This document shows, in pieces, positions 1 through 50,886 of a DNA stretch of 50,886 nucleotides. This stretch comes from a virus. The position numbers were made by a program, and so were the translations under genes. Each line of letters opens with the position of its first letter. Positions within the stretch are counted from its first letter, which is position 1. The notes under the pieces are model-generated. The model had not been told where the DNA came from. It saw only the letters and a program-made list of their open reading frames with translations, and searched no databases. The stretch is taken from the IMG/VR virus record IMGVR_UViG_3300028284_000225, positions 1-50,886 of that record, one strand, 5' to 3'.

Positions 1-753
1 AGCGAACAGTATAAGACTAACCCCCAAGGATTGACTGAGTTGGTGAATAGGTTCTTATCACCCATGACTGAGATCATCATGGATAATCAAGGAACCATCG
101 ACAAGTATATGGGTGACTGTATCATGTGTTTCTGGAATGCTCCTTTAGACGTAGAGCAACAAGAACGACTTGCGGTCTTGACAAGTGAGCAAATGTATGA
201 TAGACTTGATATACTCAACGCCGAGTTAGAGGAAGAAGGGTTATTGCCAATTAACATTGGTGTAGGAATCAACAGTGGATCTGTTGTTGTAGGAAACATG
301 GGAAGTGATCAGAGGTTTGATTACTCTGTGTTAGGAGATGCTGTTAATCTGGCAGCGAGACTTGAAGGACAAACTAAGGAGTATGGTGTGAAGACTATAT
401 TAGGATACGAGACAGCAAAAGAATTAGAGGATGAATTTGCATTACTCGAACTGGATACTATAGCAGTCAAAGGAAAGACTGAACCCGTAAAGATCTATAC
501 CGTGTTGGGAACACATGAGTGGTGGAACGACAATTCCGCATATGCTAATGAAACCCAACAACATGAGAAGATGATGGGTCTATATTACAATCAACAATTC
601 GATCACGCAATTAGATTCTGCGAAGATCTCAAACCCTGTTTTCTGGGTACTATGACGGACTTCTATACCAAATGGATAGACCGTTGTAATGAAATGAAGG
701 AAGCAGGACTATCAAAAGATTGGGACGGTGTATACCGTGCTACCACCAAATAG
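1..753 (+). CDS. Class III adenylate/guanylate cyclase catalytic domain, 5' end outside window
   Basis: The frame is open from base 1, so the N-terminus lies upstream; 250 codons are visible. It should convert ATP (or GTP) to a cyclic nucleotide. Residue numbers count from the first codon. The segment TIDKYMGD contains Lys35, which aligns with the adenine-selecting lysine of adenylate cyclases, and metal-binding Asp39. NLAAR supplies transition-state residues Asn116 and Arg120. The motif FDYSVLGDAVN and the C-terminal VKGKTEPVKIY are typical of bacterial cyclases. The first metal-binding Asp would lie outside the window. No disabling change is visible. Family is secure; substrate (ATP favoured over GTP) and any upstream sensor domain are not. 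Confidence 0.88.
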   Translation, partial: SEQYKTNPQGLTELVNRFLSPMTEIIMDNQGTIDKYMGDCIMCFWNAPLDVEQQERLAVLTSEQMYDRLDILNAELEEEGLLPINIGVGINSGSVVVGNMGSDQRFDYSVLGDAVNLAARLEGQTKEYGVKTILGYETAKELEDEFALLELDTIAVKGKTEPVKIYTVLGTHEWWNDNSAYANETQQHEKMMGLYYNQQFDHAIRFCEDLKPCFLGTMTDFYTKWIDRCNEMKEAGLSKDWDGVYRATTK

Positions 754-754
754 T

Positions 755-762
755 TATAAATA
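755..762 (+). promoter_or_regulatory. T4-type late promoter octamer TATAAATA
   Basis: An exact TATAAATA starts two bases after the cyclase stop codon. In T4 this octamer is recognised by the phage late sigma factor gp55. The next gene starts at 860, about 90 bases downstream, and also has an early-type promoter, so the late function is inferred from the motif alone. Confidence 0.45.
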
Positions 763-797
763 AAACTACCCTTATAACAAAATAGTCTTAAAAGTAC

Positions 798-826
798 TTG
801 ACAACTTGTTTATATTATGAGATAAT
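798..826 (+). promoter_or_regulatory. Host-type early promoter, class C
   Basis: TTGACA (798-803), 17-bp spacer, GATAAT (821-826). TATTATGAGATAATA forms a 6-bp inverted repeat with a 3-base loop covering the -10. The same -10 block followed by AGTACCCTATT recurs at 8009. It precedes the gene at 860. Confidence 0.75.
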
Positions 827-859
827 AGTACCCTATTTTGATGAAAGAGTAACTGTTTT

Positions 860-1126
860 ATGAGTCTTGCCCCAATGAGTGTTGAAGTCGTTTTAGGTGA
901 GTTTGTCGAGAAGGACTGTGGGAACTACTTCCACTACAGTGAGAATCCCGACAATTATGAATTCTGTAAAGACTTTCCTCATTTAGTATGGGTTGGTGGT
1001 ATCGGTCAACAGTATCGTTATGCCAATGTCAAGAAGACTGTAGCATATATTGCAGTTGATGAAGATGAGTACGGAAATGCCGTAGTCGAAAAGTGGAAGT
1101 TAAAGAAGAACGTTCAATACGTTTAG
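860..1126 (+). CDS. Hypothetical protein, 88 aa
   Basis: No recognised family. A mixed, aromatic-rich soluble protein with no membrane segment. It is the first gene after the class C early promoter, with a purine-rich GAAAGAG leader before the ATG. It begins a run of small genes ending near 3032, which suggests an early accessory function, but no role can be assigned. Confidence 0.75.
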   Translation: MSLAPMSVEVVLGEFVEKDCGNYFHYSENPDNYEFCKDFPHLVWVGGIGQQYRYANVKKTVAYIAVDEDEYGNAVVEKWKLKKNVQYV

Positions 1127-1135
1127 GAGAATCTA

Positions 1136-1294
1136 ATGGATATTTTAATATTTTTACTTCAATCTATACTGGTACTTGGTGCCTCTTTTATGTGTGTGAT
1201 GGGATCCATCTACGCAGCGGAAGAATCAACTCTTCGAAAGAAAAACATGAGAGCAGGTACTCATGATTACTACGGTAATAAACTTGAAAAATAA
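1136..1294 (+). CDS. Small single-pass membrane protein, 52 aa
   Basis: ATG at 1136 follows TAGGAG at 1123-1128 with good spacing. The first 28 residues form a hydrophobic segment ending SIYAA, which could be a signal anchor or a cleavable signal peptide; the remainder is a short charged tail. Function unknown. It lies directly after the 860 gene, probably in the same transcript. Confidence 0.6.
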   Translation: MDILIFLLQSILVLGASFMCVMGSIYAAEESTLRKKNMRAGTHDYYGNKLEK

Positions 1295-1307
1295 TTGCTA
1301 AAAACGC

Positions 1308-1336
1308 TTGACATTTGTTATGAAAACAAGTATAAT
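1308..1336 (+). promoter_or_regulatory. Host-type early promoter, class A
   Basis: TTGACA (1308-1313), 17-bp spacer, TATAAT (1331-1336). The spacer holds the near-palindrome TTGTTATGAAAACAA (1315-1329). It is almost identical to the promoters at 4573, 10318 and 29970 and drives the gene at 1372. Confidence 0.85.
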
Positions 1337-1371
1337 GGTTGTATAAAGTGATTAATGAGAGAGGAATGATT

Positions 1372-1662
1372 ATGACGAAATTTGAAAAAGACCAGTTTAC
1401 TTGGGACGGTATGTACTTGATGTACAGAGGTAAGCACACTAAGAGTGTGAACATGGAGGTCGCAAGACCTAACTGTCACCCATCTTGGCATGGTTTACCA
1501 AAACCAGAGTTTATCGCAAGGTTCAAGTATGGTTACAAACCATGGAAAGCATGGGTCAACTTCCTTGTTAAGAATGTGACGATTGAAGAATACCTCGAAT
1601 TGTCTGAGACAGAACATCCTGTCGGTGCAATGAGAGCATTAGGTTATGGAGGAAAATGCTAA
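1372..1662 (+). CDS. Hypothetical protein, 96 aa
   Basis: The ATG at 1372 is preferred over the upstream TTG at 1339 because GAGAGG lies just before it. The protein is rich in Trp, Tyr, His and Lys, with no membrane segment and no family I recognise. It is first in an operon of five overlapping small genes (1372-3032) behind the class A promoter. Confidence 0.72.
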   Translation: MTKFEKDQFTWDGMYLMYRGKHTKSVNMEVARPNCHPSWHGLPKPEFIARFKYGYKPWKAWVNFLVKNVTIEEYLELSETEHPVGAMRALGYGGKC

Positions 1663-2168
1663 TGAAATATGTAATGCAAACCCAATTCAAAGAAAACTAT
1701 GGTGCCCATGATTGGGATGGCACTGGTGAGTGTCCGCAGTACTGGAAGTTCAAGGGTGGTGAAACATACATCGTTGATGTGTCTATGGCACAGGCACAGT
1801 CCAAGTGCTTCATGGAGCAGTGTGAAGATGCTGTATCCAGTGCGGATGAGTATCAAGAAGAGTATGTTCTTGATGCACAGTTGATAGATGACTGTGAGTT
1901 CGATGTGTCAAACCACATTGAGTCATGGGAGACTCCAACGTATCTCCAACATGTTGGTGAGAACGAGTTCGTGGGATACAAGATCGTTGAGAATGGTACC
2001 ATGGGGTACATGAAGAAAGAGATCGTCAAGCAACAAAGATCTTGGAAGATCATTGATGGTGTGGAATCAGATCATAAGTGTACTTATGAGATGGTCACTG
2101 GACACCAAGTCCTACATGCGGACTTGAAAGAGTGGTTCGAAAAATATACAGAATGTGAGGTAGCATAA
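1662..2168 (+). CDS. Hypothetical acidic protein, 168 aa
   Basis: GGAGG at 1648-1652 is 9 bases from the ATG at 1662 and only 3 from the ATG at 1656, so 1662 is chosen; it overlaps the previous stop (TAATG). The protein is acidic and rich in Trp, Tyr and Cys, beginning MKYVMQTQFKENYGAHDW. The family is not identified. It overlaps the next gene by one base. Confidence 0.75.
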   Translation: MKYVMQTQFKENYGAHDWDGTGECPQYWKFKGGETYIVDVSMAQAQSKCFMEQCEDAVSSADEYQEEYVLDAQLIDDCEFDVSNHIESWETPTYLQHVGENEFVGYKIVENGTMGYMKKEIVKQQRSWKIIDGVESDHKCTYEMVTGHQVLHADLKEWFEKYTECEVA

Positions 2169-2482
2169 TGCGATTGAATGACGCAACACCTGCTGAGTGG
2201 GATGCAGTAACTAAGAAACCATCTAAGATGGAAGTAGAGATCATTGAAGAGACCACTACCGATTGGGGTACGTGTGAATTCAAAGTCCCGTGCCATACAT
2301 ATGTACTGAATAAGTACAGCAAGAAGTTGGTAGGGTATTTCCCTGTAGACACTGGCAAGTTCATTATGTTGGGCACCCCTATGTCATTCACCAAGTCTAA
2401 GAGAAAGTTTAACAAGATCGGTGTTAGATCTATGACACCACTAATAGAAAAGTCCATGCAGGAGCACAACCTATGTCTTTAG
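2168..2482 (+). CDS. Hypothetical protein, 104 aa
   Basis: The start overlaps the upstream stop as TAATG. A small, slightly basic soluble protein with no motif that I recognise. It is coupled on both sides to other small genes, and overlaps the next by 10 bases. Confidence 0.7.
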   Translation: MRLNDATPAEWDAVTKKPSKMEVEIIEETTTDWGTCEFKVPCHTYVLNKYSKKLVGYFPVDTGKFIMLGTPMSFTKSKRKFNKIGVRSMTPLIEKSMQEHNLCL

Positions 2483-2745
2483 ATGATGTTATGATAAGTC
2501 TTTACCCAGATCAAGTGGACGAAATAATCTGTAGACAACTGCGTTTGTTTATAAAGGATATGGAAGAGAATCTCGATATGATTGAAGCAGGTCGTGATGA
2601 TCAGATCCTCTCTATATTCGATTGTGATCCAGTACAAGAGATTGCATACATCCAAGACCATATTGAGTCTGCAAAGATGATCATTGATTGGTATGGTGAA
2701 CTTGCTGATGTATCGTCTGGTTATAACTATATTGAGTCTGTATGA
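2473..2745 (+). CDS. Hypothetical acidic protein, 90 aa
   Basis: Acidic and predicted mostly helical. Overlaps the genes on both sides. No family recognised and no membrane segment. Confidence 0.68.
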   Translation: MSLDDVMISLYPDQVDEIICRQLRLFIKDMEENLDMIEAGRDDQILSIFDCDPVQEIAYIQDHIESAKMIIDWYGELADVSSGYNYIESV

Positions 2746-3032
2746 TTCACGGATCAATGACACATTATCCGTCTGGACGTAAGAAGAAGTACAACGCATG
2801 GAAGAAGACTACCCGCAAGGTAGAATTCAAACCCATGGAACCCACCCAAACATACCGTAGAGAGACTCCGAATTACCCGTCTCACGATGGTGGTGGTTCT
2901 GGTTCTACTGGTATCCATTTGAGTACCAAGGAACGTCAAGAGATATCATCTCAATACACGGTTGCACCTGCATATAATAAAGGTGCGTATCAAGTGATCC
3001 CCAGAGATCAAGTCGAGAACATTGGTAAATAA
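2742..3032 (+). CDS. Hypothetical basic, low-complexity protein, 96 aa
   Basis: Starts by ATGA overlap with the preceding stop. The N-terminus is basic (KKKYNAWKKTTRK); the middle is a Gly/Ser run (GGGSGS). It looks poorly structured and could bind nucleic acid, but that is inference from composition only. Last gene of the operon begun at 1372. Confidence 0.62.
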   Translation: MIHGSMTHYPSGRKKKYNAWKKTTRKVEFKPMEPTQTYRRETPNYPSHDGGGSGSTGIHLSTKERQEISSQYTVAPAYNKGAYQVIPRDQVENIGK

Positions 3033-3070
3033 TTTTCGTTCTATATACGAAAAAGTTATAAGCATATAAC
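3033..3070 (+). repeat. Two tandem inverted repeats in an intergenic gap
   Basis: First hairpin: TTTTCGT (3033-3039) pairs with ACGAAAA (3047-3053). Second: GTTATA (3055-3060) pairs with TATAAC (3065-3070) around AGCA. They sit between the end of the 1372-3032 operon and the promoter at 3112. They may be a weak terminator or a binding site; there is no clean T-run. Confidence 0.45.
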
Positions 3071-3111
3071 TAAACGGTATATAAAAAAGTGAAATTAATT
3101 TGCTAAAACGC

Positions 3112-3140
3112 TTGACACTTGTAATGAAATCGAGTATAAT
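3112..3140 (+). promoter_or_regulatory. Host-type early promoter, class A variant
   Basis: TTGACA (3112-3117), 17-bp spacer, TATAAT (3135-3140), with the shared upstream AAAACGC. The spacer palindrome of the other class A sites is largely degenerate here. Drives 3174 and 3397. Confidence 0.85.
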
Positions 3141-3173
3141 TACTACGTAATGATGATTAATGAGAGGTTAAAT

Positions 3174-3395
3174 ATGAATAACGTGAATGAATTTGTGAAC
3201 TATGTAATGCAGTTTTACGGTAAAGGTGGAATCTATGATTTCGGTGCTACCGAGAAAGACATTATTATTGCGACTGGTATTAGGTTGCAGAACAGACCAG
3301 AGATGCCGTTTGACGGTGATAGTCTGGATAGGGAGATTGTCAGAGACATTCTTCTCGAAATGAAACCCGAATACGTTTTTCCAGAGAGCAAGTAA
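3174..3395 (+). CDS. Hypothetical protein, 73 aa
   Basis: ATG at 3174 is chosen because GAGAGG lies 6-8 bases upstream. A small acidic protein with no recognised family. It is directly followed by the SprT-like gene, which may be in the same transcript. Confidence 0.7.
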   Translation: MNNVNEFVNYVMQFYGKGGIYDFGATEKDIIIATGIRLQNRPEMPFDGDSLDREIVRDILLEMKPEYVFPESK

Positions 3396-3396
3396 T

Positions 3397-3834
3397 ATGA
3401 CACCATTTGTTATTCAAGGTCAACTCAAGAATAAGCAAGTCACTCAACTCTTCGTCTACCAGTTGATGCAACAGTTAGGCATCCAGAAGTTTAGAAAGAA
3501 GTATATAGATATAAAGGTAGTTACTAAAGTGGATGGGGCATACGGTCTCTGTGAGGGTGATAAGGATTATGCCGAAATCACTCTGGCAAAGACATGCCCC
3601 ATCGATGGAAGAAAACTGGGTTATCTCGAAATGATGAAAACCCTTGCCCACGAAATGGTTCATGCCAAGCAGTTCCTACGTGGAGAACTCTATTGCGATG
3701 GTGGATTCGCATGGAGAGGTAGAAAGTCCGAAGGTTACAAGTATGAGAACCAACCTTGGGAAAAGGAAGCATACAAGAAAGAAGGCAAATTGTTTGTAGA
3801 TGCCTTCCCACATAGTTTGCCATTCACCAACTAA
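3397..3834 (+). CDS. SprT-like zinc metallopeptidase, 145 aa
   Basis: The motif TLAHEMVHAKQF carries HExxH, the zinc and catalytic signature, in a SprT/WSS1-like setting. The conserved GGFAWRG and a C-terminal KEAYKKEGKLF segment match small phage metallopeptidases. It probably cleaves a protein substrate or processes DNA-protein complexes; the target is unknown. A second, unrelated-looking HExxH protein lies at 8705. Confidence 0.7.
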   Translation: MTPFVIQGQLKNKQVTQLFVYQLMQQLGIQKFRKKYIDIKVVTKVDGAYGLCEGDKDYAEITLAKTCPIDGRKLGYLEMMKTLAHEMVHAKQFLRGELYCDGGFAWRGRKSEGYKYENQPWEKEAYKKEGKLFVDAFPHSLPFTN

Positions 3835-3839
3835 AACTT

Positions 3840-3914
3840 GCCTCCGTAGTTTAACGGATAAAACAGTCCGCTACGAACGGACAACTCGTGGTTCGATTCC
3901 ATGCGGGGGCACCA
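3840..3914 (+). tRNA. tRNA-Arg(ACG)
   Basis: A full cloverleaf is visible. The acceptor stem GCCTCCG (3840-3846) pairs with CGGGGGC (3904-3910). The anticodon stem GTCCG/CGGAC encloses loop CTACGAA with anticodon ACG. The T-loop GTTCGATTC is present and CCA is encoded at 3912-3914. It reads CGT/CGC arginine codons after A34-to-inosine editing. It is the only tRNA seen in the window. Confidence 0.95.
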
Positions 3915-3956
3915 ATCAGAATGCTAAATAGAGGTGTTAACTATGAGGACACTACT

Positions 3957-4340
3957 ATGAAACAATTAACAATATTAATCGCAATGGTAATCGGCATATC
4001 AAGTTGTACCAATTTCACCATGCCAAGCAACTACGATCCAAACGAGTCCAAAGGAATGATTGACGTTCTACAGGATGTACGTGCACTGGATTGCCGAACA
4101 GATGCATCACAACAAGCAGGTATCAAAGAGATTCAAGAGTCTGTTGAATGGATGCGACTGTATACGGATATAAAGGGATCTGAGGATGTATTTGTATCCT
4201 TGGGTGCTATCGATCATACCTTAACTGGAATGATTGTTAGGGATAATATGAGTGTTGGATACTGTAAGTTAAAGAAGAAGAACTTAACACTACAGGTATC
4301 TGATACCGCACAAGCAGTAATGAAGAGGTACGGAGAATGA
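3957..4340 (+). CDS. Putative lipoprotein, 127 aa
   Basis: The start is the ATG at 3957 (GAGG upstream), not the in-frame codon at 3888 that lies inside the tRNA. The N-terminus is a lipoprotein signal: Lys, hydrophobic core, lipobox ISSC. The mature protein would be anchored to an envelope membrane after lipidation. The remainder has no recognised domain. A role in host-envelope modification or superinfection exclusion is possible but unproven. Confidence 0.72.
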   Translation: MKQLTILIAMVIGISSCTNFTMPSNYDPNESKGMIDVLQDVRALDCRTDASQQAGIKEIQESVEWMRLYTDIKGSEDVFVSLGAIDHTLTGMIVRDNMSVGYCKLKKKNLTLQVSDTAQAVMKRYGE

Positions 4341-4564
4341 GTATAGCAGAACTATTAGGTCACGAAGATGAGACCCTAAAGAAATATGGTGAGATCCTAC
4401 AGGAACTTGAAACCGAACATAAGGCAGGTAACCTGTCAGATGAAGAAGCAGTTGAGATCCTCGAAGACATGAAGTTGACTGGTGAGTTGATCGAGAACAA
4501 CAATAGTATCGAGAACGCCGCACTGGTTCAGAACGCAATCAACATTTTATTGAAATTAATTTAA
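4337..4564 (+). CDS. Hypothetical acidic helical protein, 75 aa
   Basis: ATGA overlap with the lipoprotein stop and a CGGAG ribosome site. Strongly acidic and probably a helical hairpin (ETLKKYGEILQELETEHK). It resembles small helical proteins of phage accessory regions; no function assigned. Confidence 0.7.
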   Translation: MSIAELLGHEDETLKKYGEILQELETEHKAGNLSDEEAVEILEDMKLTGELIENNNSIENAALVQNAINILLKLI

Positions 4565-4572
4565 GAAAACGC

Positions 4573-4601
4573 TTGACATTTGTATTGAAAACAAGTATAA
4601 T
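4573..4601 (+). promoter_or_regulatory. Host-type early promoter, class A
   Basis: TTGACA (4573-4578), 17-bp spacer containing TTGTATTGAAAACAA (4580-4594), TATAAT (4596-4601). It drives the DUF932 gene. Confidence 0.87.
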
Positions 4602-4636
4602 GGTCATATAAATTTGAAAAAGTGAGGAACTAAATT

Positions 4637-5605
4637 ATGAGTATGAATGATATATTACAAATCGAGACAATGGCATATGCAGGTCAATCCCCTTGGGGTG
4701 ACATCGGTACGCAGGTCTCAAACGATCTATCTCCACAGCAGATTATGGAGAAAGCAGATCTGAACTGGTCAGTCGATAAGGTGAAAACCTATGCCGACTA
4801 TCAAGGTGAGAAGATCCCTACTGGGTTGGAAGCACTTGTCAGATCTTCGGATAACAAGATCTTAACCCAAGTTGGTAAGAACTGGGAACCCTGTCAGAAC
4901 GAGACTGCGTTCGAATTCTTTAACGAGTACTGCCTTGAAGGTGGTATGGATATGGAATCCGCAGGTTCACTGAAAGGTGGCAAAATGGTCTGGGCACTTG
5001 CCAAGATCAAAGAGTCTTTTGATGTGGTCAAGGGTGACCAAGTAGATTCCTACTTGCTCTTCTCTAACCCACACGAGTATGGTAAGTCAATCGATGTTAG
5101 GTTTACACCTATCAGAGTTACTTGCATGAATACTCTGGCAATGGCAATCAAAGGTTCTGCTGTTAACGGTATGAAAGTTAACCACAGAAAAGCATTTGAT
5201 CCACAGATCGTCAAAGAGACTATGGGTATTGCCCACGAGAAGTTCGAGCAATACAAAGAAGTTGCTAAGTTCTTGTCTAAGAAAAGGTTTGATGCTCAGT
5301 CATTGATCCAGTACTACAACGAAGTGTTCCCAAGAACATACAAAGGTAAAGACGAAGTTATTGTCAGTGCCTATGATGATCTGACTACTAACGGTCAAAA
5401 AGCATTTGACGTGTTACAGTCACAACCTGGCGCAAACTTTGCACAGGGATCTTGGTGGCAAGCGCTTAACTCTGTGACTTACTTGACGGATCACGTCATG
5501 GGTAGGGAAGCAGATTCCAGAATGACTTCTTCTTGGTTTGGTGCTAATGCCAACAGGAAAGCAGTTGCGGTATCGAAAGCAATTGAATTTGCCGAGGTTG
5601 CGTAA
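4637..5605 (+). CDS. DUF932 (phage/plasmid-like TIGR03299-type) protein, 322 aa
   Basis: Recognised by the N-terminal SPWGDIGTQV segment, the LNWSVDKVKTY block and the stretch ILTQVGKNWEPCQNETAFEF, followed by a long C-terminal helical half ending in a conserved W. The length is about normal for the family. DUF932 proteins are widespread in phages and plasmids with no settled activity. It has its own strong class A promoter, so it is likely made early and in quantity. Confidence 0.85.
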   Translation: MSMNDILQIETMAYAGQSPWGDIGTQVSNDLSPQQIMEKADLNWSVDKVKTYADYQGEKIPTGLEALVRSSDNKILTQVGKNWEPCQNETAFEFFNEYCLEGGMDMESAGSLKGGKMVWALAKIKESFDVVKGDQVDSYLLFSNPHEYGKSIDVRFTPIRVTCMNTLAMAIKGSAVNGMKVNHRKAFDPQIVKETMGIAHEKFEQYKEVAKFLSKKRFDAQSLIQYYNEVFPRTYKGKDEVIVSAYDDLTTNGQKAFDVLQSQPGANFAQGSWWQALNSVTYLTDHVMGREADSRMTSSWFGANANRKAVAVSKAIEFAEVA

Positions 5606-5841
5606 TGAAGTTTAGATCCCAAGAAAACACCACCTATGATCTCGAAGAAAAGATCATGGGTGCGTGGCAAACCGCAGAGGACTTGGATGTCCTCTATCAC
5701 GGTGTTGAGGAAATGGACGAAGATCAATTCCAGAATGCTATCTTAGGTTTAAAGGAATTTCATGAACTGAGGATGGGTAATCTTTGGAGAGTGTTTGAGC
5801 AATATATGGAACATCTACGGAAACAAAATGCCAACCTATAA
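5605..5841 (+). CDS. Hypothetical acidic helical protein, 78 aa
   Basis: TAATG overlap with the DUF932 gene. Acidic and helical, of a type common in marine T4-like genomes. It overlaps the zinc-ribbon gene by 14 bases. Function unknown. Confidence 0.7.
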   Translation: MKFRSQENTTYDLEEKIMGAWQTAEDLDVLYHGVEEMDEDQFQNAILGLKEFHELRMGNLWRVFEQYMEHLRKQNANL

Positions 5842-6013
5842 CTATGTCTGCAAAGAGTGTGACGCACCATTGGAAGTCCGACAAAGTATGTCGGACGATC
5901 CTTTAGTGGAATGTCCGAAGTGCAAGAAACCATCATTGAAAAAAATCATCGTTCCCAATACTGGTGGTGTACAATTTAAAGGGAAGGGATGGTTTAAATC
6001 TGGGGGTTATTGA
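5828..6013 (+). CDS. FmdB-type zinc ribbon protein, 61 aa
   Basis: The start at 5828 gives MPTYNYVCKEC, the standard FmdB beginning; the upstream in-frame codon at 5795 would add 11 unlikely residues. Two CxxC knuckles (CKEC and CPKC) should bind one zinc ion. FmdB-family ribbons are small putative regulatory or adaptor proteins of unknown partner. It overlaps the next gene as TGATG. Confidence 0.8.
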   Translation: MPTYNYVCKECDAPLEVRQSMSDDPLVECPKCKKPSLKKIIVPNTGGVQFKGKGWFKSGGY

Positions 6014-6720
6014 TGCTTACTTGTGTTATCTACGTCAAAGGAAACGAAGCATCTGAGACAGCAGTGGCAAAGACTGTTGAAAGTCTGGAACATCATAACT
6101 GGAACTATTCATTAGTTGAAGGTGTAACCGCAAAGACCATTGATCATGATGAGTTCCCATTCCCCGATCTGAGGGGTGGGAGATTAGAATCCTTCCGACT
6201 CAATTCAAAAGAAGTCGAACGAAACAAATACCTAACTAAGAAATCATGCCTGTTTAATAACCTTAGACTGGCACGTTTTGTCATTGAGAAAAATCAACCT
6301 GCAATATTCATGGAGCATGATGTTGTAGTAACTATGGGTCAACCCAATCATACTGGAGTGATAGACTCTTGTTTTCTAAACATGGACGGTGCATTCTTTC
6401 CACCATCTGCATTAAACAAACCACACCTTAGAGCATGGCATCAAAAACATCACCATAAACTGGGTGTACAAGACTTTCCTTATGACTACCCATTGAGATA
6501 CTACAAAGAGTCTCTTTACTATGGTTCACTAATGACGCCTGGAACTTCTGCATACATGTTGACAGTGTCTGGTGCTAAAAAGTTATTGAAAAGTGCAGAG
6601 ATTGGTTTAGAACAATCTGATTTTATTATAAATAGTCATATAATGAATCTTCAGTACCTGTATCCAAGTCCTGTAAAGTTTCAGACTATTAACCCTAATT
6701 TGAGTCATACATTAACATGA
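6013..6720 (+). CDS. GT25-type glycosyltransferase, 235 aa
   Basis: The family features are FMEHDVVV (the acidic metal-binding segment) and GTSAYMLTVSGAKKLL, the late motif of LPS-type GT25 transferases, followed by an acidic cluster. It would transfer a sugar from a nucleotide donor to an unknown acceptor. It ends in a 4-base ATGA overlap with the ATP-grasp gene, suggesting a shared pathway. Related proteins lie at 41656 and 42661. Confidence 0.72.
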   Translation: MLTCVIYVKGNEASETAVAKTVESLEHHNWNYSLVEGVTAKTIDHDEFPFPDLRGGRLESFRLNSKEVERNKYLTKKSCLFNNLRLARFVIEKNQPAIFMEHDVVVTMGQPNHTGVIDSCFLNMDGAFFPPSALNKPHLRAWHQKHHHKLGVQDFPYDYPLRYYKESLYYGSLMTPGTSAYMLTVSGAKKLLKSAEIGLEQSDFIINSHIMNLQYLYPSPVKFQTINPNLSHTLT

Positions 6721-7934
6721 GTAAAAAGCACGTATTTATTAATGACTACGGTCTATCAAACTTCCACAATGCAATATCCTTAGTCGAGTCTGGGTATAGG
6801 GTAACTGTTCTTATGGACAATGCAGGTTACCCCGAACAGTACTATAAGAGTCTGGGTATAGAGACTATACGTATTACAAACCGTGAAAAGGAAATCTATG
6901 ACTATTGTATAGAGGAAGAGGTTGATATCTTTCTACATGCTAACCCGTCACTTGCAGGATGCAATGGTAGGTTACAGCAAATTGATCGAGACATTGAATT
7001 CTTAGGACTTTATGGAAAAGGATGTAGAGTCGAATTAGATAAGTTTTTTGTTAGACTACAAGTGGAAGACATTGGAGTTACGTGTCCACCATGGACAGAT
7101 CACTATGATTTTATACACGAACACCCGACTGTACCATATGTAATGAAACCTAAACATGTGGGTCATAGCATGTCTACAGCAAGTATAGTCACGGCAGAAA
7201 ATATAATATACCCACCCCCACCCGAACCAGTCTTCATTGAAGAGTTTATGGAATCGGATCTTGAGGTAAATGTTGCTTATTGTGTAGCAAAAGGTAAGTA
7301 CTCTATCTTACATCATCAAGAGGTAAAGGGTGAAGATGCATGTAAGCAAATGGGTAAGTTTATTCACTGGACTAAGTTAGTAGAGTTTGATGCCCTATCC
7401 GAAGAACATGCCAAGATCTCATTAGACAATGCCAAGAAAATACTTGACTGGATTGTTAAGTATGACGATAAGTCATCTTTCGTTGGTCAGATAACAGGTC
7501 TGATTAAAGACAATGAATTTATTTTCATAGAGAATAATGTCAGACCAGAACAAACTAACAGTCTACCATTCTACGTAACTGGGGATGAATACTTAGATGC
7601 TATGCGTGGCAATCCAGATATATTAGGTGATGCGTTCCCTCAAGACATAGAGAAGATTGTTGTCATACAGAAAGAAGATGTTGATGCAGTATACCCATTC
7701 CATTTACATGAGAAGTATAATGTCGCAATACCTTGCGGTCTTGATATCATAGACGGTGAATATAGACAGGCACACACATTCCGTCACAGGAGTGAAGATA
7801 AGATTTTGGGGATGATTGTGGCAGACAAGGTAATACCACAAGAATTCATTGATGAATTAAACCTTAGTGATTGGTATGTTAGAGCAGACTGCCGACCACA
7901 CTTCAAACGCAAACAACAGGGAACTTGGAAATAA
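6717..7934 (+). CDS. ATP-grasp ligase (PurD-like), 405 aa
   Basis: An N-terminal Rossmann-like part (HVFINDYGLSNF) is followed by the ATP-grasp fold: VMKPKHVGHS as the ATP-binding lysine strand, PVFIEEFMESDLEVNV, and the metal-site strand FIFIENNVRPEQTNSL. This arrangement resembles GAR synthetase (PurD), but no other purine gene is nearby. ATP-grasp enzymes join a carboxylate to an amine or thiol. With the adjacent GT25 gene a role in modifying a sugar, nucleotide or peptide is as likely as purine synthesis. Confidence 0.7.
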   Translation: MSKKHVFINDYGLSNFHNAISLVESGYRVTVLMDNAGYPEQYYKSLGIETIRITNREKEIYDYCIEEEVDIFLHANPSLAGCNGRLQQIDRDIEFLGLYGKGCRVELDKFFVRLQVEDIGVTCPPWTDHYDFIHEHPTVPYVMKPKHVGHSMSTASIVTAENIIYPPPPEPVFIEEFMESDLEVNVAYCVAKGKYSILHHQEVKGEDACKQMGKFIHWTKLVEFDALSEEHAKISLDNAKKILDWIVKYDDKSSFVGQITGLIKDNEFIFIENNVRPEQTNSLPFYVTGDEYLDAMRGNPDILGDAFPQDIEKIVVIQKEDVDAVYPFHLHEKYNVAIPCGLDIIDGEYRQAHTFRHRSEDKILGMIVADKVIPQEFIDELNLSDWYVRADCRPHFKRKQQGTWK

Positions 7935-7938
7935 CGAA

Positions 7939-7960
7939 CGTGCATAAAAGTGTGCGTTTA
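7939..7960 (+). terminator. Weak hairpin, possible terminator
   Basis: CGTGCA (7939-7944) can pair with TGTGCG (7951-7956) using two G-U pairs, followed by TTTA. It sits just after the ATP-grasp gene and before the class C promoter, the right place for a terminator. The stem is weak. Confidence 0.3.
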
Positions 7961-7985
7961 TATAACAAATTGGTCTAAAAAAGTG

Positions 7986-8014
7986 TTGACTTCTTGTTTT
8001 AATTATGAGATAAT
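7986..8014 (+). promoter_or_regulatory. Host-type early promoter, class C
   Basis: TTGACT (7986-7991), 17-bp spacer, GATAAT (8009-8014), with inverted repeat ATTATGAGATAAT across the -10. The block continues AGTACCCTATT as at 827. It drives 8044 and 8268. Confidence 0.75.
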
Positions 8015-8043
8015 AGTACCCTATTGAGATGAGAGAGTAAGTG

Positions 8044-8271
8044 ATGAAGAAGTTGACCCCCCTGTTACCAACCCCGTTACCCATGTCCTACATCAAGTCT
8101 GCCTATGATCGGTGGAACTATGGGAATGACATCACCCAAGAGTGGTGTTCTACCCTATCTAACTTTGTTCTAAACCTGCGTAAGTACTATCAGCACGACC
8201 AGTGTGTCGTTCTCTATGCAGACGTGTCAGAGTTCTGGCATAACCCTAACCATGAGGTACATTTACGATGA
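8044..8271 (+). CDS. Hypothetical protein, 75 aa
   Basis: ATG at 8044 follows a GAGAGAG purine tract. The N-terminus is Pro-rich (TPLLPTPLP). No family recognised. Ends in an ATGA overlap with the next gene. Confidence 0.7.
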   Translation: MKKLTPLLPTPLPMSYIKSAYDRWNYGNDITQEWCSTLSNFVLNLRKYYQHDQCVVLYADVSEFWHNPNHEVHLR

Positions 8272-8471
8272 ATCCAACTGTTTCTTTAAACCTAACCCAA
8301 GACACCTTCATCTACTACTACAACCCAGTCGAAGACCGTTTCGGTAACAAAGAGAACTTTATGTGCGATGATAACTGGGAACGAGTTGTTCTCGACAAGA
8401 AGTCTGCTCAAGAGATCGACATCGATTTCAACAACCACTACGGTGATAAAGTTTACCCTATTTTGAAATAA
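8268..8471 (+). CDS. Hypothetical acidic protein, 67 aa
   Basis: Coupled by ATGA overlap to the gene at 8044. Soluble and acidic, with aromatic residues; no motif known to me. Its stop overlaps the upstream border of the next promoter. Confidence 0.7.
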   Translation: MNPTVSLNLTQDTFIYYYNPVEDRFGNKENFMCDDNWERVVLDKKSAQEIDIDFNNHYGDKVYPILK

Positions 8472-8475
8472 TCGC

Positions 8476-8504
8476 TTGACACAGTGTTCGATCTGTAGTA
8501 TAAT
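8476..8504 (+). promoter_or_regulatory. Host-type early promoter, class B
   Basis: TTGACA (8476-8481), 17-bp spacer, TATAAT (8499-8504). ACAG and CTGT form a short dyad in the spacer. The leader from the -10, ACTTGTATTGAGAATGAGAA, is repeated at 29597. Confidence 0.85.
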
Positions 8505-8537
8505 ACTTGTATTGAGAATGAGAAGAGAGATTAAATT

Positions 8538-8708
8538 ATGACTGTTGAGAAGATTTTAGATATTAACACTGTTCGTCAATTCCGTGCGGGATTCGAGTTA
8601 GTTGAGTACGAAGACGGTACTGACCCTTTGGACGGGTTCTGCCTGTTGGGGTTCGATGAGATAGGACAATTCTGTCGTGAACCTAAGTATGCATGGATAG
8701 CACTATGA
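8538..8708 (+). CDS. Small acidic hypothetical protein, 56 aa
   Basis: Starts 34 bases after the -10 with a GAGAAGAGAG purine tract upstream. The protein is acidic and begins MTVEKILDINTVRQF. No family recognised. It ends in an ATGA overlap with the ATG at 8705 of the protease gene. Confidence 0.6.
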   Translation: MTVEKILDINTVRQFRAGFELVEYEDGTDPLDGFCLLGFDEIGQFCREPKYAWIAL

Positions 8709-9346
8709 GAGGTTATCCAGAGTTGGCATTCGAGATGCCTGTGTGGGGATCCCCCGAATACAAGTACAATCAGTACTTAGTTAAGCATCGTGAGAAACAG
8801 AATAAGGGTGGTCTCACCCTTCGTGACTCCGAGAGGCAAAAGACTTATAATGCTGAGAACCAGTTTATGAGTCAACTCTACACCGAAGGTCTGAAGGTTA
8901 GTTTTGATCGAATCGAAGATGCACAGAAATGTGCCAAGAAGATTTACAAAACCAAGAAGTGGTCTAAGTTGTGGCAGAAATCTGTCGATGACGATGTCAG
9001 TAGGATCTTCAATGCGACTCCGAATATTGTCGCAATGAAACGCACCAGTAAGACTATGTCTGGTTATACTAACGGTAGCACTGTTACTTTGTGTCCCATT
9101 ACTGGAATGCATAAATACATACTGTTACACGAACTTGCCCACTGCCTTGGTCATATGCACCACGGTAGATCCTTCAGACAATGTGTATTAGAATTAGTTG
9201 GTACCTTTATGGGTACTGCCGAGAAGAAGTTGCTCAAAGCACAATTCAAGAAGCACAAGTTAGCATGTGGTGAAGCAAAGAAACCGATGGCATTCGAACA
9301 ATGGAATGCATCAAGATTGAGAATGGAGAAACTAAGAAATGGATAA
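8705..9346 (+). CDS. HExxH zinc metallopeptidase, SprT-like, 213 aa
   Basis: The sequence LLHELAHCLGHMHHGRSF contains HExxH plus a downstream His and the conserved HG, as in SprT/Wss1-like peptidases. The N-terminal part is basic and probably not catalytic. The start may be the ATG at 8705 (coupled to the upstream stop) or the in-frame ATG at 8693. It may cut DNA-bound proteins, but substrates are unknown. Second HExxH protein of the window after 3397. Confidence 0.72.
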   Translation: MRGYPELAFEMPVWGSPEYKYNQYLVKHREKQNKGGLTLRDSERQKTYNAENQFMSQLYTEGLKVSFDRIEDAQKCAKKIYKTKKWSKLWQKSVDDDVSRIFNATPNIVAMKRTSKTMSGYTNGSTVTLCPITGMHKYILLHELAHCLGHMHHGRSFRQCVLELVGTFMGTAEKKLLKAQFKKHKLACGEAKKPMAFEQWNASRLRMEKLRNG

Positions 9347-9455
9347 TGCGATATTAGGTATTATGATTATAGCAACGTTCGGTGTTGCCCCGATTGTATT
9401 TGCAGTCTGGTCAGCATGGGACTTATTTAATTCTATTAAGCAGGAAAAAGAATGA
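9339..9455 (+). CDS. Single-pass membrane micropeptide, 38 aa
   Basis: Starts inside the end of the protease gene and ends in an ATGA overlap with the next gene. Residues 3-27 are a transmembrane helix (IMIIATFGVAPIVFAVW) with a short charged tail. The coupling on both sides supports a real gene; function unknown. Confidence 0.5.
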   Translation: MDNAILGIMIIATFGVAPIVFAVWSAWDLFNSIKQEKE

Positions 9456-9613
9456 CAAAAAAAGAAAAAGAAATACAAGAAACCTTCGAACGTATTGAGA
9501 AGTGTTTTGAGAGAATGGATCGAACTATGTGCAGGGTGCAATATGCCTTGTTCGGTATCTACACAAGTCTTGTAGGTTTTATAATTTTTGATATATTTTG
9601 GTTAACGCACTAA
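9452..9613 (+). CDS. Small protein with amphipathic N-terminus and C-terminal membrane helix, 53 aa
   Basis: The first half is charged and helical (KKEKEIQETFERIEKCFER); residues 31-51 are hydrophobic and membrane-spanning. The stop TAA overlaps the next ATG at 9613. Third of a chain of membrane genes. Role unknown. Confidence 0.55.
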   Translation: MTKKEKEIQETFERIEKCFERMDRTMCRVQYALFGIYTSLVGFIIFDIFWLTH

Positions 9614-9915
9614 TGGGAACTCAAACTGGTTTTACAAAAGAAGAAATAGCAAACTCGAAAAGGATTTTTAAGTCTGCTACCCCTAAATACACTGCCGATT
9701 GGTATGTGAAGTGGGTAGCATCAATCCTTGTACTGAGTGCAATGTCAGTCCGTGGTATCGAAGGAATGATGTTATGGGATCTCACGTTGAGTCTTGCAGG
9801 TTTAATAGGATGGTTGATCGTATCAATCATGTGGAAGGATAGGGCACTCATCATGATAAATGGTGTGGGACTATTCTTTATCGTAAGAAACTTAATCTCA
9901 CTACTATCATCATGA
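9613..9915 (+). CDS. Multi-pass membrane protein, 100 aa
   Basis: The TAATG-coupled ATG at 9613 is preferred over TTG 9598. There are likely three hydrophobic helices (WVASILVLSAMSV, LTLSLAGLIGWLIVSIMW and a C-terminal one). No enzyme motif. It could be a holin-like or inner-membrane effector; no evidence chooses between them. Confidence 0.7.
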   Translation: MGTQTGFTKEEIANSKRIFKSATPKYTADWYVKWVASILVLSAMSVRGIEGMMLWDLTLSLAGLIGWLIVSIMWKDRALIMINGVGLFFIVRNLISLLSS

Positions 9916-10313
9916 TGATGTTACGTATACTTGCATTATTATTGTTATCGAATACCGCACATGCTATACAGGATCTAGATTTAACCATACCAGAACAACC
10001 ACCTGTATATGTAGAACCCGTAAAACTGCTAGACTTAGATAATACGTACAACAAACCTAGTCGTTGCCAGTTGAATCTATTCTGGACACTTAATGCATTA
10101 GATGTGTGGACAACACATCGAGCATTAAAATCATGTCCGAACTGTAAAGAAGTAAACCCATTACTACCAGACAGACCACGTCTTGAGGAACTGATACTTC
10201 TAAAAGCAATTGTCGCTGGTAGCATACATCACTTTGCAAGTGCTGAATATATCACTGTTATGAATGGAACTTTGGTGTACGTAGTTCATAATAATTACCA
10301 ATTAATTAAATAA
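9912..10313 (+). CDS. Secreted or membrane-associated hypothetical protein, 133 aa
   Basis: ATGA overlap with the previous gene. The first 19 residues are a signal peptide (LRILALLLLSNTAHA, probable cut after AHA). The mature part has a CPNC pair and a hydrophobic helix around LLKAIVAGSIHHF. It probably acts in the periplasm or inner membrane. Not recognised. Confidence 0.7.
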   Translation: MMMLRILALLLLSNTAHAIQDLDLTIPEQPPVYVEPVKLLDLDNTYNKPSRCQLNLFWTLNALDVWTTHRALKSCPNCKEVNPLLPDRPRLEELILLKAIVAGSIHHFASAEYITVMNGTLVYVVHNNYQLIK

Positions 10314-10317
10314 ACGC

Positions 10318-10346
10318 TTGACATTTGATATCAAAACAAGTATAAT
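10318..10346 (+). promoter_or_regulatory. Host-type early promoter, class A
   Basis: TTGACA (10318-10323), 17-bp spacer with TTGATATCAAAACAA (10325-10339; also a perfect TTTGATATCAAA), TATAAT (10341-10346). It drives 10373 and the nuclease gene. Confidence 0.87.
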
Positions 10347-10372
10347 GGTTGTATAAAGTGAGGAAATAAATT

Positions 10373-10507
10373 ATGGAAAAATACACAGAGGAGCAAATCA
10401 GAGCAATCGTTGGTGCTCCAACGAGAGAAGAAGAAGAAACCTGTGGGTGCGGTGAACCGTTGGATACGTGTCCCGATGCCTATGAACACATGACGCATGG
10501 AGTCTAA
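10373..10507 (+). CDS. Small Cys-containing acidic protein, 44 aa
   Basis: Starts 27 bases after the -10, with GAGG at 10360. It contains the cluster CGCGEPLDTC, possibly a metal site. Acidic otherwise. No family recognised. It precedes the nuclease gene. Confidence 0.55.
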   Translation: MEKYTEEQIRAIVGAPTREEEETCGCGEPLDTCPDAYEHMTHGV

Positions 10508-10515
10508 CTTATATT

Positions 10516-11190
10516 ATGTTTAATCACATACCTGTAGAGTTACAGGAAATGAATGCTGTTACTACCGACACTGGTCGGAAGTACATGACACCCGAAGGTG
10601 TGAACCTACCTTCAATCACTACTGTACTGTCTATCCTATCACGGGATTCCATTGCTAAATGGAGGAAACGTGTCGGTGAAGAGGTTGCTAATCAAATCTC
10701 TACCCGTGCATCTGGACGTGGTACTCGTGTTCACGAGATCATCGAGAAGTACATCGACAATGATCCAAACTTCAAAGACGGGTACACTCCCGATATCATT
10801 CAATCGTTTCTGGCAGTCCAGAACATTCTGGATGATCGTATCGGTAATGTGTATGCTCAAGAAGCACCATTGTACTCTAACCATCTTGGTGTCGCAGGTC
10901 GTGTTGACTGTGTGGCAGACTTTGATGGCAAACGTTCTATCATTGACTTTAAGACTTCCATGAAACCAAAGAAACTTGATTGGATCAAGAACTACTTCAT
11001 GCAAGAGTCTGCCTACGCAATCATGTGGGAAGAACGTACTGGTCAACCGATTACTCAATTGGTTACCATCATATCAGTTGATAATGCGGATCCTCAAGTG
11101 TTTGTTGAGCACCGTGACAACTGGGTGCGTCCATTACGAGACACTATTAAACAATACGAAGAGGAAAATTCTACTTCACTTTTTGTATAA
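10516..11190 (+). CDS. PD-(D/E)XK exonuclease, RecB/Cas4-like, 224 aa
   Basis: The motifs run in order: GRGTRVHEIIEKY, GVAGRVDCVADF, SIIDFKTSMKP and MQESAYAIMW. These are the H...GxxD...(I)DFKT...QxxAY core of RecB-like nucleases, with catalytic Asp, Asp and Lys all present. It should cut or resect DNA using a metal ion, for recombination or host-DNA degradation. Early promoter upstream; its stop codon overlaps a late promoter for the following block. Confidence 0.85.
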   Translation: MFNHIPVELQEMNAVTTDTGRKYMTPEGVNLPSITTVLSILSRDSIAKWRKRVGEEVANQISTRASGRGTRVHEIIEKYIDNDPNFKDGYTPDIIQSFLAVQNILDDRIGNVYAQEAPLYSNHLGVAGRVDCVADFDGKRSIIDFKTSMKPKKLDWIKNYFMQESAYAIMWEERTGQPITQLVTIISVDNADPQVFVEHRDNWVRPLRDTIKQYEEENSTSLFV

Positions 11191-11193
11191 ATA
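11186..11193 (+). promoter_or_regulatory. T4-type late promoter TATAAATA
   Basis: Exact octamer overlapping the nuclease stop codon, 37 bases before the ATG at 11230, the usual late-promoter geometry. It is the natural start of a late transcript through the 11230-17736 block. Confidence 0.72.
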
Positions 11194-11229
11194 GTGTTAT
11201 ATTTTAAATATTAACTTAGGTTTATACAA

Positions 11230-12285
11230 ATGGCATATGACATTATTCCTACATCTGTAGATGCAATCGATAAGATTAAGCATCTTGACGATGCACAAAA
11301 AGCAAAATTGAAAGATTTGTATAAAGAGATCGGTGGCAAGGATCCTATAGCACTATCCCCAAAATCCAGTGAGAAAGGTCTAAAGATTGTAAGAGCAATT
11401 GCAATTGATTTAGATCTACCTGCACTTAGTTCCAAGTATGGTTTCAAACTCACAGCAGGAAATGGTTCTCGTGGTGGTGGTGGAAATAAATCTAAAGGGT
11501 TTGAGTTCGAACACCAGATCGTTAATGATCTCGATATGTATAGAGCAGAAGGTATAGACTCACCCAACTTTAAGTTCCCCAACATGATCAAGAAGATGCA
11601 CAACGAATTCTTGAAAGATGCCAAGAACATTATCATCAAACTGGACGGTACTGCCAATACCAAACGTCCGTTAGTGTTTGGTGATGCCAAAGCAGTTATT
11701 GGTGGACGTGATCTGAAGATTGGTGATAAGGTGACAGATGTAACCGTTATTACCGACAAGGGTAAGTTCTATCTATCTGCAAAGTTTGGTGGTACTGTAA
11801 CATTCTTTAATGCGGGTGTACGTACTATTCTCACAGGAGATGAGTTCAAAGCAGGGAAGATTACAAACAAAGACGGTAAGAAACTACTGGATATGTTTGG
11901 TATCGAAGAAGATCGAATCATTGATATCTTCAACAAGTATGATCCAAAGAAGAAAAACCCCCGTGGAGAGAAACTCCGAGTACGTCCTCGTAATGCAAAC
12001 AAGAAAGCACTTCAACGTCTACTACTTACAGGTATTGGATATGGTTACTGGATGGTACACCGTAAAGGTAAGAAAGTAGAGTTCTATGAGATGACAGCAG
12101 GACGTATGAAAAAGTCATCTACAATCAAAAGTATTGAGATCTTGTATCCAAAACCAGGCGATGCTAAACGTATCGACATCGAAGTAATCACCCCCCTATA
12201 CATCTTCAAATTCAATATACGTAATAAGCAAGGTGGACTATATCCATCTCATATTATGTGTGACTACAAACCGAATCCGAACTAA
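11230..12285 (+). CDS. Hypothetical lysine-rich protein, 351 aa, first gene of late block
   Basis: Not recognised. An N-terminal helical part (DAIDKIKHLDDAQKAKLK) is followed by a Gly/Ser-rich hinge and a large mixed alpha/beta part with many Lys and Arg residues. The stretch KFYLSAKFGG resembles the catalytic-lysine strand of restriction-like nucleases, but no full active site could be placed. Being first behind a late promoter and ahead of capsid-targeting-like genes, a virion or packaged role is inferred. Confidence 0.78.
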   Translation: MAYDIIPTSVDAIDKIKHLDDAQKAKLKDLYKEIGGKDPIALSPKSSEKGLKIVRAIAIDLDLPALSSKYGFKLTAGNGSRGGGGNKSKGFEFEHQIVNDLDMYRAEGIDSPNFKFPNMIKKMHNEFLKDAKNIIIKLDGTANTKRPLVFGDAKAVIGGRDLKIGDKVTDVTVITDKGKFYLSAKFGGTVTFFNAGVRTILTGDEFKAGKITNKDGKKLLDMFGIEEDRIIDIFNKYDPKKKNPRGEKLRVRPRNANKKALQRLLLTGIGYGYWMVHRKGKKVEFYEMTAGRMKKSSTIKSIEILYPKPGDAKRIDIEVITPLYIFKFNIRNKQGGLYPSHIMCDYKPNPN

Positions 12286-12286
12286 T

Positions 12287-12736
12287 ATGAAGACATTCAA
12301 CGAATTAATAGAATCTCTAAATAACCCGTATTCTGCTGTGTTAAAGAAAAGTGGAAAGCAGGAGTATCGTTCTACCGTTAAACTTGATGATGGTGGTTCA
12401 CTCAACATAGACATCAAAGGTGATGAGCATATTGATGACTATGATGAACTCGATTGGGAGATTAACTTCCAACGTAATGGTAAACAATCAATGACAGGTG
12501 AAGGTGATGCATTGCGTATCTTGGCAACCGTCTTTAATGTTATCAATCAATTTGTTCGAAAAGAAAAACCCAAGTACATGAGTGCAGCGGCAGGTAAAGA
12601 AAAGGGTAATAAGAAAGTATTACAGGGAAGAGAGAAAGTGTACAAGAGACTTCTAACAAAAAATTTAGGCAGAGCATATAAGATTTCAACTGACACAAGT
12701 AGCAGTGGAACTATGTTCAACATGGTGCGAAAATGA
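12287..12736 (+). CDS. Putative packaged protein with capsid-targeting-like N-terminus, 149 aa
   Basis: The ATG at 12287 is just after the previous stop (TAATATG) and is preferred over the upstream in-frame codon at 12233 because it gives MKTFNELIES. This closely resembles the T4 internal-protein capsid-targeting sequence (MKTYQEFI), with LIE as a possible prohead-protease site. The middle is acidic, the C-terminus strongly basic (KEKGNKKVLQGREKVYKRLL). The role is inferred: a packaged or injected protein of unknown activity. Confidence 0.72.
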   Translation: MKTFNELIESLNNPYSAVLKKSGKQEYRSTVKLDDGGSLNIDIKGDEHIDDYDELDWEINFQRNGKQSMTGEGDALRILATVFNVINQFVRKEKPKYMSAAAGKEKGNKKVLQGREKVYKRLLTKNLGRAYKISTDTSSSGTMFNMVRK

Positions 12737-13941
12737 AATTTGCTGAATACATAACAGAAAATAAGAACACTCACATGACCCATATCGAAGATAAGGTCAT
12801 CTATGGGGGTGTTAACGGAACACGTCAAGCAATCAACGCACTGCGTGAGTTGCGTGATGTACTGGGTGGTAAAGGGAAACCTAAACTATCCACGAAATGG
12901 GATGGGGCACCTGCAATATTTTGCGGTACTGATCCCACAGACGGAAAGTTCTTTGTTGCTAAGAAAGGTATCTTCAACAAGAACGCAAAAGTATATAAGA
13001 CCCCTGCTGATATCGATGACGATACCAAAGGAGATCTTAATGCAAAACTTAAAGACGCATTGAAATACCTTCCCTCTCTGGGAATCAAGGGTGTTATTCA
13101 AGGTGACTTTTTGTTCGGGAAGGGTGACTTATCTAAAAAAACAATTGAAGGTAAGAAGTATATTACGTTTCACCCTAATACCATTGTATATGCTGTTCCT
13201 GTCGAACAAGCAAAGGAATTAACCTCTGCAAAAATCGGCATAGTGTGGCATACTACATATACTGGTAAAACATTTGAAACTATGAAAGCATCCTATGGTG
13301 TCAATGTTAAACAACTAACACGTTCAAAGAACGTATGGTCGCAGGATGCTATGCTCCGCAGTGTGGACGCAACATTGACCGAAAAAGAAACAGGAGAAAT
13401 TAATGAATATCTTACGAAAATTGGTAAACTATTTAACCAGATTGCGGGATCAACTCTTCGGACTCTCGAAGGAGACCAAGACCTCGCAGGACTTATCGAA
13501 ACCTACGGAAACACCAAAGTCCGCAAAGGTCAAGTCCCCGGCGACTCGAAAGCGCACGCCCAAGGTCTCATCAACTGGATCCAAGACAAGTACCAAAAAG
13601 AAATCGACTCCCGCAAAACCGAGAAAGGCAAGAGCACCCAAAAAGGTAAAAGAGACGAAATCTTAAAGTTCTTTAGTCCGCAAAACCGAGCATCTTTAAT
13701 AAAGATGTTCGAATTGCAGAAATTAATAGTTTTGGCAAAGTTAAAACTTATAAATAAACTAAACAGTTTAAAGAAAATTGACACATTCGTTAAGACCCGA
13801 CAAGGTTTTAAAGTGACATCCGAAGAAGGATATGTGGCAATTGATAAACTTGGTGGTGATGCGGTGAAACTCGTTGATCGTATGGAATTTTCATACAACA
13901 ACTTTTCACCCGATATACTAAAGGGTTGGGACAAATCCTAA
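12733..13941 (+). CDS. KxDG ligase-like nucleotidyltransferase candidate with capsid-targeting-like N-terminus, 402 aa
   Basis: It starts MKFAEYITEN, a packaging-like signal with ITE at 7-9. Further on, STKWDGAPA (Lys55) matches motif I of DNA/RNA ligases and capping enzymes, where the lysine is adenylylated; VAKKG follows and VIQGDFLF (119-128) may be motif III. The family appears, as far as I recall, as an uncharacterised one in marine T4-like phages. Residues 220-300 are Lys/Ser-rich, the rest helical. It may join or adenylylate nucleic acid, or be a degenerate relative. A second reading frame at 13403 is a shadow. Confidence 0.72.
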   Translation: MKFAEYITENKNTHMTHIEDKVIYGGVNGTRQAINALRELRDVLGGKGKPKLSTKWDGAPAIFCGTDPTDGKFFVAKKGIFNKNAKVYKTPADIDDDTKGDLNAKLKDALKYLPSLGIKGVIQGDFLFGKGDLSKKTIEGKKYITFHPNTIVYAVPVEQAKELTSAKIGIVWHTTYTGKTFETMKASYGVNVKQLTRSKNVWSQDAMLRSVDATLTEKETGEINEYLTKIGKLFNQIAGSTLRTLEGDQDLAGLIETYGNTKVRKGQVPGDSKAHAQGLINWIQDKYQKEIDSRKTEKGKSTQKGKRDEILKFFSPQNRASLIKMFELQKLIVLAKLKLINKLNSLKKIDTFVKTRQGFKVTSEEGYVAIDKLGGDAVKLVDRMEFSYNNFSPDILKGWDKS

Positions 13942-13977
13942 TCATATATTAAATGGGGCAAACCAAAGGGGTAAACA

Positions 13978-14430
13978 GTGGAAAAGAAACCACTTAGATT
14001 TAAAGATTTTGATACGGTCGATTACACAGGGACGGGTGACGAAGAACTCGCATCCAAAGCATCCAGACGTAAGAAGATCGATAACGAAGAAGTACAAGAC
14101 GAGGCATTGTCAATGACTCAACGTCTTGCACGTGGCAGACAAATGAAGAAGTTGAAGTCCAAGATTGCTATCGGACGGAAACGTGCTATGCGAAAAACTG
14201 CCAACATGGATACCCTCAAGAAACGTGCACGAAAAGCGGCACGTAATGTCGTACTCAAAAAACTTATCAAGAACACCCCCAAAGCAGATTTGTCTATGGC
14301 ACGTAGACAAGACCTAGAAAAACGTCTAGAGAAAAAGAAAGCAGTAATCGATAAGTTGTCTAAGAAATTATTACCCCAAGTCCGTAAGAAAGAAATGCTC
14401 CGAAAGAAAGGTGGTAATAAATCACAATGA
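13978..14430 (+). CDS. Very basic putative virion or packaged protein, 150 aa
   Basis: GTG start after AAAGGGG. An N-terminal LRFKDFDTV is followed by arginine/lysine-rich helices (RRKKID, KSKIAIGRKRAMRK, RARKAARNVVLKK) and a coiled segment ending KLLPQVRKKEML. Composition suggests DNA binding inside the head. Similar proteins occur, from memory, beside nucleotidyltransferase genes in marine myoviruses. Ends in an ATGA overlap with the next gene. Confidence 0.72.
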   Translation: MEKKPLRFKDFDTVDYTGTGDEELASKASRRKKIDNEEVQDEALSMTQRLARGRQMKKLKSKIAIGRKRAMRKTANMDTLKKRARKAARNVVLKKLIKNTPKADLSMARRQDLEKRLEKKKAVIDKLSKKLLPQVRKKEMLRKKGGNKSQ

Positions 14431-16151
14431 GTATAAAAAACTTTTCACAATATCTACGTGAAGAAAAGGGTGAAGTATATTTCACTTTTGGACGCATGAA
14501 TCCCCCGACTATTGGACACGGTAAGGTTATGGATAACCTTGCTAAGAAGTCTGGTAAGTACGATTATAAAGTTTACATGTCTCAGAAGACTGGGGCAAAG
14601 GATCCGTTATCCTATAAGGATAAGGTTAAGCACATCCGTAAGATGTACCCGAAACATGCACGTTCTGTTATCATGGATCCCAAGATAAAGAATGTGTTTG
14701 ATGTCGCTGCTCAACTATATGATCAAGGTTATACTTCGGTCTGTATGGTTGTTGGTGATGACCGTCTACGTGAGTTCACTGTTCTACTTGAGAAGTACAA
14801 CGGTGTCAAAGCACGTCACGGATTCTACAAGTTTAAATCAATCAAAGTAATATCAGCAGGTCAAAGAGATCCAGATGCTGAAGGTGTGGAAGGAATGTCT
14901 GCATCTAAGCAACGTTCATTTGCCAAAAGCAATGACTACCAGTCATTCACTCAAGGTGTGCCACGTAATTACTCGGACAAGGATACAAGGAAATTATTCA
15001 ATGATGTCCGCAAGGGTATGGGTCTCAAGGAAGAGACTCAATTTAAGAATCACATTGCATTACCTGTTGTTTCAGAAACAAGAGAACAGTATATTCAAGG
15101 AGAACTATATGCGGTCGGTGATGAAGTCATTATCAAAGAAAGTGATGAATTGGTTACGGTCAGTGTACTCGGATCAAATTACGTTATCGTTGAACGTGCG
15201 GACGGCACTCGACTACGCAAATGGTTGGAGTCAGTCGAACTCGTTGAACGACAAGACGCAGATATCAAAGACCGAAAAGGAACCCAACCTGCCAGATACC
15301 ACAAAGGATTAGAGAAGTCTACTAAGGTAAAGAGAGACGCACACTTCAAGAAGCATGGGAAGAAAGCAGACGATGATGAATCTGCATACAAACCTGCACC
15401 AGGCGACAAAACTGCCAAGACCAAACCGTCTAAATACACCAAACAGTTCAAGGATATGTACGAGGAAGTATCTCCAAAGCAGTTAAATGATCTTGAGAAG
15501 TTTGCGGATAGATTACTTGCAAAGTTCAAGGTTGATATTGAATTCACACGTCACTTTGCGGATCGTATGAACGATGACCGTAACAAACCTGCTATTACTG
15601 TAGCAGAACTGCAACGTGTATTCAAGAAGATTGCCAAGAACAAAGCAAAGAACATTAGACAGAATCCAGATAGTGAAGCAGTCATTAAAGACTTGCAGAT
15701 GGATCTTAATTTACCCGTAGTTATTAACTACAACCGTAACAAAGACGAGTTCGAAGTTGTTAACAAAACAATAATGCGTAAGAAGAACTTCAAGACATCA
15801 TCTAAAACAATCACTACAGAAGGTAGAATGTTAGACAAGTTAAAGTCGTTGACTACTAATAAGAAGCAGTATCAACACGCATTGAAGACTTTAAAGGATC
15901 TTATTGCTCGTAAGAAGAAAGAGGGTGGTGGTAAGTTGAGACATGGTACACACTACTATGCACAACAGATTGCTAAGACTTATAATGGCATGGACGATAG
16001 AGCACTTCATTCTTTATTAGGTGAAGATGCCGTTGCCACTGCACAAGATAAAATCTCTCGTGAAAAGGAAGCAGATAAGAAGAAACATGATCGTATTCTT
16101 GATCGTGCAAGATTGGCACGAACAAGGACAAAAAACAGGGAAACCGAATGA
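14427..16151 (+). CDS. TxGH nucleotidyltransferase polyprotein with capsid-targeting-like N-terminus, 574 aa
   Basis: Residues 1-13 (NFSQYLREE) resemble a packaging signal. Residues 17-165 form a cytidylyltransferase/NMNAT-type domain: FGRMNPPTIGHG (T28, G30, H31) and SASKQR (158-163), standing for the ISSTxxR motif. Residues 215-275 look like a small beta domain (YAVGDEVIIKESDELVTV). Residues 345-455 contain HFADRMNDDRN, a conserved phage domain. Residues 461-465 read TITTE before GRM, a possible prohead-protease cut site. It may be processed into several mature proteins; the transferred nucleotide is unknown. Confidence 0.75.
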   Translation: MSIKNFSQYLREEKGEVYFTFGRMNPPTIGHGKVMDNLAKKSGKYDYKVYMSQKTGAKDPLSYKDKVKHIRKMYPKHARSVIMDPKIKNVFDVAAQLYDQGYTSVCMVVGDDRLREFTVLLEKYNGVKARHGFYKFKSIKVISAGQRDPDAEGVEGMSASKQRSFAKSNDYQSFTQGVPRNYSDKDTRKLFNDVRKGMGLKEETQFKNHIALPVVSETREQYIQGELYAVGDEVIIKESDELVTVSVLGSNYVIVERADGTRLRKWLESVELVERQDADIKDRKGTQPARYHKGLEKSTKVKRDAHFKKHGKKADDDESAYKPAPGDKTAKTKPSKYTKQFKDMYEEVSPKQLNDLEKFADRLLAKFKVDIEFTRHFADRMNDDRNKPAITVAELQRVFKKIAKNKAKNIRQNPDSEAVIKDLQMDLNLPVVINYNRNKDEFEVVNKTIMRKKNFKTSSKTITTEGRMLDKLKSLTTNKKQYQHALKTLKDLIARKKKEGGGKLRHGTHYYAQQIAKTYNGMDDRALHSLLGEDAVATAQDKISREKEADKKKHDRILDRARLARTRTKNRETE

Positions 16152-16414
16152 TTAATTTTAAAAAATACTTAGAAGAAGGCAGGTACTCCAACTACGATAT
16201 CATCGAGAAAGAAGGAGAAGGTCTTGCAGGTAAGTCTAAGAAATCTGGTATCTCTGTAGACACATTAAAAAAAGTTTATAACCGTGGAGTCGCCGCATGG
16301 AAAACAGGACATCGGCCTGGCACCACTCCTCAACAATGGGGTTACGCAAGAGTTAACGCATTTATCGTTAAGAAGAAAAAGGGTAACCTAAATCACGATA
16401 AGGATCTTGCATGA
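16148..16414 (+). CDS. Small marine-phage protein of DUF5824 type with packaging-like N-terminus, 88 aa
   Basis: MINFKKYLEEG is the packaging-like start with a possible LEE cut. The core has TGHRPGTTPQQWGYARVNAF and a basic tail, a pattern I recall from the DUF5824 family in cyanophages and other marine phages (name not verified). Function unknown. ATGA overlaps on both sides place it inside the coupled late block. Confidence 0.75.
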   Translation: MINFKKYLEEGRYSNYDIIEKEGEGLAGKSKKSGISVDTLKKVYNRGVAAWKTGHRPGTTPQQWGYARVNAFIVKKKKGNLNHDKDLA

Positions 16415-17286
16415 AAAAGTTTAATGAAATTAGAGCACCTAAGATTAAAAAAGGTCTTAGAGATAAGAAGGGTAAATTACATACTGTCGATATGAAACTC
16501 GATGGTAGTAAGTTGTCATTTAGAGTTACCGATGAGTTTGGTTCATTCAAAACCGTCAATGCAAAAGGTCTTGCAAAGATGTTTGAAGGCACTGACGTTG
16601 ACAAGTTTATCGAAGAAGGTTCGTTTTGGGGACAAGATAAGATGGTTGCCAAATCAAAGAAATTGATGGGGCCGAAGACTCATGTCAGATTGACAAGAGA
16701 AAAGGGTGGATACGAAAGAGCGACAGTCTCTAAGAAAGATAAAAAGAAAATCGCACAACTAAAAAAAGACGGGTATAAAATAGACCCTACGTTTGCTAAG
16801 GAAGAGATCGAAGAAGCACGTAAACCTGTATCTCAAATGACTCCTGCTGAGAAGAAGAAGGATGCTGAAAGACGTAAAGAGTACAACGCATACCAGAAAA
16901 GTAAACGTAACGAAGATGTCGTTGACGAAGCAATGAATCCCAAGGACAAAGCAAAACGTCTAAAGATGATCAAGAAAGCAGTTGAGAGAATCAACAAGAA
17001 CAATGCTGAGAAAGCAAAGAAAGATGCACTCAGAATGATGAAGGACTCTGGGATGTTTGATGAGTCTGTAGAGATCACTGAGGGTAAGCAATCTTACGTA
17101 GATCAAATGCGTGATATTGTTGCAAAGAAATCAGCAAAGAAGATTAACGGTGTAATGGTAGATATGTTTACAGCATCTGCCGTAGTAAAAGTCTATGATG
17201 CCATAAACGACACCAACAAGGCAAAGATGGATAAAATGACTGTCCCTGCCATGGCAAACGTAGCATTCAAATTAATGAAAAAGTAA
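16411..17286 (+). CDS. Lysine-rich protein with internal protease-like site, 291 aa
   Basis: It begins MKKFNEIRAP, a packaging-like start. The first 220 residues are low in hydrophobics and very rich in Lys and Glu. At 222-224 is ITE before GKQSYV, resembling a prohead-protease site, after which the C-terminal 67 residues (DQMRDIVAKKSAKKINGVMV and on) look like a compact conserved domain. The N-terminal portion may therefore be a removable propeptide. No activity assigned. Confidence 0.72.
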   Translation: MKKFNEIRAPKIKKGLRDKKGKLHTVDMKLDGSKLSFRVTDEFGSFKTVNAKGLAKMFEGTDVDKFIEEGSFWGQDKMVAKSKKLMGPKTHVRLTREKGGYERATVSKKDKKKIAQLKKDGYKIDPTFAKEEIEEARKPVSQMTPAEKKKDAERRKEYNAYQKSKRNEDVVDEAMNPKDKAKRLKMIKKAVERINKNNAEKAKKDALRMMKDSGMFDESVEITEGKQSYVDQMRDIVAKKSAKKINGVMVDMFTASAVVKVYDAINDTNKAKMDKMTVPAMANVAFKLMKK

Positions 17287-17300
17287 TACAGGAGTAAAGA

Positions 17301-17381
17301 TTGATTGATAGAATTTGGAGAAAGTTCTCCCACATGATGAAACGTAATAGAATTCAACGAGTATGGAACAAGGTACTATAA
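17301..17381 (+). CDS. Possible basic micropeptide, 26 aa
   Basis: A TTG follows CAGGAG at 17290-17294 at good spacing. The product is basic and aromatic. It fills the only gap between the packaged-protein genes. Support is the ribosome site alone. Confidence 0.3.
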   Translation: MIDRIWRKFSHMMKRNRIQRVWNKVL

Positions 17382-17385
17382 AAGA

Positions 17386-17736
17386 ATGAAAAAATTTAAC
17401 GACTACAACGAGATAGATGCACATTGCGAATGCAATGATCTATTTGAGGACTTGGTGATAACTGAGTCAGAATACCAAGGTAAGAAGGTGAAACTTAATG
17501 ATCCTATTCGCACGTCCGAGAACCCTAATAAGAAGTTCAAGGTATATGTGAAGAACGACCAAGGTAACGTTGTAGTCGTACGTTTCGGAGATCCGAAGAT
17601 GTCAATTAAACGAGATGACCCAAAACGTAGGGCATCTTTCAGAGCACGACACGACTGTGCAAACCCAGGCCCAAAGCACAAAGCAAGGTACTGGAGTTGT
17701 TATCAGTGGCGTGGTAGTGCTAAAGTAGACAATTAA
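17386..17736 (+). CDS. Putative packaged protein, 116 aa, DUF6321-like core
   Basis: MKKFNDYNEID is a packaging-like start. LVITE at 23-27 is followed by SEYQGKK, a plausible prohead-protease cut. The remaining 89 residues form a conserved marine-phage domain with KLNDPIRTSENPNKKFKVY, RFGDPKMSIKRDDPKRR and RYWSCYQWR, which I recall as DUF6321-like (not verified). The segment CANPG...C could bind metal. Function unknown; probably capsid-associated. Confidence 0.75.
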   Translation: MKKFNDYNEIDAHCECNDLFEDLVITESEYQGKKVKLNDPIRTSENPNKKFKVYVKNDQGNVVVVRFGDPKMSIKRDDPKRRASFRARHDCANPGPKHKARYWSCYQWRGSAKVDN

Positions 17737-17744
17737 TATAAATA
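17737..17744 (+). promoter_or_regulatory. T4-type late promoter TATAAATA
   Basis: Exact octamer one base after the stop of the 17386 gene (TAATATAAATAG), 23 bases before the ATG at 17767. A second TATAAATA at 17976-17983 lies inside that gene, ahead of 18059, and may serve as another late start. Confidence 0.7.
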
Positions 17745-17766
17745 GAACAATAACCGAGAAAACCCA

Positions 17767-18045
17767 ATGGCAGACTTATCAGATCAACGACTTAGTCGGA
17801 TCGAAGAAAAAATAGACAAACTATCAGATGCGATGGTAAGTTTGGCACGTACGGAAGAAAAGATACTTGCTATGGAAAAGCAACACCATAATGCGTATGA
17901 ACGTATGAACAAGTTTAGTTTAAAACTTGATGTTATAGAAGCAAAAGTAAACGACAACGCTCACACAGTGAGTATTATAAATAAAGTAACATTTATAGGT
18001 GTGGCATCAATAATTGGTGCTATCATCAAAATGTTTTGGTTTTAA
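17767..18045 (+). CDS. Coiled-coil protein with C-terminal membrane helix, 92 aa
   Basis: Residues 1-60 form a heptad-like helix (RLSRIEEKIDKLSDAMVSLA); residues 70-92 are hydrophobic (VTFIGVASIIGAIIKMFWF), a tail anchor. This topology occurs in small phage holin-like or tail-associated proteins. The late promoter upstream fits a late role. Function not known. Confidence 0.7.
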   Translation: MADLSDQRLSRIEEKIDKLSDAMVSLARTEEKILAMEKQHHNAYERMNKFSLKLDVIEAKVNDNAHTVSIINKVTFIGVASIIGAIIKMFWF

Positions 18046-18058
18046 GGAGACCACAATT

Positions 18059-18769
18059 ATGACTGATTTAAGTAAAACAATGGAGGCATATTTGTCAATG
18101 GTCTCCGAAACAGCAGACCTCGATGAAGGTATGACTAAAGCACAAGCAGCGGGAGCACGTAACCGTGGTGAGTCTAAGTTAGACCCTGTCGATGACAAAG
18201 CAAACGATAAGAAATTCAAGGATCGTAAAGACAAGGACATCGATAATGATGGAGATGTAGATTCTTCGGACGAATTCCTGCACAAGAGACGCAAGGCAAT
18301 CGACAACGAGAAAGACGGTGGAGAGAAACCTGCTAAGAACGAAAAGGTCAAAGCAAAAGAAGGTGAGACCGAAGCAGAGAAGGATGAGAAGGAAGCAGAT
18401 TCAGTTGAAGCAGATGGTGAGACTGAAGATAAACCTAAAGTAGATCCTAAGAAGAAGAAGAAGTTACCTAATAAAGATGACGGTGACGATACTCCAGAGA
18501 TTTCTAAGATCGGTGAAGCATCTGCTGAGTTCATTAAAGACCTCGAAGATCTTCTTGAGAAGATGAAAGCAGGTACTGAACCAGAAAAGATTGACAGTAA
18601 AGAATCCCCTAAGTCTAAGGAATTCATTGCTAAACATAAAATCGACAAGATGGATCATGAGGATATGGAGAAAGTTCTCCCCCCGAAAGAACCTAAGTTG
18701 AAAAAAGAGATGAATGAGTTCGAAGTTATTCGTGCCCTTTTATCTGGTAAACCATTAGACGGAGAATAA
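18059..18769 (+). CDS. Acidic/lysine-rich protein with EF-hand-like loop, possible prohead component, 236 aa
   Basis: ATG at 18059 has AAGGAGA 10 bases upstream. Residues 60-71 (DIDNDGDVDSSD) match a calcium-binding EF-hand/dockerin loop with Asp at positions 1, 3, 5, 7, 9 and 12. The middle is low-complexity Lys/Glu/Asp; the C-terminus is helical. Highly charged low-complexity proteins with such loops occur in marine T4-like prohead regions. VSETADLDE before G may be a cleavage site. Function inferred only. Confidence 0.7.
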   Translation: MTDLSKTMEAYLSMVSETADLDEGMTKAQAAGARNRGESKLDPVDDKANDKKFKDRKDKDIDNDGDVDSSDEFLHKRRKAIDNEKDGGEKPAKNEKVKAKEGETEAEKDEKEADSVEADGETEDKPKVDPKKKKKLPNKDDGDDTPEISKIGEASAEFIKDLEDLLEKMKAGTEPEKIDSKESPKSKEFIAKHKIDKMDHEDMEKVLPPKEPKLKKEMNEFEVIRALLSGKPLDGE

Positions 18770-18771
18770 TT

Positions 18772-19095
18772 ATGGCAATTAAAGCGCCTGGTTGGTGTGC
18801 ACAAGCAGTGCCAACCCTAAAAGGTTGGGAAGATCCCAACAGTGGAGAGTTGTTTGTATCACGTAAGTTTGTACAAGCAGACATTGATGCATTCAATGGT
18901 AAGGTTGCGAAACCTGCACCTGCTCCAAAACCTGCACCAGTAGTAGAAGAAGTGGTAGTTGAAGAACCATCACTTGATCTCGATGCAATGACTAAAGTTG
19001 AATTAGAAGCAGTTGGTCGTGAGCATGGTGTTGAATTAGATAGACGTGAGAAGAAGTCTTCTCTATTAAGTAAGATCAAAAAAATAGTAGAATAA
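18772..19095 (+). CDS. Hypothetical structural-type protein, 107 aa
   Basis: An N-terminal MAIKAPGWCAQAVPTLKGW domain, a proline/alanine/glutamate linker (PAPAPKPAPVVEE), and a C-terminal SAP-like helix pair (MTKVELEAVGREHGVELDR). I recall close matches in marine T4-like phages, though the family name is unknown to me. SAP-like ends can bind DNA. Last gene of the late block. Confidence 0.72.
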   Translation: MAIKAPGWCAQAVPTLKGWEDPNSGELFVSRKFVQADIDAFNGKVAKPAPAPKPAPVVEEVVVEEPSLDLDAMTKVELEAVGREHGVELDRREKKSSLLSKIKKIVE

Positions 19096-19111
19096 CTTAC
19101 AAGGATTTGTT

Positions 19112-20059
19112 ATGAAGGTGTACATACTCACCTCTCGTGATATCGAGAGGTTAGGATGGATTGAACAAGTTATACCGCAAAGAGAAACCGTGGTTGTGAT
19201 CAATTCTCTGGATCCCGACTACGGTGCGGTTGCATCTAAATGGTGCGAAGAACGTGGATATGAACACCACATCACAGAGTCAGATGGCACACCTGCAACG
19301 GGTAAGAACTCAGTCATCAAACTATTCCTTGAATCTGGTGAAGACTACATGGTTGCCGTGGACGGTGATGATGTACTTACTCATTATGGATACAAGTTAT
19401 ACACTGCCATGGCAGAATCTGGTAAAGCACCAGATATGGTTGCATTGTATCGACAACCCCAGATAAAGGCATTGCCAATAAATGTAGAGTGGGGTGGATT
19501 CCTTGACCGTGTTTCTGATCTTCGTAAGATGCCACAGTCACTGAAGGATCACTATAAACTCACATACCCATGGGACAAATCCCCCAATGGTGATAATCAT
19601 GTAGGGTGGCAAACCACAGAAAACCTTTACATTGTGTTTAGGCAAGAACCATACAATCTAGATGGAGAAAAGGCATTGCACTGGGCACATCACAGAGAAC
19701 AGTTTAATCACCATATGATTGCTTTTAGTGAGGCAGAAGAGTACATGTGTAGAATGGTATTCTTCTCTAAAGAAATTGCAAAAGAGATTGACTATGATAA
19801 TAGTCTAATGATTGGTGAGGACACATATCAATTCATGATATTGAAATTGCTACATCAAAGTGGTAAGTATAATATTGCACGTAGGAAAGAAAGAAGTATA
19901 CCCACGTATATTGCGATTGCAAGTGAGAACTCAGTCACACTTACCGAAGGACTATATAATTATGATTGGTTGGAACCCTTGAACCGAAAGATAAAAGGAC
20001 TCAAGGCATTAAAACCAAAGACACAAATATTGGAAATAATCGATGGAACTTACTTATAA
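19112..20059 (+). CDS. Glycosyltransferase-like protein with DGDD motif, 315 aa
   Basis: VAVDGDDVLTHYG provides an acidic metal-binding motif of GT-A transferases, and an N-terminal VYILTSRDIERLGW and a NTP-type Rossmann strand precede it. It probably binds a nucleotide sugar; acceptor unknown. It overlaps the next gene by 17 bases. Weak family assignment: GT2-like is the best guess. Confidence 0.58.
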   Translation: MKVYILTSRDIERLGWIEQVIPQRETVVVINSLDPDYGAVASKWCEERGYEHHITESDGTPATGKNSVIKLFLESGEDYMVAVDGDDVLTHYGYKLYTAMAESGKAPDMVALYRQPQIKALPINVEWGGFLDRVSDLRKMPQSLKDHYKLTYPWDKSPNGDNHVGWQTTENLYIVFRQEPYNLDGEKALHWAHHREQFNHHMIAFSEAEEYMCRMVFFSKEIAKEIDYDNSLMIGEDTYQFMILKLLHQSGKYNIARRKERSIPTYIAIASENSVTLTEGLYNYDWLEPLNRKIKGLKALKPKTQILEIIDGTYL

Positions 20060-20399
20060 AACATTTCAACTCTGGTCTGCCCAGAACTACTATAACCCTA
20101 CCTGTATAGACAGTGAGGAATTCTTCAATGACTTGAAGAGGTTTAAGTATGTTAAGCGACTGTTGAATAAGTATGAGTCTTCGGGTGAACTGAGTGAGAG
20201 ACTTATTCTAAATCACCTAATTGTTATTATGAATTGTTGGGGTGCTGAGAACATGGTAGAGATGTTGGCACTCAAGATTGATCCTCATCACTGGTCTGCA
20301 TTAAAACCCTTTCTACTATTCACCAGAGCAATAGAGAACACAGATCTTACTGGAATCGACTTAGATCCAATCGTAGTAGAAGCACTGAGAAATTTATGA
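20043..20399 (+). CDS. Conserved T4-like hypothetical protein, DUF7207-like, 118 aa
   Basis: LKRFKYVKRLLNKYESSGEL and LILNHLIVIMNCWG are the features of a small helical protein found, from memory, in many T4-like phages near late genes. Its activity is unknown. It ends in an ATGA overlap with the cysteine-cluster gene. Confidence 0.7.
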   Translation: MELTYKTFQLWSAQNYYNPTCIDSEEFFNDLKRFKYVKRLLNKYESSGELSERLILNHLIVIMNCWGAENMVEMLALKIDPHHWSALKPFLLFTRAIENTDLTGIDLDPIVVEALRNL

Positions 20400-20872
20400 C
20401 CGAACAACAAATTGACCGTTGTGGTGACTGTCATTCGTGTTGTAAATCCTTTAGTGATGTTGGTACCTCTGGTGTTTATGAAGACCCAAACCTCATATCT
20501 GCTCTCAATATAACATACGAATATGATAGGTGTAATCAGTTGAACTCTGATAACCGATGTAGCATATATGAAAAACGTCCTAATACTTGTAGGTCGTTCG
20601 AGTGTTTATATGTAGAGTCAGATCTCCCAGAGAAGTACCTACCAGAAAATGTAGGGTTTGTAACCAATGTAAGAAGAGACATCTCAATTGGAACATACTT
20701 GCAGATTACTATAAATAACTCTAAATCCAGAAACATTAATGCGGACTCATGGATTGATGAGAACATAAAAAATATAATCTTCATGAAGGATACTGCTGAA
20801 GAAATGTGGGATATACCTATTGACAAGATAGGAGTGTCATGTTATAATGGTGACAAGTTATTAAAATTATGA
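20396..20872 (+). CDS. YkgJ-like cysteine-cluster protein 1, 158 aa
   Basis: The N-terminal CGDCHSCC (C9, C12, C15, C16) is followed by CNQLNSDNRCSIYEKRPNTC and RSFEC, the full YkgJ/CxxCC-family pattern, thought to bind zinc or an Fe-S cluster. The C-terminal half is unrelated to the motif. Coupled by 4-base overlaps to the genes on either side and followed by a diverged paralog, so the two may form a complex. Biochemical role unknown. Confidence 0.75.
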   Translation: MTEQQIDRCGDCHSCCKSFSDVGTSGVYEDPNLISALNITYEYDRCNQLNSDNRCSIYEKRPNTCRSFECLYVESDLPEKYLPENVGFVTNVRRDISIGTYLQITINNSKSRNINADSWIDENIKNIIFMKDTAEEMWDIPIDKIGVSCYNGDKLLKL

Positions 20873-21315
20873 TAGTTCCAACTGAATCAAACTGTGGTGA
20901 CTGCACCGTATGCTGTGAAGTTATGGGTTATACTGGTGACTGGAAGTTTGCTGATAGGTATAATGAAGCAGACAAGTATGGTGTTGATTATGGAGCATTT
21001 CAGACATGTAATAAACTATGTGATACTGGATGTAGTATACAGGCAGATAAACCAAGGATCTGTGACGAATTCTTCTGCCATTACATAAAAGTAGATTTAG
21101 AAGATGAGTTTAGACCGGATAGATTTAAATTCGTGTCACATATCTATGACGGTTCGGTGACGATCATATCTACGGATAAAACCTTACCACCAGATATACA
21201 ATACAACAATAATCAAGAACGATTAAACGATCTTATAGATGACGTATTGCTATATGAAGGTAAGAACATGCCTGTATACTTACATACAAAACAAGGAACA
21301 ATGAGAGTACGATGA
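20869..21315 (+). CDS. YkgJ-like cysteine-cluster protein 2, 148 aa
   Basis: CGDCTVCC at the N-terminus, then CNKLCDTGCSIQADKPRICDEFFC, again the YkgJ pattern with spacing close to the preceding protein. Otherwise diverged. Probably a tandem duplicate. Coupled by ATGA to the asparagine-synthetase-like gene, implying joint expression at fixed ratio. Confidence 0.75.
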   Translation: MIVPTESNCGDCTVCCEVMGYTGDWKFADRYNEADKYGVDYGAFQTCNKLCDTGCSIQADKPRICDEFFCHYIKVDLEDEFRPDRFKFVSHIYDGSVTIISTDKTLPPDIQYNNNQERLNDLIDDVLLYEGKNMPVYLHTKQGTMRVR

Positions 21316-22718
21316 AATATTTTATATGTAAAGATGCAAATAAGTTCACTAAACATGATTACGATCAATATGGTCAATGGTTCTGGTATGCAGATGATCA
21401 AGTCAAATGCTACCAAGGTGATGGTTACATTGTATTGTACTGTGGTTATCTTATTGAAGGTGATATAGTAGATGCTTGTGAACGATTAAGTTTCCACGAA
21501 GAGAATGGTAATTTCTTTGCAGTTAAGTTGACCCCAGACGGTGAATTTGAGTTGTTTCTTGATTACTTCAATAACCATAAGATCTTTATCGGTAGGAAGT
21601 ACGGCACAGAGATATCTAACTGGTTACCCTTTATGACGTGTCACGAAGATGATATTGCACGAGAGGGACTCGTATATGATATGCTCCAGAGAGAGTTTGG
21701 ACAGGAAGAATCACATACACTGTTTGGACACATTAACAACTTCTTACCACCATATGACTACATGGGTGATTGTAAGAAAGCATATGCAGAAGACAAATGG
21801 GATGAGAAAGAACTTGCTGATTATATTCATGAGTGTATGGAACAACACGCAGAGAAGATCAAATCCTTGTATCCAAAACGATTTATTTCACTGAGTGAAG
21901 GTATCGATTCAGCATTACAATCACAATACTTCAAAGATGATCCGCAGTATGGATATACTATGGAACCTTGTGATGCAGGAGAGAAGGGATTAATCTGGAA
22001 ACAAAAGCAATGGGATAAGTTCAAGGATGTGTCAGTCATTACATTCGAAGTATCTAAAGTAAAGGAGTACATGGACAAGTACTTTTTTGATTCCACAACA
22101 AGGTGGGCGAGTATTCTACCCACAATGATACAGGTAGCAGAAGCAGATCCAGATATCGTTATGTATGGTGTCAACGGAGATGAGATGTTCTTCCGTGATC
22201 TAACACCACATTTACATTCAATATGTTTGCATAGTATCCCAAAGTGTGGTACAATAGAAGAATTAAAACAATTAATCAGAGATGATATTAAGTCTAAGGA
22301 GACCATGTATGGTGCCGATTATAGTATCGGTGACGATCATTGTCCTTGGGATTATGTAGACATATACTTTGATTATTGGTTAAGAGGTATGCCTAAGTGG
22401 AGAGATAAACTCTTCATTGAAAATGAAATGTATAGGCAGATGACACCTAAATACTACACACGTGCTATTAGTGTAAACAATGATGTAATGACTGGTTCAT
22501 TATTTAATGACAGACGTATATATCACGAGGTATTTAAAATGAATAATGAATACCTTAGAGAAGAAGCAATGGATTCACCCATACAAAGAAAACTCTTGGA
22601 TAGGTTTGAGTTTGAGTTTGATACACCGTGTAAGGATGCATTGTATGCAGACTATGATGGATTACATGAGAATATTTTTTCATCTACAGTGCCACATTGT
22701 TTAGAACAGAACATTTAA
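21312..22718 (+). CDS. Asparagine-synthetase-like ATP-pyrophosphatase protein, 468 aa
   Basis: The N-terminal half resembles the amidotransferase part (LFGHINNFLPPYDYM) but has no Cys at position 2, so it cannot use glutamine in the usual way. The synthetase domain has FISLSEGIDSAL (191-202), a PP-loop with the second Gly of SGGxDS changed to Glu, and YGVNGDEMF. It should adenylate a carboxyl group and transfer an amine, as in AsnB, beta-lactam synthetase or lasso-peptide cyclase. The substrate is not evident. Confidence 0.68.
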   Translation: MKYFICKDANKFTKHDYDQYGQWFWYADDQVKCYQGDGYIVLYCGYLIEGDIVDACERLSFHEENGNFFAVKLTPDGEFELFLDYFNNHKIFIGRKYGTEISNWLPFMTCHEDDIAREGLVYDMLQREFGQEESHTLFGHINNFLPPYDYMGDCKKAYAEDKWDEKELADYIHECMEQHAEKIKSLYPKRFISLSEGIDSALQSQYFKDDPQYGYTMEPCDAGEKGLIWKQKQWDKFKDVSVITFEVSKVKEYMDKYFFDSTTRWASILPTMIQVAEADPDIVMYGVNGDEMFFRDLTPHLHSICLHSIPKCGTIEELKQLIRDDIKSKETMYGADYSIGDDHCPWDYVDIYFDYWLRGMPKWRDKLFIENEMYRQMTPKYYTRAISVNNDVMTGSLFNDRRIYHEVFKMNNEYLREEAMDSPIQRKLLDRFEFEFDTPCKDALYADYDGLHENIFSSTVPHCLEQNI

Positions 22719-22722
22719 TAGG

Positions 22723-22730
22723 TATAAATA
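22723..22730 (+). promoter_or_regulatory. T4-type late promoter TATAAATA, five bases before the ATG
   Basis: Exact octamer after the AsnB-like stop (22716-22718). By the T4 geometry (octamer -13 to -6) transcription would start at or next to the A of the ATG at 22736, giving an almost leaderless message. It may also be unused if the gene is read from upstream. Confidence 0.6.
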
Positions 22731-22735
22731 GAACT

Positions 22736-23329
22736 ATGGGTATATTAAAATCAGCGGCAGACCTCGTATATACGATACGATTCTTGAAACTATTGGTCAC
22801 ACCAATAGAAGATACTGGAGCGTTTAAAGCAGGTATCATAGATAAGGACGGCAAGAAGAATAAAGAATTTAGTTTAAACAGTTCAGATGATAGAGAAGCA
22901 TTCAGAACTCACTACACTACATTCCACCGACTAGTATTTAATCTCAAAAAGATTATGGCAAAGGCACCTGGCGGTTCTTCCGTAGTTGCTCGATACGGTG
23001 CCGCTCTAGCACTTATCAAAGAACACGGAGAATTAAAAGATTCACGTGTAGAACAGATACACGAAGAAACGGGTATTGATGTCCTTGATTGTCTCGCAGA
23101 AGAATCACAATGGTTTATGCAAGAAGGTGACAAACTTTGTGAAGGAATGTATCGTATGGGATACGACACTATGACCTCATCTGGTGAAGATGCAGTTAAG
23201 AAAGGTGATCAGATTCGAGTAAACAATGGTAGTCCTGTTCATGAGGTATTAGGTCTAAAGATATATGAAGGTACCCACATAAAGACTACACATAGGGTGT
23301 TGTTCTCAACAGCAGAGATTACTAAATGA
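22736..23329 (+). CDS. Conserved marine T4-like hypothetical protein, 197 aa
   Basis: The start is MGILKSAADLVYTIRFLKLL at 22736; the ORF could extend 39 bases upstream but the late-promoter octamer lies there. The protein has a basic helical middle (RLVFNLKKIMAKAPGG) and Cys residues in the C-terminal half. I recall such proteins in marine T4-like genomes near structural genes; function not known. ATGA overlap with the methyltransferase. Confidence 0.72.
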   Translation: MGILKSAADLVYTIRFLKLLVTPIEDTGAFKAGIIDKDGKKNKEFSLNSSDDREAFRTHYTTFHRLVFNLKKIMAKAPGGSSVVARYGAALALIKEHGELKDSRVEQIHEETGIDVLDCLAEESQWFMQEGDKLCEGMYRMGYDTMTSSGEDAVKKGDQIRVNNGSPVHEVLGLKIYEGTHIKTTHRVLFSTAEITK

Positions 23330-23940
23330 GTGAATTACTAACCACACAAATGAAGTTCGATGAGATCATGAAGGATGTCAAAGGAAACTTCAGAGGAGAG
23401 GACGAACCAGAAGGGCATCCACTACTAGGTGGTGTTTACGATAAGATTGTTCAAGCAACTTCCCGAAAATGCCAACCACTCCAGATGATGGAAATTGGAA
23501 TGAATGCCGGTCATTCTGTAGTCGCATATCTAAATAACTGTCCAGACCTTGTAGTACACGCAATTGATATATGTGAACACCCATATGTAAAAGATTGTGC
23601 AGAAGCACTCGAAGCAGAGTATGGTGACAGATTTCAGTTTGGTCAGTGTGACTCACAAACTGTCAATAAGGATAGTCTGATCGGATATGATCTTGTACGC
23701 ATCGATGGTGGTCATCATATTGCTAATGTTACCAGTGACTACGATAAGTGTAAGGTAAGTGGTGTTAAGTACATCATCTTCGATGATTTGGAAATGGTTC
23801 AGATACGGCAGTTAGTTGATCATATAGTTAAAAGTCCTAACCATCCATACAAACATGTTGGTAGATCTACGTATCCTAATAGTGATGGTGGTAACTCAAC
23901 TCAGATAGTTTTAGAGAGGTATGACGATGTTACGGTTTAA
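23326..23940 (+). CDS. Class I SAM-dependent methyltransferase, 204 aa
   Basis: LQMMEIGMNAGHSVVAYL is motif I (ExGxxxGxS) of the Methyltransf_24 type, and VRIDGGHHIANVTSDYDKC with YIIFDDLEM supplies further acidic and GGHH features typical of that subgroup, often metal-dependent. Substrate may be a sugar, lipid or small molecule. Overlaps the next gene slightly. Confidence 0.75.
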   Translation: MSELLTTQMKFDEIMKDVKGNFRGEDEPEGHPLLGGVYDKIVQATSRKCQPLQMMEIGMNAGHSVVAYLNNCPDLVVHAIDICEHPYVKDCAEALEAEYGDRFQFGQCDSQTVNKDSLIGYDLVRIDGGHHIANVTSDYDKCKVSGVKYIIFDDLEMVQIRQLVDHIVKSPNHPYKHVGRSTYPNSDGGNSTQIVLERYDDVTV

Positions 23941-24232
23941 AGAATACAAAGGATGGAAAGGGGTTGGATTCGAACCTCATATGATGTATGATCCTAAGAC
24001 GGGCAAAGGTTACAAAGCACTGAAACCCGCAGATCATGAACGCATGAAGAAGATGGGTTACACTCACGACAAACCAAAAGACGTGGTGGATGAGGAAATG
24101 ACATCGACTGGATCCGTAGTAGGAACAGGTGATGATAACCAAACAGTGGTCATGCGTAAGAAGTATGACAAGAAGAACAAACGTAAAGATCAGATAGACG
24201 TACTCAAACGTTTTATTGCGAAACAAAAGTAA
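23927..24232 (+). CDS. Small basic protein with packaging-like N-terminus, 101 aa
   Basis: AGAGAGG at about 23913 is 8 bases from the ATG at 23927 but only 2 from the ATG at 23921, so 23927 is chosen, giving MLRFKEYKGWKG, similar to the packaging-like signals of 12287-17386. The body is Lys-rich with an acidic patch VVDEEM. Packaging is inferred; no late promoter directly precedes it. TAATG overlap with the IscU-like gene. Confidence 0.68.
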   Translation: MLRFKEYKGWKGVGFEPHMMYDPKTGKGYKALKPADHERMKKMGYTHDKPKDVVDEEMTSTGSVVGTGDDNQTVVMRKKYDKKNKRKDQIDVLKRFIAKQK

Positions 24233-24681
24233 TGCCATACTCGCAGAAAGTCATCGATAGATTTGAAGCAGTTGTTGCTAATCCTCAGAAGCATTCGGTA
24301 GGTAGATTAGACCGAAATGATCCCAAGGTTGCGACAGGACTTGCGGGTGCCCCTGCATGTGGTGATGTCATGCAACTACAACTATTATTAGACGATGATG
24401 ATAGAATCATTGATGTTAAGTTTAAGACCTATGGATGTGGAAGTGCAATTGCATCTTCGTCATTGTTCGTAGATATGATGATGGGTAAGACTGTCGAAGA
24501 GGCAAAACTCATCAAAGACAAAGACATTGCGGAGGTATTAGATTTACCCCCAATCAAACTACATTGCAGTGTATTAGCAGAAGATGCTATCAGACAAGCA
24601 ATGGTAGACTATGAGACAAAGCAAGAAGAAGGTTACTCTCATCCTATCTTAGATGCGGATAAAAAAGATGGAACTGACTGA
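24232..24681 (+). CDS. iscU: IscU/NifU-type Fe-S cluster scaffold, 149 aa
   Basis: GAPACGDVMQL (C43, D45), YGCGSAIASSS (C69) and LHCSVLAEDAI (C112) are the three cluster-ligand motifs of IscU in the normal order; D45 fits the labile-cluster Asp. It would assemble [2Fe-2S] clusters and pass them on. The length is a little longer than bacterial IscU because of an acidic C-terminal tail. It is followed by an A-type carrier and, soon after, by ribonucleotide reductase. Confidence 0.9.
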   Translation: MPYSQKVIDRFEAVVANPQKHSVGRLDRNDPKVATGLAGAPACGDVMQLQLLLDDDDRIIDVKFKTYGCGSAIASSSLFVDMMMGKTVEEAKLIKDKDIAEVLDLPPIKLHCSVLAEDAIRQAMVDYETKQEEGYSHPILDADKKDGTD

Positions 24682-24985
24682 TACTGCCATAGTCCATGCC
24701 ACCAAAAGAACGGGTGGTGAAAATCCTCAGTTCATTAGAGTTGGTGTTACTGGTGGTGGATGTGTTGGGTACGAATACTATATAGAGTATGCAACAGAAA
24801 TTGCCAACAGTGATAAGATTACTGACTATGGACAATTCAAAGTGGTCGTGGATATAGACTCGCAACCATTCTTAGAAGAAGCAACATTAGACTATACCAA
24901 AGAAGGAATCAACGAGTTCTTCAAGATAGTCAACCCCAAAGAGACAGCAACCTGTGGATGTGGAGTTTCTATAGGTTTTGCTTGA
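24668..24985 (+). CDS. iscA: A-type Fe-S carrier (IscA/HesB-like), 105 aa
   Basis: Starting at 24668 gives MELTDTAIVHATK, as in IscA; 24653 is an alternative. Ligand cysteines are C32 in GGGCVGY, with C96 and C98 in CGCGVSIGF. That is the A-type carrier pattern, with a Val where Ser is usual after the first Cys. It would take clusters from the IscU-like scaffold to client proteins. Overlaps the scaffold gene. Confidence 0.85.
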   Translation: MELTDTAIVHATKRTGGENPQFIRVGVTGGGCVGYEYYIEYATEIANSDKITDYGQFKVVVDIDSQPFLEEATLDYTKEGINEFFKIVNPKETATCGCGVSIGFA

Positions 24986-25010
24986 CAAACGCATTTAAGT
25001 TTGTTATAAT
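24982..25010 (+). promoter_or_regulatory. Host-type early promoter
   Basis: TTGACA (24982-24987), 17-bp spacer, TATAAT (25005-25010), with short dyad AAAC/GTTT in the spacer. It begins inside the last codons of the IscA-like gene and drives 25037 and nrdA/nrdB. Confidence 0.85.
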
Positions 25011-25036
25011 GTCTTAAACAAATCAAGGATTATATT

Positions 25037-25396
25037 ATGAAAGAAGACTATTGTTGCACCTACATGGATCATGTAGTGTGTATATGGTACGGTGACCAAA
25101 CACCCGAATGGGTTCAAAAACTCTCAAAAGAAACACCAAAAAATAAAATTATCTTCGTACCTTTAGATGGTTCCGATGATAAATACCTCTACCCCGAACG
25201 ATTTATAATCCAGAACAGGGAAGCATCTCTAATAAACCATTTCTTATGGGAAGAGTTGTTGACCGATGAAGAGCAGGATGCTCGGTTGTGGACGATGGTT
25301 GGTGAATTCATTGACAAGGGAAAACAATATATAATAGAAGATTACGAGTTCTCGCAAGATGAACCATTTTACGAATACAGCAGTGGAAGGGATTGA
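25037..25396 (+). CDS. Hypothetical acidic protein, 119 aa
   Basis: Begins MKEDYCCTYMDHVVCIWYG, with several Cys and Trp residues; the rest is acidic. No family recognised. It is the first gene behind the early promoter and its stop directly abuts the NrdA start. Confidence 0.7.
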   Translation: MKEDYCCTYMDHVVCIWYGDQTPEWVQKLSKETPKNKIIFVPLDGSDDKYLYPERFIIQNREASLINHFLWEELLTDEEQDARLWTMVGEFIDKGKQYIIEDYEFSQDEPFYEYSSGRD

Positions 25397-27373
25397 ATGA
25401 AAATAGATAAGAAAAAAGATAAGTTATTAGCAGATTATGCAGTTGGAATGTTGAAGGACTTTTATTTGAATGAGAATGAAAGTAGTCCTCAAGAAGCATA
25501 TGCAAGAGCAAGTACAGCATGGAGTACATACAAGGGTGAATTAGATGAAGATCTCGCAGAGAGACTGTATTCGTATGTAAGTAACAAGTGGTTCATGTTC
25601 GCATCCCCTGTTTTATCAAACGCACCAAATGGAACTAAGAAAGGTAAGGGTTTACCTATCTCCTGTTTCCTAACCTACGTACCAGACACCTTAGAAGGTC
25701 TTATATCGCATAGTAGTGAGTTGAGATGGTTGTCTGTGTTTGGTGGTGGTGTTGGTGGTCACTGGAGTGACGTACGTACCGTATCAGACATTGCACCAGG
25801 CCCTATGCCATTCATACACACAGTAGATGCTGATATGATTGCATACCGACAGGGTAAGACTCGTAAAGGATCCTATGCCGCTTATATGGACGTGAGTCAT
25901 CCAGACATCATTGAATTTCTAAACATGCGTATACCTACAGGTGACGTACAACGTAAAGCACTTAACTTACATAATGCTATCAACATTACCGATGAGTTTA
26001 TGAATGCTGTTATGGATAACACTGAATTTGATTTGCGTGATCCCAAAGATCAAGCAGTAAAAGAATCTATCAATGCTCGTAAGTTGTGGGAACGTATTTT
26101 AGAAACAAGATTCCGTACAGGTGAACCATACCTAAACTTCATTGATACTGCAAACAAGTATCTACCAGAACCATTAAAAGATCTTGGTTTAAAGATCAAT
26201 GGTAGTAACTTATGTAATGAAATACACTTACCTACATCCGAAGACAGAACCGCAGTATGTTGTCTTTCGTCTTTAAATTTGGAGTATTATGATGAGTGGA
26301 AAGACACTACTATTGTTCGGGATCTTATCCGCATGTTGGATAACGTCCTCGAATACTTTATTGAAAACGCACCCGACTCAATCGAACGTGCTAAGTTCTC
26401 TGCATACCGAGAGAGGTCTATCGGACTTGGAGCAATGGGATTCCATTCTTTGTTACAACATCATGGGGTCGCATGGGAGTCCGAAACCGCAAGGGAAATT
26501 AACCGTGTTGTGTTCTCCAGAATTAAATCTGAGGCAGTTGCAGAAACTGAGTTGTTGGCAGAAGAACGTGGGTCGTATCCAGACGGAGAGATGTCTGGTC
26601 GAAGAAATTCCCACCTTCTTGCTATCGCCCCGAATGCTTCGTCTGGTGTAATACTATCAACCAGTCCATCCATTGAACCATTAAAGGCAAATGCATATAC
26701 ACATCGTACACGTGCAGGATCCTTCTTGGTTAAGAACAAGTATCTGACAAGATTGCTTGATGCAAAGGGTGAAAACAATGAGTCCAACTGGTCATCAATT
26801 ATTACAAATAAAGGTAGTGTTCAACACCTTCCGTTCCTTACAGAAGGTGAAAAAAGTATATATAAAACAGCACAGGAATTAGATCAGAACTGGGTAGTAC
26901 AACACGCAGGGGATCGACAACCTTTTATCTGTCAAGGACAGAGTGTAAATATTTTCTTCCCCGCAGGTGCAGATAAGTCTTATGTGAATAGGGTACATAT
27001 CAAAGCATGGAGTGAAGGTCTCAAGGGTTTATATTATCTACGCACAGAAGCAAAGTCTCGTGCGGAAAACGTCTCAGAAAAAGTAGAACGTGTTGCACTC
27101 CAAGAGGATACACGAAGCATCGTGTACTCCAAAAAGAATTGCCCGTTCTGTTCCATGGCAATGGAAGAACTGAAGTTGAGAGGAATACCATACGATAAGA
27201 TAGATCTTGCAGACATTGGTAAAACCGCTGCCGAAGTGACAGGAAGAAAAGTAAAAACCGTCCCTCAAATATACATTGGTGGTAAGTATATTGGTGGATA
27301 CGAAGAACTAATGAAGCATCTCGAAACACCATTCGAAGATGAGTCAGAAGAATGCAGAGCATGTGAAGGATAA
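25397..27373 (+). CDS. nrdA: Class I ribonucleotide reductase large subunit with glutaredoxin insert, 658 aa
   Basis: It reduces ribonucleoside diphosphates to deoxy forms for phage DNA synthesis. No N-terminal ATP-cone is seen. The active site includes PISCFLTY, AVCCLSSL and GSNLCNEI (N271, C273, E275), which fit the redox and thiyl-radical residues. Residues about 574-640 are a complete glutaredoxin (CPFC 582-585; TVPQIYIGGKYIGG). The reducing-tail cysteines CRAC (653-656) come after it. So the glutaredoxin sits between barrel and tail. Partner NrdB follows at once. Confidence 0.93.
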   Translation: MKIDKKKDKLLADYAVGMLKDFYLNENESSPQEAYARASTAWSTYKGELDEDLAERLYSYVSNKWFMFASPVLSNAPNGTKKGKGLPISCFLTYVPDTLEGLISHSSELRWLSVFGGGVGGHWSDVRTVSDIAPGPMPFIHTVDADMIAYRQGKTRKGSYAAYMDVSHPDIIEFLNMRIPTGDVQRKALNLHNAINITDEFMNAVMDNTEFDLRDPKDQAVKESINARKLWERILETRFRTGEPYLNFIDTANKYLPEPLKDLGLKINGSNLCNEIHLPTSEDRTAVCCLSSLNLEYYDEWKDTTIVRDLIRMLDNVLEYFIENAPDSIERAKFSAYRERSIGLGAMGFHSLLQHHGVAWESETAREINRVVFSRIKSEAVAETELLAEERGSYPDGEMSGRRNSHLLAIAPNASSGVILSTSPSIEPLKANAYTHRTRAGSFLVKNKYLTRLLDAKGENNESNWSSIITNKGSVQHLPFLTEGEKSIYKTAQELDQNWVVQHAGDRQPFICQGQSVNIFFPAGADKSYVNRVHIKAWSEGLKGLYYLRTEAKSRAENVSEKVERVALQEDTRSIVYSKKNCPFCSMAMEELKLRGIPYDKIDLADIGKTAAEVTGRKVKTVPQIYIGGKYIGGYEELMKHLETPFEDESEECRACEG

Positions 27374-27376
27374 AAA

Positions 27377-28381
27377 ATGGCACTATTAGATTTTAGTAAA
27401 ACATATAAACCTTTCCTCTACCCTTGGGCAGTGGAATTGGTAAAGAAACATGAAGAGATCCACTGGGTAGAAGACGAGGCAGAACTCTCGGAAGATATCC
27501 AAGACTGGAGAACTAAATTATCAGAAGAAGAAAAAGAATTTGTTACTCAAGTACTGAGGTTGTTCACACAATCAGACGTACAGGTAGGGGAGAACTACCA
27601 CGAATTATTGATCCCGAAGTTTAAGAACAACGAGATCCGTAACATGCTATCATCATTTGCTAATCGTGAAGGAGTACACCAACGTGCATACGCACTATTG
27701 AATGATACTCTGGGATTACCAGATGAAGAACATTCTGCGTTCATGGAATACAAAGAGATGGCAGACAAGATTGACTTCATGAAAGAGGGTAACATCAATA
27801 CCCATACTGGACTTGCATTAATACTTGCACAGTCTGTATTCAATGAGGGTATGTCTCTGTTCGCATCGTTCGTGATGTTGTTGAACTTCCAACGTTTCGG
27901 TAAGATGAAAGGTATGGGAACAATCGTAGAATGGTCTATCCGTGATGAGACTATGCACGTACAAGGTAATGCGAAACTATTCCGTGAGTTCTGTGAAGAG
28001 CATCCACGTATTGTTAATGACGAACTCAAGTCTAAGATATATGAGATGGCAAAGAATGCTGTTAAGTTAGAAGACAGGTTCATTACTCTTGCATATAAGT
28101 CTGGTACTATCGAAGGTCTAACTGAAGAAGATGTTAAGCAATACATCCGACACATTGCAGACCGTAGACTATTACAACTGGGTATGAAACCTAAGTTCGG
28201 TGTAAAGGACAATCCACTACCGTGGTTGGACTGGGTACTGAATGGTGCGTCACATGATAACTTCTTTGAGAAACGTGTTACCGAATATTCGGTTAACGGA
28301 ATGGAAGGTGAATGGGGATGGGAAGAAGTCGGCCCTCAACCAGAAACATGTGGTCTTGATGGACAAGGATGTGCGGCGTGA
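27377..28381 (+). CDS. nrdB: Class I ribonucleotide reductase small (radical) subunit, 334 aa
   Basis: AAGGA lies upstream. Metal and radical residues appear in order: D in QSDVQVGENYHE, EGVHQRAY (Glu, His, and Tyr for the radical), E in FNEGMSL, and IRDETMH. This is the class Ia/Ib-type pattern with a di-metal centre and tyrosyl radical. The C-terminal end CGLDGQGCAA may serve to contact the large subunit. Normal length. Confidence 0.93.
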   Translation: MALLDFSKTYKPFLYPWAVELVKKHEEIHWVEDEAELSEDIQDWRTKLSEEEKEFVTQVLRLFTQSDVQVGENYHELLIPKFKNNEIRNMLSSFANREGVHQRAYALLNDTLGLPDEEHSAFMEYKEMADKIDFMKEGNINTHTGLALILAQSVFNEGMSLFASFVMLLNFQRFGKMKGMGTIVEWSIRDETMHVQGNAKLFREFCEEHPRIVNDELKSKIYEMAKNAVKLEDRFITLAYKSGTIEGLTEEDVKQYIRHIADRRLLQLGMKPKFGVKDNPLPWLDWVLNGASHDNFFEKRVTEYSVNGMEGEWGWEEVGPQPETCGLDGQGCAA

Positions 28382-28518
28382 GTGGTAAATACGAGATAGA
28401 ATGTGGTATATGTGACATAACAACTGTCGTAGAAGTATTGTATGACAATGATCATCCACAGCACTGCCCTATGTGCGGAGAAGATGCAGTACCAGAGTTT
28501 ATTGAAGGAGTTGAGTAA
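28378..28518 (+). CDS. Zinc-ribbon micropeptide, 46 aa
   Basis: GTGA overlap with the nrdB stop gives MSGKYEIECGICD. Two CxxC pairs (CGIC and CPMC) probably bind zinc. The remainder is acidic. Short but coupled, so probably real; role unknown. Confidence 0.6.
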   Translation: MSGKYEIECGICDITTVVEVLYDNDHPQHCPMCGEDAVPEFIEGVE

Positions 28519-28533
28519 TACCTATATACAGGT

Positions 28534-28974
28534 ATGACTTGGCATAAAAACAACTTAATATTCGAACCAACAGAAGACGAACTCGGCAAGTATGTCGGGT
28601 TCGTCTATCTTATTACAGAGCGTGATACTGGTAAGAAGTATATCGGTAAGAAATTCTTCTGGAGCAAACGCAGACTCCCACCATTGAAAGGTAAGTCAAG
28701 GAAACGCACAGTAGTTAAGGAAAGTGACTGGAAGGACTACTACGGATCCTCAGAGCATCTGAAGACACTTGTAGAGCAGAAAGGTGGTGAAGCATACTAC
28801 CGTGAGATCCTACACTTGTGTGAAACAAAAGGTGAATGTTCTTACCTTGAAGCAAAGGAACAGTTCCTACGTGACGTTCTGTTACGTGAAGATTACTACA
28901 ACGAATTCATAGGTTGTAAGATCCACTCAAAACATCTACCCAAGAAGAAATGGGAACGAGCAATATTTCCGTGA
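28534..28974 (+). CDS. GIY-YIG-like nuclease domain protein, 146 aa
   Basis: The strand GFVYLITERDTGKKYIGKKFF is a GIY-YIG variant (VYL...YIG), with a downstream Arg/Lys cluster and DWKDYYGSS followed by acidic residues. Similar proteins are common in T4-like phages. It may cut DNA, or be a non-mobile relative. Overlaps the next gene. Confidence 0.68.
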   Translation: MTWHKNNLIFEPTEDELGKYVGFVYLITERDTGKKYIGKKFFWSKRRLPPLKGKSRKRTVVKESDWKDYYGSSEHLKTLVEQKGGEAYYREILHLCETKGECSYLEAKEQFLRDVLLREDYYNEFIGCKIHSKHLPKKKWERAIFP

Positions 28975-29558
28975 ACCACGACTGCATAGTTGCATTCTCT
29001 GGTGGAGTAGAGTCCACTGCATTGTTATGTCATGTTGTGAAGCAGGGTATGAACCCATTAGTAATACATGTAGAAGTTGGACTGGGTTGGAAACAGCAAT
29101 CCGAATGTGCTGATCTTATTGCGTCCAATCTTGATGTTGATTTGAGATACATAGAATATGTCAACGAACACCCCCTAACCGATAAACAAAAACTATTAGA
29201 TCATTACTTTGATCTTGGTATACATCCCCCATTCTTTTTTACATGGTGTAACATCATGCAGATGGTGAATGTAAATAACCCCCACATTCATAAGATCTAT
29301 TTTGGGTTTAATGCATCAAATGATAAGCAGATGCCCTATGCCGAAGAACATCAAAGATCAATAGAACGTGTATTGAACCTAATCAATATCCCAACTAAGA
29401 TGTCCGCACCTCTTGGTCATATGACTAAGAAAGAGCAGTGGGACTCTATCCCCAAACACCTTCAGAAATATGTACATTCTTGTGTACATTCATCAAAACG
29501 AGCATGTGGCAAGTGTTCTAAGTGTACAGAATTTCTCCATATGAGTGAAAATAAGTAA
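28950..29558 (+). CDS. QueC-like PP-loop ATPase, 202 aa
   Basis: AFSGGVESTALL is a PP-loop ATP-pyrophosphatase motif with Glu for the usual Asp. The C-terminal CVHSSKRACGKCSKC matches the zinc-binding end of QueC, the enzyme that makes preQ0 for deazaguanine in tRNA or phage DNA. No other deazaguanine gene (QueD, QueE, FolE, Tgt/DpdA) is seen here, so the substrate may differ. The start is either ATG 28950 (GAAGAA before it) or GTG 28971. Confidence 0.72.
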   Translation: MGTSNISVNHDCIVAFSGGVESTALLCHVVKQGMNPLVIHVEVGLGWKQQSECADLIASNLDVDLRYIEYVNEHPLTDKQKLLDHYFDLGIHPPFFFTWCNIMQMVNVNNPHIHKIYFGFNASNDKQMPYAEEHQRSIERVLNLINIPTKMSAPLGHMTKKEQWDSIPKHLQKYVHSCVHSSKRACGKCSKCTEFLHMSENK

Positions 29559-29567
29559 AGAAAACGC

Positions 29568-29596
29568 TTGACACCGTAACCATATAGTGCTATAAT
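29568..29596 (+). promoter_or_regulatory. Host-type early promoter, class B
   Basis: TTGACA (29568-29573), 17-bp spacer, TATAAT (29591-29596); TATAGTGCTATA forms a 5-bp dyad over the -10. The downstream leader is shared with the promoter at 8476. Confidence 0.87.
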
Positions 29597-29629
29597 ACTT
29601 GTATTGAGAATGAGAAGAGAGAGAGAATA

Positions 29630-29761
29630 ATGAATAATAATCTAACGTATGTTTCTTTTAAAGACGGAGTAAGTTTCATTGCTCCATTAGGAACGTTTTC
29701 TATTCTCCCAGACCACTTCTGGGATCTAACTAACTATCGACCAGTGAGGTTTCCAGAATGA
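29630..29761 (+). CDS. Small hypothetical protein, 43 aa
   Basis: First gene after the class B promoter, with GAGAGAG upstream. It ends in an ATGA overlap with the next gene. No motif recognised. Confidence 0.55.
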   Translation: MNNNLTYVSFKDGVSFIAPLGTFSILPDHFWDLTNYRPVRFPE

Positions 29762-29961
29762 TTACTTATGTTACTGCCAACCATATGGAGTTGGAACTGT
29801 ATTCAGATGATGAATTAGTAGTGAGAAGTGGAGATCCGTACTTCCTTGCCCATGTTGTGGACAAGGTAGGAGGAATGTCAAACACTGTGAGGAGATCTCC
29901 GTTCGAGGTCTGGACACAGGAGATGGATGCGTGTTTCATAAAATTATGCAAATTAGTTTGA
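29758..29961 (+). CDS. Hypothetical protein, 67 aa
   Basis: Coupled by ATGA to the preceding gene. Acidic and soluble, with FEVWTQEMDACFIKL at the end. Not recognised. Confidence 0.6.
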   Translation: MITYVTANHMELELYSDDELVVRSGDPYFLAHVVDKVGGMSNTVRRSPFEVWTQEMDACFIKLCKLV

Positions 29962-29969
29962 GAAAACGC

Positions 29970-29998
29970 TTGACATTGTTATCAAAACAAGTTATAAT
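29970..29998 (+). promoter_or_regulatory. Host-type early promoter, class A
   Basis: TTGACA (29970-29975), 17-bp spacer, TATAAT (29993-29998), with TTGTTATCAAAACAA (29976-29990) in the spacer. It serves 30020 and the following genes. Confidence 0.87.
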
Positions 29999-30019
29999 AT
30001 GTTTTTAATGGAGGAAAAG

Positions 30020-30160
30020 ATGGTACAAGATTTGGTGTTCTACATTCAAGAGAGTGGAGAATTAAGAGAAGAGATTTTTGAGACGAAGGCAGAAGCAGAA
30101 GAGTTTGCGGTTGCCAACGAGTTAACAGACTACTTTGTAGTCGCATTTGATTGCCAGTAG
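30020..30160 (+). CDS. Small acidic hypothetical protein, 46 aa
   Basis: GGAGG at 30010 and ATG at 30020. Acidic, probably helical (KAEAEEFAVANEL). Not recognised. Precedes another small gene. Confidence 0.55.
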   Translation: MVQDLVFYIQESGELREEIFETKAEAEEFAVANELTDYFVVAFDCQ

Positions 30161-30174
30161 GCAGGAGTTATATT

Positions 30175-30528
30175 ATGGGAATTCATGTAAGTACATATAG
30201 ACAGGCACCGTACGGTGATCCGTTCTTCGATAACATGGACTGCACCGCAGGTGGTGAGTCAAGTTATGCAAAAGGTTTCACAGTGATGAACTGTGAAGGG
30301 CCGTTCGAACCGTGCGAGGAGTACCCCGCCGCAGAGTTAGTGATGGCAGAACCAATCGGTGGTAGAAAGATACTGAGGTTGATTCCACAGTCTAAGATAG
30401 GCAAGTGGACAATGTTCGGTGGGAACTACGCAGGAACAAGTGACTCAAGGTTCTCAAGACTTTGTGACAAACTACTTGGTGGAACGTTCTACGGTGCTGT
30501 TGCCATTCACGATAGGGTGGAAGGATAA
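30175..30528 (+). CDS. Hypothetical protein, 117 aa
   Basis: ATG at 30175 follows GCAGGAG; the codon at 30151 lies inside the previous gene. A Gly, Cys and Pro-rich soluble protein without recognised motifs. TAATG overlap with the next gene. Confidence 0.65.
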   Translation: MGIHVSTYRQAPYGDPFFDNMDCTAGGESSYAKGFTVMNCEGPFEPCEEYPAAELVMAEPIGGRKILRLIPQSKIGKWTMFGGNYAGTSDSRFSRLCDKLLGGTFYGAVAIHDRVEG

Positions 30529-30662
30529 TGATAATGGCAAAGGGATACAAAAAAGGAAGTCTTCTTATGGAGTACTTCCTTAACCCGCATTTCAAACCTA
30601 CTGAGAAAGAGATGCAAGAACTAACTAAGATTTTTGGAGTAAGACCACATGAAATTAAATAA
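30528..30662 (+). CDS. Small basic hypothetical protein, 44 aa
   Basis: ATG at 30528 or 30534, overlapping the upstream stop. Basic with a helical C-terminal part (EKEMQELTKIFGV). Overlaps the next start. Not recognised. Confidence 0.5.
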   Translation: MIMAKGYKKGSLLMEYFLNPHFKPTEKEMQELTKIFGVRPHEIK

Positions 30663-30852
30663 TGTATTATTGGGTGTAATTGGAGTTTTGATTGCCATTC
30701 TCGGATACCAAGCAATGGGAACAATTTTAGATATGCCAGACGTAATGGTATCGAACTCTACCAAGGAGTGTGTAGAGGTAATTAACTACGGGGATACTGA
30801 TTGGTCATGTGACAACCTACCAAGCAAGTATAACCACATATGGGTGAAATAA
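30649..30852 (+). CDS. Membrane-anchored hypothetical protein, 67 aa
   Basis: Residues 5-24 are a hydrophobic signal anchor (VLLGVIGVLIAILGYQAMG); the rest is outside and has two Cys (CVEV and SCDN) that might form a disulfide. TAATG overlap with the next gene. Function unknown. Confidence 0.65.
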   Translation: MKLNNVLLGVIGVLIAILGYQAMGTILDMPDVMVSNSTKECVEVINYGDTDWSCDNLPSKYNHIWVK

Positions 30853-31052
30853 TGAAAGAAAATAGATATGTAGCAACAGTATCGTACTATGTGTACGCAG
30901 ACAGTCCAAGGGACGCAGAGAGAAAGGCAATAGCACTGTGCCACTCTCAGAGAGAGAAATATGACAACCAGTGTGCAATTGAGTCTATTGCAGAGCAACC
31001 ATTCGGTACTCTGGGTAGCAGTAAGATTGAACTGGAGAACCCTTATTTCTAA
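30852..31052 (+). CDS. Hypothetical protein, 66 aa
   Basis: The TAATG-coupled ATG at 30852 is preferred to ATG 30840. Starts KENRYVATVSYYVYADSPRD, a pattern of a small beta/alpha fold. Not recognised further. Confidence 0.62.
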   Translation: MKENRYVATVSYYVYADSPRDAERKAIALCHSQREKYDNQCAIESIAEQPFGTLGSSKIELENPYF

Positions 31053-31081
31053 AAAAACTTGCATTTATTTCAAGAAAACGC

Positions 31082-31110
31082 TTGACAAATGCATCTACCT
31101 ATGAGATAAT
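31082..31110 (+). promoter_or_regulatory. Host-type early promoter, class C variant
   Basis: TTGACA (31082-31087), 17-bp spacer, GATAAT (31105-31110). ACCTATGAGATAATAGGT is a 6-bp inverted repeat covering the -10. It drives the gene at 31162. Confidence 0.82.
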
Positions 31111-31161
31111 AGGTACGTTGATTGGGAATGACCCCGCAACAAATTGAGAGAGAATTAAATT

Positions 31162-31677
31162 ATGGCATATGTATCACAAGAAGACAAAAAGAAGTTAGCA
31201 CCACAGATCAAGGCAGTACTCAAGAAGTACGGCATGAAAGGTACTTTAGCAATCAGACATCATTCAAGTTTAGTCTGTAAGATTAAAGAGGGTGATCTTG
31301 ATATCATCGGTGCGAAGAATGAAGGCATGGTGAATAGCAGACACTACGACACACAGTACAATCCTTATGATTGTCAGTCACTTGCTAATAGATTGCAAGA
31401 TCAGTACGTTGACGTTAACACCTACTGGATCGAAGACAACTACGGTTCTAACCCGACTGTTGTTAAGTTCCTTGAAGAACTCAAGTCTGCAATGGAAGGA
31501 GAAGACTTCTATTGTGAAGATGATCCAATGACTGATTACTTCCACAGAAGTCACTACGTTGACATCAACATTGGTTCTTACAGCAAACCTTACGTTTGTA
31601 CTGGTAAGTCAAAAGACTTCAGTGCTGTGGTCGAGAATTACAAGCAGAAGGCAACTGAATTGTTTGCCGCTGCTTAA
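31162..31677 (+). CDS. Conserved hypothetical protein, 171 aa
   Basis: Starts MAYVSQEDKKKLAPQIKAVL, with KGTLAIRHHSSLVCKI near residue 26. I recall similar proteins in phage and bacterial genomes, often beside plasmid or phage accessory genes, without known activity. It has its own promoter and is followed by the only strong terminator of the window, so it forms a one-gene unit and is perhaps highly expressed. Confidence 0.75.
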   Translation: MAYVSQEDKKKLAPQIKAVLKKYGMKGTLAIRHHSSLVCKIKEGDLDIIGAKNEGMVNSRHYDTQYNPYDCQSLANRLQDQYVDVNTYWIEDNYGSNPTVVKFLEELKSAMEGEDFYCEDDPMTDYFHRSHYVDINIGSYSKPYVCTGKSKDFSAVVENYKQKATELFAAA

Positions 31678-31736
31678 AGTTCGGGGGGAGAAACCGAAAA
31701 TTGGTAATGATTCCTAAGTGATTAATCCCCTTTTCG

Positions 31737-31761
31737 TCCCCTTTTCGGAGGGGATTTTTTT
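31737..31761 (+). terminator. Intrinsic terminator
   Basis: TCCCC (31737-31741) pairs with GGGGA (31750-31754), loop TTTTCGGA, followed by seven T. The upstream CCCCTTTTCG at 31727 repeats the left arm. An inverted pair TTCGG/CCGAA precedes it. It isolates the 31162 gene. Confidence 0.85.
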
Positions 31762-31836
31762 ACATTATTTTTGATATAAGTACTCGTATCAAGAACTTAA
31801 TAACCCTATATAATAGAGTAGAAGGATTAATAAATT

Positions 31837-32268
31837 ATGAACTATGAACCCAAGCAACCAGAGGTCTTCGAGATTTTAGAAGAGTTCGAAAAACAGAAGA
31901 ATAAAGCAGGTAGGAAAGAGGTATTGCTTAAATACCAAAACGTACCCGCACTTAAAGACATCTTGAGAGGCACGTTCGATGACTCTCTTGAATTCCTTTT
32001 ACCCAAAGGAAAACCCCCGTACAAACCAAACATTCCAGAGTCCACCCCAAGTTCATTGCTGAAGAAGCATAAAGAATTCGGGTACTTTGTGAAAGGTGGT
32101 GCGGATGTCCCACAGTATAAACGTGAGAACATATTCATTCGTATGTTGGAGAGCATTCATCCCCAAGATGCGGTCATTGTTTTGTCCATGGTGAATAAAG
32201 AACCACCAGTGAAATTCTTAACCAAAAAACTAACAGAGGAGATTTTCCCCACCCTAATAGCGAAGTAA
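31837..32268 (+). CDS. Conserved T4-like hypothetical protein, DUF6433-like, 143 aa
   Basis: The pattern of YEPKQPEVFEILEEFEKQ, KDILRGTFDD and a Pro-rich middle is one I recall from T4-like genomes as DUF6433 (name not verified). Soluble, mixed charge. No promoter of either class is obvious just upstream; a TATAATAG at 31807 (CCCTATATAATAGAG) may be a -10 without a clear -35. Confidence 0.7.
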   Translation: MNYEPKQPEVFEILEEFEKQKNKAGRKEVLLKYQNVPALKDILRGTFDDSLEFLLPKGKPPYKPNIPESTPSSLLKKHKEFGYFVKGGADVPQYKRENIFIRMLESIHPQDAVIVLSMVNKEPPVKFLTKKLTEEIFPTLIAK

Positions 32269-32320
32269 AACTATATGATCCTTAACCCTTAAATAAACCC
32301 ACTAACAAAGAGAGGTGTTG

Positions 32321-32482
32321 ATGTCAGAAAAACAATTGGAACGGTTAAAGCAGGATAGTAAAGAATTAGATTTCTATATCCGGCGAATGAAAAAGAAAGG
32401 TAAAGCAGACCTTGCTTATAAATTAGCAAAGAAGCAGGTCTACTTAAATCAAACCATTGTTGAACAACAAATGACTCAATAA
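32321..32482 (+). CDS. Small basic helical protein, 53 aa
   Basis: AGAGG at 32311-32315 and ATG at 32321. Probably a helical pair (QLERLKQDSKELDFYIRRMK and KADLAYKLAKKQVYLNQTI). Similar small proteins occur in marine T4-like phages near PhoH. Role unknown. Confidence 0.62.
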   Translation: MSEKQLERLKQDSKELDFYIRRMKKKGKADLAYKLAKKQVYLNQTIVEQQMTQ

Positions 32483-32502
32483 GGAAGGTGACCATATCTC
32501 TT

Positions 32503-32522
32503 CATCCCTCTTCGGAGGGATG
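32503..32522 (+). repeat. Stable RNA hairpin with UUCG tetraloop
   Basis: CATCCCTC (32503-32510) pairs with GAGGGATG (32515-32522) around TTCG: an 8-bp stem closed by C(UUCG)G, the very stable tetraloop frequent in T4 mRNAs. No T-run follows, so it is more likely a processing, stability or translational element between 32321 and 32546. Confidence 0.65.
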
Positions 32523-32545
32523 TCGTATGGAACGGAAAATAAATT

Positions 32546-32782
32546 ATGCCTATATATGAATTTAAAGATAATGAGACCAATGAAGTGCACGATGTGATGC
32601 TTAAAATCTCAGAGTACGATCAGTACCTAAACGACAATCCGAATATGAAACGGGTGTATACTGTTGCACCTGCATTAACTTCGGGACACAAGAGTGCACG
32701 ACAGATTGCAGGATCAGATTGGAATGACCATCTGAAACGAATCAAAGCAGGCGCTGGCAAAAACAACACTATTAAGACTTAA
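32546..32782 (+). CDS. Conserved T4-like hypothetical protein, 78 aa
   Basis: MPIYEFKDNETNEVHDVMLK resembles the start of FmdB-like proteins but without the cysteines, and is common before phoH in T4-like phages. The C-terminus is basic with Gly/Ala. Ends just before PhoH. Function unknown. Confidence 0.68.
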   Translation: MPIYEFKDNETNEVHDVMLKISEYDQYLNDNPNMKRVYTVAPALTSGHKSARQIAGSDWNDHLKRIKAGAGKNNTIKT

Positions 32783-32785
32783 TCT

Positions 32786-33490
32786 ATGCGTAAAGTAAAC
32801 CCAGTAAAACCTCGCAAATTAGATGCGGGACATCTCGTGACCGTTGATCCTATGACTCAAGGTCAAGAAGTAGTATTTGAAGCATACAAATCTGGATCAC
32901 ACTTAGTGTTATCTGGATCCGCAGGTACAGGTAAAACATTCAGTGCACTCTATCTCGCACTGGAAGAAGTACTTGATAAAAGTAACAACATGGAATCGGT
33001 TGTTATTTGTAGGTCAATTGTACCTACAAGGGAGATAGGATTTCTGCCAGGCTCACTTGAAGAGAAGTTGGAAGCATACACTGCACCATACGTCTCTATA
33101 TGTACAGAGTTGTTCGAAGATAAAGAAGCATACTCTAAACTAAGTGAGAACGGTCAGATACAATTTATATCTACAAGTCACATTCGTGGTACTACTATCA
33201 ACGATGCTGTGGTTATTGTAGATGAGATGCAGAACTTGACATTTCACGAGTTGGACTCGATAATTACACGAGTAGGTCATAACTGTAAAATAATATTCTG
33301 TGGAGATTATTATCAATCAGACTTTGTCAAAGAAGGAGACAAACGAGGTATCATGAAATTCATGGGCATTCTCGAACTGATGAAAAACTTCACCACAGTT
33401 GAATTCACTTGGGCAGATATTGTTCGATCCGACTTTGTTCGTGATTACATAATGACCAAAGACATGATAGGAGAAAAACATGCCGGTTAA
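32786..33490 (+). CDS. phoH: PhoH-like P-loop ATPase, 234 aa
   Basis: GSAGTGKT (residues 44-51) is Walker A, VVIVDEMQN (142-150) Walker B, and CRSIVPTREIGFLPGS and SHIRGTTIND are PhoH-family features. It is a member of the PhoH/RNA-helicase-like ATPases common in marine phages; its actual role in infection is unsettled. It overlaps the next gene by 11 bases. Confidence 0.9.
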   Translation: MRKVNPVKPRKLDAGHLVTVDPMTQGQEVVFEAYKSGSHLVLSGSAGTGKTFSALYLALEEVLDKSNNMESVVICRSIVPTREIGFLPGSLEEKLEAYTAPYVSICTELFEDKEAYSKLSENGQIQFISTSHIRGTTINDAVVIVDEMQNLTFHELDSIITRVGHNCKIIFCGDYYQSDFVKEGDKRGIMKFMGILELMKNFTTVEFTWADIVRSDFVRDYIMTKDMIGEKHAG

Positions 33491-33668
33491 ATTTAAAGAG
33501 AGTCAGACGATTCGAGCAAAGGGTTCGAATAAGAAGACAGTACAACACTTCTTTATGAAGTCAACCCCGACTGACGAGTTGCAGAAAGCACTTGAGGGTG
33601 CACACTTAGCACCTAAGAAAAGGCAGAAGATCCGTAACGAATTAGTCAGTAGAGGAATAGTTGGGTAA
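33480..33668 (+). CDS. Small basic conserved T4-like protein, 62 aa
   Basis: MPVKFKESQTIRAKG with KSTPTDELQKAL and a basic helix at the end is typical, from memory, of a small protein located after PhoH in marine T4-like phages. Unknown role. Confidence 0.68.
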   Translation: MPVKFKESQTIRAKGSNKKTVQHFFMKSTPTDELQKALEGAHLAPKKRQKIRNELVSRGIVG

Positions 33669-34257
33669 GTCATTGCATCCAGATAGAAGAAAATTTAACC
33701 AATCAGATCTCATTGCAGAACGATATAATAGATGGGAAAAATACGAAGAGGATTTGATATCTTGGAATTGGAGTTTGCCTACTCACGTAAGTGAATTTAT
33801 AAATAAACATATTAGTTTAGAAGGCAAGACAGTCGCAGAGATAGGTATAGGTTCTGGGTTGTTATCAAAACAACACGGTGGATCTGATTGGGATGGATAC
33901 GACATATCATGGAAGATGTGTGAGTTATCAAAACCATACTATAAGTCTGTAACGATATTGGATATAGTAAAGAAACCATTACCACAGAAGTATGATTTTA
34001 TAGTATTGTGTGGTGTTTTTGCTGAAGGGTTGATAGACGCAACCGCTATTGATAATATAACAGAAAGTCTAAACGAGGGTGGTCAGATTTTAACTACGTT
34101 CCCTTGTTTTAAAAACTACAAGAATAGATCTGGTTGGAATGATCAGAACAAATTGGAAGAGGTTCTAAGAAGTGAACCTTATTACACATGGGATGATCCA
34201 CAGCATCCCAAACCGAAATATAACGAGATCCTACTTTGGGATCTAAAAGGAGAATAG
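33661..34257 (+). CDS. SAM-dependent methyltransferase, 198 aa
   Basis: TTG start with GAGG six bases upstream, inside the end of the preceding gene. EIGIGSGLLSKQ is motif I, with DISW and YDFIVLCGVFAEG later strands. A Rossmann methyltransferase; substrate unknown. It overlaps no enzyme of known pathway; it precedes the lysozyme. Confidence 0.75.
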   Translation: MGKSLHPDRRKFNQSDLIAERYNRWEKYEEDLISWNWSLPTHVSEFINKHISLEGKTVAEIGIGSGLLSKQHGGSDWDGYDISWKMCELSKPYYKSVTILDIVKKPLPQKYDFIVLCGVFAEGLIDATAIDNITESLNEGGQILTTFPCFKNYKNRSGWNDQNKLEEVLRSEPYYTWDDPQHPKPKYNEILLWDLKGE

Positions 34258-34259
34258 AA

Positions 34260-34709
34260 TTGAATAAAGAAGCAGTATTTGAACAATTAAAAATTGACGA
34301 AGGAGTCAAGTATGAAGTGTACCACGATCACCTCGGTTTACCAACCTTTGGGGTTGGGCACTTGGTTATCCCTTCAGACCCAGAGCATGGGAAAGAAGTT
34401 GGATTCGAAGTTACGGAAGATAGAGTTTGGGAAGTGTTCGAAAAAGATCTCCAAACCTCAATCTTTGAATGTTGTGCTCTATACGAAACAGGGACATTTG
34501 AAGCATTTCCAGACGAAGTACAGCAGATCTTGGTTAACATGATGTTCAACATGGGACGTACTCGTTTGAGTAAGTTCAAGAAGATGAACAGTGCATTGAT
34601 TGACGGTGATTGGAAAACCGCCGCAGTTGAAGGTAGGGATTCACGTTGGCATAAGCAAGTGACCAATCGTGCAGAACGATTAATGGTTAGGTTAGAAAAT
34701 GTCTCGTAG
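34260..34709 (+). CDS. T4-type lysozyme / endolysin (GH24), 149 aa
   Basis: TTG at 34260 follows GGAG at a distance of 8, so the longer ORF from 34236 is not used. LKIDEGVKYEVYHDHLGLPT carries E14, D23 and T29, matching T4 lysozyme E11, D20, T26; FGVGH follows. Degrades peptidoglycan for lysis (or is a tail lysozyme). No signal peptide, so a holin would be needed, as with T4 e. Overlaps the next gene. Confidence 0.87.
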   Translation: MNKEAVFEQLKIDEGVKYEVYHDHLGLPTFGVGHLVIPSDPEHGKEVGFEVTEDRVWEVFEKDLQTSIFECCALYETGTFEAFPDEVQQILVNMMFNMGRTRLSKFKKMNSALIDGDWKTAAVEGRDSRWHKQVTNRAERLMVRLENVS

Positions 34710-34911
34710 TTTAAATGAAAGGATCATAGAGGCGACAAGGAAGTCTCTAGAAGGTAAGATCGAACTCCATAAAGTAAACTTAGAGATTATGCTATATAAT
34801 CAAGTTGGTGTTGCAGAACACCCAGATATTATGGAGCACTTCGAACAGGAACTTGGTAAGATTGCTGAGTTTGAAGATAAACTGGAAACACTGAACAAAC
34901 ATTATAGTTAG
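34699..34911 (+). CDS. Conserved T4-like helical protein, 70 aa
   Basis: Helical (NERIIEATRKSLEGKIELHK and QELGKIAEFEDKLETLNK). Starts by overlap inside the lysozyme end. Frequent next to lysozyme or structural genes in marine T4-like phages, without known role. Confidence 0.65.
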   Translation: MSRSLNERIIEATRKSLEGKIELHKVNLEIMLYNQVGVAEHPDIMEHFEQELGKIAEFEDKLETLNKHYS

Positions 34912-34925
34912 ATGAGGACAGGACT

Positions 34926-35111
34926 GTGTCTAAGTACGCACGTCATGACAACGAGAACAAGAAACGTAATCGACATAAATCGTATTATGAAATGAATAAA
35001 GGATCCCGAATCAAGAAAGTCGGGAGACCTACAAATGGAGAAGATAATGAAAAATGCGATATTTCAATACATGGTAATCACACCAGAAGTCGATCAACGT
35101 GGAGAAATTAA
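34926..35111 (+). CDS. Small basic protein overlapping a glycosyltransferase, up to 61 aa
   Basis: GTG start after GAGGACAGGACT. Residues 1-37 are basic, Asn/Lys-rich (RHDNENKKRNRHKSYYEMNK), as in other phage small proteins. The last third overlaps the next gene by 65 bases and may be poorly conserved sequence. Real, but its end is unusual. Confidence 0.5.
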   Translation: MSKYARHDNENKKRNRHKSYYEMNKGSRIKKVGRPTNGEDNEKCDISIHGNHTRSRSTWRN

Positions 35112-35853
35112 AGGGCATAATAGATCTCAATTATACAAGGATGTAGCACAGGTATCTAAAAACTCTTTCGAACGGTATGCCGACAAGATTGGTGCGGACT
35201 ACTACTACTCAGACGAAACAAAGTTCATTGACACCACAGACAGTACTGCACTCTTATTCGAATGTCTTAGGGTTATCTACGATCCTATGTTTGATCAATA
35301 CGACAAAGTCCTATTTGCAGATACTGATATAGGTGTCAACACCGAAGAGAATATATTCGATCAGTGTGAAGGTGCGGATGTATATGGAGTACTTGAAAGT
35401 GATATCCTTACTGCTACTGGTGGTGGATATGCCTCTTGGGACTTCAAGAAGCAAACCCTATTAAACTTTGTCTCAAAATTCAATATGCACAATATTCCTA
35501 TTGTGCCATCAATGCCACCCCAGAGACCATCTAAGTTAACTATCATGAATACGGGTGTAGTCGTGTGGGAACGTGAAGCACGTCTATTTGCACGTAAGCA
35601 CTTCATGGACTGGAAAGAATGGTTCTATGCAGAACCTCAATATCATATGTCTATTATGAATGATCAACCATATCTGTCTGGACAGTTCTTGTACCATGAC
35701 ATGGAGATAGGTCACTTAGACCAGAAGTGGAACGACTCACCTCATTATGGTAGTGATGATGAGTTCTTCGAGAAGGCAAACTTCTGTCATTACACTGGTG
35801 GAGAGTGGAAACTCGATATGCTCAAGCACGAAAAAGAAGGTAGATTTCTTTAA
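35047..35853 (+). CDS. GT8-like glycosyltransferase, 268 aa
   Basis: ATG at 35047 with GGAG 6 bases upstream; ATG 35035 is possible (GGGAG upstream). VLFADTDIGVN holds the DxD metal-binding motif, MNTGVVVW and CHYTGGEWK are later GT8-like elements. Sugar donor and acceptor unknown. Related to the proteins at 40871 and 43328. Confidence 0.68.
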   Translation: MKNAIFQYMVITPEVDQRGEIKGHNRSQLYKDVAQVSKNSFERYADKIGADYYYSDETKFIDTTDSTALLFECLRVIYDPMFDQYDKVLFADTDIGVNTEENIFDQCEGADVYGVLESDILTATGGGYASWDFKKQTLLNFVSKFNMHNIPIVPSMPPQRPSKLTIMNTGVVVWEREARLFARKHFMDWKEWFYAEPQYHMSIMNDQPYLSGQFLYHDMEIGHLDQKWNDSPHYGSDDEFFEKANFCHYTGGEWKLDMLKHEKEGRFL

Positions 35854-35860
35854 TAAACGC

Positions 35861-35889
35861 TTGACACCGTGACCATATAGTGCTATAAT
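35861..35889 (+). promoter_or_regulatory. Host-type early promoter, class B
   Basis: TTGACA (35861-35866), 17-bp spacer, TATAAT (35884-35889), with TATAGTGCTATA over the -10, near-identical to the promoter at 29568. It drives the HAD gene. Confidence 0.87.
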
Positions 35890-35916
35890 ACACTTGTATT
35901 TGAAATGAGGTAATGA

Positions 35917-36504
35917 ATGAACGATTTAGATAAAGTAATTTTGACCGACTGTGACGGTGTTCTACTCAACTGGGAGTATGCCTTCCACGTTTGGATGGAT
36001 ACTCACGGTTATAAGAGACAATTAGGTGCACAACTTCAGTATGATGTTGGTCACCAGTATGGTATTGAGAGAGCAGTTAGTAAGAACTGCGTAAGAACTT
36101 TCAACGAGAGTGCGGCGATAGGATTCCTTCCCCCTCTTAGAGATGCCATTAAGTACGTGAGAAAGTTACATGAAGAACACGGATATGTGTTCCACTGTAT
36201 TACTTCTTTGAGTGAAGATCCCCATGCTTATAAACTAAGAATGATGAACCTTGAGAAGTTGTTCGGTGAGGGTGTGTTCGAGAAATTGATCTGCCTTGAC
36301 TGTGGTGCTGATAAAGATGAAACACTTGCTAAGTACAAAGACACTGGAGCATACTGGATTGAAGACAAACCAGAGAATGCCGAAGTTGGTGCTAAGATGG
36401 GACTTGAGTCTTTGATGATCAAGCATGGTCACAACATGAGCAACGAAGAGTTCCCTAACTTCCCAACGTGGAAAGAACTCTACGAGCACATTGTAGGAAT
36501 CTAA
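35917..36504 (+). CDS. HAD-superfamily phosphatase, 5'(3')-deoxyribonucleotidase-like, 195 aa
   Basis: ILTDCDGVLLNW is motif I (DxDG[VT]), HCITSL motif II, and YWIEDKPENAEVGAK motif IV. It probably removes a phosphate from a nucleotide or sugar phosphate. The nucleotidase assignment rests on size and motif form. It sits before the carbamoyltransferase. Confidence 0.72.
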   Translation: MNDLDKVILTDCDGVLLNWEYAFHVWMDTHGYKRQLGAQLQYDVGHQYGIERAVSKNCVRTFNESAAIGFLPPLRDAIKYVRKLHEEHGYVFHCITSLSEDPHAYKLRMMNLEKLFGEGVFEKLICLDCGADKDETLAKYKDTGAYWIEDKPENAEVGAKMGLESLMIKHGHNMSNEEFPNFPTWKELYEHIVGI

Positions 36505-36551
36505 GATAAGAATCCCATATATACTTACATAACTATTATGTGAGGTATACT

Positions 36552-37910
36552 ATGAGATATGTTGGAGTTAGTGAGAATTATCACGATGCCGCCTTATCAG
36601 TTATCGAAGATGGAGTGGTGACCTTTGCGTCTCACTCCGAACGATACTCTAAAAAGAAAAACGACAAAATAATTCATCCGTCCTTGTGGGAAGCAAGTTG
36701 CAAAGATCTACCATCTTTTGATAGGGATCATATGCACATGGCATTCTACGAGCATTCGGATGATCCTAAGTACGACTCAACCTTTAACCATCATAAGTCG
36801 CATTGTGCGACTGCATTCTACACACGTCCATGGGATGATCGTGACACAACAGTCATGGTCTCTATTGATGGTGTAGGTGAAAAACAATCTGCTGTTATTC
36901 TTGACAGCAACTTCAATCTAATCAAAGAATACCTCGCACCAAAATCAGTTGGATTAGTCTACACAACATGTACGGTTCAATTGGGTTTACGTCCACTTGA
37001 GGATGAATATGTTGTTATGGGTCTAAGTTCATACGGCACTGCCGTACCCGATATTGTAGACTGGTTAACTCAGTGGTGGGAAGCAGAGGGTGCAAACTCC
37101 GACATGAAGAACATGATGCAGTCGTGGGTAGAGCAATACGATGATGCAGATGTTGCGTCATCTGTTCAAGCATTTGCACAATACGGTATTATGCAGATTA
37201 TGCATGAAGCACGTAAGCACGGATCCAAACTTGTATATGGTGGTGGGTGTGCTCAGAACGTGGTTATCAATACTCTTCTATGGGACGTATTCGATGACGT
37301 ACACATCTCTATATCACCAACAGACGCAGGATCGTCTCTGGGGTGCGCTGGGTACGCACAGGAGGTCGCTACAGGCATTGATAAACTTATCTGGACTCCT
37401 TATAGGGGGTATGACATACAGAAGAAAATTAATCCATCCGAAGTAGTAGATCACTTGTTATCAAAAAAAGTATGTGGTATTGCCAATGGTAAAGCAGAGT
37501 TCGGCCCTCGTGCATTGGGTAATAGATCTCTGATTGCAGATGTAAGGTATGATGTAAAGGACACAGTCAACACAATTAAGCAGAGACAGAAGTACAGACC
37601 GTTTGCTCCTGCAATCCTCGAAGAGTTTGTTGACGAATACTTTGAGGGTGTGACTAATGAATACATGCAGTTCACATGTAAAGCAAAGCATGATTACTCA
37701 TCCGTAACACACGTAGACGGGACTGCCCGTGTACAGGTAGTAAAGAAAGACTGTGAGTCAGTATTCCGTAAAGTGATAGAAGAGTACTATGAGAAGACAG
37801 GTGTTCCTATGCTACTTAATACTTCACTAAATATTCGAGGTAGACCAATGGTTAATGATCATCATGATGCACATCTGTGGGAACAGAAATATGGGGTAAA
37901 GGTATTCTAA
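36552..37910 (+). CDS. Carbamoyltransferase, NodU/CmcH/TobZ type, 452 aa
   Basis: ATG at 36552 (GAGG upstream) rather than GTG 36540. The N-terminal ASKHA-like domain begins MRYVGVSENYHDAALS with NHHKSHCATAFY; the C-terminal part has AEFGPRALGNRS and RPFAPAILEEF, the family signature. Such enzymes put a carbamoyl group from carbamoyl phosphate on a hydroxyl of a sugar or antibiotic via a carbamoyl-adenylate. Target likely a phage or host glycan. TAATG-coupled to the oxygenase. Confidence 0.85.
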   Translation: MRYVGVSENYHDAALSVIEDGVVTFASHSERYSKKKNDKIIHPSLWEASCKDLPSFDRDHMHMAFYEHSDDPKYDSTFNHHKSHCATAFYTRPWDDRDTTVMVSIDGVGEKQSAVILDSNFNLIKEYLAPKSVGLVYTTCTVQLGLRPLEDEYVVMGLSSYGTAVPDIVDWLTQWWEAEGANSDMKNMMQSWVEQYDDADVASSVQAFAQYGIMQIMHEARKHGSKLVYGGGCAQNVVINTLLWDVFDDVHISISPTDAGSSLGCAGYAQEVATGIDKLIWTPYRGYDIQKKINPSEVVDHLLSKKVCGIANGKAEFGPRALGNRSLIADVRYDVKDTVNTIKQRQKYRPFAPAILEEFVDEYFEGVTNEYMQFTCKAKHDYSSVTHVDGTARVQVVKKDCESVFRKVIEEYYEKTGVPMLLNTSLNIRGRPMVNDHHDAHLWEQKYGVKVF

Positions 37911-38440
37911 TGTATAAGTGGGTAAAGAAATATAGGATCGAAGAGGACATCTTCGAAGAAGAAAGAGATAACATCTTGATGGCAATTGAGATGATTAAAG
38001 ATGAAGCAGACACTCAATTTGCTAAGATGACCGCATCCGATTATAAAGTTGCAAGAAAAGAACACCGAGTGCCATACCATAAGAATCTAATGAGGATGAT
38101 TGAACCCTGTATAAAAGATTATATGGAAGAATGGCATTGTGATCACTTTGATATGCAGAACGTCTGGTTTGCGGAATACCGTGATGGTGCAGATTTTGAT
38201 TACCATAGTCACGAAGGTTGCAATATGTCTGGTGTAGTACAACTTGTATTAGACCACAAAGAAAACGCAACATACTTGATGAATCATGGAGATTTAGCAT
38301 TAGAAGAAGGTGACTGTTGCATTTTTCCTGCAATGTTACCACATAAGAGTCCCTACGTTTTTGATGGACACAAGATCGTAATAGGGTTTAATTTTAATAT
38401 ATCTGGAAGTAAAGCACATTCAGATGGTCTAAGAGATTAG
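37910..38440 (+). CDS. 2OG-Fe(II) oxygenase-like (cupin) protein, 176 aa
   Basis: The TAATG-coupled ATG gives MYKWVKKYRIEED. DYHSHEGCNMSGVVQL (H99, H101) and FPAMLPHKSPY (H145) with GFNFN at the end are the iron-binding pattern of the 2OG-FeII_Oxy_5 family; the 2-oxoglutarate arginine is replaced by Lys or absent. Probably a hydroxylase acting with the carbamoyltransferase. Confidence 0.68.
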   Translation: MYKWVKKYRIEEDIFEEERDNILMAIEMIKDEADTQFAKMTASDYKVARKEHRVPYHKNLMRMIEPCIKDYMEEWHCDHFDMQNVWFAEYRDGADFDYHSHEGCNMSGVVQLVLDHKENATYLMNHGDLALEEGDCCIFPAMLPHKSPYVFDGHKIVIGFNFNISGSKAHSDGLRD

Positions 38441-38449
38441 GAGATAAAC

Positions 38450-38797
38450 ATGGCAGAAGAAAAAAAGAAACATATTACCGTTGATTCAGATGGTAGTTTA
38501 GCAGGGGCAGATGTCAACGGGGACGGTCACGTAAGTGAATCAGAACTGTCAATGCACCTTGAGTTTAAACGTAAAGAGTTGGAAGACGCAGATGCAATGC
38601 GTGATGCCCAACGTAAGATGGCATGGTTCTCATTGTATGGTATGTTGTTATATCCCGCAATGGTAATACTATGTGTAGTGTTTGGTATTGATCAAGCATC
38701 TAAAACCCTTGGTGATATGGCACCGACATACTTTGTATCAGTCGCCGCAATCGTTGCCGCCTTCTATGCGAAAGATGCCATAACAAGCAAAAAATAA
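38450..38797 (+). CDS. EF-hand two-helix membrane protein, holin candidate, 115 aa
   Basis: Residues 21-32 (DVNGDGHVSESE) form a perfect EF-hand calcium loop. A charged helix (FKRKELEDADAMRDAQRKM) is followed by two membrane helices (SLYGMLLYPAMVILCVVF; FVSVAAIVAAFYAK). Highly similar proteins, from memory, occur in marine T4-like phages. Location between lysozyme and spanins, and topology, suggest a holin, but no lysis evidence exists. Confidence 0.68.
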   Translation: MAEEKKKHITVDSDGSLAGADVNGDGHVSESELSMHLEFKRKELEDADAMRDAQRKMAWFSLYGMLLYPAMVILCVVFGIDQASKTLGDMAPTYFVSVAAIVAAFYAKDAITSKK

Positions 38798-39675
38798 TGG
38801 AACCAGAACTCATTACTTGGCGTGGTACGCCGGGAGTCGGTGATTTTATGTGGGCACTTAACTCTGCCCACAATTTCTGTTGGGCAGAAAAAACTACTGC
38901 CATCTTGGAAATGCACTGGGAACATGGTGAGGATTACATACATCATCCAGATGAGGAAGAGACCATTATAGAACGAATGGCATTCATACATAATTTCTAT
39001 CACAGGAAAGATGATGTGGAGGTGGTTCACGTCTTCAATGCCGACAGTAGGTACAAACACTGGAAGTATGCAGACGATATCATTAAAGACGAAGATGGTA
39101 ATGCAAGACAAGTAGCAAAGAATTCGCATGGAGAAAAGGCAAGGTTCTATTTCGATAGTGGTAAGTATTCAGATGAGATAGGTGGAAAGATACCAGACAA
39201 CAACTGGGTGTTCCGTGATGACATTGTTCATCCTCGTAAGCAAAACAAGATAGTTATCTGGAGACCAACCTTCAATGCAGAAATACCAAGAACTTGGAAA
39301 AGAGGGTTGACAAATAACGAATGGGATGATATAATAAGTATGTTGCGTGGGCAGGGATTCAATGTAGTTGAACTCACCTATAGAACACCAGTATCAGAAG
39401 CATTCTATGAGATATCTACATGTAGATTAGTATTATGTTATGATGGTATGTGGCATTATATAGCAAGAAACTTTAGTATACCTATGATAGTTATAAGTAA
39501 AGATGGAGTAACTAAGTATCACACACCACACGCAATAACGGCATCTGGTCTAAAAGAAGATAATTATAACATTTGGTGGTACCTAAAAGACATAGGAGAG
39601 TTTCTGGGAATACCACGAAAATACGCAATAGAACATAAACATCGGAGTAAGAAATATTATGAAGTCAGAGATTAA
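38797..39675 (+). CDS. GT9-like glycosyltransferase (heptosyltransferase-type), 292 aa
   Basis: Overlaps the previous gene by one base. ITWRGTPGVGDFMWAL resembles the N-terminal PGxGDF of GT9/GT-B. The late strand VLCYDGMWHYIARNFSIPM stands for the donor-binding DxxxxHxA region. It probably moves a nucleotide sugar. No active-site confirmation by eye. Overlaps the radical SAM gene by 17 bases. Confidence 0.6.
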   Translation: MEPELITWRGTPGVGDFMWALNSAHNFCWAEKTTAILEMHWEHGEDYIHHPDEEETIIERMAFIHNFYHRKDDVEVVHVFNADSRYKHWKYADDIIKDEDGNARQVAKNSHGEKARFYFDSGKYSDEIGGKIPDNNWVFRDDIVHPRKQNKIVIWRPTFNAEIPRTWKRGLTNNEWDDIISMLRGQGFNVVELTYRTPVSEAFYEISTCRLVLCYDGMWHYIARNFSIPMIVISKDGVTKYHTPHAITASGLKEDNYNIWWYLKDIGEFLGIPRKYAIEHKHRSKKYYEVRD

Positions 39676-40642
39676 AATTGACAGAGCAGTCATAGAGATA
39701 CAGGGTGCCTGTAATTTCGATTGTACTATGTGTCCGCAAGACAAAAGGACTGGAGGAAGACATAAGGGTTTCCTTCGTAAGATGAATTTACTCGAATTCG
39801 AAGATAACGTTGCCGACTGTAAACAGCATGGAATGAATGTAGTGAATCTGGATGGATCTGGAGAAGCAACATTAAATAACAACCTACCAGAATACATTAA
39901 GATCGTTAAGAAGTATGATGCAATGTCAGTTATCTTCTCTAATGGTTTCCGTATGCATGGTCAATACATGAAAGATTGTGTTGATGCAGGATTAGACTTC
40001 TTTAGGTTCTCGTTCATTGGCCCTACACCAGAACTGTATGATAAGTGGATGAACAACAAACGTGGATCTTCTTATCACCTAATTAAGAAACACGTAAAAG
40101 AGATGATGGATTACGTTAAAGAAACAGGATCGAATTGTGTTGTAGAAACATACCACCTTATTACAGACAACGATAATCTTGAGCAAGAACTGGAGCAGTA
40201 CAAAGCATTAGTAGACGAACTGGGTTGTAAGACCGAGATCTGGAAGATGCATAACTGGTCTGGTGCGTATGACATTGGAGAGACAAATGCACGTAAGGGT
40301 GAGACCAAATCATGTGGTAGACCTTTCTCTCCAGACGTAGTAATACGTGCAGGTGGATTAGACGGCAAACATGGTGCAGTCCATCCGTGTTGTCAAGTAC
40401 TTGGTAGAGATGAAGAAGCAGTACTTGGTCACACATCCGAGAACACTATCGAAGAAATCATTAGGGGTGAGGAGTACTCTGCATTGAGACAATCACATAG
40501 GGATAAGACCTATACAGATTATTGCAGAGATTGTGATTTTTTACTTGACGCACCCGAAACTTTAGTGTATACTAATAACAATCGTGCAGAACAAAAAATG
40601 CTCGGCACGTCATTCTCATTGGAGGATTACAGAGATGTATAA
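39659..40642 (+). CDS. Radical SAM enzyme with SPASM-like C-terminus, 327 aa
   Basis: GACNFDCTMC (C18, C22, C25) is the CxxxCxxC site for the [4Fe-4S] cluster and SAM cleavage; DGSGEAT is the GGE-like SAM-binding motif. The C-terminal half has CGRPF, HPCCQ and CRDC, cysteines for auxiliary clusters as in SPASM enzymes. It probably modifies a peptide, sugar or other substrate by radical chemistry. The IscU/IscA-like proteins could supply clusters. Target unknown. Confidence 0.82.
   Translation: MKSEIKIDRAVIEIQGACNFDCTMCPQDKRTGGRHKGFLRKMNLLEFEDNVADCKQHGMNVVNLDGSGEATLNNNLPEYIKIVKKYDAMSVIFSNGFRMHGQYMKDCVDAGLDFFRFSFIGPTPELYDKWMNNKRGSSYHLIKKHVKEMMDYVKETGSNCVVETYHLITDNDNLEQELEQYKALVDELGCKTEIWKMHNWSGAYDIGETNARKGETKSCGRPFSPDVVIRAGGLDGKHGAVHPCCQVLGRDEEAVLGHTSENTIEEIIRGEEYSALRQSHRDKTYTDYCRDCDFLLDAPETLVYTNNNRAEQKMLGTSFSLEDYRDV
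40545..40573 (+). promoter_or_regulatory. Possible internal early-type promoter
   Basis: TTGACG (40545-40550), 17 bp, TATACT (40568-40573), inside the last part of the radical SAM gene and ahead of 40635. Lacks the conserved flanks of the other early promoters. Confidence 0.35.
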
Positions 40643-40868
40643 TAAATTAAAAGAGGTATGGTTGACATGGTTAAAGGAAGAGTACGAAGTTACCTTCTGG
40701 TTTCCATCTACGGATCAATTCAATCCATTGCCCGTAAAGAAAACATATAAGGTAAAGAAGATCCACAAGAAAACACAAAAACATTTTGTTGCTACAGATC
40801 TTCTTGGAAGACAACTTGAAATCAAAACAACAGAACCATTCGACTTTAGGATAGTGAAGAAGTATTAA
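40635..40868 (+). CDS. Conserved T4-like hypothetical protein, 77 aa
   Basis: ATG at 40635 follows GGAGG; starts MYNKLKEVWLTWLKEEYEV, overlapping the radical SAM stop. Small beta-rich basic protein, common in marine T4-like phages. Function unknown. Confidence 0.72.
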   Translation: MYNKLKEVWLTWLKEEYEVTFWFPSTDQFNPLPVKKTYKVKKIHKKTQKHFVATDLLGRQLEIKTTEPFDFRIVKKY

Positions 40869-40870
40869 TT

Positions 40871-41659
40871 ATGAAAAGAATGATATACCAAGTGTGCTTG
40901 GGTGAAGCGTCTAACAGTAAATTATATAAACACTGTATCGAGTCTGTTGCAGACTATTGTGAGAAGTATCACATCGAACATATCGTACAGAGAGAACCCA
41001 TACTAAAGATCAAACCCGATATATTCAGCAGTAATCGTAGTACTGATAGTTATGAGAAGCACGGTGGATATCTTCCTATCTACGAGAAAGAGAATGCGTT
41101 TGACTTACTTGATAATTATGATCAAGTGGCAATCATTGATAGTGACATCTACATAAGATTTGACGCACCTAATATCTTTGATGAGTTTGGTGATGATTGT
41201 GATATGGGTGTAGTGTTCGAACGTGAGATGCCTATCACCGAACCTTATCTGGCAAAGATCAAGAACTACTCACAGATGCAATATCATTCTCTACACAGTA
41301 ATAAGGCAGACTTCAAACCTAACAGTCGTGGATTCGAGTTTGCTAACATGGGCATGATTGTGATGAACAGAACGTTCAAGACTTGGTTGGCAGATCATAG
41401 TGCCAAAGAGTTCTTGATGCGTCCACAGTTCAGAGACTTTATTGATGGTAAAGGTGCGTGGAAATGGTCTACTGATCAAACACTATTGAACTACTTCATC
41501 AAGAAGTATCCAGTTAATGTTAAACATATGAGTCATAAATGGAATGGATTATATGGTGCCAACACTAAGTTAGAAGAATGTCACTTCATTCACTTCTTCC
41601 TAAAAGACTTGTTACCAGAACGAGGAGAGAATGTTGAGGGGTTGATGGCATCGATATGA
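40871..41659 (+). CDS. GT8-like glycosyltransferase, 262 aa
   Basis: VAIIDSDIYIRF carries a DxD-type acidic motif; FANMGMIVMNRTF and QTLLNYFIKKY are the later donor/acceptor elements; CHFIHFFLK ends the domain with a His. GT-A fold assumed. Overlaps the next gene by ATGA. Paralogous in style to 35047 and 43328. Confidence 0.67.
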   Translation: MKRMIYQVCLGEASNSKLYKHCIESVADYCEKYHIEHIVQREPILKIKPDIFSSNRSTDSYEKHGGYLPIYEKENAFDLLDNYDQVAIIDSDIYIRFDAPNIFDEFGDDCDMGVVFEREMPITEPYLAKIKNYSQMQYHSLHSNKADFKPNSRGFEFANMGMIVMNRTFKTWLADHSAKEFLMRPQFRDFIDGKGAWKWSTDQTLLNYFIKKYPVNVKHMSHKWNGLYGANTKLEECHFIHFFLKDLLPERGENVEGLMASI

Positions 41660-42381
41660 AAGCATTAGTAATACATTTAGAGAACCAGAAGTACGATGAA
41701 CTACAAGCAAGTATCGAGAAGACTTCGTCACGTGTATATTGTGACTCGTTTCGTGCGACAACACCAGATACTATAGTACAAGATACTAAACAGTTCCCGT
41801 GGTTTAAATGGACATGGCCCTTGCACTCTCAACAAGATGGTCTTGATATCAAAACAGGTTTATATAAGTTTGCATACAATGCCGATGATCCACGTAAGAA
41901 GATTGCGTGTTCGGTAAGTCATATGAGAGCATGGCAAGAATGTGTTGAATACGATAGACCAGTTTATATCTTCGAAGCAGATGCTGTATTGACACGTGAT
42001 ATGCAACCCCACTATATGACGGGTGCAGATGGTAAACCTATGGCAGACATCATTGGGTTGAATGATCCAAGAGGTGCAACTCGTAGAGCATACAGTTTCC
42101 ATGGACAAGTGCAAAGTAGATATGAAGAAACTAAAGAAGTAATCCATCCAGTGCCTAATCTATCAGCAGTAGGGGAACCACCGTTGCCACATGGATTGGC
42201 AGGTAACAGTGCCTACTATATAACTCCAGTAGGTGCAAAGAAACTATTAGAGGGTGCAAAAGAATACGGCATGTGGCCCAACGATGCATTTATGTGCAAA
42301 GAACTATTTCCGTGGATCCGCACTGCGTATCCATATTTTACTAAAGTAAGTGGTACTGCTAAAAGCACCACTGTTAATTGA
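41656..42381 (+). CDS. GT25-type glycosyltransferase, 241 aa
   Basis: CSVSHMRAWQECVEY, YIFEADAVL (acidic motif), and GNSAYYITPVGAKKLL are the ordered GT25 elements. Transfers a sugar from a nucleotide donor; acceptor unknown. Followed by the co-chaperonin gene. Related to 6013 and 42661. Confidence 0.76.
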   Translation: MKALVIHLENQKYDELQASIEKTSSRVYCDSFRATTPDTIVQDTKQFPWFKWTWPLHSQQDGLDIKTGLYKFAYNADDPRKKIACSVSHMRAWQECVEYDRPVYIFEADAVLTRDMQPHYMTGADGKPMADIIGLNDPRGATRRAYSFHGQVQSRYEETKEVIHPVPNLSAVGEPPLPHGLAGNSAYYITPVGAKKLLEGAKEYGMWPNDAFMCKELFPWIRTAYPYFTKVSGTAKSTTVN

Positions 42382-42388
42382 GAACATT

Positions 42389-42664
42389 ATGAATTTATTA
42401 CACAACAACATCCTTGTGACTGAGAACACAGAAAGAGAAAGTACTAGTGCGGGTGGTATTCTTTTAACCGAAACCATTACCTCTGGACACAAACCCGCAA
42501 CCGTATTGGCAGTGAGTCTTGCAGTTGCCAACGAATATAAAGACACACTAAAAGCACGTGACACTGTATACTTAGATTGGTCTAAGTCAATGCCAGTAGA
42601 AGTTGACGGACTCAAGTGTGCGGTTATTGACATTGAACATGTCAAGATGGTAGTCGCAAAGTGA
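42389..42664 (+). CDS. GroES / gp31-like co-chaperonin, 91 aa
   Basis: ATG at 42389. NNILVTENTERESTSAGGIL is the GroES-type first strand and mobile loop; RDTVYLDWSKSMPVEVDG and IDIEHVKMVVAK are the later strands. In T4 gp31 replaces GroES to fold the capsid protein. The mobile loop (about residues 15-30) has GGIL, the GroEL contact. Sits inside the glycosyltransferase block. Confidence 0.8.
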   Translation: MNLLHNNILVTENTERESTSAGGILLTETITSGHKPATVLAVSLAVANEYKDTLKARDTVYLDWSKSMPVEVDGLKCAVIDIEHVKMVVAK

Positions 42665-43326
42665 CACCAACCAATTTCGTAATTACTATAATGGACAATA
42701 AAGACTCTGTGGAAGCATCGCAGAGATGTATTGATAGTGCACGAAAAAGAAATATGTCAGTAACTCGGTTCCCTGCTATTACTCCAAGAACTGAAGGGTT
42801 CGAGGACATGGTAGAAAACACGGGTCTTAATATAGATGCATTTGCTACGGGTTACTCTCGACCAGAGAATGCTCTGGCATGTTTCCTATCCCATATGTCA
42901 TTATGGCAATATGCTGTAGAAAACAGATGCAATACGATGATACTTGAGCATGATGCGGTATTTAAGGATACGGTAAGAAACATTCCGTTTGATAGGTGTG
43001 TGACTTTTGGCAAACCAAGTTACGGTACTTATAATACACCAGAAACTCTGGGTACTCAACTGTTAGTACATAAGAGATATTTTGGGGGTGCACATGCATA
43101 CATTGTATCACCTCTTGGTGCAGAGATGCTACTCGATAAAGTTAGAACAAACAGTGAACCAACAGATATTTATTTGAATAGGGACAACTTCCCATTTCTT
43201 GAAGAGCACTATCCATGGTTAGTCGAAGTAGAAGATACGTTCTCTACGGTACAGACACATGAAGGGTGTCATGCAAAGCATGGTATAGAAAATAAAGTTG
43301 GTAAATATCGCTTATTAGAGGCATAA
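42661..43326 (+). CDS. GT25-type glycosyltransferase, 221 aa
   Basis: GTG start overlaps the co-chaperonin stop (GTGA). ACFLSHMSLWQYAVE, MILEHDAVF and GAHAYIVSPLGAEMLL are the GT25 motifs. Third GT25 copy in the window. Acceptor unknown. Confidence 0.76.
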   Translation: MTPTNFVITIMDNKDSVEASQRCIDSARKRNMSVTRFPAITPRTEGFEDMVENTGLNIDAFATGYSRPENALACFLSHMSLWQYAVENRCNTMILEHDAVFKDTVRNIPFDRCVTFGKPSYGTYNTPETLGTQLLVHKRYFGGAHAYIVSPLGAEMLLDKVRTNSEPTDIYLNRDNFPFLEEHYPWLVEVEDTFSTVQTHEGCHAKHGIENKVGKYRLLEA

Positions 43327-43327
43327 T

Positions 43328-44047
43328 ATGGCATCATTATCATTGATAACTGTGTGTACAGACGCATATCCAATGACGTATGCTCGTAAATTGATTACAC
43401 GGTTCAAAGAACTATCAGAGTTTGAGGTGAATGCTTATTGTATTACCGATAGACCAGATGAGATTAATGACATTGCCGTTACTGTAGAACCACCATATGG
43501 TGCAGGTAAAGGTTGGTGGAACAAGATGAAAGTATATGACTCGTTTTATAAAGACGAGTACGCAGTTTATATGGACATTGATACTGTATTGATTAAGAAC
43601 TTTGATGATGAGATAAAGGTGGCAATGGGGCAATTACCCCGAAGAAACTATAAAGTTGCATGTGTCTCAGATGCTATAGGTTGGAAAAACAATAAATATA
43701 GTAGTTCGATGATGGTATTGAAGAAGGGTAAGATGCAAGATGTGCATGACCTCTTCAATTTAGAATCATGGAGACTATTTGATTATGATGGTGGTGATCA
43801 AGTCTGGGTTGGCAGGTTACTTTATGAATGGTACCCTGGCGGTATATCAGACGTTTGGTATATGGATGAAAGTAATCCCAGTCTGAAATTAAACTTAAAA
43901 TTTCATCTCGGTGAGAAGATATTGGGAGCATGGAAGTTCCCGTCTTACCTACCATCTAATTGCAAGATAGTAGATTGTGGTGGCAAACCAAAACCACACG
44001 AGTTGGGATATTTAAAATATATAAAGGAGAATTGGCAAGATGTTTAG
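43328..44047 (+). CDS. GT8-like glycosyltransferase, 239 aa
   Basis: YAVYMDIDTVLIKNF has a clear DxD motif; SSSMMVLKKGKM and GGDQVWVGRLLYEW follow, as in GT8-like and DUF-type nucleotide-diphospho-sugar transferases. Substrate unknown. Overlaps the spanin gene by 8 bases. Confidence 0.7.
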   Translation: MASLSLITVCTDAYPMTYARKLITRFKELSEFEVNAYCITDRPDEINDIAVTVEPPYGAGKGWWNKMKVYDSFYKDEYAVYMDIDTVLIKNFDDEIKVAMGQLPRRNYKVACVSDAIGWKNNKYSSSMMVLKKGKMQDVHDLFNLESWRLFDYDGGDQVWVGRLLYEWYPGGISDVWYMDESNPSLKLNLKFHLGEKILGAWKFPSYLPSNCKIVDCGGKPKPHELGYLKYIKENWQDV

Positions 44048-44444
44048 TAAATTACTAATGGGTCTGATTCTTATAATGGGGATCACGGGATTCACATATA
44101 AGATGACAACAGACCGAACAATCGCAGAGTTGAATGCGACTATTGCAACCCAAGGTTCTTTACTTGTTGCTTTTGAAACAAGAGAAGCAGAACAAGCAAG
44201 AACTATTGAGGCAATGGAAAACAACTTAAAGAAGACTACCGAAGCACTTGGTACTCTTAACACGAGGAACGCAGAGATAGAGAATGAGAACAAAAGGTAT
44301 CTCAGCATCTTTGCACGTCACGATCTGGCACGACTTGCAAGTGCAAAGCCTGGTCTAATAGAAACAAGAATTAACAAGGGGACTGCAAATGTATTTAAGA
44401 GCATCGAAGACGATACTGCTATCATTGACACTATTGACGATTAG
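44040..44444 (+). CDS. Inner-membrane spanin (Rz-like), 134 aa
   Basis: One N-terminal membrane helix (LLMGLILIMGITGFTY) then a long periplasmic coiled coil (ARTIEAMENNLKKTTEALGT, ENENKRYLSIFARHDLARLA). This is the topology of Rz-type i-spanins, which fuse inner and outer membranes at lysis. The overlapping lipoprotein gene supports it. Paired with the o-spanin. Confidence 0.78.
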   Translation: MFSKLLMGLILIMGITGFTYKMTTDRTIAELNATIATQGSLLVAFETREAEQARTIEAMENNLKKTTEALGTLNTRNAEIENENKRYLSIFARHDLARLASAKPGLIETRINKGTANVFKSIEDDTAIIDTIDD

Positions 44445-44811
44445 TGGTTGCTCTACTTTGGGTATGAGTTTTGGTGAACCACCTGCTCCAATCCCTGTAG
44501 AGATTAAAACTGTTGAGGTTAAGATCCCCATCATTCACCCAGAACTACCAAGGCAAATAGATCTAAAGGTACCGCAGTGGTATGTTGTGTCAGAAAAGAA
44601 TGTCGATACATTTCAGACAGACATTAGAAAACGTCACGCAGGTGACTTAGTGTTTGTTGCAATGTCTGTAGGAGACTATGAATTGATGTCCTACAACATG
44701 CAAGAGATCAAACGATATATAAATCAATTAAAGGAAGTCGTTGTATACTATCGTACAATGAACGAGGATGAAGTTCCAGAACCGATAGTAGAAGAAAAGG
44801 AAGGTAACTAA
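44389..44811 (+). CDS. Outer-membrane spanin lipoprotein (Rz1-like), 140 aa
   Basis: Starts inside the i-spanin gene (56-base overlap) in another frame, with AAGGGG upstream. The signal ends with lipobox ISGC; the mature part is Pro-rich (EPPAPIPVEIKTVEVKIP) as in o-spanins. Together with 44040 it forms an Rz/Rz1-like pair. The C-terminal half is longer than in lambda Rz1. Confidence 0.75.
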   Translation: MYLRASKTILLSLTLLTISGCSTLGMSFGEPPAPIPVEIKTVEVKIPIIHPELPRQIDLKVPQWYVVSEKNVDTFQTDIRKRHAGDLVFVAMSVGDYELMSYNMQEIKRYINQLKEVVVYYRTMNEDEVPEPIVEEKEGN

Positions 44812-45266
44812 TGTATGAATATAATTGTAAAGTCCGCAGAGTTGTTGACGGTGATACTGTGGATGTCGATATTGATTGTGGTTTCGGTATTGTCTATGCT
44901 AACCAGCGCATTCGCCTATACGGTATTGATACTCCCGAATCGAGGACGAAAGATCCTATTGAAAAGTATTTCGGGAAAATGGCAGGGAAGTTCCTATCGG
45001 ACAAACTCGGAGAAGAGTGCGTACTCAGAACTCACAAGGACAAGTCGGGAAAGTATGGACGGATCCTCGGACAATTCTTAGTATATGATGGTGTCACTGA
45101 TACACAGATGACTGTGAATGACATCATGATTCGTGATGGTCTGGCAGTGGCATACCATGGTCAGTCTAAAAATGACGTAGAAGCAGAACACCTAAGTAAC
45201 AGAGTTGTTTTAAGTGAACGATTAAATGTGGATCCTACTGATCCAAAAGTAAACCCATATCTATAG
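44811..45266 (+). CDS. Staphylococcal-nuclease-like (thermonuclease) protein, 151 aa
   Basis: VRRVVDGDTVDVDID, QRIRLYGIDTPESR (R35, D40, E43) and GKYGRILG (R84) match the catalytic Arg/Glu/Arg and calcium Asp residues of SNase. It degrades DNA or RNA, most likely host nucleic acid. No signal peptide. Adjacent to spanins but not obviously related. Confidence 0.85.
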   Translation: MYEYNCKVRRVVDGDTVDVDIDCGFGIVYANQRIRLYGIDTPESRTKDPIEKYFGKMAGKFLSDKLGEECVLRTHKDKSGKYGRILGQFLVYDGVTDTQMTVNDIMIRDGLAVAYHGQSKNDVEAEHLSNRVVLSERLNVDPTDPKVNPYL

Positions 45267-45283
45267 TATTAAGGAATTAGATT

Positions 45284-45910
45284 ATGAGATGGAACGTGCT
45301 CGGCAATGGTGACCATGCGTATCAATTTAAAAGAGGAACTGAAGGTAAGTTATTAATATGTAACATGCCCCCCTATGAGATACCCAACACCGAAGTATTT
45401 GCTACCTGTATGGTAGACTATAAAATGATGGGTGCATTAGCAGAGGGTAAGATCCAGTTGGATATGTATGACTGGATCCTTGGTACACGTCCAAGACACT
45501 GGATGGAAATGAACCCTGCATTCTACATGAAGTATGCACAGAAGATTAAAGCAATGCATACGCACGTACCAGAGTATGCACAACTGCAAGGGCAAAATGC
45601 CAATCAAGCGGCAACTAACTATAGTTGTGGTCATATGGCAGTTGATTATGCATGTCGTGTGAAGGGTGCGACTGAAGTACACATATATGGTTTCGACTCT
45701 ATGTTCGATACCACTTTAAGAAGTTATACAGACCTACTACTTGAATCAGATCGTAGTAATGAAAACACCTTTCGTCTCGCAAACAATTGGAGACCCGTTT
45801 GGACTGGATTGTTCGCAGAATTTGACAAGACGGAGTTTTTCCTGTATCATAGTCATGATAGGATCAAATTTCCTATCGGCAATAACGTAACTATTAAAGT
45901 GGAGAAGTAA
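45284..45910 (+). CDS. Sialyltransferase-like / DUF115-type protein, 208 aa
   Basis: Starts MRWNVLGNGDHAYQF, similar to the GNGPS start of GT42-like transferases. TNYSCGHMAVDYACRVKGAT and IYGFDSMFDTT look like the donor-binding TSG...A and GFD elements. It may add a sugar to a glycan. The assignment is by eye and tentative. Confidence 0.5.
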   Translation: MRWNVLGNGDHAYQFKRGTEGKLLICNMPPYEIPNTEVFATCMVDYKMMGALAEGKIQLDMYDWILGTRPRHWMEMNPAFYMKYAQKIKAMHTHVPEYAQLQGQNANQAATNYSCGHMAVDYACRVKGATEVHIYGFDSMFDTTLRSYTDLLLESDRSNENTFRLANNWRPVWTGLFAEFDKTEFFLYHSHDRIKFPIGNNVTIKVEK

Positions 45911-46095
45911 TGAAAATATTAGATAAAATCAAATCAATCACATGGGAAGATGTAAGAGACTCAGCAATAGATGTCCTTACATGGTTTTACGAGGAAGTGC
46001 TGTTGACCTGTAAAGATATTAAGAGTACGCATATGGTTTACCCAAGGGTAATTTATACTGCATTAGTCTTAATCTTGATTGCTCTATTTGTATAA
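45910..46095 (+). CDS. Small C-terminally anchored membrane protein, 61 aa
   Basis: TAATG overlap with the previous gene. Amphipathic N-terminus, hydrophobic C-terminal helix (VIYTALVLILIALFV). The stop codon lies in the TATAAATA late promoter of the next gene. No motif recognised. Confidence 0.65.
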   Translation: MKILDKIKSITWEDVRDSAIDVLTWFYEEVLLTCKDIKSTHMVYPRVIYTALVLILIALFV

Positions 46096-46098
46096 ATA
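46091..46098 (+). promoter_or_regulatory. T4-type late promoter TATAAATA
   Basis: Exact octamer overlapping the stop of the 45910 gene, 35 bases before the ATG at 46133. Same geometry as at 11186. Confidence 0.72.
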
Positions 46099-46132
46099 AG
46101 AGTATCAAACTAACAACAGAGACTCACTCTCA

Positions 46133-47005
46133 ATGAAGAAGTTCAACCATTTTATAACAGAACAAGAACTAATGCAGAATACTGCCGAAGACTTGATGGA
46201 GAAACTCATCACGTTCGGTGGTAAAGCATATCCTAAGTTCGGTAACATTGTCGTAATGGCAGGTGGTGCAGGATCTGGTAAAGGTTTTGTTCTTAACAAG
46301 TTGGTTGGTGTGGAAGGAAAGGTGTTTGACGTTGACGAGTTGAAGAGACTTGCATCTAAGACACCTGCTATTAAAAAGAGAGTACAGAAAGAACTTGGTG
46401 TTGATATCGAAGCACTTGGTAAAGATCTAAAGAATCCAGATAACGTATCTAAATTACACGACATTATTGCAAACTTTCTTGGAGCAGATAAAGGTAAGGA
46501 ACGTATGTTCTACCGTTCTGTTCTCACGTCACCTGCTGATCGTAAACCAAACATCATCTTTGATATGACCTTTAAAGAGTTAGGTAAACTTGAGAAGGTT
46601 GCCAATGATGCATCTAAGTTAGGTTACGACAAGAAGAACATCCATATCGTATGGGTAGTGAACGACATCGAAGTTGCAAAAGCACAGAATGCTAAACGTG
46701 CACGTAGAGTTCCTTCAGAGATCCTAATCAACACACACCGTGGTGCCGCTAATACCATGGGTGATATTATCAACATGGGTAATAAACTCAAGAAGTATAT
46801 GGATGGGGATATCGTATTCGCATTCAACAAGGTTGGTGTTGATGCTAACCTTGCAACATCTGGTAAGGGTGGTTCGTATGTTAAAGATGCGAATTACTTC
46901 TACGTCAAGAAGCAGGGCAAAGCACCTACTTCTGTCGATCAGTTAGATAAAGATATCAGACGTAAAATTAAGGGTTATGTACCTAAGAACGTAGACTGGG
47001 ATTAA
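46133..47005 (+). CDS. Zeta-toxin-like P-loop kinase with capsid-targeting-like N-terminus, 290 aa
   Basis: MKKFNHFITEQ is a packaging-like start with ITE at 8-10 as a possible prohead-protease site. The core has GGAGSGKG (44-51, Walker A), NIIFDMTFKE (Walker-B-like) and later Arg/Lys residues (NAKRARRVPSE), as in zeta-toxin/PezT-like kinases, which phosphorylate UDP-sugars. It has its own late promoter and no antitoxin gene beside it. A capsid-packaged kinase acting on early host metabolism is the inference. Confidence 0.72.
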   Translation: MKKFNHFITEQELMQNTAEDLMEKLITFGGKAYPKFGNIVVMAGGAGSGKGFVLNKLVGVEGKVFDVDELKRLASKTPAIKKRVQKELGVDIEALGKDLKNPDNVSKLHDIIANFLGADKGKERMFYRSVLTSPADRKPNIIFDMTFKELGKLEKVANDASKLGYDKKNIHIVWVVNDIEVAKAQNAKRARRVPSEILINTHRGAANTMGDIINMGNKLKKYMDGDIVFAFNKVGVDANLATSGKGGSYVKDANYFYVKKQGKAPTSVDQLDKDIRRKIKGYVPKNVDWD

Positions 47006-47907
47006 TTGAACTTACGAGTGCTGTAAGTACTAATCATATTATCCAGTATGGCATATTCAATTGCCTTATCTTCTTCGGATAAACCTCTGAAGTGATCATC
47101 CCAAACACTACGCATAGCAAACACTTCGTTTAACCATTCTTGGTTCTCGTGTACTGCTCCACCAATATGTTTAGTGGCATCATGACTCTGGTAGTTCAAA
47201 TCAATTATATCAAATCCATTCTCACAGTATGGTGCGAATGCACTTCTAATGTGGTGATGTGTTACTTCGGTATCTTCGGTTTTCTTGGGAACACCTGCAA
47301 ATATAACACAATCATAGTTAGTGTCGGGTGGTGTCTCTATACTAACACTCTCATCACCGTGTTTGTATTGTCCACCCATTGGAACAAGATCCATACCATA
47401 TCTTTTATAAACAGCATTCATTATACCACGATGACGTGACTCTGGTGGTACGGCAGTATGCATCTGAGTAAAGTATCCGTCTGGTTTCCAATACTTATAT
47501 GCCATAAACACTATAGGTAAGAACTGAACCCATATATTAGGATCAGTCATTGTTTCTGAAATAGACTTATATGATGGAGTAGCAAACAAATCCCTATCAG
47601 ATCCACGTGGGAAAGACCAGTTCTTCTGTGCTGTGTTAAAGTGTCCTACGAATAGGATCTTTCGGTATCCACGGAGAGTGATATAGTTCAGTAACATGGG
47701 CACGTAATTAAACACTTCACTTACTGCGTGAGAATGCCCGTCTTCCCATTGAACGTCAATATCATTTTTACGTTGCTCTGCACCAAGTAGGTAGTTTAAC
47801 TTACCCCACTGACCCTTCTTGGTTTCGTTATGAATGTATCTACTTTGAGAGGTCTTGCCTCTTCGTAGACCATTCGCAACTAATTCATTGACTGCTCTAT
47901 AGATCAT
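47002..47907 (-). CDS. Hypothetical protein, 301 aa, on minus strand
   Basis: Soluble, aromatic-rich (YITLRGYRKILFVGHF, SFPRGSDRD), with a GYRKILFVG strand resembling Rossmann-type folds; no enzyme motif is recognised. Shares a stop-codon overlap with the kinase gene. Follows 47910 on the same strand, two bases apart, so the pair is one unit. Confidence 0.7.
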   Translation of the reverse strand: MIYRAVNELVANGLRRGKTSQSRYIHNETKKGQWGKLNYLLGAEQRKNDIDVQWEDGHSHAVSEVFNYVPMLLNYITLRGYRKILFVGHFNTAQKNWSFPRGSDRDLFATPSYKSISETMTDPNIWVQFLPIVFMAYKYWKPDGYFTQMHTAVPPESRHRGIMNAVYKRYGMDLVPMGGQYKHGDESVSIETPPDTNYDCVIFAGVPKKTEDTEVTHHHIRSAFAPYCENGFDIIDLNYQSHDATKHIGGAVHENQEWLNEVFAMRSVWDDHFRGLSEEDKAIEYAILDNMISTYSTRKFN

Positions 47908-47909
47908 GG

Positions 47910-48173
47910 TTATCCCTTGTAAATGTTTTGTATGTGGGTCTCGAACTGCTCGATCTTATCAAGTCGTTTGGGCCACAATATGTAATCCTTTTCTGGATTC
48001 TGTTTAAGATTGTTTAACAATGGTTGTATCGCATTGTATAACTTATCTAATCGTTCTGTTGTTGAGTCTACACTTGATGATGCTTCTACTACCTTAGTTT
48101 GTGCTTCTTGCACAACATCCAGTTCATCTGCATCAACAATAGTGAACCCAAAATCAAATAGTTCTTCACTCAT
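47910..48173 (-). CDS. Conserved T4-like hypothetical protein, 87 aa, on minus strand
   Basis: Starts MSEELFDFGFTIVDADELDV and ends with NPEKDYILWPKRLDKIEQF, a pattern I recall from marine T4-like phages. Helical and acidic. Upstream are TATAAATA octamers on the minus strand. Confidence 0.75.
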   Translation of the reverse strand: MSEELFDFGFTIVDADELDVVQEAQTKVVEASSSVDSTTERLDKLYNAIQPLLNNLKQNPEKDYILWPKRLDKIEQFETHIQNIYKG

Positions 48174-48206
48174 ATTTATACCTGTATGGTTTGTTTCTTC
48201 TTATTC

Positions 48207-48214
48207 TATTTATA
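48207..48214 (-). promoter_or_regulatory. T4-type late promoter TATAAATA on minus strand
   Basis: Exact octamer on the minus strand, about 33 bases upstream of the ATG ending at 48173. A second minus-strand octamer (48173-48180) overlaps the ATG and is unlikely to be used. Confidence 0.6.
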
Positions 48215-48243
48215 TATATTAGGGTATTAACTGGAGAAAAAAG

Positions 48244-48423
48244 ATGAATCCAACTAACGAAATAAAATCAACAATTAAAGAGTTCTGTGACTATAGACCT
48301 ATGTCAGAGAATGCCCAGATACGAGAAGACTTTGAACAGATGTACAAAGATGATCCTAATATCTTTTATTTGCGTATGGCACTTGAGAATCACCTCGGTC
48401 AACGGATGGTGTTGCGTGGATAA
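48244..48423 (+). CDS. Small hypothetical protein, 59 aa
   Basis: GGAGAAAAAAG precedes the ATG. Starts MNPTNEIKSTIKEFCDYRPM; mixed charge and helical, without recognised domain. Ends by a GTG-containing overlap with the next gene. Confidence 0.58.
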   Translation: MNPTNEIKSTIKEFCDYRPMSENAQIREDFEQMYKDDPNIFYLRMALENHLGQRMVLRG

Positions 48424-48586
48424 ATGGTGGAAGATCTGGAAACACGCACTCGGATCTTTCGATGAGGAAGACGGGTACGACCCAGTTAATGAGAATAGAA
48501 TCTCAATAATTAGATCGGTTATCGTGCTTACCAATCTACTATGTGCTTGGATAATTATAGTAAATATTGTTAAGGATTGGATATGA
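48416..48586 (+). CDS. Small membrane protein, tandem paralog 1, 56 aa
   Basis: The GTG at 48416 starts V-DKWWKIWKHAL, overlapping the previous stop; the longer frame from 48287 overlaps the previous gene. The C-terminal hydrophobic segment is VIVLTNLLCAWIIIVNIV. It resembles the next gene in layout (KxWxxWxxxLG...IRxV...membrane helix). Confidence 0.6.
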   Translation: MDKWWKIWKHALGSFDEEDGYDPVNENRISIIRSVIVLTNLLCAWIIIVNIVKDWI

Positions 48587-48762
48587 ACAAGTTGTGGAGA
48601 CTTTGGGCAAAGAGTCTAGGTGAGAAGGTAGGAGAAACAGATCAACAAGCAGACAGTATTGCAGTCATACGAACGGTATGGTGGTTCACTCACATGGCAA
48701 CATGTATCTTTATTATACTGAATGCTATTGCTAATCATGGATGGGGTCTTATCGGACTATGA
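48583..48762 (+). CDS. Small membrane protein, tandem paralog 2, 59 aa
   Basis: ATGA overlap with paralog 1. NKLWRLWAKSLGEKVG followed by IAVIRTVWWFTHMATCIFII; the same plan as its neighbour, and as proteins I recall from marine phages. No known role. Overlaps the oxygenase start. Confidence 0.62.
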   Translation: MNKLWRLWAKSLGEKVGETDQQADSIAVIRTVWWFTHMATCIFIILNAIANHGWGLIGL

Positions 48763-49376
48763 TAGAACACTACCAACTAAAAGGTTGGGCAATTATACCA
48801 AACGTATTTTCAAAAAAAGACCTTGACATTATGACCGATTGGGGTTATAATATGAGAATCGAATGGGACAAGCACAGTACATGGAAAGGTGTTCCGTGTG
48901 CAGGTAAGTTCTCAGAACCCTTGACAGAGATCTATACATCTGTTATAATGAAAGACCTTGCGACACAGATACTGGGTACACCGCATTTGTTTAATGATCA
49001 GATGGTATACAAGTTACCGTACGATAAGATGGACTTCGTCCCCCATTATGATAACCAGTATTCTTTTCAAAACAAGAGTAATCATATACACACAGTGAAT
49101 CTAAGTATTGCTATAGATGACTTCACCAGAGATAACGGTGCATTGTTTATCAAGAGTCAAGATACAGGTGAATGGGAAACCGTATTGCCCAAGGCAGGAG
49201 ATGTGGTTGCCATCAATGGATCAACGATTCATGCGTCACACGAGAACCAAAGTAATGCTCCACGTGGATTGTATGCATGTGTCTATACAGCAGAACCAAT
49301 GAAAATGCATGGATATTACTCACAGTTATTCCAAAAAGTTCTAAAGAAAATTAAAATATTTGAAAATAACGCTTGA
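48759..49376 (+). CDS. Phytanoyl-CoA-dioxygenase-type 2OG-Fe(II) oxygenase, 205 aa
   Basis: ATGA overlap sets the start at 48759. VPHYDNQY (H96, D98), a distal His (IHASHE, H158/H161) and R169 fit the HxD...H iron triad and 2-oxoglutarate Arg of PhyH. It hydroxylates an unknown small molecule or glycan. Two perfect consensus promoter sequences lie inside it. Confidence 0.78.
   Translation: MIEHYQLKGWAIIPNVFSKKDLDIMTDWGYNMRIEWDKHSTWKGVPCAGKFSEPLTEIYTSVIMKDLATQILGTPHLFNDQMVYKLPYDKMDFVPHYDNQYSFQNKSNHIHTVNLSIAIDDFTRDNGALFIKSQDTGEWETVLPKAGDVVAINGSTIHASHENQSNAPRGLYACVYTAEPMKMHGYYSQLFQKVLKKIKIFENNA
48823..48851 (+). promoter_or_regulatory. Intragenic sigma70-consensus match
   Basis: TTGACA (48823-48828), 17 bp, TATAAT (48846-48851), inside the PhyH gene. 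Perfect by the -35/spacing/-10 criteria but lacks the AACGC flank of the other early promoters. Confidence 0.35.
48921..48949 (+). promoter_or_regulatory. Second intragenic sigma70-consensus match
   Basis: TTGACA (48921-48926), 17 bp, TATAAT (48944-48949), again inside the PhyH gene, 98 bases after the first. May be chance in AT-rich coding DNA. Confidence 0.35.
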
Positions 49377-49401
49377 CTATATACACACCTTCGTGTATAA
49401 T
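49373..49401 (+). promoter_or_regulatory. Host-type early promoter with long spacer dyad
   Basis: TTGACT (49373-49378), 17 bp, TATAAT (49396-49401). TATACAC (49380-49386) and GTGTATA (49393-49399) form a 7-bp inverted repeat over spacer and -10. It serves 49438. Confidence 0.82.
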
Positions 49402-49437
49402 TACACTTGTAATTGAAACGATAAAGGAAAATATATT

Positions 49438-49809
49438 ATGTTTAATAAATACACAGCACAAGCAACTACTGGTATCACTGGTTCATTCACACTATGGAAT
49501 GGTTTAGATCTTGCTAACCTAAAGACCGAGTGTAGTTTAGGTGAAACCCCAATGGTTGAGAAGGAAGTCAATCGATCTAAGAAGAAATACCTAGTAAGTG
49601 ATCTAATGTCCTCTGATGAGGGACTCAAGTACGACTTGATCCTTAACATCATGTTGGATGATAAGGTCATCACTATGGACTCTAAGGTTCAGATAGGTTT
49701 CAACGGTGGACTCAAAGAGGTCTATGTATGTAAAGAAAAGAGTGCCTATAGAATCTGGCGTAAGACTTACTATGGAAAGAAAAGAGCAACTGCCGATGAT
49801 GACGAATAA
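49438..49809 (+). CDS. Hypothetical acidic protein, 123 aa
   Basis: AAAGGAAAATATATT precedes the ATG. Mixed beta/alpha with an acidic end (ATADDDE) and basic patch KKTYYGKKR-like region; no family recognised. Under an early promoter. Overlaps the next start. Confidence 0.7.
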   Translation: MFNKYTAQATTGITGSFTLWNGLDLANLKTECSLGETPMVEKEVNRSKKKYLVSDLMSSDEGLKYDLILNIMLDDKVITMDSKVQIGFNGGLKEVYVCKEKSAYRIWRKTYYGKKRATADDDE

Positions 49810-49912
49810 TTTATTCATAGACTTGACAATGCTATTCATAGGTGTTATACTTATGACTGTGTGGTTTGAGATAAAAGGTTTGAATGACGATGAAGAAAAC
49901 CAAGACGAGTAA
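49796..49912 (+). CDS. Single-pass membrane micropeptide, 38 aa
   Basis: The ATG at 49796 (or 49799) lies at the end of the previous gene. Residues 7-25 are hydrophobic (FIDLTMLFIGVILMTVW), followed by an acidic tail (LNDDEENQDE). The longer frame from 49706 overlaps the previous gene. Real by its coupling; role unknown. Confidence 0.5.
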   Translation: MMTNNLFIDLTMLFIGVILMTVWFEIKGLNDDEENQDE

Positions 49913-50036
49913 TCCTGTCGCAAAACACTTGCGTACCTTTAACAAGGGCAAGGTCTTCATTGATCGTAAGAAAGAAGATAAGAAGAACCCCAAGCAATAT
50001 TATGGAGATAGTGATGAACATATTCGCATTAGATAA
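49884..50036 (+). CDS. Small basic T4-like protein, 50 aa
   Basis: ATG at 49884 (or 49890). Basic (NPVAKHLRTFNKGKVFIDRK and KEDKKNPKQ), similar to small proteins I recall in marine T4-like phages. Overlaps genes on both sides. Confidence 0.6.
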   Translation: MTMKKTKTSNPVAKHLRTFNKGKVFIDRKKEDKKNPKQYYGDSDEHIRIR

Positions 50037-50556
50037 AGACCCTGTTGTATCTGCACAGATGATGTGTGATAAACATGTGGTTAAAATGGTTACCGAATAC
50101 GGACAGTTGTTGTCTACTGCCCATCGTGTATTAGACGGTGAGTTGTGGTACGACAAGACTAAGTCGGGTGCCAAGATCAAACGTTGGAAACTGAAAGGTG
50201 ATGCACAGCAGAGAGATCTGTACAAGGCATCGCACGTCAATCACCCATCAAACATATGGGTACGTGAGAACGATAAGAACTACCGTTGGATGTACAAGCA
50301 CTTTGTTGCAACCGCAAAAGAGTACGAGTACCGTTACGGACGTGTTCATGCTACCTATGACAAACTAAATGGATACCTATGGTTCGCACCTAAGAGTATC
50401 GACCAAACCTTACGTGCGACTGAGATACCACAGTGTATGCCAGACCATTGCAAACGTGATGACGTACAAGATGGTTACCGTAACTACTATCGTGAAGAGA
50501 AGAAGTACTTCGCAAAGTGGTCTACTCGTGAAGAACCGTATTGGTGGTCAGAATGA
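50014..50556 (+). CDS. Conserved phage hypothetical protein, 180 aa
   Basis: ATG at 50014 with GGAG upstream gives MNIFALDKDPVVSAQMMCDK. The pattern CDKHVVKMVTEYGQLLSTAH, NHPSNIWVRE, NYRWMYKHFVATAKEYEYRYG and IPQCMPDHCK is that of a conserved phage family I have seen annotated only as hypothetical. Soluble, His/Tyr/Trp-rich. Function not known. Confidence 0.76.
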   Translation: MNIFALDKDPVVSAQMMCDKHVVKMVTEYGQLLSTAHRVLDGELWYDKTKSGAKIKRWKLKGDAQQRDLYKASHVNHPSNIWVRENDKNYRWMYKHFVATAKEYEYRYGRVHATYDKLNGYLWFAPKSIDQTLRATEIPQCMPDHCKRDDVQDGYRNYYREEKKYFAKWSTREEPYWWSE

Positions 50557-50777
50557 GTGCTCTTGGTTATGATCTTGCATTTGGTCAAGAGAACCCCTTT
50601 GAGGGTGAGGAAGGACGTATTCTTGCACTGGCAGAGAATCTAAAGAACTATAAGGTCAAAGGATCCTACGATCCCATCCCCAACATAGACATGTATTACG
50701 ACCTCGACAAACTCGCATTGATGAGTAAATCTAAGGCAGACTTTAAAAGAAAGTTATACGAATACTTGAGTTCATGA
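50553..50777 (+). CDS. Hypothetical acidic protein, 74 aa
   Basis: ATGA overlap with the preceding stop. Acidic, with a C-terminal helical part (SKADFKRKLYEYLSS). No recognised family. Confidence 0.65.
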   Translation: MSALGYDLAFGQENPFEGEEGRILALAENLKNYKVKGSYDPIPNIDMYYDLDKLALMSKSKADFKRKLYEYLSS

Positions 50778-50886
50778 GAATGAATATAGCACGTTTAGTG
50801 CTAATCATATGGTTATCTTTCAGTCAGTCTTCGGAAGATGACTTATACGGAGTACTAAGTAGTATTCGTAGAATGAAAGAATGCCG
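50774..50886 (+). CDS. Secreted or membrane hypothetical protein, 3' end outside window
   Basis: ATGA overlap with the previous gene; open to the window end (37 codons). The N-terminal segment MNIARLVLIIWLSFSQSS looks like a signal peptide or anchor. The rest is not visible. Confidence 0.5.
   Translation, partial: MRMNIARLVLIIWLSFSQSSEDDLYGVLSSIRRMKEC

Follow-up and report, generated by a model that had tools for sequence, protein, structure and literature searches.

What may a phage do with a nucleotide cyclase? The question is raised by the left border of the present window, by which we mean the whole stretch of DNA analysed. The window is an entire IMG/VR record (50,886 bases), and the cyclase gene is therefore cut by the record end. 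An earlier note on this DNA proposed that a class III cyclase raises the cAMP or cGMP level of the host, changing its metabolism or interfering with signalling-based defence. The cyclase, the genuine phage contig and a sensor upstream all stood up to the present analysis, while the proposed stand-alone, cAMP-raising gene of metabolism or defence was not supported. We consider it fairly probable that the window holds the catalytic half of a phage receptor adenylate cyclase, which belongs to a curli module and would use cAMP to signal the envelope or curli state late in infection.

Catalytic and sensory parts of the cyclase

Frame +1 is open from window base 1 to the stop codon at 751-753, with 250 codons and zero internal stops. 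This 3' part of a CHASE2 adenylate cyclase gene (1-753, plus strand) was identified from the open reading frame, from Pfam and phrog matches and from the full-length counterparts in the loci L002, L003 and L004. The window protein matched the Pfam family Guanylate_cyc (PF00211) with an E value of 1.4e-13 (51.3 bits against a cut-off of 21.9) and phrog_35576 with 3.6e-68. Because the phrog match covers only model positions 444-680 of 681, about 440 residues of the cyclase lie off the contig. In L002, L003 and L004, which are 97-98% identical to the window protein over 250 residues, a single frame runs on upstream unbroken. L004 aligns with window positions 1-1664 at 93%, and L002 and L003 align with positions 4-1301 and 4-1286, respectively, both at 94%. 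A chimera or host contamination, the first of which had been a concern of the earlier note, is thus ruled out, since these three loci join the cyclase to the downstream DNA of the window. The region downstream of the cyclase is variable among near-identical phages; extra small genes present in L003 (11285-12335) are absent from the corresponding part of the window (1286-1662).

For the comparison of active sites, a total of 82 cyclase loci were used, in which the IMG/VR relatives are the best 80 of 521 (a scan of IMG/VR for the window cyclase gave 524 pattern matches, of which 521 were relatives). The assignment to class III was borne out by the PF00211 and phrog_35576 matches and by an intact active site, and Lys35, Asp39, Asn116 and Arg120 were all found where they had been reported. 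Their positions were set by alignment to CyaB and CyaC, with Ser109 as the partner of Lys35. The stretch from Lys35 to Asp39 lies in the motif DKYMGD (103-117, plus strand), and Ser109, Asn116 and Arg120 lie in S-VLGDAV-N-LAA-R (325-360, plus strand; from the alignments). We take Lys35 to be the base-selecting Lys, with Ser109 as the second base-selection residue, Asp39 to be the second metal Asp, and Asn116 and Arg120 to be the transition-state pair. In L003 numbering, K475 and D479, the counterparts of Lys35 and Asp39, were each kept in 82/82 loci, R560 in 82/82 and N556 in 81/82. The first metal Asp, the lack of which would have told against the enzyme, is off the window contig, yet its counterpart (D433 in L003) was present in 81/81 relatives reaching that position, L047 being cut before it. 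Position 549 was T in 54 loci, S in 27 and D in one. The phage Melnitz is the sole exception at both positions 549 (Asp) and 556 (N556S).

A Lys paired with Asp, Thr or Ser selects adenine, while Glu selects guanine; Lys with Thr or Ser is presumably the adenylate pair of the class containing CyaB and CyaC. The Thr of both CyaB and CyaC aligned with position 549, and the Glu of the guanylyl cyclase Cya2 (2w01) aligned with the query Lys. A guanylate cyclase is less likely, with Lys at the base-selection position in 82/82 loci. From the Lys-Ser/Thr pair, the window enzyme is probably a class III cyclase of the adenylate rather than the guanylate type, making cAMP; of the two products previously considered, cAMP is thus retained and cGMP disfavoured.

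The earlier suggestion of a sensor domain upstream was confirmed in the near-identical L003 protein (690 amino acid residues), in which CHASE2 (1.6e-27) was detected at residues 21-325 and the cyclase domain (2.2e-17) at residues 427-608. The hydropathy scan of this protein supported membrane helices at 305-356 and 360-379, while its N-terminal helix stayed below the threshold. The combination of CHASE2 and membrane helices that marks a CHASE2 receptor cyclase was thus found in L003, the window itself being cut. An AlphaFold2 model of the L003 protein was built from 34 relatives (63 full-length cyclases gave 35 after dereplication, and 34 were aligned after the shorter L027 was left out), with a mean pLDDT of 86.9 and a pTM of 0.64. 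Long helices of the model were at 12-28, 310-332, 335-360 and 367-399. The predicted architecture consists of an N-terminal helix, CHASE2, a hydrophobic helix bundle, the class III catalytic domain and a helical tail. In a Foldseek search against PDB, the matches of the model were the catalytic domains of Cya2, CyaB and CyaC. CyaB of P. aeruginosa (3r5g) and CyaC of S. platensis (1wc1) are alike in catalytic fold and active-site residues (Lys and Thr), but have other regulatory parts, with no CHASE2 in the matched stretch of 3r5g or 1wc1.

The C-terminal extension of the window protein (571-750, plus strand) ends with WDGVYRATTK and is helical in the L003 model. The cyclase C-terminus was SK or TK in 80/82 relatives, the exceptions being L007, at a contig end, and the cyclase of phage HTVC008M (10696-12531 of L083), which is without the extension. 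At the sequence level the cyclase is under purifying selection, with dN/dS values for the window part of 0.087 against L002, 0.087 against L003 and 0.11 against L004, and a value of 0.12 for the full gene between L003 and L020. Window residue 43 (127-129) is Cys, either a natural variant or a base error, where 81/82 relatives have Ala and Melnitz has His.

The curli module and its bacterial counterparts

The cyclase gene is the last of a phage curli (type VIII secretion) module, in the order two small proteins, csgF, csgG, curlin, FecR, second curlin and cyclase. In L003, matches were obtained for CsgF (6.5e-17), CsgG (6.5e-52) and FecR (2e-7); the first curlin-repeat protein matched weakly (0.0068; NCBIfam CsgA 1.2e-05), and the second curlin-like protein had no Pfam curlin match. 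The module was counted in 43/82 loci, namely those with at least 5 kb of DNA upstream of the cyclase, including the nearest relatives L003 and L004. FecR and curlin were each present in 43 of these, CsgG and CsgF in 42 each, and the small pair in 39. CsgG of L041 is missing near the cyclase in the fetched DNA but is present elsewhere in its record. Membership of the curli module was thus found in the relatives (42-43/43 loci), the window being cut upstream of the cyclase. Among 48 records, window included, CsgG was detected in 44/48 and FecR in 45/48, the misses being the cut window and two short contigs, with one more for CsgG. The loci were picked for carrying the cyclase, and therefore these counts show that the cyclase implies the curli module, not the reverse. 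In L024, L028, L039, L064, L070 and L072 the module is inverted relative to the cyclase, at a distance of 4 to 9 kb, and in L018 and L019 the same holds for csgFG. Because the association persists in these loci, the module genes stay together through rearrangement.

The same order of module genes was found in two annotated phages, Melnitz and HTVC008M, whose cyclases (QZI95054.1 and AGE60353.1, respectively) showed both CHASE2 and the cyclase domain. Identity to the window part was 39% for Melnitz, which is without the catalytic Asn, and 49% for HTVC008M, which is without the tail. Phage C48C1 gave the top match for two proteins of the window, ribonucleotide reductase (78%) and a DUF6267 protein (68%), and many further window proteins match it; a search of its whole record (bases 1-150,000 and the rest) gave no csgF, csgG, curlin, fecR or cyclase. 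The cyclase and curli genes thus look like an accessory unit by gene content. Two matches titled 'Acinetobacter phage MD-2021a' (H7 and H8) were dropped: the H7 stretch carries iscRSUA, mfd and hupB and resembles host chromosome, and H8 was left out on the same organism and the same match. A record under this title is L084 (CAKLQH020000011.1), which looks like bacterial chromosome in the stretch read.

Curli clusters that include an adenylate cyclase are already known from phages. In the portion of PMC9599517 available to us, a pelagiphage T8SS/curli cluster with FecR and adenylate cyclase was reported in 2022, with the same genes in the same order, and its tree places the cyclase as monophyletic among phages and nearest to Alphaproteobacteria; such a cluster is also in print in PMC7029224 and PMC9004378, as far as their accessible parts go. 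The genes before csgF are labelled histidine kinases in that portion of PMC9599517. At this place L003 has two related small membrane proteins (4193-4471 and 4471-4779; 92 and 102 amino acid residues), both phrog_18771, with one hydrophobic stretch region and no Pfam match at 0.1. By their predicted length, these are too short for a kinase. Added here are the identification of CHASE2, the exchange of sensors and their co-variation with FecR, the late-promoter-like sites and the counts. The words CHASE2 and late promoter are absent from the main text of PMC9599517, and sensor swapping and FecR co-variation were not found in its available portion. None of the CHASE2 domain, the late-promoter-like sites, CHASE2 swapping or the tracking of the sensor by FecR was found in the literature searched. 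Among the matches listed, as seen in part, there was no paper on a phage CHASE2-curli-FecR cyclase beyond PMC9599517 (without CHASE2) and PMC5498481 (Sinorhizobium).

Bacterial CHASE2 adenylate cyclases resemble the phage ones in having a FecR-domain protein nearby, as described for a FecR and CHASE2 cyclase cluster of Campylobacterota in the accessible part of PMC9239204. Among the best 80 bacterial relatives, 51 loci were counted (29 others were left out for having one flank shorter than 3 kb; many Bradyrhizobium are included), and FecR was within 10 kb of the cyclase in 21/51, at about 3.2 kb or less in 11/21 and at 3.7 to 8.1 kb in 10/21. The base rate was 150 FecR in 182.8 Mb of 39 bacterial genomes (39 of 40, L110 missing), or about 0.016 per 20 kb, as detected with the Pfam FecR model, which is not strictly the same detector as the phage-FecR model of the locus count. 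The bacterial loci differ from the phage module in that CsgG was near the cyclase in 0/51. Conversely, 37 bacterial csgF clusters had CsgG in 37/37, but FecR or CHASE2 cyclase in none, within flanks of about 8-10 kb, some of which stop at contig ends. These 37 regions are from one phylum and come from two overlapping samples (3/289 and 35/398 over the cut-off; the weak G261 was left out). The FecR-cyclase and csg halves are apart in the sampled bacteria, and the phage module therefore joins two separate things. In a FastTree phylogeny, a branch with support 100 separates 36 phage cyclases from 76 bacterial ones, in agreement with the PMC9599517 tree as far as it is available. Relatives of the phage CHASE2 cyclases were also observed in two marine SAR86 single-cell genomes (L096 and L119).

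Promoter-like sites, sensor exchange and co-variation with FecR

We take TATAAATA to be the core of a T4-type late promoter. It was found close to the first module gene in 18/49 loci (10/29 after dereplication), against 2/49 on the opposite strand (1/29 dereplicated) and 105/5800 in random windows; the exact TATAAATA was not found before the module in the other 31/49 loci. In the window, the same site lies directly 3' of the cyclase stop (755-762, plus strand), as it also does behind the cyclase in L002-L004. It is followed by a sigma70-like promoter repeat, D2 (773-855, plus strand; second copy at 7961-8043), which separates the cyclase from the genes that follow and marks the border of the unit. 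Altogether two intergenic repeat families with near-consensus TTGACA and TATAAT were detected, at 773-855, 1288-1347, 3092-3151, 4553-4612, 7961-8043 and 10298-10357, and these repeated elements are probably strong early promoters. With late-promoter-like sites before the module and sigma70-like repeats behind the cyclase, the unit looks late and its neighbours early; we infer that the module would be expressed late in infection.

CHASE2 sensors have been swapped onto near-identical catalytic domains among phages. Among 38 dereplicated loci (703 pairs), the catalytic domains were at least 80% identical in 173 pairs, and in 111 of those 173 pairs CHASE2 was at most 45% identical. Two pairs, L054/L065 (with 96% of the catalytic domain in common) and L061/L062, show an abrupt rise of nucleotide identity near residue 380-390, from about 0.43 to about 0.8-0.85; the agreement at fourfold-degenerate sites was 0.53-0.57 for the cyclase versus 0.13-0.31 for CHASE2. 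The cyclase figure for L054/L061, a pair with similar CHASE2, was no higher (0.54), and thus constraint alone is insufficient and exchange explains the pattern. The pair L030/L003 gives no evidence of exchange, because its cyclase figure was 0.30. Similarity falls off once more in the tails, and what has been exchanged is therefore the catalytic domain that sensor and tail enclose.

FecR identity tracked that of CHASE2, with a partial rank correlation of 0.55 given CsgG (0/500 permutations as high), and was not correlated with the catalytic domain given CsgG and CHASE2 (0.00; 241/500 permutations as high). CsgG behaved in the opposite way to FecR, with -0.06 for CHASE2 and 0.40 for the cyclase, given FecR; CsgF with CHASE2, given CsgG, gave 0.19 (2/500 permutations). 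Linkage could account for part of the co-variation, because the distance to FecR is shorter for CHASE2 than for the catalytic domain. The exchanged sensors and co-varying FecR offer a testable partner and a route to finding the signal.

Possible roles of the cyclase

In the proposed mechanism, the module would be transcribed late, CHASE2 would face the periplasm, and CHASE2 together with an exported FecR-domain protein (one hydrophobic stretch at the N-terminus, residues 6-24) would sense the envelope state or the state of curli export. A cytoplasmic cyclase dimer would then convert ATP to cAMP, which may act on a host receptor and adjust surface, aggregation or lysis timing during curli making. 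A host receptor is suggested because a phage-borne one was not found: the cyclic-nucleotide-binding domain PF00027 was detected in 0/48 phage records, ten of them longer than 100 kb, and in neither Melnitz nor HTVC008M. Provided that the enzyme is active, certain abundant marine phages detect some cue at the envelope of an infected cell and pass a signal to its interior. To our knowledge, hardly any transmembrane receptor that is encoded by a phage and coupled to a second messenger has been described.

As a tentative extension, for which we would claim about one chance in four, the phages may share a cAMP-making unit onto which CHASE2 sensors and matching FecR partners are recombined, so that each phage would read a different envelope or environmental cue late in infection and signal to the host by cAMP for curli display or lysis preparation. 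If this is true, a phage transmembrane second-messenger receptor evolves like a swappable recognition part. Exchanged sensors and FecR co-variation would help to explain phage curli genes, a point left open in the accessible parts of PMC7029224, PMC9004378 and PMC9599517.

Among the alternatives, a general auxiliary metabolic gene is unlikely. Host cAMP would here be raised and carbon and energy metabolism redirected through a CRP-type regulator, the curli genes being mere neighbours. The kept active-site residues agree with this, as does the lack of a receptor domain in the 50 phage records, by which the output should act on the host. However, the tight association with csgG and fecR, a sensor domain in place of a constitutive enzyme, and the late-promoter-like sites all argue against it, and CRP-like sites were not enriched in the window (38 versus 44.4 expected).

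We regard it as quite improbable that the cyclase is a passenger that linkage keeps in the curli module and that itself does little or nothing. The loss of the catalytic Asn in Melnitz and of the tail in HTVC008M would fit such a passenger, but dN/dS is 0.09-0.12, the active site is otherwise kept in 81/82 loci, the cyclase is still near the module after rearrangement, and catalytic domains have been exchanged between phages.

A role in lysis timing, in which cAMP or the state of the receptor tells the phage when to lyse, together with the curli pore, is doubtful, at odds of the order we would give to a long shot. The late-promoter-like sites are in its favour, and a role of CsgGF in the lysis of Melnitz was proposed in PMC9004378; in the part of that paper at hand, however, the argument rested on the absence of curlin, whereas the Melnitz record annotates two curlin-repeat proteins.

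Very improbable is an anti-defence or Pycsar-like role, in which the cyclase would imitate or upset cyclic-nucleotide immunity, such as that directed at superinfecting phages: P0001 matched the PycC models of PADLOC (best 4.6e-23), but these are class III cyclase models, the general cyclase family of Pfam matches too, none of nine other proteins scanned gave a PADLOC defence partner or effector (two of the nine being FecR and the L003 cyclase, itself PycC-matching), and the 48 + 2 records lack PF00027. We know of no Pycsar system with a membrane CHASE2 architecture or a curli context. The curli-module context, the late-promoter-like sites and the negative PF00027 and PADLOC searches together speak against the stand-alone role in metabolism or defence signalling that had been envisaged for this gene, and we retain the late, module-bound receptor cyclase as the preferred reading.

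Other genes of the window are also of note. The ribonucleotide reductase large subunit (25397-27373) carries a C-terminal glutaredoxin domain at residues 576-632. A Nol-like carbamoyltransferase (36540-37910) and a radical SAM/SPASM protein (39659-40642) are encoded further downstream, and these two genes possibly serve the modification of the surface or of small molecules.

What the first reader, a model, noticed from the sequence alone, without database searches (positions are those of the whole stretch)
12287..17736. A family of capsid-targeting-like N-termini marks a set of putative packaged and injected proteins
Separate genes start MKTFNELIES (12287), MKFAEYITEN (12733), NFSQYLREE (14427), MINFKKYLEEG (16148), MKKFNEIRA (16411), MKKFNDYNEI (17386); 23927 (MLRFKEYKG) and 46133 (MKKFNHFITEQ) repeat the theme far away. 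T4 internal proteins use MKTYQEFI as a capsid-targeting sequence that the prohead protease removes. The bodies are unrelated (ligase-like, nucleotidyltransferase, kinase, basic proteins), so a shared N-terminus implies a shared sorting signal. This would be a modular injected-effector system.
Basis: partly seen in the sequence, partly recalled or inferred. Interest (0 to 1): 0.9.

Follow-up and report, generated by a model that had tools for sequence, protein, structure and literature searches.

The report
Packaging tags on marine phage enzymes
Several unrelated proteins of a marine T4-like phage begin with the same short, apparently removable address label that T4 uses to load proteins into its head, and relatives of one of them have been found in purified phage particles, so this phage group probably carries enzymes into the cell with its DNA.

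Summary
The shared N-terminus is real. Six genes (12287, 12733, 14427, 16148, 17386, 46133) carry it far above chance when scored with a matrix trained only on the other families (0-3 of 1812 internal-Met controls); 16411 and 23927 are weaker. The bodies are unrelated. The same matrix, trained only on marine families, picks T4's own internal proteins I, II and III. The tag fits a T4-type capsid-targeting sequence ending in a prohead-protease site ([LI]-x-E). Homologues without the tag start almost exactly where the predicted cut falls. Published mass spectrometry of four cyanophage virions detects the homologue of 14427, and all four have the tag; two untagged DUF6267 homologues in the same phages are not listed. 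The cluster and the distant kinase gene 46133 each follow a T4-type late promoter (TATAAATA). The window is a fragment without the protease gene, but 10 of 12 large relatives have it. Packaging is well supported by inference; cleavage, injection and effector function are untested. It is a marine variant of the known T4 internal-protein system, not described in the papers searched, and it would explain virion enzymes that proteomics authors could not tell from contaminants.

The parts
11186..11193 (+). T4-type late promoter core TATAAATA, 36 nt before the first gene of the cluster
   Evidence: 12 sites in the window against 3.7 expected; distance; in relative C48C1 the same motif lies 21-77 nt before head and tail genes
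11230..12285 (+). First gene of the cluster (phrog_8438), untagged here; some relatives with a gene in this slot are tagged (MQRFKQFIGE, MLRFKQHVEM)
12287..12736 (+). Tagged small protein; tag MKTFNELIE|S (codons 1-9)
   Evidence: leave-family-out 3/1812; weak DUF6934 match below cut-off
12733..13941 (+). DUF6267 protein with invariant K-x-D-G motif; tag MKFAEYITE|N (codons 1-9)
   Evidence: PF19782 6.7e-103; alignment A1 with E9 at least 90% conserved; AlphaFold residues 1-15 pLDDT <50
13978..14430 (+). Very basic protein in the cluster; no clear tag here (MEKKPLRFKDFDTVDY), tagged in relative C48C1 (MLSFKQFVSEV)
14427..16151 (+). Cytidylyltransferase/NMNAT-like protein plus N-terminal part of DUF5824; tag MSIKNFSQYLRE|E (codons 1-12)
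   Evidence: phrog_3041 4.5e-67; homologues found in virions of four cyanophages; alignment A4: F6 invariant, L10 and E12 at least 90%
16148..16414 (+). DUF5824 C-terminal domain; tag MINFKKYLEE|G (codons 1-10)
   Evidence: PF19141 2.6e-20; leave-family-out 0/1812
16411..17286 (+). Basic protein with weaker tag MKKFNEIRA; relatives read MKxFxx[IL]RE
   Evidence: leave-family-out 14/1812
17386..17736 (+). DUF5754 protein; 27-residue extension MKKFNDYNEI...LVITE|SEYQGK that is absent in phages without the protease
23921..24232 (+). Small protein with weak tag-like start MLRFKEYKG (from 23927)
   Evidence: 7/1812
46091..46098 (+). T4-type late promoter core 34 nt before the kinase gene
46133..47005 (+). 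Zeta-toxin/polynucleotide-kinase-like P-loop protein; tag MKKFNHFITE|Q (codons 1-10)
   Evidence: PF06414 2.4e-07; Foldseek AvrRxo1 E 1.1e-5 and bacterial PNK E 1.3e-4; leave-family-out 0/1812; AlphaFold residues 1-31 pLDDT <50

Best explanation
These genes encode head cargo of a T4-like phage. Each protein carries an N-terminal capsid-targeting sequence of about 9-12 residues (F-x-x-[FY]-[IL]-x-E; about 27 residues in the DUF5754 protein). Made late, under TATAAATA promoters, the proteins would be drawn by this tag into the scaffold core of the prohead. The gp21-type prohead protease would then cut after the glutamate, leaving the folded enzyme inside the head with the DNA, to be ejected into the next host. 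Shown here: the tag, its independence of the body, its match to T4 internal proteins, its occurrence on virion-detected proteins of relatives, protease genes in relatives, and the fit of untagged homologues to the predicted cut. Inferred: core binding, cleavage, ejection, and an early role in the host (NAD or nucleic-acid chemistry).
For: Leave-family-out scores 0-3/1812 for six genes. With the cytidylyltransferase family left out of training, the matrix scores T4 ipI, ipII, ipIII at 2, 0, 0 of 1812 and the four virion-detected cytidylyltransferases at 0, 0, 0, 2. Those four are S-CREM2 gp154 MKNFSSFLTEA, S-SCSM1 91 MKSFLQFLKEA, S-SZBM1 140 MRFRQFIIEA and S-SM1 190 MKKFSAFLNEA (PMC10665884, PMC9602691, PMC9146016, PMC3037559). 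In S-CREM2 7 of 28 virion proteins not classed as structural pass the 1% threshold against 8 of 167 undetected genes (P 0.0017; 0.0058 without gp154); SAM hydrolase, kinase, Cas9-like protein and gp13 read MKDFDSFLEE, MKRFDAFLTEE, LRFASFMAEA, MKDLHSFLTEQ. Untagged DUF5754 proteins in phages without gp21 start MAKYQGRTV or MATYKGKSV, where the window reads ITE|SEYQGKKV. Untagged cyanophage DUF6267 starts M[SA]KNTHLEHLED against ITE|NKNTHMTHIED. Anchor residues are fixed while their codons vary. Major capsid proteins of C48C1, S-CREM2, S-SCSM1 carry FLTE|T, LLTE|A, FLAE|A. gp21 in 10 of 12 large relatives. Late promoters.
Against: No gp21 in the window itself, which is a fragment. No new N-terminus has been measured for any of these proteins. 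Virion detection covers only the 14427 family directly, and the S-CREM2 authors say co-purification is possible. Some tagged genes were not reported as virion proteins (S-SCSM1 gp30 MKTFKQFMSE), and some virion proteins in the same clusters have no tag (S-SCSM1 90, 93; S-SZBM1 139). Many cyanophage homologues of DUF6267 lack the tag in T4-like phages that have the protease. Retrieval used some N-terminal peptides as search patterns, which favours tagged homologues.
Confidence: 0.82

Rival explanations
1. The tag does place the proteins in the prohead core, but they work there as assembly or DNA-condensing components and are not effectors delivered to the host.
For: Two of the cluster proteins are very basic (13978, 16411); DUF5824 and DUF5754 have no known enzymatic role.
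Against: Several cargo types look like enzymes with conserved active-site motifs: nucleotidyltransferase G-R-x-N-P-P-T-x-G-H, K-x-D-G, P-loop kinase, and an ADP-ribosyltransferase-like protein in a relative. Cargo sets differ between phages, as accessory cargo would.
Confidence: 0.2
2. The N-terminus is a binding helix for some intracellular partner (for example it assembles these enzymes into one complex during infection) and has nothing to do with the head.
For: Packaging has not been tested for the window phage; AlphaFold leaves the N-termini of the two modelled proteins poorly resolved, as any peptide ligand would be.
Against: The T4 internal proteins score with the same matrix, virion-detected homologues carry it, and the conserved end [LI]-x-E fits prohead-protease sites.
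Confidence: 0.08
3. The resemblance is chance, or an AT-rich start that helps translation initiation.
For: Starts such as ATG AAA AAA TTT AAC are AT-rich.
Against: Leave-family-out 0-3 of 1812 for six genes. At the fixed leucine of the 14427 family all six codons occur, and both glutamate codons occur at the fixed glutamate, so the protein sequence is what is kept.
Confidence: 0.02

Closest known systems
T4 internal proteins IPI, IPII, IPIII and Alt with their capsid-targeting sequence, processed by gp21 (Mullaney and Black 1996; reviewed in PMC3012670)
   Same: Short N-terminal tag with an aromatic-x-x-aromatic-[IL]-x-E core on otherwise unrelated proteins; T4-like phages with gp21; a matrix from marine families recognises T4 ipI-ipIII.
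   Different: Cargo here is mostly enzyme-like and lies largely in one contiguous late cluster; bodies are not T4 internal proteins; one family has a propeptide of about 27 residues; tags are more degenerate; domains are shuffled and fused between phages.
Virion-associated regulatory proteins of cyanophages (cytidylyltransferase/NMNAT, SAM hydrolase, APH/ChoK-like kinase, Cas9-like protein in S-CREM2, S-SCSM1, S-SZBM1, S-SM1)
   Same: Homologues of 14427; same N-terminal form; same genome neighbourhood near DUF6267 and ribonucleotide reductase in most.
   Different: The papers read here do not mention a targeting sequence, and two leave open whether the proteins are inside the virion.
Giant phage SPN3US and phiKZ ejection proteins with prohead-protease propeptides (PMC5694885)
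   Same: Ejected head proteins with N-terminal propeptides cut after x-x-E by a gp21-related protease.
   Different: Most of those propeptides are over 100 residues long and not of this consensus.

Membership tests
T4 capsid-targeting-sequence cargo (internal proteins) | Short N-terminal sequence of the T4 form shared by otherwise unrelated proteins | tested here: met
   Six genes at 0-3/1812; no cross-matches between bodies; T4 ipI-ipIII recognised by the same matrix
T4 capsid-targeting-sequence cargo (internal proteins) | Tag ends in a prohead-protease-like site [LI]-x-E | tested here: met
   Met as a sequence motif for 12287, 12733, 14427, 16148, 46133 and, further in, 17386; not for 16411 and 23927
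T4 capsid-targeting-sequence cargo (internal proteins) | Phage encodes a gp21-type prohead protease | tested here: inconclusive
   Not in the 50.9 kb fragment; present in C48C1 and six other named phages with these families and in 10 of 12 large related contigs
T4 capsid-targeting-sequence cargo (internal proteins) | Protein is present in the mature virion | tested here: inconclusive
   Published proteomics of four cyanophages for the 14427 family only; not the window phage
T4 capsid-targeting-sequence cargo (internal proteins) | Propeptide is removed in the virion | not testable with these tools
   Indirect: untagged homologues begin at the predicted cut
T4 capsid-targeting-sequence cargo (internal proteins) | Protein is ejected into the host | not testable with these tools
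   No ejection data found
T4 capsid-targeting-sequence cargo (internal proteins) | Made together with late (structural) genes | tested here: met
   TATAAATA 36 nt before the cluster and 34 nt before 46133; motif enriched in the window, and placed before head and tail genes in C48C1; sequence evidence only
DNA/RNA ligase-type nucleotidyltransferases (for 12733) | K-x-D-G motif and the adenylation-domain fold | tested here: inconclusive
   K55-W-D57-G58 with K, D and G invariant in 22 homologues; Foldseek gives only weak ligase hits, none below E 0.1

The most novel reading that the evidence does not exclude
A degenerate N-terminal head-sorting code marks a large, swappable set of enzymes (NMNAT-like, ligase-like, zeta/PNK-like kinase, ADP-ribosyltransferase, SAM hydrolase, Cas9-like) that marine T4-like phages load into the head and deliver with the DNA, probably to counter host defence or restore NAD and nucleic acids in the first minutes of infection. 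The code would let injected cargo be predicted from genome sequence across this phage group.
Probability: 0.5. Interest if true: 0.8.

Novelty: new variant of a known kind. Interest (0 to 1): 0.62.

Why it matters
T4-like phages are among the most abundant in the sea, and proteomics papers have repeatedly found unexplained enzymes in their virions without knowing whether these were contaminants. A readable tag with a predicted cut site turns that into a direct test and gives a way to list candidate injected proteins in thousands of uncultivated phage genomes. It also offers a natural set of tagged enzymes for studying how proteins are loaded into phage heads.

Tried and rejected
A simple pattern alone gave some false hits (48741 MGSYRTMIEHYQ), so I replaced it with a trained matrix and internal-Met controls. 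Chance and AT-rich translation starts were rejected. Shared ancestry of the bodies was rejected. A search for gp21 in the window found none, which says little because the record is a fragment. PDB sequence searches gave nothing useful for DUF6267, the kinase or the nucleotidyltransferase. The DUF6267 fold search gave no significant match. Literature searches for virion detection of the RB43-type zeta kinase and for targeting sequences in marine T4-like phages found none.

Full report
WHAT THE WINDOW IS. The window is a complete 50,886-base IMG/VR record, a linear virus fragment. Its nearest annotated genome is Phage C48C1 (OQ984149, Kyanoviridae, 156 kb), which has the same order: exonuclease, a gene in the phrog_8438 slot, DUF6267, basic protein, cytidylyltransferase, DUF5824 and, further on, DUF5754. 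C48C1 encodes gp21-type protease, scaffold and capsid genes elsewhere.

THE OBSERVATION. The eight N-termini are present at the stated places. I built a matrix of eight positions from N-termini of homologues of seven of these genes and scored each gene with its own family left out. The number of 1812 internal-Met windows scoring as high was 3 for 12287, 0 for 12733, 14427, 16148, 17386 and 46133, 14 for 16411 and 7 for 23927. The bodies do not match one another. The basic gene 13978 has no clear tag here but its C48C1 homologue reads MLSFKQFVSEV.

CONSERVATION. In families collected from IMG/VR the first residues differ in length and sequence but keep F, an aromatic three later, I or L next, and E two after that: MKFAEYITE, MLDFNNYITE, MDNFASYITE, MNFSDFITE for DUF6267; MQSFNTFLKE, MKGFSQYIKE, MLSFKNFITE for the kinase; MINFKKYLEE, MLNFKNYINE, MKFKDYIDE for DUF5824. 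In the cytidylyltransferase alignment F6 is invariant and L10 and E12 are at least 90% conserved. Codons at these positions vary: all six leucine codons occur at L10, and both glutamate codons at E12. Selection acts on the peptide.

LINK TO T4. The same matrix, never shown T4 sequences, scores T4 ipI, ipII and ipIII in the top 0-5 of 1812, against one other hit (e.5) among 24 genes of that T4 region. Reviews state that T-even internal proteins are diverse and share only the targeting sequence (PMC3012670), which gp21 removes (PMC5694885).

LINK TO VIRIONS. Published virion proteomics reports the 14427 homologue in S-CREM2 (PMC10665884), S-SCSM1 (PMC9602691), S-SZBM1 (PMC9146016) and S-SM1 (PMC3037559). 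I read their N-termini: MKNFSSFLTEA, MKSFLQFLKEA, MRFRQFIIEA, MKKFSAFLNEA. With the whole family left out of training they score 0, 0, 0 and 2 of 1812. In S-CREM2 other virion-detected regulatory proteins also read as tagged: SAM hydrolase MKDFDSFLEE, kinase MKRFDAFLTEE, gp13 MKDLHSFLTEQ, gp15 MNFSEFNESL, and the Cas9-like gp12 with LRFASFMAEA from residue 17. Across that genome 7 of 28 virion proteins not classed as structural pass the 1% threshold against 8 of 167 undetected genes (P 0.0017, or 0.0058 leaving out gp154, which had contributed one training row). DUF6267 is untagged in S-SZBM1 and S-CREM2 and is in neither virion table. The S-CREM2 and S-SCSM1 authors could not exclude co-purification.

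A DETACHABLE TAG. DUF5754 proteins in phages without a PF03420 protease (Aegir, CRP-902, HTVC026P) begin MAKYQGRTV, MATYKGKSV, MAKYKGRTV, while the window reads MKKFNDYNEIDAHCECNDLFEDLVITE|SEYQGKKV. Cyanophage DUF6267 begins M[SA]KNTHLEHLED while the window reads MKFAEYITE|NKNTHMTHIED. The untagged cytidylyltransferase of P-HM2 begins MKKVYVTFGR while the window reads LRE|EKGEVYFTFGR. The untagged forms thus begin within a few residues of the predicted cut. Capsid proteins of C48C1, S-CREM2 and S-SCSM1 carry the same kind of site, FLTE|T, LLTE|A, FLAE|A; assigning these as the maturation sites is inference from general knowledge of T4 gp23. AlphaFold leaves residues 1-15 of 12733 and 1-31 of 46133 below pLDDT 50.

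EXPRESSION AND PROTEASE. TATAAATA, the T4 late promoter core (known from T4), occurs 12 times in the window against 3.7 expected, 36 nt before the cluster and 34 nt before the distant kinase gene; in C48C1 it stands 21-77 nt before head and tail genes. A PF03420 protease is found in 10 of 12 large related contigs and in C48C1, S-CREM2, HTVC008M, Melnitz-3, DLP6, RB43 and a Flavobacterium phage.

WHAT THE CARGO MAY DO. 14427 has the nucleotidyltransferase motifs of the cytidylyltransferase/NMNAT class. 12733 has an invariant K-x-D-G and only weak ligase-like fold hits. 46133 is a zeta-toxin-like P-loop protein whose model is nearest AvrRxo1 and bacterial polynucleotide kinase, at low TM-score. 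A relative carries a tagged ADP-ribosyltransferase-like protein, recalling T4 Alt. Restoring NAD or repairing nucleic acids on entry is a guess from these classes. Domains are shuffled: Melnitz fuses cytidylyltransferase, DUF5824 and DUF5754 behind one tag, and IMG/VR loci L215 and L218 fuse cytidylyltransferase and kinase behind one tag.

LIMITS. N-terminal peptides were among the search patterns in three scans, so untagged relatives are under-sampled. Start sites are predicted. Only the 14427 family has virion evidence. Some tagged genes are not reported in virions and some virion proteins of the same clusters are untagged. Nothing here shows cleavage or ejection.

Noticed in passing
window 18059-18769; C48C1 L002:18834-19598; L137:10353-11471; L138:8568-9956: A second recurring N-terminal theme, roughly [IM]xxAYxxM (MTDLSKTMEAYLSMVSE, MSDINKIMEAYLGMVSD, MTRYTKTMAEAYREV), on proteins next to the cargo cluster; virion protein S-SCSM1 92 (MTHLNDISKVYMEKV) is similar. 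It may be another head-sorting signal.
   Followed up: partly
window 31-753: Catalytic domain of a class III adenylate/guanylate cyclase (PF00211, E 1.4e-12), cut by the left end of the record; unusual in a phage.
   Followed up: partly
window, 12 sites: TATAAATA late-promoter cores are enriched about threefold and could be used to map late operons in uncultivated T4-like phages.
   Followed up: partly
S-CREM2 OR473000 7704-13331 (locus L006): A separate block of virion-detected genes (Cas9-like nuclease, small proteins, APH/ChoK-like kinase) with tag-like starts, apparently a second cargo island.
   Followed up: partly
L077:1811-2248: Tagged ADP-ribosyltransferase-like protein (ART-PolyVal, E 5.7e-06, just below the curated cut-off) in a related marine contig.
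   Followed up: partly
window 24232-24985: NifU-like iron-sulphur scaffold gene (PF01592) followed by a small protein that looks like an A-type iron-sulphur carrier.
   Followed up: no
window 39659-40642: Radical SAM/SPASM protein downstream of a carbamoyltransferase gene (36540-37910).
   Followed up: no
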